In this document: piece by piece, positions 1 through 64,000 of the stretch
Position numbering within the stretch: position 1 is the first letter of the stretch
Layout: every line of letters starts with the position of its first letter
Assembly (NCBI RefSeq): GCF_005843985.1
Contig: NZ_CP040463.1
Span: 1,228,001-1,292,000 of the forward strand
Origin: Caminibacter mediatlanticus TB-2
GTDB taxonomy: Bacteria; Campylobacterota; Campylobacteria; Campylobacterales; Nautiliaceae
Direction: 5' to 3'
DNA length: 64,000 nucleotides
The notes under the pieces: generated by a model
Told to the model about the DNA's origin: nothing
What the model saw: only the letters and a program-made list of their open reading frames with translations
Databases searched by the model: none
Position numbers and translations under genes: made by a program

Positions 1-491
1 GAATCTACAAAACTTCCATCACTCTCATCAGCTTCAAAAACCATCAAATCACTATCAACATATCTTGCATTACTTTTAAACTCTTTACTCTCAGCTCCTA
101 TTAAACAAGAAGCATTTTGCAAAATTGAACTTAAAATTGCTGTTGTAGTACTTTTACCATGAGCCCCACATACTGAAATTACTTTTTTATCATTTAATAT
201 AAACGGAATAAATTCTCTTCTTGAAAAAGTTTGTATGCCCTTTTTTTTTGCTTCAATAATTTCTGGATTATCTTCTTTAACAACAGCTGTATAAACTATT
301 TTATCAATATCATTTTTAATGTTTTCTTTTTTTTGAGGTATAAAAACCTCTATTCCCTCTTTTTTTAAAGAGTTCGTAAGAGGTGTTTCGTACAAATCAC
401 TTCCACTAACTTTAATTCCTTTTTTATTTAAATATCTTGCTATTGCACTAAGACCAATTCCTCCAATCCCAATAAAATGAATTTTAGGCAT
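1..491 (-). CDS. murC: UDP-N-acetylmuramate--L-alanine ligase, MurC (C-terminus beyond window)
   Basis: MurC adds L-alanine to UDP-N-acetylmuramic acid, the first amino acid of the peptidoglycan stem, in the cytoplasm. The visible N-terminal 163 residues begin MPKIHFIGIGGIGLSAIARY, the nucleotide-binding glycine motif of Mur ligases, and contain the ATP-binding P-loop CGAHGKSTTT near residues 105-114 and the FEADESDGSF motif. The rest of the gene lies off the left edge. Its start overlaps the stop of the upstream 155-residue gene by 8 bp, so the two are probably translationally coupled. In Helicobacter pylori murC also neighbours a succinyl-DAP aminotransferase gene, which supports the call. 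Confidence 0.95.
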   Translation of the reverse strand, partial: MPKIHFIGIGGIGLSAIARYLNKKGIKVSGSDLYETPLTNSLKKEGIEVFIPQKKENIKNDIDKIVYTAVVKEDNPEIIEAKKKGIQTFSRREFIPFILNDKKVISVCGAHGKSTTTAILSSILQNASCLIGAESKEFKSNARYVDSDLMVFEADESDGSFVD

Positions 492-951
492 CTTTGCTAA
501 ACTCTTTTTTGAATTTATCTTTATATTGAATTACTAAATCATCTATTTTATCATCAAATTCTGCAAAAAAAACATCTTTATACACTTTATCTGTTTTTAC
601 ATATTTATCAAAAAACTTATCTAATGAAAATCCTCCAAGCATACCAATTACAAACATAGAAAACATCTCTTTTAATTTTTTATCATCAACTAAATAAACC
701 ATATCATACCCAACTTCTTTTGCTTCATCAATCGTACCTTCATCCCATAACTCTAACATATATTCAAACATCGCCCTAATTGCAGCTTTTTCTTCTTCAT
801 TATTTACATCTAAGGTTTCATTATTTTCTATTTTTTTATTTACTAACTCAAATGTTTCTGTTAAAATGTCTCTAAAAAGTTCATTTATCTCTTCTTCTTT
901 ATTTTGATGAATTAACTTATCTAATTTTTCATACTTTTCAACTATACTCAT
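484..951 (-). CDS. Conserved hypothetical acidic helical protein
   Basis: A 155-residue soluble protein that I do not recognise. It has no signal peptide or clear membrane segment, is rich in Glu, Asp and Lys, and reads as almost wholly alpha-helical. A short hydrophobic stretch (FVIGMLGGF, about residues 101-109) may be a buried helix. It sits between the dapC-like aminotransferase and murC, overlapping both by a few bases, so it is co-translated with cell-wall precursor genes. A role in that pathway is only a guess from position. Confidence 0.75.
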   Translation of the reverse strand: MSIVEKYEKLDKLIHQNKEEEINELFRDILTETFELVNKKIENNETLDVNNEEEKAAIRAMFEYMLELWDEGTIDEAKEVGYDMVYLVDDKKLKEMFSMFVIGMLGGFSLDKFFDKYVKTDKVYKDVFFAEFDDKIDDLVIQYKDKFKKEFSKDA

Positions 952-2045
952 AATAATTCCTTTATAATTTTTAATGCTTGTTTTGTTTTTTCTTCGTTAT
1001 AAACTAATGCAATTCTAATATATCCAACCCCTTCACCCTCTCTTCCCATAAACCTTCCAGGCATTACTTTAACACCTCTTTTATAAGCCTCTTTTGTAAA
1101 TTCTATATCATCATCTACTTCAAGCCAAATATAAAAAGTAGCTTTTGGTACTTCTATTCCTAAAATTTCTTTTGCTATTTCAAAGTTTCTTTTATATTTT
1201 TCCCTAAAAGTTTCTACATGCTCATCATCCATCCAAGCTTTTGCAGCTGCATATTGAAGAGGAAGGGGAGATGCACACCCAACATAAGTCCTAAAATTTA
1301 AATATTTTTTTAAAATTTTACTATCACCTGCTATAAAACCACTTCTAAGACCTGGGGCTGAGCTTCTTTTTGAGATTGAATTAATCGTTAAAACATTTTT
1401 GAAATTTTTATTTCCAACTCTAATAGAAGCCTCTAAAATACTTGGAGGTTTTTTATCAAAATAAATCTCACTATAACACTCATCACTTAAAATAACAAAA
1501 TCTTTCTTTAATGCTTCTTCTACCCACTCACATAGTAAATCAATATCCATCACACTTGCTGTTGGATTATTAGGTGAATTTAATATAACAAAATCTTCAT
1601 CACCATCCAGCTGAGATGGAGTGTTTAAAAAGTTATTTTCTTTTTTTAATGGCATATAATTTATTTTGCTATTAGTAGCAATTGCTGCACCTTCATATAT
1701 TTGATAAAAAGGATTTGGAAAAGCTGTTTTTTTAGGCTTTAAAAAAAGAGGAAAATTAAAAAGCAACTCTCTTGTACCAAATGAAGGTAAGAGTTCATCT
1801 TTTTCTAATTCAATATTATATCTTCTTTTTACAAAATCTCTTTGTGCTTTTTTTAATACCTCTTCTCCTGCTGTTTTTGGATATTTATTAAGATATTTTG
1901 CATTTTTACATAGCTCATCTTGAATAAATTTAGGAGTTTCAAATTGAGGCTCTCCAATAGTTAAAGAAATAACCTCATCAGGATGAGGAATATCTTTTAG
2001 TAATTCATTTAATTTCTCAAACGGATATTTCTCAAACATCTTCAT
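948..2045 (-). CDS. dapC: Succinyldiaminopimelate aminotransferase-like, class I PLP enzyme
   Basis: A fold-type I PLP aminotransferase of 365 residues, probably making N-succinyl-LL-diaminopimelate for lysine and peptidoglycan. The NSPNNPT motif is at residues 156-162, the DECYSE segment carrying the PLP-contacting Asp and Tyr is at 188-193, and the PLP lysine is K226 in SISKRSSAPGLRSGF. Substrate specificity cannot be read directly; the DapC assignment rests on the family and on the neighbouring murC, as in Helicobacter. It overlaps the end of pnp by 14 bp. Confidence 0.85.
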   Translation of the reverse strand: MKMFEKYPFEKLNELLKDIPHPDEVISLTIGEPQFETPKFIQDELCKNAKYLNKYPKTAGEEVLKKAQRDFVKRRYNIELEKDELLPSFGTRELLFNFPLFLKPKKTAFPNPFYQIYEGAAIATNSKINYMPLKKENNFLNTPSQLDGDEDFVILNSPNNPTASVMDIDLLCEWVEEALKKDFVILSDECYSEIYFDKKPPSILEASIRVGNKNFKNVLTINSISKRSSAPGLRSGFIAGDSKILKKYLNFRTYVGCASPLPLQYAAAKAWMDDEHVETFREKYKRNFEIAKEILGIEVPKATFYIWLEVDDDIEFTKEAYKRGVKVMPGRFMGREGEGVGYIRIALVYNEEKTKQALKIIKELL

Positions 2046-4209
2046 CCTCTACTAAAGCAAGTTCAATTTTAAAACCACTTTGAGATAAAACTTTTACTTT
2101 TATTTTGTCTCCTATTTCAAAATCATCTAAACTTTTACCATTTAATTTACTAATATGTAAAAGTCCTTCTACATCAGGTGCAAGCTCTACAAACAAACCA
2201 AAAGGTACTTTTCTTTTAATTACACCTTCAAGAATTGAACCAATTTCAAACTCAGGAATTTTTGGAGTATCTTCTTTACAAATAACATTTAAAATGTAAT
2301 CTTTTGCAGCTTGCATTTGCTCGTGAGAATCGCCAAAAATTTTAACTTTTCCTGTTTCTCTATCTAAATCAATAGTGATTCCAAATTTTGCAATAATCTC
2401 TTTTACAGTTTTACCAGCAGTGCCTATTATATCTATTATCCTATCTGGCTCTACTTTAAAACTTAATGATTTTGGAAGCACATCTTCATTATATTTAATA
2501 TTTTCTACTGCATTTTCCATTTTTTCTAAAATAAATGCTCTTGCTTCTCTTGCTTGATATAATGCTTCTTTTAAAATATCAAGTGCTATTCCACCAAGTT
2601 TTATATCCATTTGCATTGCTGTTATACCATCCCATGTTCCAGCAACTTTAAAATCCATATCTCCATCGTGGTCTTCAAGTCCCATAATATCAGTTAAAAT
2701 AGCATACTTTTCACCTTCACTAACTAATCCCATAGCAATACCAGCTGCAAGTTTTAAAAGTGGTACTTTTGCTGCTTTAAGTGCAATAGAACTTGCACAA
2801 ATAGTTGCCATCGAACTACTTCCATTACTCTCTAAAATTTCACTTACAACCCTTACAGTCTCATCAAATTCAGGGTCAAGTAAAGGCTCAATAGCCCTTT
2901 TTGCTAAGTTTCCATGACCAAGTTCTCTTCTACTTGGAGGTCCAAGCCTTACAGCCTCACCCACTGCAAAAGCTGGGAAGTTATAATGAAGCATAAATTT
3001 TTCAAGTTTTTCTTCTTTATCTGTTAAATTTGCATAAACCTGAGCATCCATATCACCACCACGAGTTGCAACTGCTAAGGCTTGTGTTTGACCTCTTGTA
3101 AATAAACAACTACCATGAGCTCTTGGTAAAACATTAGTTTCAATACTAATTGGTCTTATTTCATCAAGTTTTCTTCCATCAGCTCTAATCCCTTCATAAA
3201 GAATCATACCTCTTACAATTTCTCTTTTAACTTCTTTTACTGCTTTTAAAATAGCCTCAAAATTATCTTCTTCATTTAAAGTTTTAGCAATTTTTCTTGC
3301 AAACTCTTTTAATAAATAATCTCTCTCACTTTTACTTAAATGCTTTATAATTTCTTTTAACTCATCTATATATTTTTCCTTAATTAATTTAATATAAGGA
3401 GTTAAATCAACCTCTTTTCTTTCAACAAATTCAATTTTCTCTTTTACAAAATTTTTAAGGGCACTTTCATAAGTCTCAGCCCCTTCTTTAATTTTTTCTT
3501 GTGCTTTTTTAAGAATTTCAACTAATTCATCTTCACTAATTTCATTAGTTTTATATTTAATAATTGTATTCTCAACAGGCACACCATCAAGCATAATATC
3601 TTCAACAGGAATAATCTCAACTTCCTCTTGACCTTGCGAAGCATATTCAATCATTAAAAGTTCATCTTTAGTCCCCGTTACAAAAAGATTAAAATCTCCT
3701 TTTTCAAGTTGAGATAATGTTGGATTAAAAATAATCTCTCCATCAATTCTTGTAATTCTAACTCCATGGACCATCTTTGCAAATGGCAAACTACTCATAT
3801 ACATACATGCTGCTGCTGCATTCATAGCAGCTACTTGTAAGTCACTATCTTCATCCGCACTAAGTGCCATAATTGTAATAATAGTATCATAACCAAAATT
3901 TTTTGGAAAAAGAGGTCTTAAACTTCTATCTACAATTCTTGCAGTTAAAGTTTCAAAATCCCCTGGTTTTTGCTCTCTTTTTACAAATCCTGCTGGAATT
4001 TTTCCTACTGCATAAGCTCTTTCTACATATTGTACCACAAGTGGCACAAAATCTTCTTCAATAACTTCATCAGGATTATATGTCAAAGTTGCAAGCATTA
4101 CAGTATTGCCTTCTTGCCACCAAATACTACTATCTGCTTGTCTTGCAACTTTATTTAAAATAAATTTTTGTTCTTTACCATTAATTTTAATATCAACTTC
4201 ACAACTCAT
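2032..4209 (-). CDS. pnp: Polyribonucleotide nucleotidyltransferase (PNPase)
   Basis: PNPase degrades RNA 3' to 5' by phosphorolysis and can also add nucleotides. The 725-residue length and domain order match the family: a first RNase PH domain, a helical linker (about 225-330), the catalytic second RNase PH domain (about 335-560, with LPRAHGSCLFTRGQTQ and the acidic DIMGLEDHDGDMDFKVAGT region), a KH domain (IDIIGTAGKTVKEII) and a C-terminal S1 domain (GSILEGVIKRKVPFGLFVEL). It is followed downstream by the aminotransferase and preceded by a phosphoribosyltransferase gene with a 4-bp overlap. Synteny with H. pylori HP1213 supports the call. Confidence 0.97.
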   Translation of the reverse strand: MSCEVDIKINGKEQKFILNKVARQADSSIWWQEGNTVMLATLTYNPDEVIEEDFVPLVVQYVERAYAVGKIPAGFVKREQKPGDFETLTARIVDRSLRPLFPKNFGYDTIITIMALSADEDSDLQVAAMNAAAACMYMSSLPFAKMVHGVRITRIDGEIIFNPTLSQLEKGDFNLFVTGTKDELLMIEYASQGQEEVEIIPVEDIMLDGVPVENTIIKYKTNEISEDELVEILKKAQEKIKEGAETYESALKNFVKEKIEFVERKEVDLTPYIKLIKEKYIDELKEIIKHLSKSERDYLLKEFARKIAKTLNEEDNFEAILKAVKEVKREIVRGMILYEGIRADGRKLDEIRPISIETNVLPRAHGSCLFTRGQTQALAVATRGGDMDAQVYANLTDKEEKLEKFMLHYNFPAFAVGEAVRLGPPSRRELGHGNLAKRAIEPLLDPEFDETVRVVSEILESNGSSSMATICASSIALKAAKVPLLKLAAGIAMGLVSEGEKYAILTDIMGLEDHDGDMDFKVAGTWDGITAMQMDIKLGGIALDILKEALYQAREARAFILEKMENAVENIKYNEDVLPKSLSFKVEPDRIIDIIGTAGKTVKEIIAKFGITIDLDRETGKVKIFGDSHEQMQAAKDYILNVICKEDTPKIPEFEIGSILEGVIKRKVPFGLFVELAPDVEGLLHISKLNGKSLDDFEIGDKIKVKVLSQSGFKIELALVEDEDV

Positions 4210-4799
4210 TCATACTCCTTAAAATAAAATCTTGTATCTACATAATCTTCTACAACTTTCGCAAAAAATACATTATCTACAATTTTTTCTACCATTTCTG
4301 CTGTTTCTTTTGCTATAACTGGTACTGCAACATTAATTGAGTTAGCTTTTTTATTAAGACAACTTTTTATTGCACATAAAAGTGTAAGACCTGTATTTGC
4401 TCCTTCATCGACTAATAAAACATTTCTGTTTTCTAATGAAATTATACCTTCTCCTCCTCTTAATTGATGTATATCTTCTAAAATTTTTTCTTCATAAACT
4501 CTTTCTATTTCATTAAAAAGATAATCATTTGTAATTTCAAAACTTTCAATCAACTCATCAATTAAAATATAATCTTTTGTTTCGCTAACAGCTGCAAGAG
4601 AAGTCTCTTGATTTATAGGTGATTTAACTTCCTCAATAAACAAAAAATCACCTTCAAGCATACCATTATTTAATGCTATTTCTCTTGCATAAAACATAGC
4701 CCTTTTATTAATGGCTAATACCACACAATCACATATAACATTTTTATCTAACGATTCTATCAATTTTAATAAAGCTTCTTGTTTATTTTCAAAAAACAT
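4206..4799 (-). CDS. Phosphoribosyltransferase-family protein
   Basis: A 197-residue type I phosphoribosyltransferase-like protein. The PRPP-binding loop is visible as NVLLVDEGANTGLTLLCAI (about residues 126-144), where the usual DD pair is DE. An upstream RAMFYAREIA segment and a flexible LRGGEGIISL loop are typical of the family. The substrate is unknown. H. pylori has a comparable gene (HP1214) directly beside pnp, so the pairing is conserved in the phylum and a role in nucleotide salvage or RNA-linked metabolism is plausible. It overlaps the pnp start by 4 bp. Confidence 0.75.
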   Translation of the reverse strand: MFFENKQEALLKLIESLDKNVICDCVVLAINKRAMFYAREIALNNGMLEGDFLFIEEVKSPINQETSLAAVSETKDYILIDELIESFEITNDYLFNEIERVYEEKILEDIHQLRGGEGIISLENRNVLLVDEGANTGLTLLCAIKSCLNKKANSINVAVPVIAKETAEMVEKIVDNVFFAKVVEDYVDTRFYFKEYE

Positions 4800-4800
4800 T

Positions 4801-5064
4801 TTACACCTTAAATTTTTTTAAAATCTCATCTGGGTATTGTTTTAAAATTTCTTCTTCACTAAAAGAGAATTTATAACTATTTATATACTCAGTGATAACT
4901 TTAAAAGCCCAATTCAGTTCTTTCATAATATCTTCGTTACCACCAATATCAGAATGATATTTTTTAGCAAGTTTTTTATATTGTAATTTTACATCATTTA
5001 AAGTACTAAGAGGAGGAATTTGCAATACTTTACAAGCTTTTTTAATCTCTTCTATTTTAGAAAT
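4801..5064 (-). CDS. Small J-domain-like protein, probable AUU start
   Basis: A stand-alone J-domain-like protein, 87 residues if begun at ATT (5064-5062). Helix I (IEEIKKACKVLQIPP), helix II (TLNDVKLQYKKLAKKYH) and the loop (HSDIGGNE) are recognisable. The signature HPD is HSD here. The first ordinary start is TTG at 5025, but it cuts off helix I and has no Shine-Dalgarno. Upstream, a strong GGAGGTG (5079-5073) stands 8 nt before the ATT, with ATC at 5067 as an alternative. The frame overlaps the end of the MCE gene. The loss of the HPD proline makes DnaK stimulation uncertain. Confidence 0.7.
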   Translation of the reverse strand: MSKIEEIKKACKVLQIPPLSTLNDVKLQYKKLAKKYHSDIGGNEDIMKELNWAFKVITEYINSYKFSFSEEEILKQYPDEILKKFKV

Positions 5065-6464
5065 GATGTTGCACCTCCACTTAAAAGTGGTTTTAAATCA
5101 TTATCTTTAAACTTAATTCCAAGACCTAAGAAAAATGACCTTGCTTTATTATTTAAAATATTATCAATTCCTGCAATCATTTCTATATGTTTTAAATAAT
5201 AATAAGTAGCTTTAAAATTAAGATGAGGATTACTTCCCCTTTTATCATTTTCACTATTAAAATCATATATTTCACTACTTAGTCTTACTTTATCTTTATC
5301 TAAATAATAATCTACTCCAATACCTCCTGTATTTTCAATAATTCCACCTCTAACTCTTAAATTCTCATATCTTTTTGCAATTTGAGCACTAATAAATACT
5401 TTTGATTTATCAGAAGTTACACTATTAGAATAATCTTTTCGTGAAGTTAAGCCTATAATATATGATTTTGTAGGATTTGGCATATAAGAAATTTCTGCTG
5501 TTGTTAAATAATCATCATCTTTAAACATATAATTACTTGATACATCTACTAAAATTTGTGATTTATTAATAGATGCTAACATATTATCAATTTTTTTAAA
5601 ACTATTACTTCCATTAGTAAAAAATCCTTCTGCTGATGCAAGAGTTTGTTTAATTGTACTATTATTTTCAAGTACTAATGTATTTACATTTTCTCCAAGT
5701 TTTGTATATGTATCTGCAAGTTTAGCAATTTTAACTTTTAATGTTTTAACTAATTCTCTTGAATCATAAATTAGTTTATTTGAGTTTAAAGCTAATTTAT
5801 CTACTTTTTCTAAAATTTTAGGAAGTTTACTTTTTAATATATTACCTGTTTCTTTATATGAAACTACTAAATCATTTGTATTGTTTAAAATTTGAGGCAA
5901 TTTTTTATCTACAACATTTAAAATTGAATTAAGTTTAACTGATGATTCTTTAATATTAGAAATTGTGTTTTTTAAATTATTAATTGTCACTTCATCTAAT
6001 GTTTTATTTAGTTTATTAATCAAAACTTTAATATCATCAACAGCTAAATTAATATTGTTCATAACATCTTCCATTGAAGCAGTTTTTAAGTACTTATCTA
6101 TTGTATCCCCAGGTTTATAATAACTTTTATTATGAGATGGAATTATTTTTAAATATTTTCCTCCAAGAACATTATCTTGAGCTATCGCAACCATAGAGCC
6201 TATTGGAATCTTAACACCTTTTTTAATTAAAAGTTTCAACTCAACTCCATTATTAACCAATTTCATATTATCAACAACACCTACATTAACTCCTCTTAAT
6301 TTTACTCTTGATTTTTTATTAATTCCACTGGCATCATTTACAATAGCATATAAAACATATCCATTTTCTTTGAGTCTTTCAAAAGATTTTATTTGAAATG
6401 TCATTATTAGTAATGAAATTATCCCAAGTAATACAAAAATTCCTACTTTTATCTCTGTTTTCAT
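5052..6464 (-). CDS. MlaD/MCE-domain lipid-transport protein with beta-rich C-terminus
   Basis: A 470-residue periplasmic MCE protein, expected to carry lipids between the membranes with an MlaEF-type ABC transporter that is not in this window. Residues 1-25 form an N-terminal membrane anchor (VGIFVLLGIISLLIMTF). The MCE domain spans about 37-115 (LRGVNVGVVDNMKL...GGKYLKI). A long helical, probably coiled-coil segment runs to about 300. The last about 160 residues alternate like amphipathic beta strands (VFISAQIAKRYENLRVRGGI, SFFLGLGIKF), unlike the short E. coli MlaD. It lies directly downstream of lptD, so two outer-membrane lipid genes are cotranscribed. Confidence 0.85.
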   Translation of the reverse strand: MKTEIKVGIFVLLGIISLLIMTFQIKSFERLKENGYVLYAIVNDASGINKKSRVKLRGVNVGVVDNMKLVNNGVELKLLIKKGVKIPIGSMVAIAQDNVLGGKYLKIIPSHNKSYYKPGDTIDKYLKTASMEDVMNNINLAVDDIKVLINKLNKTLDEVTINNLKNTISNIKESSVKLNSILNVVDKKLPQILNNTNDLVVSYKETGNILKSKLPKILEKVDKLALNSNKLIYDSRELVKTLKVKIAKLADTYTKLGENVNTLVLENNSTIKQTLASAEGFFTNGSNSFKKIDNMLASINKSQILVDVSSNYMFKDDDYLTTAEISYMPNPTKSYIIGLTSRKDYSNSVTSDKSKVFISAQIAKRYENLRVRGGIIENTGGIGVDYYLDKDKVRLSSEIYDFNSENDKRGSNPHLNFKATYYYLKHIEMIAGIDNILNNKARSFFLGLGIKFKDNDLKPLLSGGATSFLK

Positions 6465-6473
6465 ATAATTCCC

Positions 6474-8450
6474 TTATCTTAATTGAATAGATTGCTGTAA
6501 TCCACCAATTGGATAAAAATTGATATTAAATATTATCATATAATTATTATTATAAGAAATACCATTATCTTTAAGAACAGGTATTCTCTCTTTTTTCAAA
6601 GCAAAATCATATTGCCAACACTTTTTATTAAGTTTAGTACCAAATAAAATATACTTATAATATTTATTTTCAATATCATAATTATACTCAAAATAATATT
6701 TTTTATATTTAGTGCTTTTTTTATCAATATGAAGTGTATAAGATTGGGAAATAGTTGAGTTTGCAGGGTAATTATATATATGAGTTAATTTAAAATTAAA
6801 ATCATATATAGGAAAAGAGAATGAAAAGTTATTATAAACAGCCCTATTTATTTTATAATCGTACTTATTTGTATCTGAAATACTAAATTGTTTATATTTT
6901 ACATTAAAAATATTTTCTAATAACGAGCTTGTTTTTAAATTTAAATTAAAATTTTGATTAATTGTGTGGTCTAAATAAAAATCTCCTTTTTCAAAAATTT
7001 GAAATAAAGATAAATTAATACTATTATCAATTTTTGTATAATCAAGTAAATCATTATTTTTACTAACATTTGAAAATTGTTTAATATTAAATGTCAATGA
7101 TGGATTTATTATATGAGTATAATTATTTTTTTTAGCTAACGAAGAATGAAATTTTATACTTGAATATAACTGATAAAATCTTTGAGGTGGTGTTTGAGAA
7201 TTATAATAATTAGCTGTTAAATAATTAAAATTTTCACTTAATGTAATATTTAAATAATCATTAAATAAATTTAGATTATATGCAAGAGGAATATTTGTAT
7301 CAATTTTATAATATTTTTTATATTTTGAATAGTAATTATATACATTCAAGTCAAATGAATTTAATATTTTATGATTTTTAGTTTCAAATTTATGAAAATT
7401 TAATTGTGGTAATATTTGTATAGTATTATCATTATTTAATTTTGTTGTATCTATAAAATACTTACCATACAAACCAAATAAATAATCCTTATTTATTGAT
7501 TTAATATAGTTTAATTTTGAGGTTATTAATTTATCTACTAAATATTTTGTATTAAAAGTATAATTGTATGAATTAAGATAAAAATAATCTACATCATTTG
7601 CATATTTAAAATTTAAATACAATTTATCATTATTAAAAACTTTATCTCTTTTATAAATTATTTGATATCCATAATGTTTCTTGTTGGCTAAATTATATTT
7701 CTTATAATATTTGTCAAAATCAATAAACTCACCAAATTTAATAGTCCCAAAATCATATGGAGAAGTTACAAACCTAAAAGTATTATACACTCCCCTACCT
7801 CTAAAACTCCTAATAGTAGGAGTGATTTCAAAATCAGCCCTATCTCCTAAAACAATATAAAATGGCTGAGAATATAAAAAACCTTCTTTTGCAGAAAAAC
7901 CTACATATGGTCTTAGAAGTCCTGTTCGTCTTTGTTTATTTAAAGAGTTAAAATAAAAAGGAAAATAAAGAACTGGGACATTATGAACATATAATTTTAA
8001 ATTATAAAGTCTTATATATTTAGTTTTTTTGTTATAAATCCCAGAAGTTGAATATAAAAACCAATCAGGTTCATTCAAACAGCAGCTTGAAAATTTTATA
8101 TTTTTTAAATTGAAAATATTATTTTTATATATTACATTTTTAGCTTTAATCCATATATCATTACTTTTATCTAATAATAAAATATCTTTAATTTTAATAT
8201 CATTTTTATGATAAATCACAGCGCTTTGAGCTTTATAAGTACTATTTTGATAAAAAGCAATAACATCATCATTTAAATATATTATTTTATTAACAATTTT
8301 TCCTTTTTTTGATTGAACTATAAAATTTTTATAAATAATTAAAGGCTTTGTTAAAAAAATCGTATTATTTATCTTTTTAGCTTTTGTAGCAAAAATTTCA
8401 ATACCAAAAAGCAAAGAAGAAATTAAAAGTAAACTAATTATCTTCAACAA
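6474..8450 (-). CDS. lptD: LPS-assembly protein LptD
   Basis: LptD is the outer-membrane barrel that inserts lipopolysaccharide into the outer leaflet. The 658-residue protein has a signal peptide ([16 protein letters not shown]), an OstA/LptA-like periplasmic beta domain (about 20-170, FATKAKKINNTIFLTKPLIIY onward), then a long Tyr/Asn/Lys-rich barrel beginning near LYFPFYFNSLNKQRRTGLLRP, a typical LptD transition motif. Two adjacent cysteines (SSCC, about 122-123) lie at the end of the N-domain. The order purD-RDD-lptD is the same in H. pylori (HP1218-HP1215/1216). Its start overlaps the RDD gene by 17 bp. Confidence 0.9.
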   Translation of the reverse strand: MLKIISLLLISSLLFGIEIFATKAKKINNTIFLTKPLIIYKNFIVQSKKGKIVNKIIYLNDDVIAFYQNSTYKAQSAVIYHKNDIKIKDILLLDKSNDIWIKAKNVIYKNNIFNLKNIKFSSCCLNEPDWFLYSTSGIYNKKTKYIRLYNLKLYVHNVPVLYFPFYFNSLNKQRRTGLLRPYVGFSAKEGFLYSQPFYIVLGDRADFEITPTIRSFRGRGVYNTFRFVTSPYDFGTIKFGEFIDFDKYYKKYNLANKKHYGYQIIYKRDKVFNNDKLYLNFKYANDVDYFYLNSYNYTFNTKYLVDKLITSKLNYIKSINKDYLFGLYGKYFIDTTKLNNDNTIQILPQLNFHKFETKNHKILNSFDLNVYNYYSKYKKYYKIDTNIPLAYNLNLFNDYLNITLSENFNYLTANYYNSQTPPQRFYQLYSSIKFHSSLAKKNNYTHIINPSLTFNIKQFSNVSKNNDLLDYTKIDNSINLSLFQIFEKGDFYLDHTINQNFNLNLKTSSLLENIFNVKYKQFSISDTNKYDYKINRAVYNNFSFSFPIYDFNFKLTHIYNYPANSTISQSYTLHIDKKSTKYKKYYFEYNYDIENKYYKYILFGTKLNKKCWQYDFALKKERIPVLKDNGISYNNNYMIIFNINFYPIGGLQQSIQLR

Positions 8451-8910
8451 CTACCACTCTTCCTGCTATATCGTGAATTGCTCTATTTAATGGGTCAATG
8501 ATAGCATACAACATTCCTAAATAAAAAAACATTTCATCAAAATTTCTCACTATACTTCTAATCAAAGCTCTAAAATGAGTTGGTTTATCAAAACTTTCAA
8601 CATCAATAACTTTTATCTTCATAATCATTTTACCAATAGTTTTCCCATATAAAGCAACAAAAATCCAATGATATAATGAATATGCAATAAAAATGAAAAT
8701 AAAAAGCTTATCAGTTAAAATCATTATCTCTTCATATGTTTTTGCATTTATAAATGAATCATAAAATGCAATAATAATTAAAAAAGAGACTAAAAAATCA
8801 TCTATTGTCATAGAAATAGCTCTTTTATAAATTGATGCTATTTTTAATTCTTCTCTATTTAATTTTTCAATAATATTGTCTGTACTTAATTTACCATTTT
8901 CCATTTTCAA
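8434..8910 (-). CDS. RDD-family membrane protein
   Basis: A 158-residue membrane protein of the RDD family. It has two long hydrophobic helices (about 36-52 and 67-85), the conserved [16 protein letters not shown] opening in which RDD is replaced by R...DD, the [15 protein letters not shown] motif, and a C-terminal hydrophobic segment ending GRVVVVED. Members have been tied to ion exchange in some bacteria but the role here is unknown. It sits between purD (4-bp overlap) and lptD (17-bp overlap), an arrangement kept in Helicobacter. Confidence 0.85.
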
Positions 8911-10172
8911 TTTTCCATTTCTTTTAATGCTTGGTATGCTATATCTTTTCTATATTTTTTACCATCAAAATGAACTCTATCTACAATTTTATACGCTTCA
9001 TCTCTTGCTTCTTTTACATTTTTTCCAAATCCAACACAAACTAAAACTCTACCACCAGTTGCATAAAGTTTATTATCAATTTTTTTAACACCAGCATACG
9101 CAATATAACCATTACAATCACTTAAATCATCAATTTTTATTTCAGCAGATTCACTACTACCGTATGGATAATTTTTTGATGCACATACAACACCAACTGC
9201 TGTAATTGGTTTTATTTTTACTTCAATTTTATCAAGATTTTTAGTAGCTGCATTATAAAACATATCATATAAACTACTATCAATTAAAGCCATAAGTTCT
9301 TCACACTCAGGGTCTCCAAATCTTACATTATATTCAAGCACATATGGTGCATTATCAACAATCATTAGTCCAATAAATAAAACTCCCTCAAACGGAGCAT
9401 TTTCTTTTTGCATACCTTTTAGAGTTGGCTTAATTATTCTTGTTTTTACTTTTTCATATAACTCTTCATTAACAAGTGGTGTTGGTGCATAAGCCCCCAT
9501 TCCACCTGTATTTGGCCCTTTATCTCCATCAAGTAATCTTTTATGGTCTTGTGCTGCTGGAAGCAATACAAAATCTTCTCCATCACATATTGCAAACATT
9601 GAAAGTTCATACCCATCTAAAAACTCTTCTACAATTACTCTTTTTCCAGCCTCACCAAAAGCTTTTCCACTTAGCATCTCTTCAACTGTTTTTTTTGCTT
9701 CATCACGACTTTCAGCAATAATAACTCCCTTTCCTGCACAAAGCCCATCAGCTTTTACTACAATTGGAGTTTTTTCCATTTTATCGATAAATTCAAAAGC
9801 TTCATCTTTATTTGAAGTTTCAATATATTTTGCTGTTGGAATATTATATTTTTTTAAGAAATTTTTCATATAAACTTTACTACCCTCTAATTTTGCTGCC
9901 TCTTTACTTGGACCAAAAATAGTTAAATTATGTTTTTTAAACACATCAACAATTCCATCTACTAAGGGTTGTTCTGGTCCTACAATAGTTAAATCAATTC
10001 CCTCTCTTTTAGCAAACTCAGCTAACTCTTCAAAATCTTTTATATCAATATTTGTTGCAAATTCCTCAGTTGCTCCATTTCCTGGTGCGTAATAAATTTT
10101 GGCTTCATCTTTTAAAAAATAACCTATACTATATTCTCTTCCACCACTTCCAACAATTAAAACTTTTTTCAT
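8907..10172 (-). CDS. purD: Phosphoribosylamine--glycine ligase (GARS)
   Basis: PurD joins glycine to phosphoribosylamine with ATP, the second step of purine synthesis. The 421-residue protein has the N-terminal [17 protein letters not shown] motif, the ATP-grasp core ([16 protein letters not shown] near 138-153, [26 protein letters not shown] near 204-229) and the metal-binding [10 protein letters not shown] (about 279-288), all standard for GARS. It overlaps the RDD-family gene by 4 bp and stands 26 bp after a DUF2628-like gene. Confidence 0.97.
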
Positions 10173-10198
10173 TTCAAGCCTTTTTTAATGAAATTATA

Positions 10199-10690
10199 TC
10201 AACTTCTAAGTGAAACTCCCGTAATCAAAGCATAAATCCAAGGCCAAATTAAGACTACTATAAAAATAACAGCTATAACAACAGGTAATAACTTTGGCTT
10301 AGCTCTTTTTTTCATACAATCAATATCAGTATTATATTCTCCACAATAATCAATATCTCGACTAAATTTATTTAAGTATAAGAAATAGTAACAAAAACCA
10401 CTTAAAAAAGAGTTAATAATAAAAATTACTCCTAAAACTAATAAAGGGTGGAATTTTAAATAGACTAATATATATCCAAACAACAAAGAAATAAGCAAAA
10501 CTGCAATAGCTTCAATACTCATTCTTCTATATAAAAGATAAAACCAACCAAACAAAAACCCCCATAAATTAAATTTTGGTTTACATTTTCCAAGTCCATC
10601 ATCTTGCATAATCTCTTCAAAATTTTTTTTATCTTTATCAGTTAAATTATAATAACTTTCATTTAAAATTTTTAAAAACTTCTCCCTCAT
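10199..10690 (-). CDS. DUF2628-like small membrane protein
   Basis: A 163-residue membrane protein resembling DUF2628: a soluble helical N-terminus (about 1-37), then KFNLWGFLFGWFYLLYRRM, the aromatic-rich motif of that family, followed by three or four transmembrane helices (about 58-76, 82-105, 136-158). Between the third and fourth helices is a short segment with two cysteines (DIDYCGEYNTDIDC). Function is unknown. The gene overlaps the upstream 60-residue membrane protein by 4 bp, so the two are likely made together. Confidence 0.7.
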   Translation of the reverse strand: MREKFLKILNESYYNLTDKDKKNFEEIMQDDGLGKCKPKFNLWGFLFGWFYLLYRRMSIEAIAVLLISLLFGYILVYLKFHPLLVLGVIFIINSFLSGFCYYFLYLNKFSRDIDYCGEYNTDIDCMKKRAKPKLLPVVIAVIFIVVLIWPWIYALITGVSLRS

Positions 10691-10869
10691 CTATTACCTT
10701 TTATAAAATTTTTATAATAATCCCAAATCGCTAATAATAAACTCCCAACAATTGGTGAAAGAATAATAGAAATCCCAAAAAAAATCCAAGGATTATGCCC
10801 AAGTCTATATGCAAAATATCCAACTACACTTGCTAAAATCACTAAATTTATAATAAGCATTATACTCAT
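10687..10869 (-). CDS. Small two-helix membrane protein
   Basis: A 60-residue protein with two hydrophobic helices: residues 4-22 (MLIINLVILASVVGYFAYR) and about 29-51 (FFGISIILSPIVGSLLLAI), joined by a short polar turn (LGHNPW). It ends in a basic tail (FIKGNR). I do not recognise a family. It is the first gene of the minus-strand run that includes purD and lptD and overlaps the DUF2628-like gene by 4 bp. A TATAAT stands about 20 bp upstream, which supports real expression. Confidence 0.6.
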   Translation of the reverse strand: MSIMLIINLVILASVVGYFAYRLGHNPWIFFGISIILSPIVGSLLLAIWDYYKNFIKGNR

Positions 10870-10889
10870 GTAAGACCTTTTTAGTTAAA

Positions 10890-10895
10890 ATTATA
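10890..10895 (-). promoter_or_regulatory. -10 box for the 10869-to-1 minus-strand run
   Basis: The minus strand reads TATAAT here, about 20 bp upstream of the ATG at 10869 and followed by an AAAAAGG Shine-Dalgarno. No clear -35 was seen. It shares the 44-bp gap with the start of the plus-strand gene at 10914, so transcription appears divergent. Confidence 0.5.
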
Positions 10896-10913
10896 TTTAA
10901 AAAAAGGCTTAAA

Positions 10914-11900
10914 ATGAAAATAAAAGTGCCTAAAAGTTTTGATTTAAATGTTAAAAATTCTGAGAGTGTTGGAAGAATTGCGAAATCTTCTCAAAATGGA
11001 GGCGTTTTTGCAGCTTTAATGATACCAAGACATAAACCAATCTATGATAAACTCCATTTAGCATATAATTTAAAAAGAGCAAATGAAGAAAATTTTAAAC
11101 TTTTCGTAGCAATTGAAGGAATACACGAAGGAAAACTTTCAGAGATATCTATTTTAAAAAATAAAGGTGCAAGTGCAATTTATATTAATTCTGATGAAGA
11201 CATGACATTAATTAAAAGAGTTTTAGAGTATGCTGAGTTTTTGGATATTCCTGTGTTTATAAATTGTAATAATAAATCTTTAAGTATTGGTGTCATGAAT
11301 GATAGTGAAATAGCTTACTTACTTGGAATTAGTGGAATACCAAATTATGCTGAGAGTGTTGAAGTTGCTAAAATGGTAGAAATGATAAAACATTTTAATG
11401 CAAAAGTTATTTTTCAATCAATAACAACAAAAGAATCGATTGAAATTCTAAAAAACAAACCTAAAAATGCCTACGTAGATGTATGTATTGATAATTTATA
11501 TTTTAATGATGAAATGTTAAAAGAGTTTAATTCTCTTTATAAAACGTACCCTCCTCTAAGAAGTGAAGAAGATAAAAATGCCCTGCTTAAAGCTTGTGAA
11601 GAAGGTATAGTAGATTTTATCTCTTCAAACCACATTGCAACTTCGCAAAAAGATATCCCTTTTGAAGAAGCAGAATATGGAATTTCTAAACTTGATATTT
11701 TTACACAACTTGCCTATTCTCTTCCTTTAAAACCTGAAATAATTACTAAACTAATCTCGAATAATCCAGCCAAATTATTTAATATAAAAATTAATGAATT
11801 TATTGAAATAGAATTTGGTGAATTTGAAGTTGATTTGTCTTCTTTTGCCTCAAAAGGTAAAAACTGCCCTTATAAAAAACTTCGTGCAAAAATAGTTTAG
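10914..11900 (+). CDS. Degenerate dihydroorotase-like protein (probable pseudoenzyme)
   Basis: A 328-residue amidohydrolase-fold protein related to dihydroorotase. The C-terminal half is clear: YPPLRSEEDKNALLKA and DFISSNHIATSQKD correspond to PPLR-E-D and the DHAPH region. The metal ligands are damaged. The DLHVH motif appears as DLNVK (residues 10-14), and the Asp of TDHAPH is Asn in SSNHIA. It also lacks the N-terminal beta sandwich, starting almost at the barrel. Non-catalytic dihydroorotase-like subunits that support aspartate carbamoyltransferase are known in other bacteria; a similar role is inferred. No pyrB is in view. Confidence 0.7.
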   Translation: MKIKVPKSFDLNVKNSESVGRIAKSSQNGGVFAALMIPRHKPIYDKLHLAYNLKRANEENFKLFVAIEGIHEGKLSEISILKNKGASAIYINSDEDMTLIKRVLEYAEFLDIPVFINCNNKSLSIGVMNDSEIAYLLGISGIPNYAESVEVAKMVEMIKHFNAKVIFQSITTKESIEILKNKPKNAYVDVCIDNLYFNDEMLKEFNSLYKTYPPLRSEEDKNALLKACEEGIVDFISSNHIATSQKDIPFEEAEYGISKLDIFTQLAYSLPLKPEIITKLISNNPAKLFNIKINEFIEIEFGEFEVDLSSFASKGKNCPYKKLRAKIV

Positions 11901-11955
11901 TTACCTTATATCAACTTTCTTTCTATACCTATTTTACTTTTTATTAATTTTATGT

Positions 11956-11961
11956 TATAAT
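11956..11961 (+). promoter_or_regulatory. -10 box for the amrS gene
   Basis: TATAAT lies 23 bp before the ATG at 11985, with a strong AAGGAGGGG Shine-Dalgarno between them. No clear -35 was found, which is common in this phylum. Confidence 0.55.
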
Positions 11962-11984
11962 TAATAAAGAATTAAGGAGGGGAT

Positions 11985-12986
11985 ATGATATATTACGAAC
12001 CACTTGAAAATGGAAAAATTAAATGTTTGCTTTGTAGACATCATTGCACATTAAAAGAGGGTCAAGTTGGTATTTGTGGGGTGAATATGAACAAAAATGG
12101 AGAACTTGTAAACCTTGTTTATGGTCACCCTTCAAGTATCAATATAGACCCAATAGAAAAAAAACCTCTATTTCATTTTTTACCAGGAAGTGATGTTTTA
12201 TCATTTGGAACAGTAGGATGTAATTTTAAATGTCCATTTTGTCAAAATTGGCAAATTGCACATTCAAATAAAGTAAACGATAATATATATGTTTCACCTG
12301 AGGAGATGGTAAATTTAGCTTTGCAATATAACTGCAAATCAATAGCTTATACATATAACGAACCAAGTATATTTTATCCTTATGCAAGAGATGTAGGAAT
12401 TTTAGCAAAAGAAGTAGGATTAAAAAATGTTTTTGTAACAAACGGATTTGAAAGTATCTATGAAATAGAAGATATGAAAAATTGGGTTGATGCTTGTAAT
12501 GTTGATTTAAAAAGTTTTAAAAGCGAATATTACAAAAAAGTATTAAAAGGAAATTTAGAAGATGTATTAGATACAATAAAAAGATTAAAAAAAGCTAATA
12601 TTTGGCAAGAAATAACAACACTCATAGTCCCAGGAGATAATGATAGCGAAGAAGAATTAACTAAAATTGCTGAATTTATTGCAAGTGTAGGAGTAGAAAT
12701 TCCTTGGCATATTACAAGATTTCATCCAGATTACAAAGTCACTGATAAAAACCCAACTCCTATTGAAACTATGCTAAAAGCTTATAAAATAGGAAAAAAA
12801 GCTGGACTTAAATATGTATATCTTGGAAATGTAGCTATGCCTGTAATTACATATTGTCCTAAATGTAATGAAGAATTAATTATAAGAAGTATTTATAGAG
12901 TTGAGAAAAATATTTTAGAGATTGATGAAAATGGTAATGGATTTTGCCCAAAATGCAGAGAAAAAATTGAAGGAGTATGGAAATGA
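11985..12986 (+). CDS. amrS: AmmeMemoRadiSam system radical SAM enzyme
   Basis: A 333-residue radical S-adenosylmethionine protein of the AmmeMemoRadiSam system. N-terminal cysteines (CLLCRHHCTLKEGQVGICG, about 15-33) precede the iron-sulfur motif CNFKCPFCQNW (CxxxCxxC, about 72-82). The C-terminus has two CPKC pairs that may hold zinc (about 290-330). The real substrate of this system is not established. It overlaps the MEMO-family gene by 10 bp, the usual partner. A third partner, the AMMECR1-domain protein, is not in the window. Confidence 0.93.
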   Translation: MIYYEPLENGKIKCLLCRHHCTLKEGQVGICGVNMNKNGELVNLVYGHPSSINIDPIEKKPLFHFLPGSDVLSFGTVGCNFKCPFCQNWQIAHSNKVNDNIYVSPEEMVNLALQYNCKSIAYTYNEPSIFYPYARDVGILAKEVGLKNVFVTNGFESIYEIEDMKNWVDACNVDLKSFKSEYYKKVLKGNLEDVLDTIKRLKKANIWQEITTLIVPGDNDSEEELTKIAEFIASVGVEIPWHITRFHPDYKVTDKNPTPIETMLKAYKIGKKAGLKYVYLGNVAMPVITYCPKCNEELIIRSIYRVEKNILEIDENGNGFCPKCREKIEGVWK

Positions 12987-13774
12987 GAAAAGCAGTAGTT
13001 AAAGAATGGTATGGGGGAAGTTGCGAGGCAGTTGAGAGTTATATTCAAAGATTTAATCAAATAATTGATGAAAATGTTGATGAAATTAAAGCAAAAGAAG
13101 TTTTTTCACTAAAACCAAAAGCTTTAATTGTTCCACACGCAGGATGGATGTACAGTGGATTTACTGCAAATTTTGCTTATAGAATTGCAAGTAATACAAA
13201 TCCAAAAAGAGTAGTAGTAATAGGACCATCTCATAGATTTCCTATTAAAGGAATATCAACAACTCTTGAAGATGTATACGAAACTCCTTGTGGATTATTA
13301 CCAATAGACATAGAATTTGCAAAAGAGTTAATTAAAAATTTTGATGTTCAAAACCTTGAAATGGTTCATCAAGAACACTCAACAGAAGTTCAAATGCCTT
13401 TTATTTATCATTATTTTGGAAAAATCCCAGTAGTTGAATTAATTTATGGAGATTACGCTCCTGAAAAATTAAAAGAAATTATTAAATATGCAATAGAAAA
13501 TAATTCATTAGTTGTAATTTCAAGTGATTTGAGTCACTATTATGATTTAAAAACAGCAAATGCACTTGATTATAATTGTCTTGAAGCAGTTCAAAATTTA
13601 GACCTAAGACCTTTATCTAAATGTGAAGCTTGTGGTAAAATAGGAATTACAGGAATGATTTTAGCAGCAATAGAACTTGGTCTAACACCATTTATAGTAG
13701 ATTATCGAACAAGTGCAGATGTAAGCGGAGATGAGAGTCAAGTAGTTGGATATATGAGTGCTGTTTTTATTTAG
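12977..13774 (+). CDS. amrB: AmmeMemoRadiSam system protein B (MEMO-like)
   Basis: A 265-residue MEMO-family protein, related to extradiol dioxygenases by fold. Typical features are KALIVPHAGWMYSGFTANFAYR (about 48-69), VVIGPSHRF (about 79-87), EHSTEVQMPFI (about 136-146) and VVISSDLSHYYDL (about 180-192), which hold the His, Asp and Cys residues conserved in MEMO. The gene is coupled to amrS by overlap. Function is unresolved in bacteria; joint action with AmrS is inferred from co-occurrence. Confidence 0.93.
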   Translation: MEMRKAVVKEWYGGSCEAVESYIQRFNQIIDENVDEIKAKEVFSLKPKALIVPHAGWMYSGFTANFAYRIASNTNPKRVVVIGPSHRFPIKGISTTLEDVYETPCGLLPIDIEFAKELIKNFDVQNLEMVHQEHSTEVQMPFIYHYFGKIPVVELIYGDYAPEKLKEIIKYAIENNSLVVISSDLSHYYDLKTANALDYNCLEAVQNLDLRPLSKCEACGKIGITGMILAAIELGLTPFIVDYRTSADVSGDESQVVGYMSAVFI

Positions 13775-13786
13775 TTATTTTTTTGT

Positions 13787-13792
13787 TATAAT
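13787..13792 (+). promoter_or_regulatory. -10 box before the 19-residue basic peptide
   Basis: TATAAT 13 bp after the amrB stop and 39 bp before the ATG at 13832. It would drive the small ORF or a short RNA ending near the hairpin at 13868-13898. No convincing -35. Confidence 0.45.
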
Positions 13793-13831
13793 TTCGTACA
13801 TTTTCTCCTAAAAAAATAAAGGAGGTGTTGT

Positions 13832-13891
13832 ATGCCAAGAGGTAAATTTAGATTAAAAAGAAAAAGAAGAAGAGTTTTATATTCAAAATAA
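13832..13891 (+). CDS. Candidate 19-residue arginine/lysine-rich peptide
   Basis: The reading frame encodes MPRGKFRLKRKRRRVLYSK, in which 10 of 19 residues are Arg or Lys. It has an ideal Shine-Dalgarno, AAAGGAGGTG at 13817-13827, 4 nt from the ATG, and its own TATAAT upstream. The composition is like an RNA-binding ribosomal tail such as L34 or L36, but it matches no ribosomal protein I know. The 3' end of the frame overlaps a hairpin that can end transcription on the opposite strand, and an A/G-rich terminator tract would produce Lys/Arg codons by chance, so this remains a candidate. Confidence 0.45.
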   Translation: MPRGKFRLKRKRRRVLYSK

Positions 13892-13898
13892 CTCTTCT
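13868..13898. terminator. Bidirectional intrinsic terminator between convergent genes
   Basis: AGAAGAGTT (13868-13876) pairs with AACTCTTCT (13890-13898), a perfect 9-bp stem with a 13-nt loop. On the minus strand it is followed by a T-rich run (reading CTTTTTCTTTTT), a good intrinsic terminator for the gene at 13897-14289. On the plus strand the trailing sequence is less T-rich. Confidence 0.6.
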
Positions 13899-14289
13899 AA
13901 ATCTCTTTTATTATTCTACTTGCTAAACTTAAATCAATATCTCCTCTTGATTTTAATTTTTTCATAATTTCGCCAATATTTTTACTGCCAATTTCATCAA
14001 TAATTTCTAAAATAACTTTTTTAGTATCTTCTTCATTTAACATTTTAGGTAAAAACTCTTCATAAACTGCTAATTCTTTTTTTGCTTCTTCCATTCCAGC
14101 TTCAATTGATTCTTTTGCCATTTTTGAAAGTTTTTTTGCTGCTTCAATTATATGCTTTTCGCTTACTTCTTCATTGTTCTCTTTTGCTATTTTTTGTGCA
14201 GTATCAACAAGCATCATTAATGCATTTGCTTTAACTTTATCCTCTTTTTTTGCTTTCATCATCATTTTTTTAAGTTCAATTATTGTCAT
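13897..14289 (-). CDS. GatB/YqeY-domain protein
   Basis: A 130-residue YqeY-like protein, shorter than the usual about 148. It has the helical N-terminal part (MTIIELKKMMMKAKKEDKVKANALMMLVD) and the C-terminal tail domain (YEEFLPKMLNEEDTKKVILEII...GEIMKKLKSRGDIDLSLASRIIKEI) that resembles the tRNA-binding tail of GatB. The exact role of stand-alone members is unclear. It lies 18 bp after mnmE on the same strand, and its stop falls inside the terminator hairpin. Confidence 0.9.
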   Translation of the reverse strand: MTIIELKKMMMKAKKEDKVKANALMMLVDTAQKIAKENNEEVSEKHIIEAAKKLSKMAKESIEAGMEEAKKELAVYEEFLPKMLNEEDTKKVILEIIDEIGSKNIGEIMKKLKSRGDIDLSLASRIIKEI

Positions 14290-14307
14290 TTTTACTCCTT
14301 TTTCTTT

Positions 14308-15639
14308 TTATTTTCCAACACAAAAACTACTAAACATCTTATCAAGCATCTCATCATATTCAAATGGTTTTGTAATTTCACTTATAAATCTAATTGCATC
14401 TTGAATATGATAACTAAATAATTCAAGTTCGCCTGTTTTTAAAAACTCTTTTGCTTCATAAATTGAATTTAAAGCTTTTTGAACTGCACTTATTTGACGA
14501 GTAGATATTAAAATATGTTCATCTTCACTACTAAATGAATCTAAAATTTCTTTTAATTTTTCTATTAATGGAGTTATGTCTTCTTTTGCAGAAATTTTAA
14601 CTATTTTAAAATTTTTAAAATAATTTAAATTGATTTTTATTCCTTTATCAACTTTATTGATTACTATAATTACATTTTTATCTAAATTCTTAATTAAATC
14701 TAAAATCTCTTCATCTTCTTTATTAAATTCACTTGCATCAAATACAGCTAAAACAATATCCGCTTTTTTTATAGACTCTTTACTCCTCTCAACTCCAATT
14801 TTTTCAATCTCATCTTTTGCAGCTCTAATTCCTGCGGTATCAATAATTCTAATTAAGTGTGAACCTATTTGAATATCTTCTTCAATTGTATCTCTTGTAG
14901 TCCCTGCTATATCACTTACAATTGCTCTTTGTTTATTTAAAAGTTTATTTAAAATTGAACTCTTACCAACATTTGGCTTTCCAACAATAGCAACTTTATA
15001 GCCACTTAATATTCCTTCTCTTCTTTTTGAAGCTTCAAGAGTTTTTTTAAGTAATGCTTCTATATTTTTTAATCTTTCTTCAATATCTTTTCCTAAACTC
15101 TCAGGTAAATCTTCTTCTGCATAATCTATAAAAACCTCATTATAAGCCATTATTTCAATTAATTTTTCTCTAACTTCCTCTACAAACTTAGATAACTCTC
15201 CTTCAAGCTGTCTACTTAAAAGTTTTGCGCCTTCGCGCGAGCGAGTTTCAATAAGTTTTGCAATTGCCTCAGCCTGAGAAGCATCAATTTTTCCATTTAA
15301 TAGTGCTCTTTTTGTAAATTCTCCTGGATTTGCTAATCTACAATTATGTTTTAAAACTTCTTCTAAAATAAATTTGCTTACAACTACTCCTCCATGACAC
15401 TGAAACTCAACAATATCTTCTCCTGTAAATGAATTTGGAGCTTTAAAATAGATAACTAATGCAATATCAACTAATTCATCATTAGAATCATAAACTTTAC
15501 ATAACTTTGCAACGCGAGGAGGAAAATCATCTTTTTTTGTAAGTTTTTTTGCGATTTCTAAGGCATTATCTCCACTAACTCTTACAATAGAAATAGCACC
15601 AACACCATTAGGTGTTGCTATTGCTGCTATCGTTTCCAT
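14308..15639 (-). CDS. mnmE: tRNA modification GTPase MnmE
   Basis: MnmE works with MnmG to install the cmnm5 group on U34 of certain tRNAs. The 443-residue protein has the N-terminal tetrahydrofolate-binding domain (METIAAIATPNGVGAISIVR), a helical domain, an inserted G domain with GKPNVGKSSIL, the DTAG motif (IIDTAGIR) and NKVD, and the C-terminal FCVGK whose Cys is typical of the family. I chose the ATG at 15639 because GGAG sits 6 nt upstream; a TTG four codons earlier is in frame. It overlaps the end of jag by 32 bp. Confidence 0.96.
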   Translation of the reverse strand: METIAAIATPNGVGAISIVRVSGDNALEIAKKLTKKDDFPPRVAKLCKVYDSNDELVDIALVIYFKAPNSFTGEDIVEFQCHGGVVVSKFILEEVLKHNCRLANPGEFTKRALLNGKIDASQAEAIAKLIETRSREGAKLLSRQLEGELSKFVEEVREKLIEIMAYNEVFIDYAEEDLPESLGKDIEERLKNIEALLKKTLEASKRREGILSGYKVAIVGKPNVGKSSILNKLLNKQRAIVSDIAGTTRDTIEEDIQIGSHLIRIIDTAGIRAAKDEIEKIGVERSKESIKKADIVLAVFDASEFNKEDEEILDLIKNLDKNVIIVINKVDKGIKINLNYFKNFKIVKISAKEDITPLIEKLKEILDSFSSEDEHILISTRQISAVQKALNSIYEAKEFLKTGELELFSYHIQDAIRFISEITKPFEYDEMLDKMFSSFCVGK

Positions 15640-16258
15640 GTCTATCTCCAACTATTACATACTTTTCACCATTTTTTTCTCTAATAGCAACATATTTCTC
15701 AGGAAATGCTTCTCTTAATATTTCTAATGCTAAAAAAGATAATATTCCATCAAAAGGTCTTGTTTTTCCAAAACCTCTTTGTTTAACTTTTTCTATAAAA
15801 GGTTCTAAATAGTTTCTTAGCATTTCCTCTTGTTTTTTTAAAAATTCAGCAATTTCAAGTCTTACTTTAAAACCATATTTCTGATTTATATAATGATAAA
15901 TCATATAATTTAATGCATTATATCTAAATCCTTCTTTTCCAATTAAAAGTGCTGCATCTTCACCATCAAGTTTTATAAATATTGTTTCATTATCATATTT
16001 TTTAACTTCAATTGTATCTATTTTAAAACAACTTTTTTTAAATAATCTCTCTAAACCTTCTTTAATTTCATCTATTACATCTTCAATCTCTCTCTCAATC
16101 ATTTCATCAACTTCTATAATAGCAGGTTTAGAAAAAAGTCCAAAAATCCCTTTACTTGGATGTTGAATAATTTTTGCATTTAATTCAGCCACACTACAAT
16201 TAAGTTTTTTAGCTGCAATTGTATATGCTTCTTCTAAGGTTTTAGCCTCAATTTTCAT
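15608..16258 (-). CDS. jag: Jag/KhpB-family RNA-binding protein
   Basis: A 216-residue protein with the three-part layout of Jag: a Jag-N domain (KIEAKTLEEAYTIAAKKLNC, about 1-55, ending GIFGLFSKPA), a KH domain (IFIKLDGEDAALLIGKEGFRYNALNYMI, about 95-130) and an R3H-like C-terminus (KQRGFGKTRPFDGILSFLALEIL). It binds RNA and often follows yidC, as here, where the start overlaps the yidC stop by 4 bp. Confidence 0.92.
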   Translation of the reverse strand: MKIEAKTLEEAYTIAAKKLNCSVAELNAKIIQHPSKGIFGLFSKPAIIEVDEMIEREIEDVIDEIKEGLERLFKKSCFKIDTIEVKKYDNETIFIKLDGEDAALLIGKEGFRYNALNYMIYHYINQKYGFKVRLEIAEFLKKQEEMLRNYLEPFIEKVKQRGFGKTRPFDGILSFLALEILREAFPEKYVAIREKNGEKYVIVGDRHGNDSSNSNT

Positions 16259-17787
16259 TTTTTAGCCTTAGCTATTAGCTTTTTGCTTTCCATTATTTTA
16301 TTAATTAACACTTGTTGAAGAATTGATAAAATATTATTAACTGTCCAATATAAAACTAAACCTGCTGGGAATGTTGCCATCATTATGGTAAATACAACTG
16401 GTAGGAATTTAAATATTTTCTCTTGCATAGGGTCTTGAAAATTTGTTGGTGTTAATTTTTGATGAATATACATAGTAATACCCATAAGTACTGGTAAAAT
16501 AAAATATGGGTCCATTTCACTTAAATCTTTAATCCATAAAAAGTGAGCACCTTTAAGCTCAATTGAATATAAAAGTAATTTATAAATTCCATAAAAAATT
16601 GGTATTTGAAGTAAAAGAGGCAAACATCCACCAAGTGGATTTGCTCCATGCTCCTTATATAATTTCATCATATGCATTTGTAATTTTTGTGGGTCTTTTT
16701 TATATCTCTCTTGAATTTCTTTCATTTTAGGAGCAAGTTCTTTAAGTTTATACATACTCACCATTCCCTTAAATGTAAGAGGGAATAATACGATTCTAAC
16801 CAAAATAACAAGTAAAATAATAGCAATCCCCCAATTATGAGAGATTTTATAAAGAAAATCAAGCAGTAAAAATAAGTTTCTTGCAAAAAATGTACCTACG
16901 CCATATTGAACAACATCTACAAGTTCTGGGTCAATACTTTTTAATACATCAACATATTTTGGTCCAATATATCCTATTAATTTTAAATCTTTATTATCTT
17001 TTATAAAAAGTACAGGATTTTTTTCTTCATCAGGAATAACAACAGCATTTAAAGGATTTTTACTAAAAAATAAAGTTGTATAATATCTATCAAATCCTGC
17101 AACTATAATTGCATTATTAATTGTTTTTGCAGTAGCATCTCCATCTTTGATTATATCAAGAGTACCATCTGCTTTTTTAATTAATGCACCATGAATTGTT
17201 AATTGGTCTATTGCAACATTTGGTCTATAACCAGGAGATATAAAATAATTTACATTTTTATTTAATGTAACCTCAACATCATACCTTCCATTTGGATAAA
17301 AAGTAACAATTTTTTTAAGAATAACTTTACCTAAATTTTGTGTAATAATAATTTTTTGAGGTTTATTATTAAGTTTAATTAATTTTTTATCTACTTCTAC
17401 TTTTGTATTAAATGCTTTTTTATTAAGCTCATTATCCTCAAATCTAATTTCAAGAGGCTTTGGAAGTTTTGAAGGGATAAGTTCTAAATGTTGACCTTTT
17501 TCAGTATTAAATTTATTTTGTTTTAATATAAAACTACTAATTCTTCCAAGAGAATCTATTTTAACTTCGTAATTTTTAGCTTCAATTTTTGCTACTACAT
17601 CAATTTTTAAATTACTTCTTTCTTTTTTTACTTTTTTATTTTCTTGTGTTGTAACTTTTGTTATATTATTTTCTTTTACGCCTTGTTTAATTTGAGGCTG
17701 TAAAACAAAATAATCATATGCAAAAAAGAATACAAATGAAATTACAGTAGCTAAAATTATTCTTCTTAAATTATTATTTTCCATCAT
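16255..17787 (-). CDS. yidC: Membrane protein insertase YidC
   Basis: YidC inserts proteins into the inner membrane with or without Sec. The 510-residue protein has an N-terminal membrane helix (IILATVISFVFFFAYDYFVL), a periplasmic beta domain (about 50-310) and the conserved C-terminal five-helix core (NWGIAIILLVILVRIVLFPLTFKG, whose Arg faces the hydrophilic groove, then NPLGGCLPLLLQIPIFYGIYKLL and MATFPAGLVLYWTVNNIL). It overlaps yidD by 14 bp within the standard rpmH-rnpA-yidD-yidC block. Confidence 0.97.
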   Translation of the reverse strand: MMENNNLRRIILATVISFVFFFAYDYFVLQPQIKQGVKENNITKVTTQENKKVKKERSNLKIDVVAKIEAKNYEVKIDSLGRISSFILKQNKFNTEKGQHLELIPSKLPKPLEIRFEDNELNKKAFNTKVEVDKKLIKLNNKPQKIIITQNLGKVILKKIVTFYPNGRYDVEVTLNKNVNYFISPGYRPNVAIDQLTIHGALIKKADGTLDIIKDGDATAKTINNAIIVAGFDRYYTTLFFSKNPLNAVVIPDEEKNPVLFIKDNKDLKLIGYIGPKYVDVLKSIDPELVDVVQYGVGTFFARNLFLLLDFLYKISHNWGIAIILLVILVRIVLFPLTFKGMVSMYKLKELAPKMKEIQERYKKDPQKLQMHMMKLYKEHGANPLGGCLPLLLQIPIFYGIYKLLLYSIELKGAHFLWIKDLSEMDPYFILPVLMGITMYIHQKLTPTNFQDPMQEKIFKFLPVVFTIMMATFPAGLVLYWTVNNILSILQQVLINKIMESKKLIAKAKK

Positions 17788-18100
17788 TATTTGCCTTTAT
17801 TACATAATAGTAATTTTTTTTATTAGTTGGTATTAACCAATATTTTACACCTTTTTTTATATATTTAATGTTTTTTATCTGTTTTTTTATTTTAGGATAT
17901 TCAATACCACCTTTAAATAGTTGATTACATCTCAATATTCTAAAAAAAGATTTAAAAATTGCTTTTAAAATATTATCATTTTCTATTAACCAAAGAGAAT
18001 ATGTGCTACACGTTGGATAATATCGACATTTATTGCCAAATAATGGACTAAAATATTTATAAAATTTTATTAATTTTATTAATATTTTTTTTAAAATCAT
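17774..18100 (-). CDS. yidD: Membrane protein insertion efficiency factor YidD
   Basis: A 108-residue YidD protein. The hallmark segment [20 protein letters not shown] is at about residues 12-31, followed by YSLWLIE and RILRCNQLFKGGIEYPKI. YidD helps YidC-dependent insertion at the membrane. The protein carries a long Lys/Tyr/Asn-rich tail (about residues 76-108) beyond the usual end. The gene overlaps both rnpA (44 bp) and yidC (14 bp). Confidence 0.92.
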   Translation of the reverse strand: MILKKILIKLIKFYKYFSPLFGNKCRYYPTCSTYSLWLIENDNILKAIFKSFFRILRCNQLFKGGIEYPKIKKQIKNIKYIKKGVKYWLIPTNKKNYYYVIKANNDGK

Positions 18101-18365
18101 TTTCTAACTCAATAAAATCAATTGTCGATATATCCTCTTTAACAATAACTAAAAAATGCCCTTTTGAAAAAAAAATTCTAACTAAATTTCTTACTCTTCT
18201 TTTTATTTTGTTTCTAATCACTGCTTTTTTAGAAATTTTTTTCGATACAACTGGTGAAACCTTAAATTCATTAGAAGAAAGGATATAAAGAATAAAAAAT
18301 TTTGTATACACCTTTCTTCCATTTTTATAAATAAAATCTATTTCTTTTTTATTTAAACCGCTAAT
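18057..18365 (-). CDS. rnpA: Ribonuclease P protein component, probable AUU start
   Basis: RnpA is the protein subunit of RNase P, which trims the 5' leader of tRNA precursors. The RNR box reads [14 protein letters not shown], and the start of the fold is [26 protein letters not shown]. The first ordinary start (GTG at 18311) would delete that N-terminal helix and first strand. Between the in-frame TAG at 18374-18372 and this point the only near-start codons are ATT at 18365 and an ATA. I place the start at ATT, giving 102 residues and a 13-bp overlap with rpmH, which fits translational coupling. Confidence 0.75.
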
Positions 18366-18487
18366 CTTTTTCTACCTTTTGCTCTTCTTCTTTTTAATAC
18401 TTTTCTACCATTTTTAGTTTTAAGTCTTGCTCTAAATCCGTGAGTTCTTTTTCTTCTAATTTTACTTGGTTGATAAGTTCTTTTCAT
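18353..18487 (-). CDS. rpmH: 50S ribosomal protein L34
   Basis: The 44-residue product starts [20 protein letters not shown] and ends KGRKRLAV, a near-consensus L34, part of the large ribosomal subunit. A GGAGTG Shine-Dalgarno precedes the ATG at 18487. It is the first gene of the rpmH-rnpA-yidD-yidC-jag-mnmE operon found near many bacterial origins. The end overlaps the proposed rnpA start. Confidence 0.98.
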
Positions 18488-18514
18488 TTACACTCCTTTA
18501 AATTTTTGTGTGGA

Positions 18515-18543
18515 ATTTTACTAAAAAAACTAATATAATCCAA
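18515..18543 (-). promoter_or_regulatory. Promoter of the rpmH operon
   Basis: On the minus strand TTGGAT (18543-18538) and TAAAAT (18520-18515) are separated by 17 bp, close to the sigma-70 consensus spacing, about 28 bp before the rpmH ATG. It overlaps the last codons of the upstream hpf gene. Confidence 0.55.
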
Positions 18544-19030
18544 GTTTACCATCTTTTCTTCTATAAATAACTCTTTTTTCTCCATTTAAGTCTCTAAATA
18601 CCATAAAATATAATCCACTATTTTTAAATTCATTAATAGCTTCTTCTACACTTATAGGTTTTTCGATGTCAAGTGGCATATCTACAATTTCATCTTCTTC
18701 TACTTCAACTATTAACTCTTCTATTCTGTCTTTTTTTCTATAACTATTCTTTTTGTCATGATATCTTCTAAGAAGTTTTTCAAGTTTATCTTTTGCTTTA
18801 TCAAGGGCTGCATACATATCCTTATCTTTATAATGAACTACTGCAGTTCCTTTTTCTGGAATATTCATAATAATTTCAACTGTAAAAAAATCTCTTTTAT
18901 CTTTTTCAATTGTAACAATTGAATGTAATATTCCTAAATTATATTTTTCTATTTCATTAATTACTTTTGTAATATGGTCTTTCATTGATTCGGTTAAAGC
19001 AACATCTCTTCCAACTATAGTAACATTCAT
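18530..19030 (-). CDS. hpf: Long-form ribosome hibernation promoting factor
   Basis: A 166-residue long-form HPF that pairs ribosomes into inactive 100S dimers under stress. The N-terminal S30AE domain (MNVTIVGRDVALTESMKDHI to KDKLEKLLRRYHDKK, about 1-97) is followed by an acidic linker and the C-terminal dimerisation domain (KPISVEEAINEFKNSGLYFMVF, then RVIYRRKDGKLGLY). Bacteria with the long form usually use it in place of the RMF/short HPF pair. It stands 45 bp after the pseudopilin cluster. Confidence 0.95.
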   Translation of the reverse strand: MNVTIVGRDVALTESMKDHITKVINEIEKYNLGILHSIVTIEKDKRDFFTVEIIMNIPEKGTAVVHYKDKDMYAALDKAKDKLEKLLRRYHDKKNSYRKKDRIEELIVEVEEDEIVDMPLDIEKPISVEEAINEFKNSGLYFMVFRDLNGEKRVIYRRKDGKLGLY

Positions 19031-19074
19031 AATAACTCCTTTAAATTTACTTCATATAAATTTTACATTAATTT

Positions 19075-19485
19075 TTAAGGATTTTGAAGAGTTGTATATA
19101 CTTTTCTTATATGAAACTCAGGATTTTTGGATGTTACTATTACATAAATCAAGGCAGACATATTTGTCTCTTTAGTATCAATCTTAGAACAAGTAGCAGT
19201 TGTGGAAGTACAATCAGTAGAAAAATAATGAAATTTTATTTTAACATTAAATCCTGGATAAGTTAAATTAATTTGATTAATTTTTCCACTATTATAATTA
19301 TGCCCTTGAAGAGCCATTATTGCATATTCTGTAGCTGAACGAGCTACAAGTTCAGCTCTTGTATCCATAAAACTTCTTCCTGTATGTTTAGTTGATGAAG
19401 CACTAAATTGCATTATCATCATACCAACAACAGCCATTATAATCAAAAAAATAATTGTATATAAAAGAGAAAAACTTTTTTTCAA
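19075..19485 (-). CDS. Pseudopilin-like protein lacking Glu5
   Basis: A 136-residue protein with a type IV pilin-like N-terminus, MKKS-FSLLYTIIFLIIMAVVGMMI. If cleaved before Phe5, the mature residue 5 is Tyr, not Glu, and the residue before the cut is Ser instead of Gly. The hydrophobic helix covers about 5-27, followed by a small globular domain with two cysteines (about 90 and 98). It is the last of three pilin-like genes and overlaps the second by 4 bp. It may cap or initiate a transformation-type pseudopilus. Confidence 0.7.
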   Translation of the reverse strand: MKKSFSLLYTIIFLIIMAVVGMMIMQFSASSTKHTGRSFMDTRAELVARSATEYAIMALQGHNYNSGKINQINLTYPGFNVKIKFHYFSTDCTSTTATCSKIDTKETNMSALIYVIVTSKNPEFHIRKVYTTLQNP

Positions 19486-20507
19486 AACACAACCTTTTCT
19501 TTACAAACTGTTAATGGCTCACCTTTTATTATAATTTTAGGTGAAGATATACAAATTAAAATTCTAATAACTCCGTTTGTTTCTCTAAATTTAAACTGTG
19601 TAACATTTGTGGCAAGTAAAGAACTATTTGTTTCAGAAGAATTATAATCTTCTCCATTCCAAGGATAATAATTAAACTTTAATGTTAAATTATATTCATT
19701 ACAAGTACTATCTTTACATTCTGGAACTATTGCATATGCAGAATTTACAATATAATATTTTTCATAAACAGAAGGAGAATTTACAGCATTTGCAGGTATA
19801 TCAATAGCTTTAATATGTAAAGTAGTATCATTTGATACTGTATTATAAGATAAAATTTTAAAAACTCTTGTCGCTTTATTATTTGGAAATTTATTTTTCC
19901 ACCATCCATATGAAGAATTAACATCCAAAAAATCTCCTCTATCAGTAGGACCTGAAAATATTAACACACTTAAATTTTTATCAAAAATATCTCCATTTAT
20001 CCCCCACTGTTTTGTCCAATTACTTTCAATTGATTTTACATAATTAAAATTACTAAAAGGAGTTGTTATGTTATATTCAATATTCGAAATTTTAATAGTT
20101 TTTTTCAAATCGACAAACCCTGAATATCCTACTAATGCTTTTAGAGTATTATCCCAAATTCCTCTTTTCGCATACAAATCCTCTCCAAGCCATTCAATAA
20201 CTTTATAATTTTTTATCTCAGTCTCTGGTATAGCACTTAATACATTAAATTTAGTAATATTTCCAACTTGACAGCCATTATTAGAAATATTACATTCATC
20301 AGCTATAACTGAATTTTTTATTCTATTTTTAAGTTTTGCAGCAATTTTATTTAGAACTAAGTCAGTTTCAAAAGAAAGTTTGTTGTATTCTTTTGTGTAA
20401 TAGTAATTTTCATAAATTTTTGTAATAATCATAGAAGAAATAGTACCTAATATTCCTAAAATTATTATAACAATTAAAATTTCAATTAAAGTAAATGACC
20501 TTTTCAT
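19482..20507 (-). CDS. Prepilin-type protein, large pseudopilin
   Basis: A 341-residue protein with a prepilin N-terminus (MKRS-FTLIEILIVIIILGILG), Glu5 present and Ser at the position before the cleavage site. Beyond the N-terminal helix, a large extracytoplasmic domain contains several cysteines (for example CNISNNGCQVG near 93-103 and CKDSTCNEY near 262-270). Size and layout recall GspJ/PilW-type minor pilins. It overlaps the neighbouring pseudopilin genes by 4 bp on both sides. Confidence 0.8.
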   Translation of the reverse strand: MKRSFTLIEILIVIIILGILGTISSMIITKIYENYYYTKEYNKLSFETDLVLNKIAAKLKNRIKNSVIADECNISNNGCQVGNITKFNVLSAIPETEIKNYKVIEWLGEDLYAKRGIWDNTLKALVGYSGFVDLKKTIKISNIEYNITTPFSNFNYVKSIESNWTKQWGINGDIFDKNLSVLIFSGPTDRGDFLDVNSSYGWWKNKFPNNKATRVFKILSYNTVSNDTTLHIKAIDIPANAVNSPSVYEKYYIVNSAYAIVPECKDSTCNEYNLTLKFNYYPWNGEDYNSSETNSSLLATNVTQFKFRETNGVIRILICISSPKIIIKGEPLTVCKEKVVF

Positions 20508-21199
20508 CTGGTAATTTCCTCAAACGAATACATTTTAGATGCCCCAATATTACAAGTAGGATATGTTAACACAATAGTTGTACCATCTTTTAATTTAGTA
20601 GTCAATTTAATCAATTTGATATTAGTTAGATTTGCAACTGATGAAAAATTAAAATCAAAATTTATATCATTATTAGAATAATTAGTATCGTCTGATAAAT
20701 ATTTAACACTTACATTAATATCATATCCTCCACTTTGAACACCATATGCAATATGTTCACCATATCCATTAAAATCATCAATATCATCATATGTTATAGT
20801 TGAATTGTTAATCTCTCCTAAATCTATTCCAATATTACTGACACTATCTTTACTTCCGCTTCTATAAAGATTGTTTTCTATTTGAGTTTTACCAAGTCTA
20901 CTTGTTTTTCCAGCAAAATTAGAAGAATAATTATTTAAAAGTTCACTATCTCCTCCTGTTGCATTTAAATCTTTATAAAAATTAAAACCTTTTGTATTGT
21001 TTTCATCAAAATATCTTGTATTAATAAGTGAAAGTAATGAAAACTGAGAAAAAAACACTTCTTCTTTATTTGTAACCTTTGAAGAAGATACTAATGTTTG
21101 TAAAAACAAAGGAATAGTTGTCATAATTATTCCTAAAATTACAATAGCAACAAGAAGTTCTATTAATGAAAAAGCTTTATATCTTCTTTGATTTTTCAT
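20504..21199 (-). CDS. Prepilin-type pseudopilin
   Basis: A 231-residue pseudopilin. The leader MKNQRRYKA is followed by FSLIELLVAIVILGIIMTTI, with Ala instead of Gly before the cut and Glu5 present. The rest is a polar, Asn/Ser-rich periplasmic domain. It overlaps the end of proC by 23 bp. In Campylobacter jejuni a pseudopilin gene (ctsT) needed for natural transformation also follows proC, so a role in DNA uptake or type II-like secretion is the best inference. Confidence 0.82.
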   Translation of the reverse strand: MKNQRRYKAFSLIELLVAIVILGIIMTTIPLFLQTLVSSSKVTNKEEVFFSQFSLLSLINTRYFDENNTKGFNFYKDLNATGGDSELLNNYSSNFAGKTSRLGKTQIENNLYRSGSKDSVSNIGIDLGEINNSTITYDDIDDFNGYGEHIAYGVQSGGYDINVSVKYLSDDTNYSNNDINFDFNFSSVANLTNIKLIKLTTKLKDGTTIVLTYPTCNIGASKMYSFEEITR

Positions 21200-21920
21200 A
21201 TGTTTTAATTACACCTTTCATAACTTTACCTCTAATTCCATCCTCTTCTAATGAATACACACCTTCTGCTGTTGTTCCCTTTGGAGACATAACTTGATTT
21301 TTAATTGTATCAAAGTTTTCTTTCAAAGAAGTGAAACTTTTAAAAAGTCCTTTTGTAAGTTTATTAGAAATTTCTCTTTTTAATCCTGTATAAACTCCTG
21401 CATCCTCAATTGCACTTGCTATAAGTGACAAAAAAGCAGGACCACTTCCAATAATTGCAGTTGCCATATCAATTTCATCATCATTATTTACCCAAATCAC
21501 ATCACCAATATAACCTAAAATTTTTTCTCCTAATTCTTTTACTTCAACATCTCCTGTTAGTGCAGTTGTAGATGCTTGATATTTTGCAGCAATATTTGGC
21601 ATAGCACGGAGATAATAGTTTGATTTTATATATTTTTCAATCTCAAATACCGATTTACCAGCTAAGATAGATATTAAAACTTTCGCTTCTCCTTTTATTC
21701 TCATAGAAACTTCTTGAAGTGTATATGGTTTTATTGCAAGTAAAATTATTTTATTAGTAATATCAAATCCATCAAGTAAGTAATAATCACATTCAAAATC
21801 ATTTGCAAATTTTTTTAATTTTTCTTCATTTCTTCCTATTACTTCAAACTCAACATTTCCTTTTAGTCCTTTTGCAATAGCTTTTGCCATTTCTCCATAA
21901 CCAATAATACTAACTTTCAT
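21177..21920 (-). CDS. proC: Pyrroline-5-carboxylate reductase
   Basis: ProC makes L-proline from pyrroline-5-carboxylate with NAD(P)H. The 247-residue protein has the Rossmann start KVSIIGYGEMAKAIAKGL, the ILLAIKPYTLQEV strand, RAMPNIAAKYQASTTAL (about 103-119) and the C-terminal signature VMSPKGTTAEGVYSLEEDGIRG. It overlaps fliW by 11 bp. The upstream enzyme ProA is at 47706-48941. Confidence 0.95.
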   Translation of the reverse strand: MKVSIIGYGEMAKAIAKGLKGNVEFEVIGRNEEKLKKFANDFECDYYLLDGFDITNKIILLAIKPYTLQEVSMRIKGEAKVLISILAGKSVFEIEKYIKSNYYLRAMPNIAAKYQASTTALTGDVEVKELGEKILGYIGDVIWVNNDDEIDMATAIIGSGPAFLSLIASAIEDAGVYTGLKREISNKLTKGLFKSFTSLKENFDTIKNQVMSPKGTTAEGVYSLEEDGIRGKVMKGVIKTYEKSKKI

Positions 21921-22293
21921 TATTATCCTTAAAAAATTTTTTCATTTTTTCATCAAGTCCATAATTATACTTATCCAAAATAACTTGCCCCATTATCTTA
22001 TCTTCTAAATTAAAAATTAATGGTGCTGCAAAATTTATAGTTGATTCTTTAAAAGGCTCATTAATAGTTACAATATTTAAAACAAAAAGAGGTTTATTTT
22101 CTGATAGTTTTAAGATGTTTTGTTCATTTTCACTAATTTCAAAATCATAATCATCTCTAATTTTAAAAGGATTTATTAGAGTAAAATTTACCTTATTACC
22201 TTTAAGTTTATAAAAAACATCATTTATCTCTTCTAATTCAAATTCTTTTTCATCCTCAAATCCTAAAATTGGTAAAACTACTTTAAATTTCAT
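21910..22293 (-). CDS. fliW: Flagellar assembly factor FliW
   Basis: A 127-residue FliW. It starts MKFKVVLPILGFEDEKEFEL and has the FTLINPF segment and FVLNIVTINEPFKESTINFAAPLIFN, all typical. FliW binds flagellin and relieves repression by the RNA-binding protein CsrA, so it couples flagellin supply to assembly. No csrA is in view. The pairing with proC is shared with C. jejuni (Cj1075-Cj1076). Confidence 0.93.
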   Translation of the reverse strand: MKFKVVLPILGFEDEKEFELEEINDVFYKLKGNKVNFTLINPFKIRDDYDFEISENEQNILKLSENKPLFVLNIVTINEPFKESTINFAAPLIFNLEDKIMGQVILDKYNYGLDEKMKKFFKDNNES

Positions 22294-22331
22294 TTTTATC
22301 CTTTTTTTAATCTTAGCAAAAAATATTCCAT

Positions 22332-22369
22332 ATTATAACACAAGAAAAAATCATTTAAGTTGGTATAAT
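22332..22369. promoter_or_regulatory. Divergent -10 boxes between fliW and valS
   Basis: The minus strand has TATAAT at 22337-22332, 39 bp before the fliW ATG. The plus strand has TATAAT at 22364-22369, 20 bp before the valS ATG. The 96-bp gap therefore holds two outward-facing promoters. Confidence 0.55.
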
Positions 22370-22389
22370 TGCAATAAAAAAGGATTTTA

Positions 22390-24966
22390 ATGAAAGAATA
22401 TAATCCTCATAATTTTGAAAAAGAAACATATAATTTATGGGAAAAAGAGGGATTTTTTGAAGTAGATTATTCTAAACCTAAAAACTTTTGTATTATGATG
22501 CCTCCTCCAAATGTTACAGGTAGTTTACATATAGGACACGCATTAACTTTTACTCTTCAAGATATTATTGTTAGATATAAAAGAATGGATGGATATGCAA
22601 CCTTATGGCAACCAGGTACAGACCATGCTGGAATTGCAACTCAAAATGTAGTTGAAAAACAAATTTTGGCTGAGGGCAAAACAAAAGAAGAAATTGGAAG
22701 AGAGGAATTTTTAAAAAGAGTTTGGGAGTGGAAAGAATTCTCAGGAGGAAAAATCACCACACAACTTAGACGCCTTGGAGCAAGTCCTGCTTGGAGTAGA
22801 GAGAGATTTACAATGGATGAAGGTCTTCAAAGGGCTGTTAGAGTTGCATTTAAAAAATTATATGATGAAGGGCTAATTGTTAAAGGTAATTATATGGTAA
22901 ATTGGTGTCCTAAAGATGGGGCACTAAGCGATATTGAAGTTGAGTATGAAACACACGAAGGAAAACTTGTTTATATGAAATATCCAATTGTTGATAGTAA
23001 TGAATATATTGTAGTTGCTACTACAAGACCTGAGACATATTTTGGTGATACTGCTGTTATGGTAAATCCAAATGATGAAAGATATAAACACTTAATTGGC
23101 AAAAAAGTAAGATTACCTCTAATAAATAGAGAAATTCCTATTATTGCAGATGAATATGTTGATATGGAGTTTGGGACAGGCGCTGTAAAAGTAACACCTG
23201 CTCACGATGTAAATGACTATGAAGTAGGACTAAGACACAATTTAGAATTAATTAAAGTATTTGATGAAAAAGGAATTTTAAATAAAGAGGCAGGAGAATT
23301 TGCTGGCCTTGATAGAATTGAAGCAAGAGATAAAATAATTGAAAAGTTACAAAAAGAAGGATTTATTGAAAAAATAGAAGAACACACCCATCAAGTAGGT
23401 CATTGTTATAGATGCAAAAGTGTAATTGAACCATATGTTTCAACTCAGTGGTTTTTAAAAAAAGAAATTGCAATTCCTGCTATAAAAGCAGCAAATAAAG
23501 GCGAAGTAAAATTTCATCCTGCACAATGGAAAAACAATTATGATGCTTGGATGAGAGAACTTAGAGACTGGTGTATTTCAAGACAACTCTGGTGGGGACA
23601 TCAAATTCCTGTATATTATTGTAATGAGTGTGGTAATGAGTGGGCAAGTGTAGAAGAGCCAACTAAGTGTCCTAAATGTCATTCTAAAAACTTCCATCAA
23701 GACCCAGATGTTCTTGATACTTGGTTTAGCTCAGCTCTTTGGCCTTTTTCTACTCTTGGTTGGGAAAATGGTGAGTGGGGCAAAGGTATTAAATGGAATG
23801 AAGAAGATTTAAATAGATTTTATCCAAATAATTTATTAATTACAGGGTTTGATATTTTATTTTTCTGGGTTGCAAGAATGATGATGATGGGAACTCACTT
23901 TTTAAAAGAAGTTCCATTTAAAGATGTGTATCTTCATGCACTTGTAAGAGACGAACATGGTCAAAAAATGTCCAAAAGTAAAGGAAATGTAATTGACCCA
24001 CTCGAAATGATTGAAAAATATTCAGCTGATATTTTAAGATTTACTCTTGCAGTACTTGCGGTCCAAGGGAGAGATATTAAACTTAGTGAAAATAAAATGA
24101 TTGAAGCAAGAAACTTTACAAATAAACTTTATAATGCCGCAAGATTTTTAAAAATGCATCAAGATAAGTTTGAAGATTTAGAAAATATTGAAATAAAAAC
24201 TGAACTTGGAAAATGGATGGTATATAAACTTAATGAAGCAATTAAAAATGTAAGAAATGAGCTTGAAGAGTATCGATTTAATGATGCTGCTATGACACTT
24301 TATAGATTTTTATGGCAAGATTTTTGTGATTGGGGAATTGAACTTAGCAAAGTTAGTAAAGAAAGCATTAGCGAGCTTGGAAGTATTTTTAAAGAAGCAA
24401 TGAAACTTCTTCATCCGTTTATGCCATTTATTACTGAATTTTTATATCAAGAATTATCTTTAACAACTGTAAAAGATAACACTATTATGTTAAAAGAATA
24501 TCCACAAGCAAAAGAAGTAGTTAAACCTGCCGATTTTGATTTAATAATTGAAGCTATTGTATCATTAAGAAGAATAAAAGCTTTAACTGGGGCAAAAGAG
24601 ATAAAAAAAGCGTATGTTTTAGCAAATTTACCAGATTTAGCAAAAGAGTTCATAAAAAAACTTGCACGAATTGAAGATGTAGAATTTATTAATAACCCAA
24701 TTGAAAATGCTATTAGAGATATTAGTGATAATCTTGAAACTATGGTTAGTAAAGAAGAAATTGACATAACACCAATTATTAACAGATTAAATCAACAAAA
24801 AACAAAATTAAATAAAGAAATTGAAAAATTACAAAAAAAATTATCTAATGAAAACTTTATAAAAAAAGCCCCAAAAGAAGTAGTAGAAAAAAATAAAAAA
24901 GAATTAGATGAACTAACTCAAAAACTTCAAAAAATAGAAGATGAATTAAGGAAATTAAATGATTAA
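22390..24966 (+). CDS. valS: Valine--tRNA ligase
   Basis: An 858-residue class I aminoacyl-tRNA synthetase that charges tRNA-Val. The HIGH motif is in PPPNVTGSLHIGHAL (about 39-53), the editing domain contains TTRPETYFGDTAVMVNP (about 212-228), the KMSKS motif is MSKSKGNVIDP (about 527-537), and the C-terminal coiled coil that gauges the tRNA (about 795-858) is Lys/Glu rich. Zinc-type CxxC pairs lie near 416-437. It is the first gene of the plus-strand run to cysE and overlaps bamD by 8 bp. Confidence 0.98.
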   Translation: MKEYNPHNFEKETYNLWEKEGFFEVDYSKPKNFCIMMPPPNVTGSLHIGHALTFTLQDIIVRYKRMDGYATLWQPGTDHAGIATQNVVEKQILAEGKTKEEIGREEFLKRVWEWKEFSGGKITTQLRRLGASPAWSRERFTMDEGLQRAVRVAFKKLYDEGLIVKGNYMVNWCPKDGALSDIEVEYETHEGKLVYMKYPIVDSNEYIVVATTRPETYFGDTAVMVNPNDERYKHLIGKKVRLPLINREIPIIADEYVDMEFGTGAVKVTPAHDVNDYEVGLRHNLELIKVFDEKGILNKEAGEFAGLDRIEARDKIIEKLQKEGFIEKIEEHTHQVGHCYRCKSVIEPYVSTQWFLKKEIAIPAIKAANKGEVKFHPAQWKNNYDAWMRELRDWCISRQLWWGHQIPVYYCNECGNEWASVEEPTKCPKCHSKNFHQDPDVLDTWFSSALWPFSTLGWENGEWGKGIKWNEEDLNRFYPNNLLITGFDILFFWVARMMMMGTHFLKEVPFKDVYLHALVRDEHGQKMSKSKGNVIDPLEMIEKYSADILRFTLAVLAVQGRDIKLSENKMIEARNFTNKLYNAARFLKMHQDKFEDLENIEIKTELGKWMVYKLNEAIKNVRNELEEYRFNDAAMTLYRFLWQDFCDWGIELSKVSKESISELGSIFKEAMKLLHPFMPFITEFLYQELSLTTVKDNTIMLKEYPQAKEVVKPADFDLIIEAIVSLRRIKALTGAKEIKKAYVLANLPDLAKEFIKKLARIEDVEFINNPIENAIRDISDNLETMVSKEEIDITPIINRLNQQKTKLNKEIEKLQKKLSNENFIKKAPKEVVEKNKKELDELTQKLQKIEDELRKLND

Positions 24967-25579
24967 AAATATTTTTTTTATTATATTAGTGCTTTTCTTT
25001 TTAGGTTGTAGTCAAAAAAGCCAAATAAAAAAAGGATTAACAGCAAATGAATTACATTCATTACTTTATAAAGATGTAAAAAACAATATGCTTGATGATG
25101 CTGATAATGTATTAATGGAACTTGAAGCAAATTATCCAAATAGTTTTTATATAAAAGATGATTTGCTAATGCTTTTTTATGCTCATTTAAAAAATGAAGA
25201 TTTTAATTTAGCTAAATTTTATTTAGACCAATATGAAAAAAGATTTGCTTCAATAAAAGAAATTCCATGGTGTGAATACCAAAAAATAAAAATTGACTTT
25301 TTAGCCTATCAAAATGCTTATACAAACCAAGGGAAAATTTTATCATTACTGAAAAAATGTGAATTATATAAACTTAAATACCCTAACTCAACTTTTATAT
25401 ATGAAGTAAACACAATTTATATGAAAACACTCTTGACAAATAAATATCTTAATGATAAAATATATAAGCTATATATGAAAGAAAATAAAAAAGAAGCTGC
25501 TAAAAAATACAAAACTAATATACCAAAAAATAGTATTGCACCTAATATTCCTTGGTATAAAAAAATATTTTATTGGTAA
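24959..25579 (+). CDS. bamD: BamD-like outer-membrane assembly lipoprotein
   Basis: A 206-residue lipoprotein with a signal peptide and lipobox ([17 protein letters not shown], lipidated Cys17). The mature protein is made of TPR-like helical pairs ([57 protein letters not shown]). BamD is the essential partner of BamA in folding outer-membrane proteins. C. jejuni has a matching lipoprotein gene between lon and fliW, as here across the divergent promoter. Confidence 0.87.
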
Positions 25580-25587
25580 GGAGTAAA

Positions 25588-27912
25588 ATGAATTTAGAAA
25601 ACTATGAAAAATTACCTGCAGAAATTCCTGTATTAAAACAAAAAGATTTAATATATCCTTTTATGATAATACCTATTTTTTTAGATAAAAAAGAAGATAT
25701 AATTGCTATTCAAAAAGCTATTAATGACCATTCATTACTTTTTTTAACTATAAAAGAAGAAAAAGATACATTTGGGACAATTGGGACTATTATTAGAAAA
25801 GTAACTCTGCCAGAAGGAAGAGTTAAAATACTTTTTCAAGGACTTGAGAGAGGAAAAATATTAGATATAACTGATAAAAATCCTACAATGGCAATCGTTG
25901 ATAAAGTAACCCCAATTAATATAGATGCAAAAGAAATAAAACCTCTTCTTGAAACACTAAAAGAACATATTATAACTTTAAGTGAACTAAATCCTTTCTT
26001 TCCAAAAGATTTTATTAAAATAATAGACAGCAACTCAGATGCAAATAGAATTGTAGATATAATAGCAAGTTCTCTAAAACTACCTCTTGAAAAATCATAC
26101 GAACTATTTAAAGAAATTGATACAAAAGAAAGACTTATAAAACTTATTCATTTTATTTTAGAAGAAATTGAATCAATTAAATTAAAAAATGAACTTTCTC
26201 AAAAAGTAATGGAACAAGTTCAAGAAGCAAATAGAGAACATTTATTAAAACAACAATTAAAACTAATCCAACAAGAACTTGGAATGACAAATGAGCTCGA
26301 AGAAGAGATTAAAGAATATAGAGAAAAACTTGAAAAACTAAAACCATGCATGAGAGAAGACGCATATAAAGAAATTAAAAAACAAATTGATAGACTCTCA
26401 AGAATGCATCCAGACTCAGCAGAAGCAACTACTACTCAAAATTATATAGAATGGGCATTAGAAGTCCCATTTTGTAACTATGCAAAAGAAGAGTTTGATA
26501 TAAATGAATTAAAAGAAAGACTTGATAAAGACCATTATGGACTTAAAAAACCAAAAGAGAGAATTGTTGAATATTTCGGAGCAAAAGAACTTGCTAAAAA
26601 AAGAGGTGAAGAGTTTAGTGGTGCTACTTTATGTTTTGTAGGGCCTCCTGGTGTTGGTAAGACAAGTTTAGCAAACTCAATTGCAAAAGCTCTTGATAAA
26701 AATTTAGTAAGAATTGCACTTGGTGGACTTGAAGATGTAAACGAACTTAGAGGTCATAGAAGAACATATATAGGAGCAATGCCCGGAAGAATTGCACAAG
26801 GAATTATTAATGCAAAACAGATGAATCCTGTAATAGTTTTAGATGAAATAGATAAAATCAGTAGATACAGAGGTGACCCAACAGCAGTTTTACTTGAAGT
26901 TCTTGACCCAGAACAAAATTCTCATTTTAGAGACCTTTATTTAAATTTTGATTTAGATTTAAGCAAAGTTTTATTTATTGCAACTGCAAATGACCCAAGT
27001 ACAATTCCAGCACCTCTTAGAGATAGAATGGAGATGATATTTGTTGGAAGTTACACTCCACAAGAGAAATTTGAAATTGCAAAAAGATATTTAATACCAC
27101 AAGAGATGAAAAAACATTCTCTTAAAAAAAGTGAAATTTCTATAACTGATGCAGCTTTAAGAGAAATTATTGATAAATATACAAAAGAAGCAGGTGTTAG
27201 AAATTTAAGAAGAATTATTGCAAAAATAATGAGAAAAGCAGCAATTAAAATACTTGAAGGTGAGAAACAGGTAAAAGTAACTTTAAAAAATTTAAAAGAG
27301 TTTTTAGAAAAACCTCTTTTTGGAATTGAAGAAATAGATAAAAAAGACAAAATTGGTGTTGTAAATGGACTTGCTTGGACTCCTGTTGGTGGTGATGTAT
27401 TAAAAGTAGAGGCAGTTAAATACAAAGGCAAAGGTCAAGTTATTTTAACAGGTCAACTTGGCGATGTAATGAAAGAATCAGCACACATTGCATTTACTTT
27501 AATTAAAGTATTAATTGATAATAAAAAACTTAAAGTAAAAGAGAGAAGTAAAGAACCAATCTATTATAAATATAATGTCCATATTCATGTCCCAGAAGGG
27601 GCTATTCCAAAAGATGGACCAAGTGCTGGTATTACTATGGCTACTGCAATTGCAAGTATTTTTAGTGAAAAAAAAGTACATTCAGATGTTGCAATGACAG
27701 GAGAAATTACTCTAAGTGGCGATGTTTTGCCAATTGGAGGTCTTAAAGAAAAATTAATAGCAGCTTATAAAGCTAAAATAAAAAAAGTTTTAATACCACA
27801 AAAAAATTATGAAAAAGATTTAGATGACGTACCTAATGAAGTAAAAGAAGGTCTTGAAATAGTCCCTGTAAAAAGAATTGAAGAAGTATTAGACCATGCC
27901 CTCGTAAAATAA
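25588..27912 (+). CDS. lon: ATP-dependent protease Lon
   Basis: Lon degrades damaged and regulatory proteins. It has the N-terminal LON domain (about 1-200), a coiled-coil helical part, the AAA+ module with Walker [10 protein letters not shown] (about 352-360) and Walker [11 protein letters not shown], and the Ser-Lys protease domain with KDGPSAG and [10 protein letters not shown]. With the ATG at 25588 the dyad falls at Ser679 and Lys722, the same numbers as in E. coli. This start has a good AAGGAG; a TTG at 25573 lies in frame upstream but inside bamD. The protein is 774 residues. Confidence 0.97.
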
Positions 27913-37025: not shown

Positions 37026-38408
37026 TTATATTCCCATTTTCCCAGGATTTAATATTCCGTTTGGGTCAAAAGCTTCTTTTATTCTTTTAAATAAGTTAAG
37101 TTCAGCTTCATTGAATGCAAGTTTCATAAACGGAGCTTTGCTAAGCCCAATTCCATGTTCGCCACTTAAAGTCCCCCCCATATCAACTACAAGTTTAAAT
37201 ATCTCTTCTACTGCTTTATATCCTTTTTTTATCTCTTCTTCATTATTTTTATCAACCATTACATTTACATGAATATTTCCATCTCCTGCATGACCAAAAC
37301 AAGGCACTACCAATCCATATTTTTTACTAATATTATTAATCTCTCTTAAAGCATCAGGTAATCTACTTCTTGGGACTGAAATATCTTCATTTATTTTTTT
37401 ACTACCATAAATAGTAATTGATTGTGATGCATTTCTTCTTGCAAACCAAATTTCATTTGCTTCTTTTTCATCTTTTGCAACTTTAAATTCTTTACATCCA
37501 TTCTCTCTAAAAGAATTTTCTAAAATTCCTAATTGATAATTGATTTCTTCTTCAACATTTCCATCCACATCACCTATAAGCAATGCCCCTGCCCACTCAG
37601 GTAAATCAACTCCAAGTTTTTCTCTTAAAGCTTTTACAACTAAACTATCCATAAACTCCATCGCAACTGGCATAGCACCACTTGCAAGAGATTTATAAAC
37701 AGCATTCATAGCATCTTCAACATTTTTAAAAATACCCATATATGTTTTTTTTATTTTTGGCTTTGGTAAAAGTTTTAGTGTAATTTCTGTAATTACAGCA
37801 AGGGTACCTTCACTTGCAATTAAAATCCCAGCAATATTATATCCCGCAACATCTTTAATTGTTCTTTTACCAGCTCTTATAATATCACCATTTGGCAAAA
37901 CTGCTTTTAGACTCATAACATAATCTTTTGTAAGACCATATTTAGCAGCTCTCATCCCACCAGCGTTTTCGCTTACATTTCCTCCAATTGTAGAATAATC
38001 CATACTTGCAGGGTCTGGTGGATAAAAAAGTCCTTTTTTTTCTACTTCTTCTTGAAGTTTTCTATTTACAACTCCTGGCTGAACAACTGCTACCATATCT
38101 TTTTCATCAATTTCAAGTATTTTATTCATATGCTTTTCAAGTGCTAAAACAATACCTCCATTTACAGGTAAAGCCCCTCCTGTAAATCCACTGCCAGCTC
38201 CTCTTGGAATAATCGCAATTTTCTCTTCATTACAATATTTTAATATTTTACTAATTTCTTCTTCATTTTCAGGAAAAACTACTGCATCTGGATAAAAATG
38301 CTCTCGTGTAGCATCATATGAATATGCCCTTAGATGAATTTTATCAGTTTTAATATCATCTTCACCAACAATATTTTTTAAATATTCTATATGTTTTTTA
38401 TCAATCAT
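37026..38408 (-). CDS. glcD: FAD-linked oxidase, GlcD-like
   Basis: A 460-residue vanillyl-alcohol-oxidase-type flavoprotein like the GlcD subunit of glycolate oxidase or a D-lactate dehydrogenase. It has the FAD segment AIIPRGAGSGFTGGALPVNGGIVLALE (about 56-82), YSTIGGNVSENAGGMRAAKYG (about 138-158) and the C-terminal PCFGHAGDGNIHVNV and GGTLSGEHGIG motifs, whose His residues bind substrate or metal. The substrate (glycolate, lactate or other) is not decided by sequence. No glcE/glcF is beside it; the PgbA-like gene overlaps its start by 8 bp, as in C. jejuni. Confidence 0.9.
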   Translation of the reverse strand: MIDKKHIEYLKNIVGEDDIKTDKIHLRAYSYDATREHFYPDAVVFPENEEEISKILKYCNEEKIAIIPRGAGSGFTGGALPVNGGIVLALEKHMNKILEIDEKDMVAVVQPGVVNRKLQEEVEKKGLFYPPDPASMDYSTIGGNVSENAGGMRAAKYGLTKDYVMSLKAVLPNGDIIRAGKRTIKDVAGYNIAGILIASEGTLAVITEITLKLLPKPKIKKTYMGIFKNVEDAMNAVYKSLASGAMPVAMEFMDSLVVKALREKLGVDLPEWAGALLIGDVDGNVEEEINYQLGILENSFRENGCKEFKVAKDEKEANEIWFARRNASQSITIYGSKKINEDISVPRSRLPDALREINNISKKYGLVVPCFGHAGDGNIHVNVMVDKNNEEEIKKGYKAVEEIFKLVVDMGGTLSGEHGIGLSKAPFMKLAFNEAELNLFKRIKEAFDPNGILNPGKMGI

Positions 38409-39027
38409 CTATTCCCTTTATTAACTTTTTAAAATCTACTTTTTTTATATCAAAATTGTTAGAGTATGTAAAGAAAGCCTTATTATATTTTGCATTTATT
38501 TTAAAATTTTTCTCTCCTACTATATAAAAACTAAAACTATCCACTTCGTATACTTTATCAAGTGCTATTATATATCTTCCTATGTTAAATTCTTTTGCAA
38601 ACTCTCTTAAATTATTTTGATTAATTTCACCATCTAAAAAAGCAGCTAATATATCAGGAGAAATAATTACATTATTTTTATATAAATTTTTTAATTTTAA
38701 ATAAATCTCTTGATTTGGAGCAATTATAACTATTCTTGAATAATCTTTTGCAAAAACCACTTCATCATTTTTTTTTGGAAGAACAACTGGTCTTGCAAAC
38801 GCATCATTTTTTAAATCATTATATACAAAAAGTTTTGCTATTTTTCCAAAAGACACAGCCCTTGCACAAATAATTGGAGTTTTTAAATAATTACAAATAA
38901 CAACTCCACTTACACCTTTTTTTACATATTTATTTAATGTAATCTCCTTATTTTTCAAATCAACATTATCTATTTTAACTTCAACAGCAAAAAGAAAAGT
39001 TGCTAACAATAAAATAAAATATCTCAT
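38401..39027 (-). CDS. PgbA-like N-terminal-domain periplasmic protein
   Basis: A 208-residue exported protein (signal peptide MRYFILLLATFLFAVEV). The repeated small beta motifs (KNKEITLNKYVKKGVSGVVICNY, RPVVLPKKNDEVVFAKDYSRIVIIAPNQE) resemble the N-terminal domain named after the Helicobacter plasminogen-binding protein PgbA. The lysine-rich C-terminus that binds plasminogen in Helicobacter is absent, so that activity is unlikely. The same pair with glcD occurs in Campylobacter. Function unknown. Confidence 0.75.
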   Translation of the reverse strand: MRYFILLLATFLFAVEVKIDNVDLKNKEITLNKYVKKGVSGVVICNYLKTPIICARAVSFGKIAKLFVYNDLKNDAFARPVVLPKKNDEVVFAKDYSRIVIIAPNQEIYLKLKNLYKNNVIISPDILAAFLDGEINQNNLREFAKEFNIGRYIIALDKVYEVDSFSFYIVGEKNFKINAKYNKAFFTYSNNFDIKKVDFKKLIKGIDD

Positions 39028-39137
39028 AAATTCCCTTTTTTTACCTAATTATAACAAAGTGTACTAAAATTATAATAATTTTCACATTACTTGAATAAAA
39101 TAAATTATAGTAAAATTCCATTAAAAAAGGATAATTT

Positions 39138-40700
39138 ATGTCTTATGATATTTTAGTTGTTGGTAGTGGGATTGCTGGAATGATGGCTGCAATTGAAGCA
39201 AAAGAACTTGGAAGTAATGTAGCAATTGTTATGAAAAAATCTCCTCTTGCGAATAACTCTTTTATGGCAAAAGGTGGAATTAATGCAGCTCTTAATAATA
39301 TGGGAGATGGAGATAGTATTGAGCAACACATCCAAGATACTCTAAAAGGTGGGATGGGTATAGCAGAAGAAGAAGCAGTTAGAATCTTTTGCGAACATGC
39401 TCCACAAGTAGTAAGAGAACTTCATAGAAAATATAAAGTCCCATTTACAACACTTCCTGATGGAAGACTTGCTCAAAGACCATTTGGAGGGACTAAATTT
39501 AAAAGGACATGCTTCTCAGCTGATGCAACAGGTCCTGCTATTATGAAAACATTAAATAAAGTAATTCAAGAATTAAATATTCCTACTATTAAGAATCATT
39601 TTGCATTAAATTTAATTGTAAATAATGGAGTAATAGCAGGAGTTAGCTTTTTAGATGAAGAAACTAATGAAGTAAAAGTTATTAAAGCAAAAGCTGTTAT
39701 TATGGCAACAGGTGGATATGCAGGCTTATATAGAGGATATACAACAAACGTGACTGATGCAACAGGTGATGGTATTGCAATGGGACTTAGGGCTGGACTT
39801 GAAGGAATGGATTTAGAATTTATTCAGTTTCACCCAACAGGACTTGCTGGGACAAACTATTTAATTAGTGAAGCTGCAAGGGCAGAAGGAGGAAGATTGA
39901 TAAACAGTGATGGTAATGAATTTGTAGATGAACTTAATACAAGAGACTTTGTAACACGTGCGATTGTTAAACAACTTCAAAAAGGAAAACAAGTATACCT
40001 TGACTTAACAGATATCCCAGAAGAGGTAATTAATACAAAACTTATTCATCTAAAAAAAAGAGTAAAATCTCTTAAAAAAATTGACATAACAAAAGAACCA
40101 ATCCCTATAAATCCACTTGCACACTATACCATGGGAGGAATAAAAACTGACACCTATGCTTTTACAGACATTGAAGGATTATTTTATGTAGGTGAAGCTG
40201 GAAATAATGGAGTTAATGGGGCAAATAGACTTGGGGGAAATTCACTTAGTGAAGGTGCAGTATTTGGAAAAATTGCAGGGTATGAAGCTGTAAAATACTC
40301 TCATAGAGTAAAAAATATACCAGAAATTAAAAATGAAGATATTCAAAAAGATATAGAATTAATTGAAAAACTAAAAAATACAAAAATAGATACTAAAAAA
40401 ATAAAACACACTCTTGGAGATATTTTATATAGAAAAGTTGGAATAATTAGAAATGGATATACACTTAAAAAAGCTATTGGAATTTTTGAAGATTTAAAAA
40501 AAGAGATGCAAACAAATAATAACGAGATTGAAAATGACTCATCTCTAAAAGAAAAACTTGAATGTATAAATGGAATCGATTTAGCTATTGCTACTGCAAA
40601 ATCAGCTCTTCAAAGAGAAGAAAGTAGAGGAGCTCATTTTAGACTTGATTTTCCTGAAACAGACTTTGCTTTTCAAAAACATACATTCGTTAAAATTTAA
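39138..40700 (+). CDS. Fumarate reductase/succinate dehydrogenase-type flavoprotein, unpaired
   Basis: A 520-residue flavoprotein with FAD motif YDILVVGSGIAGMMAAIEAKE and the SdhA/FrdA catalytic set: [16 protein letters not shown]-type TRDFVTRAI, AHYTMGGI and GANRLGGNSLSE. At the usual covalent-FAD histidine ([10 protein letters not shown] in its paralogue at 52338) it has Asn (ANNSFMAKGG), so FAD is probably not covalently held. That is shared with L-aspartate oxidase, but the HYTMGGI motif is the fumarate reductase form, while NadB usually has HYTCGG. No iron-sulfur subunit lies beside it. Either fumarate reduction or aspartate oxidation is possible. Confidence 0.75.
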   Translation: MSYDILVVGSGIAGMMAAIEAKELGSNVAIVMKKSPLANNSFMAKGGINAALNNMGDGDSIEQHIQDTLKGGMGIAEEEAVRIFCEHAPQVVRELHRKYKVPFTTLPDGRLAQRPFGGTKFKRTCFSADATGPAIMKTLNKVIQELNIPTIKNHFALNLIVNNGVIAGVSFLDEETNEVKVIKAKAVIMATGGYAGLYRGYTTNVTDATGDGIAMGLRAGLEGMDLEFIQFHPTGLAGTNYLISEAARAEGGRLINSDGNEFVDELNTRDFVTRAIVKQLQKGKQVYLDLTDIPEEVINTKLIHLKKRVKSLKKIDITKEPIPINPLAHYTMGGIKTDTYAFTDIEGLFYVGEAGNNGVNGANRLGGNSLSEGAVFGKIAGYEAVKYSHRVKNIPEIKNEDIQKDIELIEKLKNTKIDTKKIKHTLGDILYRKVGIIRNGYTLKKAIGIFEDLKKEMQTNNNEIENDSSLKEKLECINGIDLAIATAKSALQREESRGAHFRLDFPETDFAFQKHTFVKI

Positions 40701-40701
40701 T

Positions 40702-41427
40702 TTATTCTTTAATCTCACAAATAATCTCTTTTTTCTTTTTACTTTCAATAATCTCTTTAATTTGTAAATTCTCAATTTCTAATTTTAATAATTCATCAAT
40801 TGTATCAACTTTTCTTTTTGCAACTTCTCTTAAAATAATACCTCTATAAGCCTTTGCAAAATGACTAACTACTTTTTTATTTTTTAAAAATTTAAATGTA
40901 AAAACTTCTTTTTTAGGAGAGTAAAATTTAGAATAAAATCCAGCTCTTAAATCTAAAATATCTTCATTTTCTAAATATTCGTCTAATGCTTTTGAAAAAT
41001 GCTTTTTATAAAATTTCCAAGGCTCAAAATCACCTATTTTTTCACCTTGTTTGAGTTTATATTCTGGAATAAAATCCCCTGCACTAATAGGACCAAAAAG
41101 GTTTGAAAATATGATAACATTTTTATAAATATAATTTTTTGCATTTTCACCTAAACTATCAAAATCTAAATAATCATAAGCAACACCACTATATCTTTTT
41201 ATTGCAGGAAATGTTTTTTTAGAATATATATCTCCTAAAAACTCTTCTACTTCTTTAACTCCAAATAGTTTTTCTAATTCTTCTTTTAAAGCAGTTTTTA
41301 TAAAATCATTATATTTATCAACAACCTCTTTTCGTTTTTTATTTAAATGAGGAAAGAGAAAATTAAATTCAAACTCGCTCTCTCCTCCTTTTTTCTTTGC
41401 CTCACTTGGTGAGAATAGTATTTTCAT
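40702..41427 (-). CDS. yaaA: YaaA/DUF328-family protein
   Basis: A 241-residue YaaA-like protein (MKILFSPSEAKKKG start, KRYSGVAYDYLDFDSL, IIFSNLFGPISAGDFIPEYKL, FYKKHFSKALDEYL, SHFAKAYRGIILREVA). In E. coli YaaA lowers free intracellular iron under peroxide stress. Its position directly after nifU and nifS suits a link to iron handling. The gene overlaps the nifU stop by 1 bp. Confidence 0.92.
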   Translation of the reverse strand: MKILFSPSEAKKKGGESEFEFNFLFPHLNKKRKEVVDKYNDFIKTALKEELEKLFGVKEVEEFLGDIYSKKTFPAIKRYSGVAYDYLDFDSLGENAKNYIYKNVIIFSNLFGPISAGDFIPEYKLKQGEKIGDFEPWKFYKKHFSKALDEYLENEDILDLRAGFYSKFYSPKKEVFTFKFLKNKKVVSHFAKAYRGIILREVAKRKVDTIDELLKLEIENLQIKEIIESKKKKEIICEIKE

Positions 41428-42392
41428 TATATTGCCATTACTTTTATTTTATCAGTATTAAAATGTTTTTTCATCTCTTCTTCAATTGCCATTAAAGTCA
41501 TATCACCACTTGCACAAGTCGAACAAGCACCAAGATATCTAACAAACACTGTTGTTACTCCATCACCTTCTCTTATATCAATTAATTCTAAACTTCCACC
41601 ATCCATTGCAAGCATTGGTTTTATTTTTGTATCTAAAAATTCTTCAATAGCTTTTATTTTTTTAACTAAACTCATTTTTTCAAAATCTTCTGTTATTGCT
41701 GAATTTTTAATTTCTTCTTTTTTCATTTCTTCATTAACTTGTTTTATTATATCTACTAAATAAATTGGTTTTTCTTCATGACCACCTGGTTTTACACAAC
41801 TTTTACAATACTTCCCTGCATCAGTATATTTTTGAAGTTCTTCAACAGTTTTTACTTTATGTTTTTTAATAATATCTTCAATCTCTTTTCTTGTTACTCT
41901 TGCACACTCACATACAATTTCACTATCTTTAAGTTCTTCTGCATCTTTACCTTTATATTTAGCAGCAGCCTCCATAATAACATCATATGCCATAACACTA
42001 CAATGCATTTTTTGAGGTGGAAATGCAGGTTTATTTGGTTCATCTCTTAATGCTTTTTCAACATCTAAGTTTGTAACTTTCATAGCTTCATCAACTGTTT
42101 TTCCAATAGTAAGTTCAGTCATTACATCACTTGACGCAATAGCAGTCCCACATCCAAATGACTTAAATCTTGCATCAATTATTTTATCCGTTTTTGGGTC
42201 TACAAGCCAATATAATCTAACAGCATCCCCACACGCTTCACTTCCAAAATCAGCAACAACAAGTTTTGCATCTCTTTTTTTAGCATCTTCTTCACTAAAT
42301 TCACCTAAAAATTTTGGATTATTCATTCTCTCAACCACTTTATTTGAATACTCTTCCCAAATACTTCCGCTTAATAAATCATTTCTTGCCAT
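41427..42392 (-). CDS. nifU: NifU-type iron-sulfur scaffold
   Basis: A 321-residue full-length NifU. The N-terminal IscU-like domain has the three cluster cysteines in GSEACGDAVRL, KSFGCGTAIASSD and MHCSVMAYD. The middle BFD-like [2Fe-2S] domain has CECARVTRKEIED and CKSCVKPGG. The C-terminal Nfu domain (about 245-321) contains GACSTCASGDMTL. In this phylum NifU and NifS serve general Fe-S assembly, not nitrogen fixation alone. It follows nifS by 23 bp. Confidence 0.95.
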   Translation of the reverse strand: MARNDLLSGSIWEEYSNKVVERMNNPKFLGEFSEEDAKKRDAKLVVADFGSEACGDAVRLYWLVDPKTDKIIDARFKSFGCGTAIASSDVMTELTIGKTVDEAMKVTNLDVEKALRDEPNKPAFPPQKMHCSVMAYDVIMEAAAKYKGKDAEELKDSEIVCECARVTRKEIEDIIKKHKVKTVEELQKYTDAGKYCKSCVKPGGHEEKPIYLVDIIKQVNEEMKKEEIKNSAITEDFEKMSLVKKIKAIEEFLDTKIKPMLAMDGGSLELIDIREGDGVTTVFVRYLGACSTCASGDMTLMAIEEEMKKHFNTDKIKVMAI

Positions 42393-42415
42393 TTTTACTC
42401 CTTAACATAATTTTT

Positions 42416-43588
42416 TTACTCTGGTTTAATTTTTGCATATGTCATTGAAATTTCTCTAAGTCTATTTACAACTTTTGGCAAAACATCTATAACATAGTCT
42501 ATCTCTTCTTCGGTTGTAAATCTACTAAGTGAAAAAATAATTCCAGTATGTGCTATTTCTGGGTCTTCTCCAAGTGCTTCAAGCACTTCACTTCCTTCAA
42601 GTCTTTCAGACGAACAACTACTTCCTGTTGCTGCATAGATTTTATGCATATTTAAATCCCAAAGCATTGCTTCACCTTCTATTCCTCTAAATGATGCAAT
42701 AACTGTATTTGGGAGTCTATATTTTTTATCTACATAACTTTTTGTATCTGGTATTTTTAAAATAGCCTCTTCAAGCTTATCTCTAAGTCTTCTAACTTCA
42801 CTATTCATATAATCTAAATTTTCATTTGCTTTTTTTATAGCCTCAGCCATAGAAATAATTCCATTTAAATATACACTTCCTCCTCTTTTTCCACCCATTT
42901 GGTTTCCACCATGGATTAAGTTTTGATAAGGTGCGCCTTCTCTTACATAAAGACCGCCAACCCCTTTTGGTCCATGGAATTTATGAGCTGAGAAGGTAAA
43001 ATAATCTACTCCAAGGTCTCTTACATTTACTTTTGCTTTTGAAATAGCTTGTGCTCCATCACAATGAAATGGAATATTATATTTTTTTGCAATTTCACTA
43101 ATTTCTTTAATTGGCTGAATTGCCCCACTTTCATTACTTGCAAATAAAACTGAAATTAACGCTGTATCTTCTCTGATTGCATTTTCAAGTTCATCAAGTT
43201 TTATTCTTCCATTTTCATCAGTATAAAGATAAGTAACCTCCATCCCAAAACTCTTAGCATAAGCACAAGGTGCTTTGATTGAAGAATGTTCTGCTACTGT
43301 TGTAATAATATGTTTTTTAGGAGAGCCTTTAAGATAGGCATCTAAAAATGTTTTTATTACTGTATTATTACCCTCAGTTGTTGAAGAGGTAATAATTATA
43401 TCATCACTATCATCTGCACCAATCCCTGGATAAATAATATCATACGCTTCATTTAATTTTTTTCTTGCTTCAATACCAAGGTCATAAATTACATTTATAT
43501 TTCCAAAGTATTTAGTTGCATCACAATATATTTCTTTGATTTCTTCATCCATAGGAGTGGTTGAATTATTATCTAAATATACTCTCAT
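42416..43588 (-). CDS. nifS: Cysteine desulfurase, NifS-type
   Basis: A 390-residue PLP enzyme that supplies sulfur for clusters. It starts MRVYLDNNSTTPMDEEIKEIY. The PLP lysine is in FSAHKFHGPKGVGGLY and the active-site Cys in ATGSSCSSERLEGSEVL, on the loop that gives sulfur to the scaffold. It is the first gene of a nifS-nifU-yaaA subset and begins 57 bp after lpxD on the same strand. Confidence 0.95.
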   Translation of the reverse strand: MRVYLDNNSTTPMDEEIKEIYCDATKYFGNINVIYDLGIEARKKLNEAYDIIYPGIGADDSDDIIITSSTTEGNNTVIKTFLDAYLKGSPKKHIITTVAEHSSIKAPCAYAKSFGMEVTYLYTDENGRIKLDELENAIREDTALISVLFASNESGAIQPIKEISEIAKKYNIPFHCDGAQAISKAKVNVRDLGVDYFTFSAHKFHGPKGVGGLYVREGAPYQNLIHGGNQMGGKRGGSVYLNGIISMAEAIKKANENLDYMNSEVRRLRDKLEEAILKIPDTKSYVDKKYRLPNTVIASFRGIEGEAMLWDLNMHKIYAATGSSCSSERLEGSEVLEALGEDPEIAHTGIIFSLSRFTTEEEIDYVIDVLPKVVNRLREISMTYAKIKPE

Positions 43589-43644
43589 TGTTACTCCTTT
43601 TTGTTTAATAATAACAAAAAGGAAGAAAAAAAATTTGATTTAAA

Positions 43645-44628
43645 TCAAGATTTAAGAAGTTTTGAGAGTTTTGCTTGAAGTTTTAGCCATAATTTATGAG
43701 GCATAAGAGGAAATCCACTATAAACACCAGGAGTTTTAATAGATTTAGTAACTCCTCCTCTTGCAGCAATTGTGGTAAAAGGAGCTATTTCAAGATGTCC
43801 AGCAGTTGCACTTTGTCCTCCCATTACTACATTTCTTCCAAGTTTAGAAGACCCAGATAAACCAACTTGTGAAACTAAAATAGAATACTCTCCTATTTCA
43901 CAATTGTGTCCAATTTGGACTAAGTTATCAATTTTGCTTCCTTTTTTTATTATGGTTTTACCAAAAACTGCCCTATCTATTGTGGTATTAGCTCCAATTT
44001 CTACCTCATCTTCTATTATCACTTTTCCTAAATGATAAATTTTTATATGTTTTCCATCACTTGTATGAGCATATCCAAATCCATCACTACCAATTACACT
44101 TCCTGCATGTATTGTTACATTTTTTCCTATTTTTGTATCTCTATAAATCGTAACATTTGGATAGATAATACTACCTTCATCAATTTCTACATAAGGTCCA
44201 ATAACTACATTTGGCATAATAGTTACATTTTTACCAACTCTAACACCTTTTGCAATTCTAACTGATGGGTCAATTTTAGCTGATGAATTTATTTGATAGC
44301 CTCCATCTTCCCAAGGAGATTTAGAAAAAAGTTTAGTAAGAAGAGCTAATTTTAAATAAGGATTATCTGTAATTAGGGGAATAACTCCCTTAGGGAGTTT
44401 AGATATATCTTCTTTTCTTATTAAAACTGCTGCTGCTTTTGTGTTTTTTAAATATTTTTCATACTTTTTATTTTCTAAAAAAGAAATCTCTTCTTCATTT
44501 GCATCAACAAGAGTATTTAAACCTGTTATTTTTTTATCTTCACTGCATTCAATTCCTAAATAATCACAAATTTCTTTTAAACTAAAAACTCTCTTTTCAT
44601 TTTTCATCTTACATTTTATATCTTCCAT
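43645..44628 (-). CDS. lpxD: UDP-3-O-acylglucosamine N-acyltransferase LpxD
   Basis: LpxD adds the second acyl chain in lipid A synthesis. The 327-residue protein has the N-terminal uridine-binding domain (LKEICDYLGIECS...), then a long left-handed beta helix of hexapeptide repeats (VRIAKGVRVGKNVTIMPNVVIGPYVEI) with the catalytic His region in GSDGFGYAHTSDGKHIKIYH and the GANTTIDRAVFG segment. Its last helices (LWLKLQAKLSKLLKS) are typical. It stands 6 bp after ilvH. Confidence 0.95.
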   Translation of the reverse strand: MEDIKCKMKNEKRVFSLKEICDYLGIECSEDKKITGLNTLVDANEEEISFLENKKYEKYLKNTKAAAVLIRKEDISKLPKGVIPLITDNPYLKLALLTKLFSKSPWEDGGYQINSSAKIDPSVRIAKGVRVGKNVTIMPNVVIGPYVEIDEGSIIYPNVTIYRDTKIGKNVTIHAGSVIGSDGFGYAHTSDGKHIKIYHLGKVIIEDEVEIGANTTIDRAVFGKTIIKKGSKIDNLVQIGHNCEIGEYSILVSQVGLSGSSKLGRNVVMGGQSATAGHLEIAPFTTIAARGGVTKSIKTPGVYSGFPLMPHKLWLKLQAKLSKLLKS

Positions 44629-44634
44629 TAAATA

Positions 44635-45096
44635 TTACCTTTCAATAACACTAACTCCACTTCTTACAACTTCAAGAGGCTTAAATCTTTTAACTGCTTT
44701 TAAAAAATTATCAATTCTATCTGGTCTATCTACAACACTTACAACAACATGTTTTTCTCCAACATTACTTATACTTCCATTATAACATCTCGCAAGTGCG
44801 TCTATATCTGAGAGCGGTTCGTCTAAATTAAATTTTACCATTGCCATCTCTTTTTCAATAAAATTATCACTCTCAATTACTTTATAAACAGGAATTAATT
44901 TATAAAGTTGCTTTACAATTTGCTCAAACACCTTAGGGTCACCTTCACTCATTATTGTCATTCTACTAAATTCACTCTCAGGAATTGGAGCAACAGTTAG
45001 TGAAGTTATATTATAACCTCTTGCTGCAAACATATTCACTATTCTTGCTAAAACGCCATGTTCGTTTTCAACGATTACAGATATTACTCTTTTCAT
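44635..45096 (-). CDS. ilvH: Acetolactate synthase small subunit
   Basis: The regulatory subunit of acetohydroxyacid synthase (153 residues). The N-terminal ACT domain starts KRVISVIVENEHGVLARIVNMFAARGYNI (valine feedback site), and the second half (VEKHVVVSVVDRPDRIDNFLKAVKRF) is also standard. It overlaps ilvB by 4 bp. Confidence 0.96.
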   Translation of the reverse strand: MKRVISVIVENEHGVLARIVNMFAARGYNITSLTVAPIPESEFSRMTIMSEGDPKVFEQIVKQLYKLIPVYKVIESDNFIEKEMAMVKFNLDEPLSDIDALARCYNGSISNVGEKHVVVSVVDRPDRIDNFLKAVKRFKPLEVVRSGVSVIER

Positions 45097-46790
45097 TTGT
45101 CTTCCTTAAATACAAGCATATTTTTAAGCGGGCTATTTGGTGGTACCATTGGTAATACATCTTCTCTTCTATCAACTTGAACATCAATAAAGCATACTGC
45201 ATTTGAATTTAGAGCTTCATTAAATGCTTTTTCAAATTCCTCTTTTGTCTTAGCAGTAAACCCTCTACCACCCATACTCTCAGCAAGTTTTATAAAATCT
45301 GGTTGAACATCACTTAGGTCAGTTTCACTTAATCTATCTTCATAAAACATTGTTTGCCATTGTCTTACCATTCCAAGATAATTATTATTTAAAATAATGT
45401 TAATTACAGGAAGTTTATATTTATATCCTGTTAATACTTCTTGGATATTCATAACAATACTTCCATCACCTGTAAAGTTTATAACAACTTTATCCTTTTT
45501 ACCCTCTTTTGCACCAAGAGCTGCTGGAAATCCAAATCCCATAGTCCCAAGACCACCACTTGTTAAAAGCTGTCTTGGATATGTAAATGGATAAAATTGA
45601 GCTGCCCACATTTGATGCTGTCCAACATCAGTTGAAATAATTGCATCTTCTGGTGCAAGTTCACCTGTTATTTGAATAACCCATTGAGGTTTTATAACCT
45701 CATCACTATCACTATAAGTTAATGGATAAAGTTCTTTATATCTTTTTAAAATTTCTCTCCACTCTTCATATCTATTCGGGTCAATTCCATCAAGCAACAT
45801 TGGCATCATCTCTTCTAAAACTAACTTAACATCTCCAACAATTGGGTACTTAGTCTCAACTACTTTTCCAATTTGGCTTGGGTCTATATCAATATGGATA
45901 ATATCTGCATTTTTAGCAAATTCATCTATTTTTCCTGTAACCCTATCATCAAATCTTGCACCAAGTGAGATTATTAAATCAGCATCATTCATAGCCATAT
46001 TAGCTGCATAGCTTCCATGCATTCCTACCATTCCAAGAAGATATGGACAATCATATCTTAAAACACCTCTTGCCATTAATGTCTCAACTGCTGGAATTTG
46101 AGTTGTTTTTACAATTTCTCTTATAATATTACTTGCACCACTTAAAACACTACCACCCCCAATATAAAACACAGGTTTTTTAGCATTTTTAATAGCTTCA
46201 ACTGCTCTTTTTATTGCTCTTTTATTCCCTTTATAATTTGGTTTATATGTTTTAAGCTCAATTTTTTCTGGATATACAAATTCTGTCATATCAGCTGTAA
46301 CATTTTTTGGTATATCAATATGTACAGGTCCTGGTCTTCCTGATTTAGCTAAATAAAAAGCTTCTTTTATAATAAAAGCTAAATCTTTTACATCTTTTAC
46401 TAAAAAGTTATGTTTTGTAATTGGTCTTGTAATCCCTACTGCATCTACTTCTTGAAATGCATCTGTCCCAATAGCAGTAGTTGGAACTTGTCCAGAAATT
46501 ACAACCATAGGGATTGAATCAGTATATGCAGTTGCAATTCCTGTTATAGCATTTGTAATACCAGGTCCACTTGTAACAAAAGCAACTCCAACTTTACCTG
46601 TAGCCCTTGCATATCCATCAGCCATATGAACTGCGCCTTGTTCATGCTTAGTTAAGATATGTTTAAATTTATCTTGCTTATATATTTCATCATAAACATT
46701 CATAATAGCACCACCAGGATATCCAAAAACTACTTCTACATTTTCTTTTATTAAACTCTCAATTACTATTCTCGCACCTGTCATCTTCAT
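45093..46790 (-). CDS. ilvB: Acetolactate synthase large subunit
   Basis: The thiamine-diphosphate catalytic subunit (565 residues) that makes acetolactate for valine, leucine and isoleucine. The glutamate that activates ThDP is in FGYPGGAIMNVYDEI...KHEQGAVHMADGYARATG, and the ThDP-Mg motif is FTGDGSIVMNIQEVLTGYKYKLPVINIILNNN (about 445-475). It overlaps both the ppx-like gene and ilvH by 4 bp. Confidence 0.96.
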   Translation of the reverse strand: MKMTGARIVIESLIKENVEVVFGYPGGAIMNVYDEIYKQDKFKHILTKHEQGAVHMADGYARATGKVGVAFVTSGPGITNAITGIATAYTDSIPMVVISGQVPTTAIGTDAFQEVDAVGITRPITKHNFLVKDVKDLAFIIKEAFYLAKSGRPGPVHIDIPKNVTADMTEFVYPEKIELKTYKPNYKGNKRAIKRAVEAIKNAKKPVFYIGGGSVLSGASNIIREIVKTTQIPAVETLMARGVLRYDCPYLLGMVGMHGSYAANMAMNDADLIISLGARFDDRVTGKIDEFAKNADIIHIDIDPSQIGKVVETKYPIVGDVKLVLEEMMPMLLDGIDPNRYEEWREILKRYKELYPLTYSDSDEVIKPQWVIQITGELAPEDAIISTDVGQHQMWAAQFYPFTYPRQLLTSGGLGTMGFGFPAALGAKEGKKDKVVINFTGDGSIVMNIQEVLTGYKYKLPVINIILNNNYLGMVRQWQTMFYEDRLSETDLSDVQPDFIKLAESMGGRGFTAKTKEEFEKAFNEALNSNAVCFIDVQVDRREDVLPMVPPNSPLKNMLVFKEDK

Positions 46791-47704
46791 ATATAGCCTT
46801 TAATCATTTTTTTTTTGCATTCACTTATTGCAACCCCTTCTCTTACCCCATCATCACAAACAATACACTCATTATATTTAGTAATTCTGAAAATTTCCTT
46901 AAAAATCATAATTCCACTAACTATCAAGTCACCTCTTCCTACACCTACTAACTCTTCTCTTTTTTTCATCTCCATTTTTAAAAGTTTATCCATCCAAAAA
47001 TCTAAATCATCAGGTGTTATAATTGTACCATTGATTTTTTGTGGGTCATATGTTTTATAATTCATTCCATGTTTTAGTGCTGCAATTGTAGTTGGAGTCC
47101 CGCTACTTGCTGTAAATATTTTTGGCTTTTTATAAGCATTAAATACAAAATCGATAAATTCTTTAAACTTAACAACTTCTTTTTTTGCTGCAATTTTTAT
47201 TGCATCTGTTGTTTTATATTTTTGAGTAAGTGTTACAATTCCCACTTTGTAACTTTTTGAAACAATTTCATTTTTATGCTTTAAAATAAGTTCTGTACTT
47301 CCGCCTCCTATATCAACTAAAAAAAAGTTTCTTGCATCATATCCACATCTATTTAAACAATTTTCAACCGCTAAGGCAGTATATTTTGCCTCTTCATAAG
47401 GAGAGATAATTTTAAATTCAATTCCTGTTTTCTCTTTTATCTCTTTAATTACTTCATCTTTATTCTTTGCTCTTCTAAGCGCCTCAGTAGCAACTGCTAC
47501 TATTTTATCATTAAAATCAATTTTTTCTTTTGCTTCATTAATAGCTTCTATAATTCTTTTTATAGCCTCTTTATTAATCTCTCCACTCTCAACTAATCCA
47601 TCAGCTGTTTTTATAATCTTCTCAAACTCATCAATCTTTTTGTTTTCCTTACAATCCCACTTAACTATTCTTATTGTATTACTTCCTAAATCAATTGCTA
47701 TCAT
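46787..47704 (-). CDS. Ppx/GppA-type phosphatase
   Basis: A 305-residue ASKHA-fold exopolyphosphatase/guanosine-pentaphosphatase. It starts MIAIDLGSNTIRIVKWDC, with the second phosphate loop FFLVDIGGGSTELIL (about 127-141) and a third GVGRGDLIVSGIMIF. It lacks the extra C-terminal domains of longer Ppx proteins, so is a short form. It may act on polyphosphate or (p)ppGpp; sequence does not decide. It follows proA with a 1-bp gap. Confidence 0.88.
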   Translation of the reverse strand: MIAIDLGSNTIRIVKWDCKENKKIDEFEKIIKTADGLVESGEINKEAIKRIIEAINEAKEKIDFNDKIVAVATEALRRAKNKDEVIKEIKEKTGIEFKIISPYEEAKYTALAVENCLNRCGYDARNFFLVDIGGGSTELILKHKNEIVSKSYKVGIVTLTQKYKTTDAIKIAAKKEVVKFKEFIDFVFNAYKKPKIFTASSGTPTTIAALKHGMNYKTYDPQKINGTIITPDDLDFWMDKLLKMEMKKREELVGVGRGDLIVSGIMIFKEIFRITKYNECIVCDDGVREGVAISECKKKMIKGYI

Positions 47705-47705
47705 T

Positions 47706-48941
47706 CTACTCCCTTATTTGTCCATCACCTATAATTTTATATTTGTATGTTGTTAAATCATCAATACCCATTGGACCTCTTGCATGAAGTTTATTTGTTG
47801 AAATTCCTACCTCAGCTCCAAATCCAAATACTCCTCCATCAGTAAATCTTGTAGAAGCATTTACATATACACATGCACTATCAACCCTATTTAAAAACTC
47901 CTCAGCTACTTTTAAATTCTCCGTTACAATTGAATCACTATGATGAGAACCATATTTTTCAATATGAGATATTGCATCTTCTAAATTATCAACAATTTTA
48001 ATAGATAAAATTTTATCAAGATATTCAGTATGCCAATCTTCCTCAGTTGCTTTTTTTATATCAATATATTCAAGTGTAATCTCACAACCTCTAAGCTCAA
48101 CTCCTTCACTCTCCATCATCTCTTTAATTATTGGTAAAAATTTACCTGCAATATCTCTATCTACAAGTAAAGTCTCCATTGCATTACACACTCCTGGTCT
48201 TTGGACTTTTGAATTTATAGCAATTCTTGCAGCTTTTTGTAAATTGGCATCTTTATGAACATATACATGACATAATCCCTTATCGTGTTTAATAACAGGG
48301 ACTTTTGAATTTTCACTAACAAATTTAATTAAATTCTCTCCTCCTCTTGGAATAATTAAATCTACATACTTATCTTGTTTAATTAACCACTCAACACCAC
48401 TTCTACTATAATCAGGTAAAATTGCAATAATATCTTCTGGTAAATTATTTCTTTTTAAAACATCTCTTAAAATTTCAATAATTACAGCATTTGAATGAAA
48501 TGCCTCTTTTCCTCCTTTAAGAATACAAGCATTCCCACTCATCAAACAAAGCCCAGCAGCATCGCTTGTTACATTTGGTCTACTTTCATAAATTATTCCT
48601 ATAACACCAATTGGAATTTTTACTTTTTGAATTTCAAGCCCATTATCTATCTTCCATCCATCAATAACTCTTCCAACTGGGTCTTTAAGTTTTGCAATAT
48701 CTCTTAGTGAAGAAGCCATATCTTTTATTCTTTTTTCATTCAATACTAATCTATCTATTAATGCACAAGATAAATTATTATTTTCAGCATATTCAACATC
48801 TTTTTTATTAGCTTCAATTATTTCATTTTGATATTTTTCTAATCTATCAGCCATTTCATTAAGTAATTTTCTTTTAACTCCTCCATTTAATTGAGAAACT
48901 ATTTTACTTGCTTCTTTTACACTTTTTAAAATACTCTCCAT
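47706..48941 (-). CDS. proA: Gamma-glutamyl phosphate reductase
   Basis: ProA reduces gamma-glutamyl phosphate to the semialdehyde in proline synthesis. The 411-residue aldehyde-dehydrogenase-fold protein has [26 protein letters not shown] (about 112-137), [15 protein letters not shown], the catalytic Cys in [18 protein letters not shown] (about 243-260) and [21 protein letters not shown]. It heads the minus-strand run to yaaA. No proB is in view. Confidence 0.96.
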   Translation of the reverse strand: [411 protein letters not shown]

Positions 48942-48967
48942 TCTCTTCTCCTTATATTTAATTTAAA

Positions 48968-49051
48968 ATTATATCATTTTTTATATGTTACAAAATGAAA
49001 CATAAAATCTTTATTTTTACTTATAAAAAGACAAAAAAAATCTTATATAAT
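48968..49051. promoter_or_regulatory. Divergent -10 boxes between proA and the oxidoreductase gene
   Basis: The minus strand has TATAAT at 48973-48968, about 27 bp before the proA ATG, preceded by GGAG. The plus strand has TATAAT at 49046-49051, 27 bp before the ATG at 49079. The 137-bp gap shows no gene or other structure. Confidence 0.5.
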
Positions 49052-49078
49052 GTATTATTATCAAAAAAAGGATAGCTG

Positions 49079-50074
49079 ATGTCTCTTGATAAAGTATTTG
49101 ATATTGTAATTATTGGAGCAGGGCCAGGTGGTATAGCAGCAGCAATCGAAGCAAAATTAAAAGGGATAGAAAAAGTCCTTATTTTAGAAAAAGCTGACAA
49201 TCATTTAGATATGATAAGAAAATTTTATAAACCAGGCAAAAGAGTAGACAAAGATTGGCAAGGTAAAAAGTTTGAATTTATCGGAAATGTAACATTTGAA
49301 GAGTGTAGTAAAGAAGAGTTTTTAGACCAAATGGATAAAAAAATAAAAGATGCAGGTATTGAAGATAAATTTAAATATAACCATCACGTATATGCAGTAG
49401 AAAAAAATAAAGATGGTATTTTTGAAATTGGAGCTGACCACGAACTTGGCGTAATTCAAGCAAAAAAAGCAATAATTGCAATTGGAAGAATGGGCAAACC
49501 AAACAAACCTGCTTATAAATTCCCTCCAAAAATAAGACCAAAATTAAACTTTAACCTTGATAAAGTTAAGCCAAACGAAAAAGTATTAGTAGTAGGTGGT
49601 GGTGATACAGCAGGTGAATATGCATATGGCCTTGTTGATATGAATATTGGATGTGATGTTACACTAAATTATAGAAGAGCTGAAATTACAAGAATGAACC
49701 CTACAAACAAAGAAATTGTTGAGAGATACTTTAAGGAAGGTAAAATTAAACCTAAACTTGGAGTTGATATAGAAAATGTTGAAGCAGTTGAAGTTGATGG
49801 AGAATATAAAGTTAAAGTAAATTATAAAGATGGAACAAGTGAAATTTTTGATAGAGTAGTTTATGCACTTGGTGGAACAAGTCCAGTTGATTTTCTAAAA
49901 AACAGTGGAATTGAACTTAATGAATGGGGCGAGCCAAATTGTAATCCTGAAACACTTGAAACAAATATAGAAGGGCTATACACAATAGGAGATGTTGTAA
50001 CAAGTGCTGGAAGTATTGCCCTTGCATTTAATCATGCATACCAAGCAATAAACGATATAGCTAAAAAGCTATAA
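49079..50074 (+). CDS. FAD/NAD(P)-dependent thioredoxin-reductase-like oxidoreductase
   Basis: A 331-residue flavoprotein with an FAD site (FDIVIIGAGPGGIAAAIEAKLKG, about 8-30), an NAD(P) site (VLVVGGGDTAGEYAYGL, about 169-185) and a C-terminal GLYTIGDVVTSAGSIALAFNHAYQA. It lacks the CxxC redox pair of thioredoxin reductase, so acts on another substrate or partner. YpdA-like and ferredoxin-NADP reductase-like proteins share this layout. The gene is single, converging with fxsA by a 6-bp overlap. Confidence 0.82.
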   Translation: MSLDKVFDIVIIGAGPGGIAAAIEAKLKGIEKVLILEKADNHLDMIRKFYKPGKRVDKDWQGKKFEFIGNVTFEECSKEEFLDQMDKKIKDAGIEDKFKYNHHVYAVEKNKDGIFEIGADHELGVIQAKKAIIAIGRMGKPNKPAYKFPPKIRPKLNFNLDKVKPNEKVLVVGGGDTAGEYAYGLVDMNIGCDVTLNYRRAEITRMNPTNKEIVERYFKEGKIKPKLGVDIENVEAVEVDGEYKVKVNYKDGTSEIFDRVVYALGGTSPVDFLKNSGIELNEWGEPNCNPETLETNIEGLYTIGDVVTSAGSIALAFNHAYQAINDIAKKL

Positions 50075-50488
50075 TTTTTTTTCTATTTCCTCTATTATTT
50101 CTACATCAATAATTTCATCATTATCAAAATTATTTTTATGATAGTAAAATTCTGTTTTTGTTTTAAAAAGTTTTTTGCCAATAAATCTTGCAAATGGTTC
50201 AAATAAAAATAAAACTCCTAAAATATCACTAAACACTCCTGGAATTATTAATAAAAAAGCACCTATTAATTTAAAAAGCCCACTTGCTAAAAACTCCTCT
50301 TGTGTAATTTCTCTATGAATTACTTTTTGAATATTATTAGCAATAGAAATATGCAATGTCCTAAGTATAAAAACACCAACAACAGCACTAAAAATAACCT
50401 CTAAAAAGAGGCCAAAAGGAGTAAATAATTTAGCAAATTCATAACTAAATAAAATTTCTAAAAAAAGATAAATCAAAAAATAAATCAT
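50069..50488 (-). CDS. fxsA: FxsA-family membrane protein
   Basis: A 139-residue FxsA-like inner-membrane protein with two or three hydrophobic helices (about 2-18, 24-41, 70-95) and the GLFKLIGAFLLIIPGVFSDILGVLFLF motif (about 70-96). E. coli FxsA affects phage exclusion, but most members have no known role. It is the last gene of the hydrogenase-fumarate reductase run, 9 bp after the SdhE-like gene. Confidence 0.85.
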   Translation of the reverse strand: MIYFLIYLFLEILFSYEFAKLFTPFGLFLEVIFSAVVGVFILRTLHISIANNIQKVIHREITQEEFLASGLFKLIGAFLLIIPGVFSDILGVLFLFEPFARFIGKKLFKTKTEFYYHKNNFDNDEIIDVEIIEEIEKKL

Positions 50489-50497
50489 CTATTTCCT

Positions 50498-51358
50498 TTA
50501 AAATACTGCCTCCACTACATGATGGTCTAAACCTAATTCTTTTGGAGATATTCCAAAAGCAAGACCAAGTAGTTGTGGCAGATGTAATACAGGAATTTTA
50601 ACATCTTTTTTTGCCTCTTTTAATACACTCTTTTGTTTAACATCTAAATTTAAATGACAAAGTGGACATGGTGTTACCATGACTTCTGCTCCATTATCTA
50701 CTGCATCAAGTAATGAATTTCTTGTTAATGCTTCACTTAATGGAGTATTTTGTAAATCTACATGAAATCCACAACATTTTGTTTTTCTTTCATACTCAAC
50801 TGGCTCACCAAAACATAACTTTATTAAACTCTCAATTGCTGTTGGTTTATATGGATTTTCATTTAATGTTACTCCATCTTTTGTTTTAGATGGTCTTATT
50901 ATATGACACCCATAAAATGGAGCTATTTTTTTATTAAGAGGTTTTTTAATATGTTTTGATATCTCTTCAAGTCCAATATCTTCAAGTAAAGCATATAAAA
51001 AGTGTTGGACTTTTGTATTGCCTGTATATTTATATCCAACCTCATCTAATTTTTGATTTACTTTTTCTTTATACTCATCATTTTTTAGCCTATTTTGAGT
51101 ATTTTCAAGCATTAATTGACAAGTATTACATAAAGTTACCATTTTTAGGCCTCTTTTTTCAGCAAGACAAATATTTCTTGCATTTAAAACATCACTTAAA
51201 AACTCATTAAAATCTTGCAAATGACTTGCCCCACAACAACTTGCTTCATCTAAAACTTCTATTTCTATTCCAAGCTTATTTGCTACTGCAAGAGTTGATT
51301 TTAAAAGTTCTGGTGTTGATTCTTTTGCAGTACATCCAGTATATAATGCATATTTCAT
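50498..51358 (-). CDS. sdhE: Heterodisulfide-reductase-B-like subunit of fumarate reductase (SdhE/MfrE type)
   Basis: A 286-residue protein with two CCG domains: EASCCGASHLQDF with YTGCTAKE in the first, and KTKCCGFHVDL with FYGCHIIRPS and TPCPLC in the second. These bind noncubane [4Fe-4S] clusters in HdrB and in SdhE/MfrE. In the SdhABE (methylmenaquinol:fumarate reductase) enzymes of Campylobacter and Wolinella this subunit replaces the usual cytochrome b anchor and touches the quinone. It follows the iron-sulfur subunit by 1 bp. There is no transmembrane helix. Confidence 0.88.
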   Translation of the reverse strand: MKYALYTGCTAKESTPELLKSTLAVANKLGIEIEVLDEASCCGASHLQDFNEFLSDVLNARNICLAEKRGLKMVTLCNTCQLMLENTQNRLKNDEYKEKVNQKLDEVGYKYTGNTKVQHFLYALLEDIGLEEISKHIKKPLNKKIAPFYGCHIIRPSKTKDGVTLNENPYKPTAIESLIKLCFGEPVEYERKTKCCGFHVDLQNTPLSEALTRNSLLDAVDNGAEVMVTPCPLCHLNLDVKQKSVLKEAKKDVKIPVLHLPQLLGLAFGISPKELGLDHHVVEAVF

Positions 51359-51359
51359 A

Positions 51360-52331
51360 TTATCCCTTTAATTCATGAGTTTGAGAAATTTCAATTAGTT
51401 TTTGAATTTCTTCAAGTCCTTCACTTTTTGGCATTTGCCATGGAAGTTTTATTTTTCCTTTTTTAAACATTGCAATAGCTTCTGGCATATGTCTTACAAC
51501 ATTTACTCCCTCACTATATAAAACAAGCATCCCTTCATCTAAAATTCCATGTTTTTTAATAGAATGCACAAACCCTTCTGCGTGTTTAGTAGCAACATTT
51601 TTCTTAGCAACCCCTTCTTCAAAAATTTCATTATGAAGATGTGTAATTTTTGTAAATGGGTCTACATCTTTTGGACAAACTTCAATACAAGCTTGACACT
51701 TCACACAATCCCAAACACCACTTCCTAACTCATCAACAATTTCAAGTCTCTCTTTTTTAGCCCTATCTCTAACATCAGCTACAAATTTATATGCTTTTGC
51801 TAAGGCCATTGGACCTATAAAATCTCTATTTTCTGATTTACTCTCACACTCATAATAACAACACCCACATGCAATACAATTTTCTGCTTCTTCAAGTTTT
51901 TCAACTTCTTTTGGAGTTACAAGGTGTTCCATTTTAGGATGTTCGTCAATTGCAGCAATTAAATATGGCTTAATTCTTTTTTCATCTTCCCAAAAGTCTC
52001 TTTTATCAATTACTAAGTCTTTAATAATTTGAGGCACTTTAAGTGATAGTGGTTCAATTAAAAGAGTAGGACCAAATTTTTCTACCATATCTTTTACTCT
52101 TGTTTTACAAGCAAGCACATTTTTTTTATTAACTTTAATCCCACAACTTCCACAAATTCCATGCCTACAACTTCTTCTATATGTTAAACTCCCATCAAAT
52201 TTCCATTTTATTTTATCTAAAACATCTAAAACAACTGCACTCTCATCAACTTCTAATTCATATGTCTTATAATATGGTTTTGAATCTACCTCTTTATTAA
52301 ATCTTAAAACTTTTACTCTAATTTTCATCAT
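51360..52331 (-). CDS. sdhB: Fumarate reductase/succinate dehydrogenase iron-sulfur subunit
   Basis: A 323-residue FrdB/SdhB, longer than the usual about 240. The [2Fe-2S] site is RRSCRHGICGSCGIKVN...VLAC (about 53-76). The two cluster motifs are CIACGCCYYEC (about 153-163) and CVKCQACIEVCPKDVDP (about 215-231). The C-terminal extension past about 245 is found in SdhABE-type enzymes and may contact SdhE. It stands between sdhA and sdhE with gaps of 6 and 1 bp. Confidence 0.94.
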   Translation of the reverse strand: MMKIRVKVLRFNKEVDSKPYYKTYELEVDESAVVLDVLDKIKWKFDGSLTYRRSCRHGICGSCGIKVNKKNVLACKTRVKDMVEKFGPTLLIEPLSLKVPQIIKDLVIDKRDFWEDEKRIKPYLIAAIDEHPKMEHLVTPKEVEKLEEAENCIACGCCYYECESKSENRDFIGPMALAKAYKFVADVRDRAKKERLEIVDELGSGVWDCVKCQACIEVCPKDVDPFTKITHLHNEIFEEGVAKKNVATKHAEGFVHSIKKHGILDEGMLVLYSEGVNVVRHMPEAIAMFKKGKIKLPWQMPKSEGLEEIQKLIEISQTHELKG

Positions 52332-52337
52332 AGCCCC

Positions 52338-54047
52338 TTAATATTTTCTCTCTTGTGGCTCAAATTTTGTAATTTTAACATCACCATATTCAACTTTTAC
52401 CTCTCCATTCTCATCCATATATGCATATGTATGTTTTAAATAGTTTTCATCATCTCTTTTTGGATAATCTTCTCTAAAATGAGCCCCACGAGACTCTTTT
52501 CTATTTAAAGCACCTTCAATTATAAATGCTGAATAATCAAGCATATGCCCAAGTTCAATTGCTTCTTGTAAATCGGTATTATATGTTTTTGATTTATCAT
52601 CAAGTTTTATGTTTTTAAATCTTTCTCTTAAGTTTTTAATCTCTTCTTTTGCTTCAAGTAAAGTTTTTTCTTCTCTAAATACTCCAACTTTTGTAGTCAT
52701 CATTTCTTGTAATTCTTCTCTAATATTAGCTACTCTCTCACTCCCATTTGAATTTAAAATACCTTCTACCTCATTTAACATAAAATCTGCATCTTCTTTT
52801 TTTGCTTCTTTTAAGCTTAGTGAATCTAAGTCTTTATTAATTTGCCATCCAACCCATCTTCCAAAAAAGAGTGCTTCAAGCAATGAATTAGCTCCAAGTC
52901 TATTTGCTCCATGCACACTCACACAAGCACACTCACCTGCTGCATAAAGTCCTTCTGTAAGTTCATTTGGCGATTTTTTAACATGACCATTTATATCAAC
53001 AGGAATTCCTCCCATAGAATAATGAGCAGTAGCTGAAATTAAAATAGGCTCTTTTGCCATATCTCTTCCTAAAAATGTCAAAGCCAAATCTCTTAACTCT
53101 GGCAATCTCTCTTTTATTTTTTCTTCTCCAAGATGAGTTAAATCAAGATAAACTGCAAATTTATCCTCTTTTGCACCTCTTCCTTCAAGTATCTCTTTCA
53201 TAATAGCACGACTAACAACATCTCTTGGAGCAAGCTCCATCTTTTCAGGTGCATACTTTTTCATAAATCTCTCACCCTCACTATTTAAAAGATGACCACC
53301 CTCACCTCTTGCTGCTTCACTCATCAAAATACCACTTCCTGCAAGTCCTGTTGGATGAAATTGCACAAACTCCATATCTTCAAGAGGAAGTCCTTTTCGG
53401 GCAAAAATACTAAGCCCATCTCCTGTATTTGCGTGAGCATTTGAATTTATCTTAAATGCTCTTGCATATCCTCCTGTTGCAAACATAACTGCTTTTGCAT
53501 TAAAAATAGCAGGTGTTGTATCTCTTAGATTATATGCAACAACTCCATATGCTTTATTACCATCATATAATAAATCTGCTACATACCACTCATCTAAAAT
53601 ATTAACACCTTCTTTTACGCATTGTTCGTAAATTGCATTAAGCATTACAAGACCTGTCCTATCTTTTGAAAAACAAGCCCTCGGTCTGCTTTGACCTCCA
53701 AAAGGTCTTTGAGCAATTCTTCCATCTTCTCTTCTACTAAAAACACACCCTAAATGCTCAATCCATCTTATAGTCTCTGGGGCTTTACTACACATTAGCT
53801 CAACTGCATCTTGGTCTGCTAAATAATCACTACCTTTAATTGTATCAAACATATGAAGTTCAACATCATCATCTTCACTTAATGCTGCATTAACTCCACC
53901 TTGTGCTGCACCTGAGTGTGAACGAAGTGGATGAAGTTTTGTTAAAACTGTAACTTTTTTACCACTTTTTACTAATTCTCTTGCAGCAGCAAGTCCAGCA
54001 AGACCAGCTCCTACTATTACTACATCACTCTCATAAATTGGTATCAT
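52338..54047 (-). CDS. sdhA: Fumarate reductase/succinate dehydrogenase flavoprotein (SdhA/MfrA type)
   Basis: A 569-residue flavoprotein. The FAD site is [18 protein letters not shown]; the covalent FAD histidine is in [11 protein letters not shown]; catalytic residues lie in [42 protein letters not shown] and [12 protein letters not shown]. The N-terminus begins [15 protein letters not shown] with no twin-arginine signal, unlike the exported MfrA of Campylobacter and Wolinella, so the active site should face the cytoplasm. It follows the GltD-like gene with 1 bp between. In a reductive TCA cycle it would reduce fumarate. Confidence 0.94.
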
Positions 54048-54048
54048 T

Positions 54049-55476
54049 TTATCCCCTTATCATTTTAGCAATTGCTTTTGCAGCTTCTCTTCCATCTCTA
54101 ACAGCAGTAACAACTAAATCAGCACCTCTTATTGCATCGCCTCCTGCAAATACTTTTTCATTTGTAGTTTGAAATTTTTCATTTACAACAGGACATCCCC
54201 ACTTATCTGTTTCAATTCCAGCATGTTCGTACCATGGAAATTTAACATTATCAAATCCTAATGCAAAAATTATTATATCACAATCAATTTCAAATTCACT
54301 TCCCTCAACTACTCTAACTCTTCTTCTACCTCTCTCATCAGGTTCAGTAAGTTCTGTTTTATTACATACAATTCCTACAACCTCATTATTTTCATTAACT
54401 TTTATCTCTTTTGGTGCTGCATAGAAAATAAATTTCACTCCCTCTTCTTTTGCATTTTCTACTTCTTTTTTACTTCCTGGCATATTCGCTTCATCTCTTC
54501 TATATACACAATAAACCTCTTTTGCTCCACTTCTTACACTTGTCCTTACAGCATCCATAGCACTATCACCACCACCTAAAACAACTACTTTTTTACCTCT
54601 TAAAAAGCAATCATCAAAATCTTTAAATACTCTTTTTTGAGCGTGAATTAATACATCCATAACATGATATACACCTTTTGCTTCTTCATTTGGAATACCA
54701 GCACCTCTTCCACTTGGTGCTCCAACTCCAATAAATACTGCATCGTAATTATCAACAATCTCTTCAAACTCTTTTTCTGTAAGTACTGGATGATTTAAAA
54801 TAAATTTAGCCCCAGCTTCTTCCATCCATTTAACTCTTTTTAAAATTCTATCTTTTGGAAGTTTAAAATTTGGAATTCCATACATTAAAAGCCCACCAGG
54901 TCTATCATGTTTGTCATAAATATCTACATTAACTCCTTCTCTTAAAAGAAAAGTAGCACAACTAAGCCCAGCTGGACCTGCCCCAATTACAGCAACTTTA
55001 CCTTTTTTTTCTTTATCCTCTCCATAATATGGTTTAAATCCTTCTTCAAATCCTTTTTCAGAAATATAAACTTCTAATGCTCCAATTGTAACACTCCCAT
55101 GAGGTGTTTTATGAATAGTACAACTCCCTTGACATAAATTATCGTGAGGACAAATTCTTCCCATAATCTCTGGAAAAGGCGAAGTTTCATTACTTAATTC
55201 AAATGCAGTTTTTAAATTTCCATGTTTTAAAGCCTTAATCCATTGAGGAATTTTGTTTGTTAAAGGACAACCTGTCCTACAAAATGGAAAATCTTTATTT
55301 GGAAAATCTCTAAGTAAATCAATAGGACAAGTTATACATCTTAAAGCTTGGTCTAATGCTTCTTTATCTTCAAATTCATGATATACTGGGTGAAAATCTT
55401 TAACTCTCTCCTCAGCTGGTCTTTTTCTTTGAATTTTTCTTGGAATTTTATGAAAATGTCTTCTTGGCATATTCAC
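54049..55476 (-). CDS. GltD/NfnB-like NADPH-dependent oxidoreductase
   Basis: A 475-residue FAD/NADPH protein of the glutamate synthase small-subunit family. The N-terminal Fe-S cysteines are [11 protein letters not shown]...FCRTGCPL and [14 protein letters not shown] binds at [17 protein letters not shown] and NADPH at [16 protein letters not shown], and the C-terminus has [25 protein letters not shown]. No GltB large subunit is beside it. Instead it lies between hypA (4-bp overlap) and sdhA (1-bp gap), so it may pass electrons between NADPH and these iron-sulfur partners. True glutamate synthase function is still possible if gltB lies elsewhere. Confidence 0.85.
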
Positions 55477-55808
55477 TCCTTTATTTCAATATATTCTATA
55501 TATAGTTCATTTCCTGCTATAAGTTTTGTATTTTCGCTTTTGCAATTTGGACATCTAAAATCAAACCCTCTTATTTCAAACTCTTTTTTACAATCTTCAC
55601 AAAAAATTTTTTTTTCAATCTCAACTATCTCCATCTTAGCTTCACTACATATAGTATTTTCTTTAAATACCTCAAAACACTCTTTTAAAAAATATGGTTC
55701 AATTCCACTTAATTTTCCAACTTTTACTACTATTTTAGAGACTTTTTTATTATTTGCATATTTTTCAACTAACTTTACTAACGATTCAACTACGCTCATT
55801 TCATGCAT
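55473..55808 (-). CDS. hypA: Hydrogenase nickel-incorporation protein HypA
   Basis: A 111-residue nickel chaperone. It starts MHEMSVVESLVKLVE with the nickel-binding His2, and has the zinc site CEDCKKEFEIRG...RCPNCKSEN (about 73-95). HypA loads Ni into the [NiFe] active site with HypB. Placement right after the hydrogenase and CooF-like genes suggests dedicated maturation, as in some coo clusters. It overlaps its neighbours by 8 and 4 bp. Confidence 0.95.
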   Translation of the reverse strand: MHEMSVVESLVKLVEKYANNKKVSKIVVKVGKLSGIEPYFLKECFEVFKENTICSEAKMEIVEIEKKIFCEDCKKEFEIRGFDFRCPNCKSENTKLIAGNELYIEYIEIKE

Positions 55809-56319
55809 GAGCGTTTAATCTCTCAAAAGTAGCTTGTTGTTTTCTTCTTCTATATTCAACATAATCAATCAACTCAATTGCATGAGTTGGACAAATCTCA
55901 ACACACGCTTGTGTATTTTCAACTCCTCCACATAAATCACACTTCATTGCAATAAGCCCTGATACATTATCATAAGGACTCTCAGCCATAACAACAGCCC
56001 CAAATGGACAAACTATCGCACAGCTTCTACATCCAATACAATCTTCTTCATAAATTTTTACATAATCCCCTTCATACTTAATAATATCAATTGGACACGC
56101 TTCAACACATGGAGCATTTTCACATTGCATACATTGAATTGGCGCTGTTAAATCATTTAGTTTTACAACTTCATTTCTATGAACCATCTTTTCACCAGCT
56201 AACGCTCTTTCATACGCTTCTTCAATATCAATTCCCTCATGACTTGCAGCACATGCAAGCTCACAATTTAAACATCCAATACATTTTTTTGGGTCTGCGA
56301 ATATAAATTTATTTGCCAT
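55801..56319 (-). CDS. CooF/HycB-like polyferredoxin
   Basis: A 172-residue protein with four [4Fe-4S] motifs: CIGCLNCELACAAS (13-26), CMQCENAPCVEACP, CIGCRSCAIVCPFGA and CDLCGG...CVEICPTHA. The opening KFIFADPKKCIGCLNCELAC and the long insert (EEAYERALAGEKMVHRNEVV) match CooF, which carries electrons from CO dehydrogenase to the Coo hydrogenase in carboxydotrophs. No CO dehydrogenase gene is in this window, so another donor such as formate dehydrogenase is possible. It lies 12 bp after the hydrogenase large subunit. Confidence 0.88.
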   Translation of the reverse strand: MANKFIFADPKKCIGCLNCELACAASHEGIDIEEAYERALAGEKMVHRNEVVKLNDLTAPIQCMQCENAPCVEACPIDIIKYEGDYVKIYEEDCIGCRSCAIVCPFGAVVMAESPYDNVSGLIAMKCDLCGGVENTQACVEICPTHAIELIDYVEYRRRKQQATFERLNAHA

Positions 56320-56331
56320 AATTTCCTCCTT

Positions 56332-57408
56332 TTATCTATCTGTACAAGATACACATGGGTCTATACTATTTAAAATCAAAACAACATCACTTGCTCTATT
56401 ACCTTTTATCATCTCCTCTAATGCTTGAAAATTCATATAAGTAGGAACTCTCCATCTCATTCTTTTTGGTTTTTGACCTCCATCAGTTTTAACATAATAA
56501 ATTAACTCTCCTCTTGGAGCCTCAGTCCTAACAGTTGCTTCACCTGCTGGAATATGAGGTCTTTTTTCTAAATGAATAGGACCAGATGGTAAATTATTAA
56601 TTGCATTTTTTAAAATCTTAATTGCATTTTTTATATCATACCATCTAACTTTCATTCTTGAATAGACATCTCCATCGCTTTCTAAATCAACTCTAACTTC
56701 TAACTCATCATACGCTGCATATGGAGCTTTAACTCTTACATCATTATTAATTCCACTTCCCCTTGCCACAGGACCACTAACTCCAAATTCAAGTGCTTGT
56801 TGTTTAGTTAAAACACCAATACCTTTTGTTTTTTTAATTTTTTCACTATTACAAAATCTCTCAAATAATTTATCAACTAATGGTTCTATTTTTTCTAAAC
56901 TATTTAAAATAAATTCACTCTTTTGTTTATCTAAATTATACTTAACCCCACCAATTGTAACGGCACTTAAATCCATTCTATTACCCCAAATTGTCTCTTT
57001 TAAATCTTGCATAATCTCTCTTGTATCCATTGTATCTCTCATTAACTCATAATCATGAACTAAATGTGCAAGCATTGAGAGATTAAACATATTTGAAGCA
57101 ATTCTTTTAACCTCATCTGCAATTACTCTTAAATAATCTGCCCTTTTACTAACTTCAATTTCAGCAATTTTTTCTAATGCTAAACAGTAAGAAAAAGGAT
57201 GGTTATTACTACATAAAGCACAAAGTCTCTCAGTTAAAATTAAATTTTGAAAAAAGTTTTTTTGCATAGTCAATGCTTCAAGTCCTCTATGGACAAACCC
57301 ATTAACAATTTCAACATCCCTTACAATTTCATTATCATCTACATCTAATTTAAAATAAATTGGCTCTTCAAGAGATGCTAAAAAAGGTCCTATATTAATC
57401 TTTTTCAT
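56332..57408 (-). CDS. [NiFe]-hydrogenase large subunit, group 4 (CooH/EchE type)
   Basis: The 358-residue catalytic subunit. Two CxxC pairs hold the NiFe site: ERLCALCSNNH (C63, C66) and DPCVSCTDR (C352, C355). Both are complete, so this is a hydrogenase and not a NuoD-like homologue. The protein ends at CVSCTDR with no C-terminal peptide, so no processing protease would be needed, as reported for CooH and EchE. It overlaps the NuoC-like gene by 14 bp. Direction (H2 uptake or release) cannot be told from sequence. Confidence 0.93.
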   Translation of the reverse strand: MKKINIGPFLASLEEPIYFKLDVDDNEIVRDVEIVNGFVHRGLEALTMQKNFFQNLILTERLCALCSNNHPFSYCLALEKIAEIEVSKRADYLRVIADEVKRIASNMFNLSMLAHLVHDYELMRDTMDTREIMQDLKETIWGNRMDLSAVTIGGVKYNLDKQKSEFILNSLEKIEPLVDKLFERFCNSEKIKKTKGIGVLTKQQALEFGVSGPVARGSGINNDVRVKAPYAAYDELEVRVDLESDGDVYSRMKVRWYDIKNAIKILKNAINNLPSGPIHLEKRPHIPAGEATVRTEAPRGELIYYVKTDGGQKPKRMRWRVPTYMNFQALEEMIKGNRASDVVLILNSIDPCVSCTDR

Positions 57409-57865
57409 TATTTTCCTTTTGGATTTTATGCCACATTTTTGAGGTTAAATTACCACTCATAGCTTTTGAGAGTGGAATGAACCTTGCTAAAACCTCTTCA
57501 TCAATAGAATCATCTAAAAATAGCCTTTTTGGGTTTGGATGATTAATAGGCTCAATCCCATACATTTCTTTAAATTCTCTCTCAGCCCAAGAAGCAGATT
57601 TTAAAATGGGAGTTATAGAATCAACTCTTTTGTCTTCAATATCAACTTCAATATTTATTAAAACACCATCAACATCAAAATGATATACAAGTCTTGGTAT
57701 TTCTTCTTTATAAGCAGTAATAATTACACATCTACCATTTAAATTTTTTATAGTTTTAGCAACATCTAAAATTTTATACTTATCAATTTTTGCCCAATAT
57801 TCAATATTTCCTTTTTTATCTTTAACTTCTCTTAATTCAAAATCAAATGCTTCTTTTATAGACAT
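57395..57865 (-). CDS. NuoC-like hydrogenase subunit (CooU/EchD type)
   Basis: A 156-residue subunit related to the 30-kDa subunit of complex I. It has ITPILKSASWAEREFKEMYGIEPINHPNPKRLFLDD (about 96-131), the signature of NuoC/CooU proteins. It holds no cofactor and helps dock the large and small subunits. It overlaps the ferredoxin gene by 10 bp and the large-subunit gene by 14 bp, keeping the Coo gene order X-U-H. Confidence 0.9.
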   Translation of the reverse strand: MSIKEAFDFELREVKDKKGNIEYWAKIDKYKILDVAKTIKNLNGRCVIITAYKEEIPRLVYHFDVDGVLINIEVDIEDKRVDSITPILKSASWAEREFKEMYGIEPINHPNPKRLFLDDSIDEEVLARFIPLSKAMSGNLTSKMWHKIQKENNEKD

Positions 57866-58278
57866 AAATGCAACCTTTCAAATGCAACTTTTTTCCTACA
57901 TTCAGGACAAAAATTTGCTAATTCTTCTATGTTATCACTTATGTGAGGATAAGATTTTTTAAGTAAAGAAATAGAAGGTTTTACAAATTTTTCTCCACAC
58001 ATTTTGCACTCTATTTTTTTGATAATAGCTTTTGTAATGAATTTGTATTTATCTTCTTGTAAATTAACTGTGTGATAATCATTTGTAAGTTTTATAGCCC
58101 CTGTTGGACAAAAAAATTCACAATTTGCACAAAAACAGCAAGTGTTATACCAAGTTGTATGGATAAAGCTACTCTCATCCTCTGTAATATGAATAGCCCC
58201 TGATGGACAAACTTCCTCACAAGTTGCACAAGCAGTACATAAATTAGCATCTACTTTTAACTTACCTCTAAATCTCAT
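57856..58278 (-). CDS. Two-cluster ferredoxin hydrogenase subunit (CooX/EchF type)
   Basis: A 140-residue NuoI-like ferredoxin. Two [4Fe-4S] motifs are visible: CTACATCEEVCPSGA (about 15-29) and CCFCANCEFFCPTGA (about 47-61). The C-terminal half also carries four cysteines in two CxxC pairs (CKMCGEKF and CPECRKK), possibly a zinc site, which is more than a plain EchF has. It overlaps the small-subunit gene by 11 or so bases. Confidence 0.88.
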   Translation of the reverse strand: MRFRGKLKVDANLCTACATCEEVCPSGAIHITEDESSFIHTTWYNTCCFCANCEFFCPTGAIKLTNDYHTVNLQEDKYKFITKAIIKKIECKMCGEKFVKPSISLLKKSYPHISDNIEELANFCPECRKKVAFERLHLCL

Positions 58279-58684
58279 TATTTTTCCTTTTTAATATCTC
58301 GATTGCTGTTTTTACTCCTTCAAGAATTGCTTGTGGTCTTGGAGGACATCCAGCAACATTAACATCCACATTTACATAACTATCCACGGGCCCTAATATA
58401 GGATAAGAGTCTCTAAAAATTCCACAAGTAACACTACATGTCCCAAGTGAAATTACAACATAAGGTTTTTTATGATTTTTAATTACTTCTTTTAAAAAAG
58501 GAAGACTTCTCGCAGTAACAGGTCCTGTTATCATAAAAATATCAGCATCTTCACTTGTTTCTATATATTCACAACCAAGTTTTTGTAAATCAAACCTACT
58601 TGACATAACAGATGCTGCAATTTCAACATCGCATCCATTACAACTACCAGTATTGATTCTAAATATTTTAGGATTACTACTCAT
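58268..58684 (-). CDS. [NiFe]-hydrogenase small subunit (CooL/EchC type, NuoB-like)
   Basis: A 138-residue NuoB-like subunit carrying one [4Fe-4S] cluster near the NiFe site. The cluster cysteines are in NTGSCNGCDVE, GTCSVTCGIF and VAGCPPRPQAILEG. I place the start at ATG 58684, 5 nt after AAGGA; an ATG two codons earlier (58690) lies directly against the Shine-Dalgarno. This is the first gene of the operon. Typical coo and ech operons have two membrane-subunit genes ahead of this one; here the next gene upstream is proS. Confidence 0.92.
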   Translation of the reverse strand: MSSNPKIFRINTGSCNGCDVEIAASVMSSRFDLQKLGCEYIETSEDADIFMITGPVTARSLPFLKEVIKNHKKPYVVISLGTCSVTCGIFRDSYPILGPVDSYVNVDVNVAGCPPRPQAILEGVKTAIEILKRKNNEI

Positions 58685-58715
58685 CTCCATCCTTAAAATT
58701 AAACTAACAAGTAAT

Positions 58716-58797
58716 TTTATACCTTCTATAAAAAAATAAGTAACAATTCAGTAACAAAAAATAAGAGGAAAAAAAGTTTGTAGAATTAAGTAACAAC
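58716..58797 (-). promoter_or_regulatory. Hydrogenase operon promoter with tandem TTGTTAC repeats
   Basis: Reading the minus strand, TTGTTAC occurs at 58797-58791 (with T-T-G-T-T-A-C-T), at 58757-58751 and at 58746-58740. The last two form a direct repeat with 4-bp spacer, an 11-bp period. TATAAA (58721-58716) follows as a possible -10, so the inner repeat lies at the -35 region. Such 7-4-7 direct repeats are typical of OmpR/PhoB-type response regulators. The regulator is unknown. Confidence 0.5.
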
Positions 58798-58816
58798 AAA
58801 AGATTAAAGGAGTATT

Positions 58817-60541
58817 TTAGTCTTTTTTTAATTTTTCTTTTAAAAAATCAAAAACTTCATTACTCTTAACTTCTATTTTTTCATCACTTCTTCTATCTCT
58901 AATTTCTACTATTCCATCTTTTAATTTTTTACCAACAATTACTGCATATGGAAATCCAAGAAGTTCAAAATCATTAATTTTAACTCCAAATCTCTCTTTT
59001 CTATCATCAAGTAATACTTTTATATTTTCATTTTTTAATTTTTCATATAAATTTTCAGCAAATTTAACTTGGTTTTCTTTTTTAACATCTCCAATAATTA
59101 TATCCACAACAAATGGAGCTATCTCTTTTGGCCAAATAATACCTTTATCATCATGATTTTGCTCAATAGCAGCAGCAATTAATCTACTAACACCAATACC
59201 ATAACATCCCATAATAAATGGCTTAGCTTTTCCATTTTCATCAAGAAAAGTTGCATTCATAGGTTTAGAATAAACATCTCCAAGTTTAAAAATATGTCCT
59301 ACTTCTATTCCTTTTGTAATTTTAAGTGGCTTTCCACATTTAGGACACAAATCTCCTTCTTTTACAGCTGCAATATCTCTATAAATTGTTAAATTTCCAA
59401 GTAAATTTGCATCAAGAAGTCCAGCTCCTTTTATATGATAATCTTTTTTATTAGCTCCACATACAAGCTCCTCAGCCATTCTTAAATCATCATCAATAAC
59501 ATACTTAATATTACTTGGTATTCCAAATGGTCCTATAAATCCTGGCACAAGCCCAGCTTTTTTTATTTCTTCTTCACTTGCATCAGCTAAATCAATTGCC
59601 CCTATTGCATTTTTTGCTTTTGTCTCTTCTAATGTATCAGTTCCTCTAACAAAAAATACAACTATCTCTTCTTTATCATCAAAAATAGCTTTTTTAACAA
59701 CAGCTTTTATACTAAAAAATGGGTCAATTCCTAAAAATTCGCAAACTTCTTCAATTGTTTTTTTATTAGGAGTATAAACTTCTTCTATTGTTTCAGTCTT
59801 AATTGGATTTTCTTTTTTAATAGTTTTTCTTTTTGCTACTTCAATATTAGCTGCATAATCACACTTACTGCATACTACAATATCATCTTCACCTGTATTT
59901 GCTAAAACCATAAACTCTTTACTTCCACTTCCACCAATAGCACCACTATCAGCCTCAACTACTCTAAAATCAAGCCCCATTTTAGAAAATATTTTTTTAT
60001 AAGTCTCTTCCATTAAATTAAATTCTCTATCTAAATCTTCTTCATCTTTATGAAATGAATAAGCATCTTTCATAATAAATTCACGACCTCTAAGCAGTCC
60101 AAATCTTGGTCTTGCTTCATCTCTAAATTTTAAATTTATTTGATAAAGATTTATTGGAAGTTGTTTATAACTTTTTACATAACTTCTAACTAAATCAACA
60201 ACACTTTCTTCATTAGTAGGAGATAATACAAATTTATTTCCTTTTCTATCTTCAATTCTTAAAAGTTCATCTCCATATTTTTTAGCCCTTCCTGTCTCTT
60301 CCCAAAGTTCATATGGAGTTATGAAACTAAGCATTACTTCTTGTGCTCCTGAATTATCCATCTCTTTTTTAATAATATCTCTTATGTTATCTAAAACTAT
60401 TTTTCCAAGAGGAGCAAAATCGTATATTCCAGCTGCTACTTGTTTTATATATCCACCTCTTATTAAATAGATATGACTTGGAGTTACTGCATCTTTTGGT
60501 GCTTCTTTTAGTGTATAACAAAATAATCTTGAAAATCTCAT
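58817..60541 (-). CDS. proS: Proline--tRNA ligase
   Basis: A 574-residue class II aminoacyl-tRNA synthetase of the bacterial type with an inserted editing domain (about 230-390). Motif 2 is in LKFRDEARPRFGLLRGREFIMKDAYSFH (about 136-163), motif 3 in MGCYGIGVSRLIAAAIEQ (about 442-459), followed by the anticodon-binding domain (VVDIIIGDVKKENQVKF). It overlaps the S4-domain gene as ATGA. Confidence 0.97.
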   Translation of the reverse strand: MRFSRLFCYTLKEAPKDAVTPSHIYLIRGGYIKQVAAGIYDFAPLGKIVLDNIRDIIKKEMDNSGAQEVMLSFITPYELWEETGRAKKYGDELLRIEDRKGNKFVLSPTNEESVVDLVRSYVKSYKQLPINLYQINLKFRDEARPRFGLLRGREFIMKDAYSFHKDEEDLDREFNLMEETYKKIFSKMGLDFRVVEADSGAIGGSGSKEFMVLANTGEDDIVVCSKCDYAANIEVAKRKTIKKENPIKTETIEEVYTPNKKTIEEVCEFLGIDPFFSIKAVVKKAIFDDKEEIVVFFVRGTDTLEETKAKNAIGAIDLADASEEEIKKAGLVPGFIGPFGIPSNIKYVIDDDLRMAEELVCGANKKDYHIKGAGLLDANLLGNLTIYRDIAAVKEGDLCPKCGKPLKITKGIEVGHIFKLGDVYSKPMNATFLDENGKAKPFIMGCYGIGVSRLIAAAIEQNHDDKGIIWPKEIAPFVVDIIIGDVKKENQVKFAENLYEKLKNENIKVLLDDRKERFGVKINDFELLGFPYAVIVGKKLKDGIVEIRDRRSDEKIEVKSNEVFDFLKEKLKKD

Positions 60542-60786
60542 TTTATCTCCTTAACATATTCATCTTTTTTTGATTTTGGAATAGTTTTACTCTCAGGAAG
60601 TTTTAATACTTTGTATTTTTTACTTCCATTTAAATATTTTATTTCTATTATATCATCAATTTTTATTTCTTTACTTTTTTTTGCTTTCTTTCCATTAACA
60701 AAAACAACTCCCTCATCTAACATTTCAGTAGCAATTGCTCTTCTTTTTACTATATTTACAGCATTTAAAAATTTATCAATTCTCAA
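60538..60786 (-). CDS. S4-domain RNA-binding protein
   Basis: An 82-residue protein consisting of one S4 domain (MRIDKFLNAVNIVKRRAIATEMLDEGVVFVNGKKAKKSKEI...) plus a charged tail. It resembles the Hsp15/RqcP family, which binds stalled 50S subunits or peptidyl-tRNA. It starts at TTG (60786) with AAAAAGG 6 nt upstream; the N-terminal MRIDKFL is the usual one. It is coupled to proS by a 4-bp overlap. The exact role is unproven. Confidence 0.85.
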   Translation of the reverse strand: MRIDKFLNAVNIVKRRAIATEMLDEGVVFVNGKKAKKSKEIKIDDIIEIKYLNGSKKYKVLKLPESKTIPKSKKDEYVKEIK

Positions 60787-60805
60787 TGTAAGCCTTTTTA
60801 TTGGA

Positions 60806-60811
60806 ATTATA
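60806..60811 (-). promoter_or_regulatory. -10 box for the S4-proS operon
   Basis: The minus strand reads TATAAT, 19 bp before the TTG start at 60786. It stands back-to-back with the CRISPR promoter on the other strand. Confidence 0.45.
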
Positions 60812-60851
60812 TTAAAAAATTTTTATAAATAATTTTTCCAACCTCATTTTC

Positions 60852-60880
60852 TTGATTTTTTTTCAAAACCTCGGTATAAT
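60852..60880 (+). promoter_or_regulatory. CRISPR leader promoter
   Basis: TTGATT (60852-60857) and TATAAT (60875-60880) are 17 bp apart, a near-ideal sigma-70 promoter on the plus strand pointing into the repeat array. Transcription would begin near 60887, about 98 bp before the first repeat. Confidence 0.65.
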
Positions 60881-60984
60881 GGCAAAAATAAAGTGATTTT
60901 TGAAAATTTATTGTTTTTTTCAAAATGATTGGAAAATCCCTAAAATTAGGACAACAACCTTTTAAAAAGCCCGAAATCTCATGC
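60881..60984 (+). promoter_or_regulatory. CRISPR leader
   Basis: An AT-rich non-coding stretch between the promoter and the first repeat. It contains a perfect 9-bp inverted repeat, TTTTGAAAA (60898-60906) and TTTTCAAAA (60917-60925), with a 10-nt loop, which may be a leader motif for spacer integration. No ORF is seen. Confidence 0.5.
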
Positions 60985-61482
60985 CCTTAACCGATACACG
61001 TAGTGTTTGGAAACTTTTTAAACCATTTATCTAATAAACCAAGAGCATTGAATATCCTTAACCGATACACGTAGTGTTTGGAAACTAAATAACAAAAATT
61101 ATGAATATTAATATTAAAACCTTAACCGATACACGTAGTGTTTGGAAACTCTATGTATTCAGGAGGAGTATATGTCCACTCCCACCCCTTAACCGATACA
61201 CGTAGTGTTTGGAAACTTGTGGGTAAAAACTAATGTACTGACTGTCCAATCTCCTTAACCGATACACGTAGTGTTTGGAAACATTTTAAAATGGATGATG
61301 AGTAATGTAGCAATAAAAAACCTTAACCGATACACGTAGTGTTTGGAAACATTTTAAAATGGATGATGAGTAATGTAGCAATAAAAAACCTTAACCGATA
61401 CACGTAGTGTTTGGAAACAAAAGGACTCTATGATTTAGTTTTAGAAAACAAACCTTAACCGATACACGTAGTGTTTGGAAAC
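60985..61482 (+). CRISPR. CRISPR array, 8 repeats and 7 spacers
   Basis: Eight identical 30-bp repeats begin at 60985, 61056, 61120, 61187, 61253, 61321, 61389 and 61453. Each begins CCTTAACCGATACACG and ends TTTGGAAAC. Spacers are 41, 34, 37, 36, 38, 38 and 34 bp. The repeat carries an internal ACAC-GTA-GTGT pairing and ends in GAAAC, the 3' form usual for class 1 (type I/III) handles. The promoter, leader and GAAAC end agree on plus-strand transcription. No cas gene is within the window, so the type cannot be fixed. Spacers 5 and 6 are identical. Confidence 0.97.
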
Positions 61483-61590
61483 TCTTTTGTTTTTACTTAA
61501 TAAAATTAATCAATAAAAAGTACCTGTAATAATTATTTTCTCAATATTAACAAACTACTAAATATCTAAAAAAGATTCCATAAAAAATAG

Positions 61591-61596
61591 TATAAT
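61591..61596 (+). promoter_or_regulatory. -10 box for argG
   Basis: AGTATAAT, an extended -10 form, 19 bp before the ATG at 61616, with AAAAAAGGA as Shine-Dalgarno. The 108 bp between the last CRISPR repeat and this box show nothing else. Confidence 0.5.
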
Positions 61597-61615
61597 TTCA
61601 TAAAAAAGGATCTTT

Positions 61616-62818
61616 ATGAAAGTTGTATTAGCTTATAGTGGTGGACTTGATACAAGTGTTATTTTAAAATGGCTTCAAGATAAATATAATGCAGAAGTAG
61701 TAACATTTACTGCTGATATAGGTCAAGGTGAAGAAGTAGAAGAAGCAAGAGAAAAAGCACTAAAACTTGGAGTAAAGCCAGAAAATATTTTTATTGAAGA
61801 TTTAAGAGAAGAGTTTGTTAGAGATTATGTTTTTCCTATGTTTAGAGCAAATGCAATTTATGAAGGAGAATATCTACTTGGGACAAGTATTGCAAGACCA
61901 TTAATTGCAAAAAGACAAATAGAAATAGCAAAACAAGTTGGAGCTGAGGCAGTAGCCCATGGTGCAACAGGAAAAGGGAATGACCAAGTAAGATTTGAAC
62001 TTACTTATTATGCCCTAAAACCAGATATTAAAGTTATCGCTCCTTGGAGAGAGTGGGATTTAAATAGCCGAGAAAAATTACTTGCTTATGCCCAAAAACA
62101 TGGAATTCCAATTCAAAAACATGGAAAAAAATCTCCTTACTCAATGGATGCTAATTTGCTTCATATCTCATATGAAGGAGGCATTTTAGAAGATCCTTGG
62201 GCAGAGCCAGAAGAAGATATGTGGAGATGGACAGTTTCTCCTGAAAAAGCACCAAATACACCAGAATATATTGAAATAGAATTTAAAAATGGAGATGCAA
62301 TCGCTATTAATGGCAAAAAAATGACACCTGCTCAAATTCTTGAAACACTTAATGAATATGGTAAAAAACATGGAATTGGAAGAGTTGATATTGTTGAGAA
62401 TAGATTTGTTGGAATGAAAAGTAGAGGATGTTATGAAACACCAGGAGGAACAATACTTCTAAAAGCTCATAGAGCAATTGAGAGCATTACACTTGATAGA
62501 GGAGAAGCTCATTTAAAAGATGAAATAATGCCAAAATATGCTGAGCTAATTTATAATGGATTTTGGTTTGCACCTGAGAGAGTTGCACTTCAAGAGCTTA
62601 TAAATAAAACTCAAAAAAATGTGGAAGGGACAGTTAGACTTAAATTATATAAAGGTAATGTAAGTGTTGTTGGAAGAAAATCTCCAAAATCACTATTTAG
62701 TCCTGAGTTTGCTACATTTGAAGAAGATAGCGTTTATAATCAAAAAGATGCAGAAGGATTTATTAAACTTAATGCTCTAAGATTTATTATTGAAGGATAT
62801 ATAGGAAATAAAAAATGA
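61616..62818 (+). CDS. argG: Argininosuccinate synthase
   Basis: ArgG joins citrulline and aspartate with ATP in arginine synthesis. The 400-residue protein has the ATP PP-loop [16 protein letters not shown] (about 4-19), [30 protein letters not shown] (about 117-135), [20 protein letters not shown] and the tetramer tail. It overlaps the next membrane-protein gene as ATGA. Confidence 0.97.
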
Positions 62819-64000
62819 TAGAAAACATAATTGCAATAATTTCAACCTTATTTTTTAGTATTATTCTTTTTCATGATAAAATAGATAATTCTCCTTTGTG
62901 GAGAGCTACTGCTATTCCTCTTGCTTCAATTATTGGAAGCGGATTTTTAGTAGTGGCTCCACTTTTATATTTTGAAGTTGGAAGTTATTCTCCTTTTGCT
63001 ATGGCTTTTTTAGTTATTTTAGCTTATATGATTGGAAGTGCGATAAGATATAATATTTTAGAAGTCGAAGATAGATTAAAAAATAACTCCTTAAATAAAA
63101 TTTCTCTTACTTTTGAAAGACTCTCAGATATTGCTCTTGCATTTGCATATGTAGTAAGTGTTACATATTATTTATCACTTTTTGGTGATTTTTCACTAAG
63201 AGGTATTCATATTGTAAATGAAACACTATCTAAAATAATAGCCACTTCTTTAATTATTTTTATTGCTTTTTATGGAGCACATAGGAAATTTAATTTCTTA
63301 GCAAAATTTGAGAGTTTAAAACTTGCAATAATTTTAGGATTTTTAGTAACTTTAATCTTTGGAAATATAAAAGCTTATTATGAAGGCATATGGCATTTAC
63401 CTGAATATAAAAACTTTTCAACTCATTCATTAATGGTAGTCCTTGGAATGTTAATTGTAGTTCAAGGATTTGAAACAAGTAGATATTTAGGAGATAAGTT
63501 TGATAAAGTCCTTAGAGTAAAATCAATGAAACTTGCTCAAATTATTTCAGGAAGTATTTATATTACTTATATCTTTTTAATGCTTTATTTTTTTGCCAAA
63601 TATCCTTTGCCAAAACAAGGTCTTGATAGTGCAATAATAACATTTTCTAAACATATAGCAACTATTTTGCCACTACTTCTTTTAAGTTTATCTTTAATTG
63701 CTCAATTTGATGCAGCAGTGGCTGATGCACAAGGTGGAAATGGATTATTTAAAGAACTTATTGAAAAATATATACCAAAATTTAAATTTAAAGATATTGG
63801 ATATATAATAATTGCAACTTTTGGATTATTTATAATATGGACTTCAAATATTTATGAAATAATAACTTATGCTTCAAAAGCTTTTGCAATTTATTATTTT
63901 TTACAAACTATGGTAGCAAGTTTTACTGCTTTAAAACATAATAAAGATTATCTTAAATTTATCTATTTTTCATTTGTTGGAAGTATTGCTTTAAGTGTTG
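62815..64000 (+). CDS. Multi-spanning membrane protein, APC-like (C-terminus beyond window)
   Basis: The frame starts at ATG 62815 inside the argG stop (ATGA) and runs off the right edge, about 395 codons visible. It reads as ten or more transmembrane helices. An early [19 protein letters not shown] segment recalls the GSG motif in helix 1 of APC-superfamily amino-acid transporters, and helix breaks ([29 protein letters not shown]) suggest a transporter. The substrate is unknown; coupling to argG hints at an amino acid. Confidence 0.7.

Follow-up and report, generated by a model that had tools for sequence, protein, structure and literature searches.

A Coo-type group 4 [NiFe]-hydrogenase operon without a membrane arm in Caminibacter mediatlanticus: a probable soluble, NADP-linked enzyme

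Described relatives of the operon

Group 4 [NiFe]-hydrogenases are regarded as membrane-bound ion pumps and as kin of the ancestral form of respiratory complex I. The CO-induced CooMKLXUH enzymes of this group in Rhodospirillum, Carboxydothermus and Desulfovibrio have four catalytic and electron-transfer subunits that match, in order and kind, those encoded in the 64,000-nucleotide stretch of Caminibacter mediatlanticus TB-2 DNA analysed here (the window; positions 1228001-1292000 of a complete, single-contig genome of 1,685,887 bp). Unlike these systems, the window encodes no membrane subunits with them, and its genome contains no match above cut-off to the CO dehydrogenase (CooS) model TIGR01702; on that ground we rejected CO metabolism as the role of the operon.

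Campbell 2009 described a full cooMKLXUHF set in Nautilia profundicola and only CooLH, an incomplete operon, in C. mediatlanticus (PMC2628731). The Nautiliaceae CooMKLXUHF operons, Hyd-3 of Nautilia PV-1 among them (PMC10092268), are orthologous to that of the window through F, HypA, GltD and SdhABE, with CooH 63-69% identical, but they have CooM, CooK, an N-terminal helix in CooX and a small subunit of membrane type, all of which the window is without.

A missing membrane arm is not new as such, since Kruse 2017 found the ech cluster of Sulfurospirillum multivorans to be without membrane subunit genes, terming this remarkable; large-subunit transcripts of that cluster were negligible and non-functionality was deemed possible (PMC5357620). 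Five of six Ech-like subunits were later detected in the proteome of S. cavolei (Kruse 2018, PMC6242987). Sulfurospirillum EchEDFC (SMUL_1307-1310 in S. multivorans) shares with the window the order L-X-U-H-F-HypA-GltD, the absence of membrane genes and a small-subunit signature described below, at about 55-62% identity in CooL and CooH; it differs in that the window has an F-HypA-GltD segment of Nautiliaceae type with SdhABE after it. The passages of Kruse 2017 on this cluster do not discuss an NADPH module (PMC5357620), and the conservation of such a module appears to be new with respect to the open-licence papers searched.

Two further groups of enzymes bear on the electron acceptor. Soluble NAD(P)-linked group 3 hydrogenases (Hox, sulfhydrogenases) resemble the enzyme proposed below in the reaction that they carry out in the cytoplasm, between H2 and NAD(P)+, whereas the large subunit in the window is of the group 4/complex I type and its putative diaphorase is HydN plus a GltD-like protein rather than HoxFU or HydBG; NCBIfam models of group 3 hydrogenases gave only about 31 bits with the window's proteins, against cut-offs of 700-880, which places them outside group 3. 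AegA/YgfT and the small chain of NADPH-dependent glutamate synthase share their NADPH site motif with the window's GltD; the N-terminal half of AegA resembles F and its C-terminal half GltD, which in the window are two separate proteins adjoining hydrogenase genes.

Core genes, downstream genes and the missing membrane arm

The core consists of four open reading frames on the minus strand whose neighbouring ends overlap: a CooL-like small subunit (58268-58690, 140 aa), a CooX-like ferredoxin subunit with two [4Fe-4S] clusters (57856-58278, 140 aa), a CooU or NuoC-like subunit (57395-57865, 156 aa) and the large subunit CooH (56332-57408, 358 aa). Their positions and Pfam matches (Oxidored_q6, Fer4, Complex1_30kDa and Complex1_49kDa/NiFeSe_Hases, respectively) agree with the first-pass annotation, which had read the order small subunit, ferredoxin, NuoC-like subunit, large subunit as CooL-X-U-H. 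It had also taken all metal-binding cysteines to be present, and both CxxC nickel motifs of CooH (RLCALCSNNH and DPCVSCTDR, the latter forming a C-terminus without extension) are indeed intact, as are the CNGC and GCPP motifs of CooL, in which the proximal [4Fe-4S] ligands are retained. The large-subunit matches, PF00346 and PF00374, are those of the complex I 49-kDa type, and CooH is closer to Coo than to Ech enzymes (63-69% identity to Nautiliaceae CooH versus 37-41% to Ech large subunits). By its large subunit and gene order we class the core as a Coo type group 4 [NiFe]-hydrogenase; with each subunit fitting its own family and orthologs arranged in the same order, the operon is, on sequence grounds, far above chance.

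The operon had initially been delimited at 56332-58690, which is correct for the core but not for its end, as it continues on the minus strand to about 50498 with intergenic distances of -14 to +12 bp. F (55801-56319) is a CooF/HydN-like electron carrier whose 16 cysteines, enough for four [4Fe-4S] clusters, are invariant across 23 sequences; it is followed by the nickel metallochaperone HypA (55473-55808) and a GltD-like FAD/Fe-S NADPH oxidoreductase (54049-55476). The latter has Rossmann folds, matches PF14691 (Fer4_20), PF07992 and TIGR01318 (518 bits, above the cut-off of 483), and carries the YRRD...MPGS motif of the NADPH-dependent glutamate synthase small chain, which is also its best solved relative, with NfnI alpha close behind; its eight cysteines and NADPH-type YRR motif are kept in all 24 sequences (cysteine invariance being counted over 23-24). 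A flavoprotein of the SdhA/FrdA type (52338-54047), an iron-sulfur subunit SdhB/FrdB (51360-52331) and an SdhE or HdrB-like CCG-domain subunit (50498-51358) complete the operon. No protein of the operon has a convincing transmembrane segment; the single score over threshold, in F, corresponds to a cysteine cluster motif. An fxsA-like gene (50069-50488) comes after sdhE in the window, whereas five of the six relatives have it between proS and cooM, indicating that the locus has been rearranged as well as shortened.

Directly upstream of cooL, where membrane genes would be expected, lies proS (58817-60541), as the first-pass annotation had observed. The intervening gap (58691-58816) is 126 bp, and in six relatives cooM and cooK, about 4.4 kb together, precede cooL. 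A tblastn search of the window found no cooM or cooK remnant, and we rejected a recent deletion scar on this result. Nor is there an ortholog of either elsewhere in the complete genome, as searched with profiles built from the relatives and with PF00146 and PF00361: the CooK profile gave 73 and 45 bits, compared with 615-635 bits in CooK-bearing genomes, and the CooM profile at best 125 bits, at the Ech, Hyc and Nuo loci. The three NuoH-like and six NuoL/M/N-like genes of the genome are confined to these loci (at about 750 kb, 1557 kb and 530 kb, respectively). The earlier suggestion that the membrane part might be encoded elsewhere thus failed, the genome-wide search for CooK-, CooM-, NuoH- and NuoL-type genes returning only Ech, Hyc and Nuo subunits. 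A Hyc/Hyf-type cluster at 1548000-1564000 of the genome lies beside formate dehydrogenase-like and formate transporter-like genes and is likely to encode a formate hydrogenlyase.

Changes in two core subunits accompany this absence. The window's CooX starts at the residue where a conserved N-terminal segment (MSGFLKIAIRNLLKGP...) of the other six ends; this amphipathic helix, nearly identical in all six orthologs from operons with cooMK, falls in a region aligned with MbhN of the Pyrococcus membrane-bound hydrogenase. In CooL, the residues that membrane-bound forms have as S-P, Y-D-x-x-R and P-G-C are missing: S6, Y33, R37, G44 and P113 (numbering of the window's CooL) are shared by 11-12 of 12 membrane-type small subunits (six Coo, four of Ech type, and those of Azospirillum and Butyrivibrio), and all 11 membrane-less ones, the window's included, differ at these positions. 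The NuoB segments that match these positions presumably face the NuoH side in complex I. We found these signature residues nowhere in the open-licence papers searched, to the extent that their text could be consulted, and they appear to be new.

Membrane-less relatives and the history of the operon

The operon is present in seven of 21 Nautiliaceae genomes, the window's included, and its order from cooL to sdhE is identical in all seven. The other six, one of which we take to be N. profundicola Am-H, have cooM and cooK directly before cooL, encoding proteins of about 1160 aa with 27 TM-like segments and of 319 aa with 8, respectively; the window is the exception within the family in missing both. 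A scan of genome contigs with the window's CooH returned one Nautiliaceae MAG only. The six membrane-bound orthologs are 94-97% identical in CooL, 82% in CooU and 90% in CooH, and their identities to the window are 56%, 56% and about 66%; for SdhA, used as a control, the corresponding values are 88% and 84%. Within these six, cooK and cooM of one genome (G018; L052, L053) group with those of another, G012, though G018 is congeneric with N. profundicola, which suggests that membrane genes were exchanged between genera; since these trees conflict with other genes, exchange in the cooMK region of the operon is plausible.

Searching 397 Campylobacterota genomes with a CooL profile, we found 17 further genomes, from five families other than Nautiliaceae, in which L-X-U-H, HypA and GltD occur in one order without cooMK beside them; F was called in 16 of the 17 loci, and in the remaining one (L097) an overlapping reading frame had displaced it in the ORF list. 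The window matches this membrane-less set in its L-X-U-H-F-HypA-GltD order and lack of membrane genes. None of the 17 genomes contains a CooK ortholog anywhere, the best matches staying below 81 bits. Thirteen of them form clade B, a single genus that we take to be Sulfurospirillum (including S. deleyianum, S. barnesii and S. multivorans), and the other four, each from a different family, form clade A. In the clade A loci (L093-L096) CooL and CooX form one fusion protein of about 293 aa with CooX as its C-terminal part, so that CooX has no free N-terminal membrane helix. A cysteine-containing reading frame of 93-99 aa is conserved directly before this fusion (L093:8865-9164, L095:8517-8798, L096:9113-9397); the one we examined has no Pfam match. 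One Sulfurospirillum-type genome has a CooL reading frame of 295 aa (L102:9388-10275). Two genomes of the Sulfurospirillum type have CO dehydrogenase above the cut-off (G071:C1:1973517-1975394 and G123:C12:51687-53564), away from the membrane-less coo-like operon and with a CooK-like gene, probably of Hyf, some 4-5 kb distant; strain SCADC, unlike these two, is reportedly described with CO dehydrogenase adjacency.

Phylogenies of the two halves of the operon disagree. In the F-HypA-GltD tree the window falls inside Nautiliaceae (100/99), and the data reject its union with clade A (p-AU 0.0013). For CooL plus CooH with outgroups (group 4 enzymes that are distant and have membrane subunits, the only matches of a plasmid search, none of them a Coo enzyme of Rhodospirillum, Carboxydothermus or Desulfovibrio), the membrane-less sequences all group together (96/96), and among them the window joins clade A (99/96). 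The operon thus looks like a mosaic by these trees, with CooL and CooH allied to membrane-less forms and F-HypA-GltD to Nautiliaceae, and we favour a history in which a membrane-less allele replaced its catalytic half. Such a mosaic structure did not come up in the open-licence papers searched, as far as their accessible text goes, and is apparently new.

Alternatively, and compatibly with the soluble enzyme proposed below, cooMK could have been lost vertically while CooL and CooH converged on membrane-less forms, a history that would be consistent with the Nautiliaceae type of F-HypA-GltD, with the length of the window's L/H branch (0.39 substitutions per site versus 0.02-0.09 for the membrane-bound orthologs) and with the four-protein LXUH tree without outgroup, which does not reject Nautiliaceae monophyly (p-AU 0.277). 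The CooL plus CooH data with outgroups, however, reject Nautiliaceae as one group (p-AU 0.015), and do so also after removal of the 27 signature columns (p-AU 0.0035), when the pairing of the window with clade A stays (100/99) and the wider membrane-less group, that is, the join with Sulfurospirillum, is no longer resolved. Vertical loss is therefore a possible history, yet a rather doubtful one.

Proposed function

The reading that best explains these observations, to which we assign a probability of about 0.68, is that the operon encodes a soluble, cytoplasmic, NADP-linked, Coo type group 4 [NiFe]-hydrogenase that does not pump ions. Its solubility, already offered as an option by the first-pass annotation, is well supported by comparison: six orthologous Nautiliaceae operons have both CooM and CooK and the window's complete genome has neither, the CooX helix is lost, the small-subunit residues are changed, and 17 other membrane-less gene sets exist. 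That annotation had the core right and missed downstream F, GltD and SdhABE, the cooMK-bearing sister operons and the published precedents. Electrons from H2 would leave the NiFe site in CooH by way of the proximal cluster in CooL, cross the two CooX clusters to F with its four clusters, and go from there to the GltD-like flavoprotein, which would reduce NADP+; the whole path may also run in reverse. Without CooM and CooK, the H2 reaction could not couple to ion translocation. By textbook redox potentials, reduction of NADP+ by H2 is downhill at high H2, so no pump is needed and an uncoupled reaction would be feasible. In the reductive TCA cycle, the SdhABE proteins next door may draw on reducing power to reduce fumarate.

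NADP+ as acceptor is what we infer from GltD, whose link to the hydrogenase is genetic, so that F could serve other acceptors; the formation of a complex, its direction and its activity are likewise suggested by gene content and order. For the membrane-bound Hyd-3 of Nautilia PV-1, NADPH formation has been proposed because an NADPH-binding subunit appears co-expressed (PMC10092268). On a soluble group 4 class or an NADH-dependent fumarate reductase, the open-licence literature, as far as its text was accessible, held nothing decisive. The long L/H branch of the window and the negligible large-subunit transcripts in S. multivorans (PMC5357620) count against our reading.

The same genes could instead form a soluble H2:fumarate oxidoreductase, in which electrons run from the core through F and GltD to SdhABE in one complex, or are bifurcated between NADP+ and fumarate, NADPH not being the main product. 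The gaps of 1-6 bp that separate SdhABE from GltD and from one another, the co-location of these genes in all seven Nautiliaceae operons and the HdrB-like nature of SdhE, of a family found in hydrogenase-heterodisulfide reductase complexes, are consistent with this; but SdhABE adjoins the membrane-bound version too, and membrane-less loci outside Nautiliaceae keep F-HypA-GltD without SdhABE directly attached (L095 alone among them encodes it, at a distance of a few kb), which makes such an enzyme improbable.

That the operon is a decaying, functionless relic, with cooMK deleted and the remainder being lost, is very unlikely. L, U and H do diverge faster than their neighbours (L is 56% identical to relatives that are 95% alike, SdhA 84% compared with 88%), and transcripts of the S. 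multivorans homolog are negligible (PMC5357620); against this, all reading frames and ligands are intact after long divergence, the tight operon is retained with hypA, 17 more genomes from five other families have conserved the membrane-less set, and proteins of that set have been detected in S. cavolei (PMC6242987). It is also very unlikely that the CooLXUH core borrows EchAB, Hyc or Nuo membrane subunits, for which the three NuoH-like and six NuoL/M/N-like genes supply candidates, as all of these are found in separate loci alongside catalytic subunits of their own, CooH is only 37-39% identical to Ech, and the CooX helix and small-subunit residues of membrane forms are lost.

We suggest, tentatively, that Campylobacterota hold a distinct class of soluble, NADP-reducing hydrogenase that arose from the ion-pumping group 4 family, and that in Nautiliaceae the catalytic half of one operon was swapped between membrane-bound and soluble forms with the NADPH and fumarate modules left in place; complex I-type modules would then have been taken apart again by evolution. 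Six genomes of one family have this operon with a membrane arm and a seventh has it without, the remaining genes standing in the same order; this natural pair makes it possible to ask by which subunits and residues the chemistry of H2 is tied to the pumping of ions. Campbell 2009 did not find a route to NAD(P)H through the pentose phosphate pathway in N. profundicola and had recourse to reverse electron transport as a proposal (PMC2628731); the soluble enzyme would offer autotrophs a likely route from H2 to NADPH.
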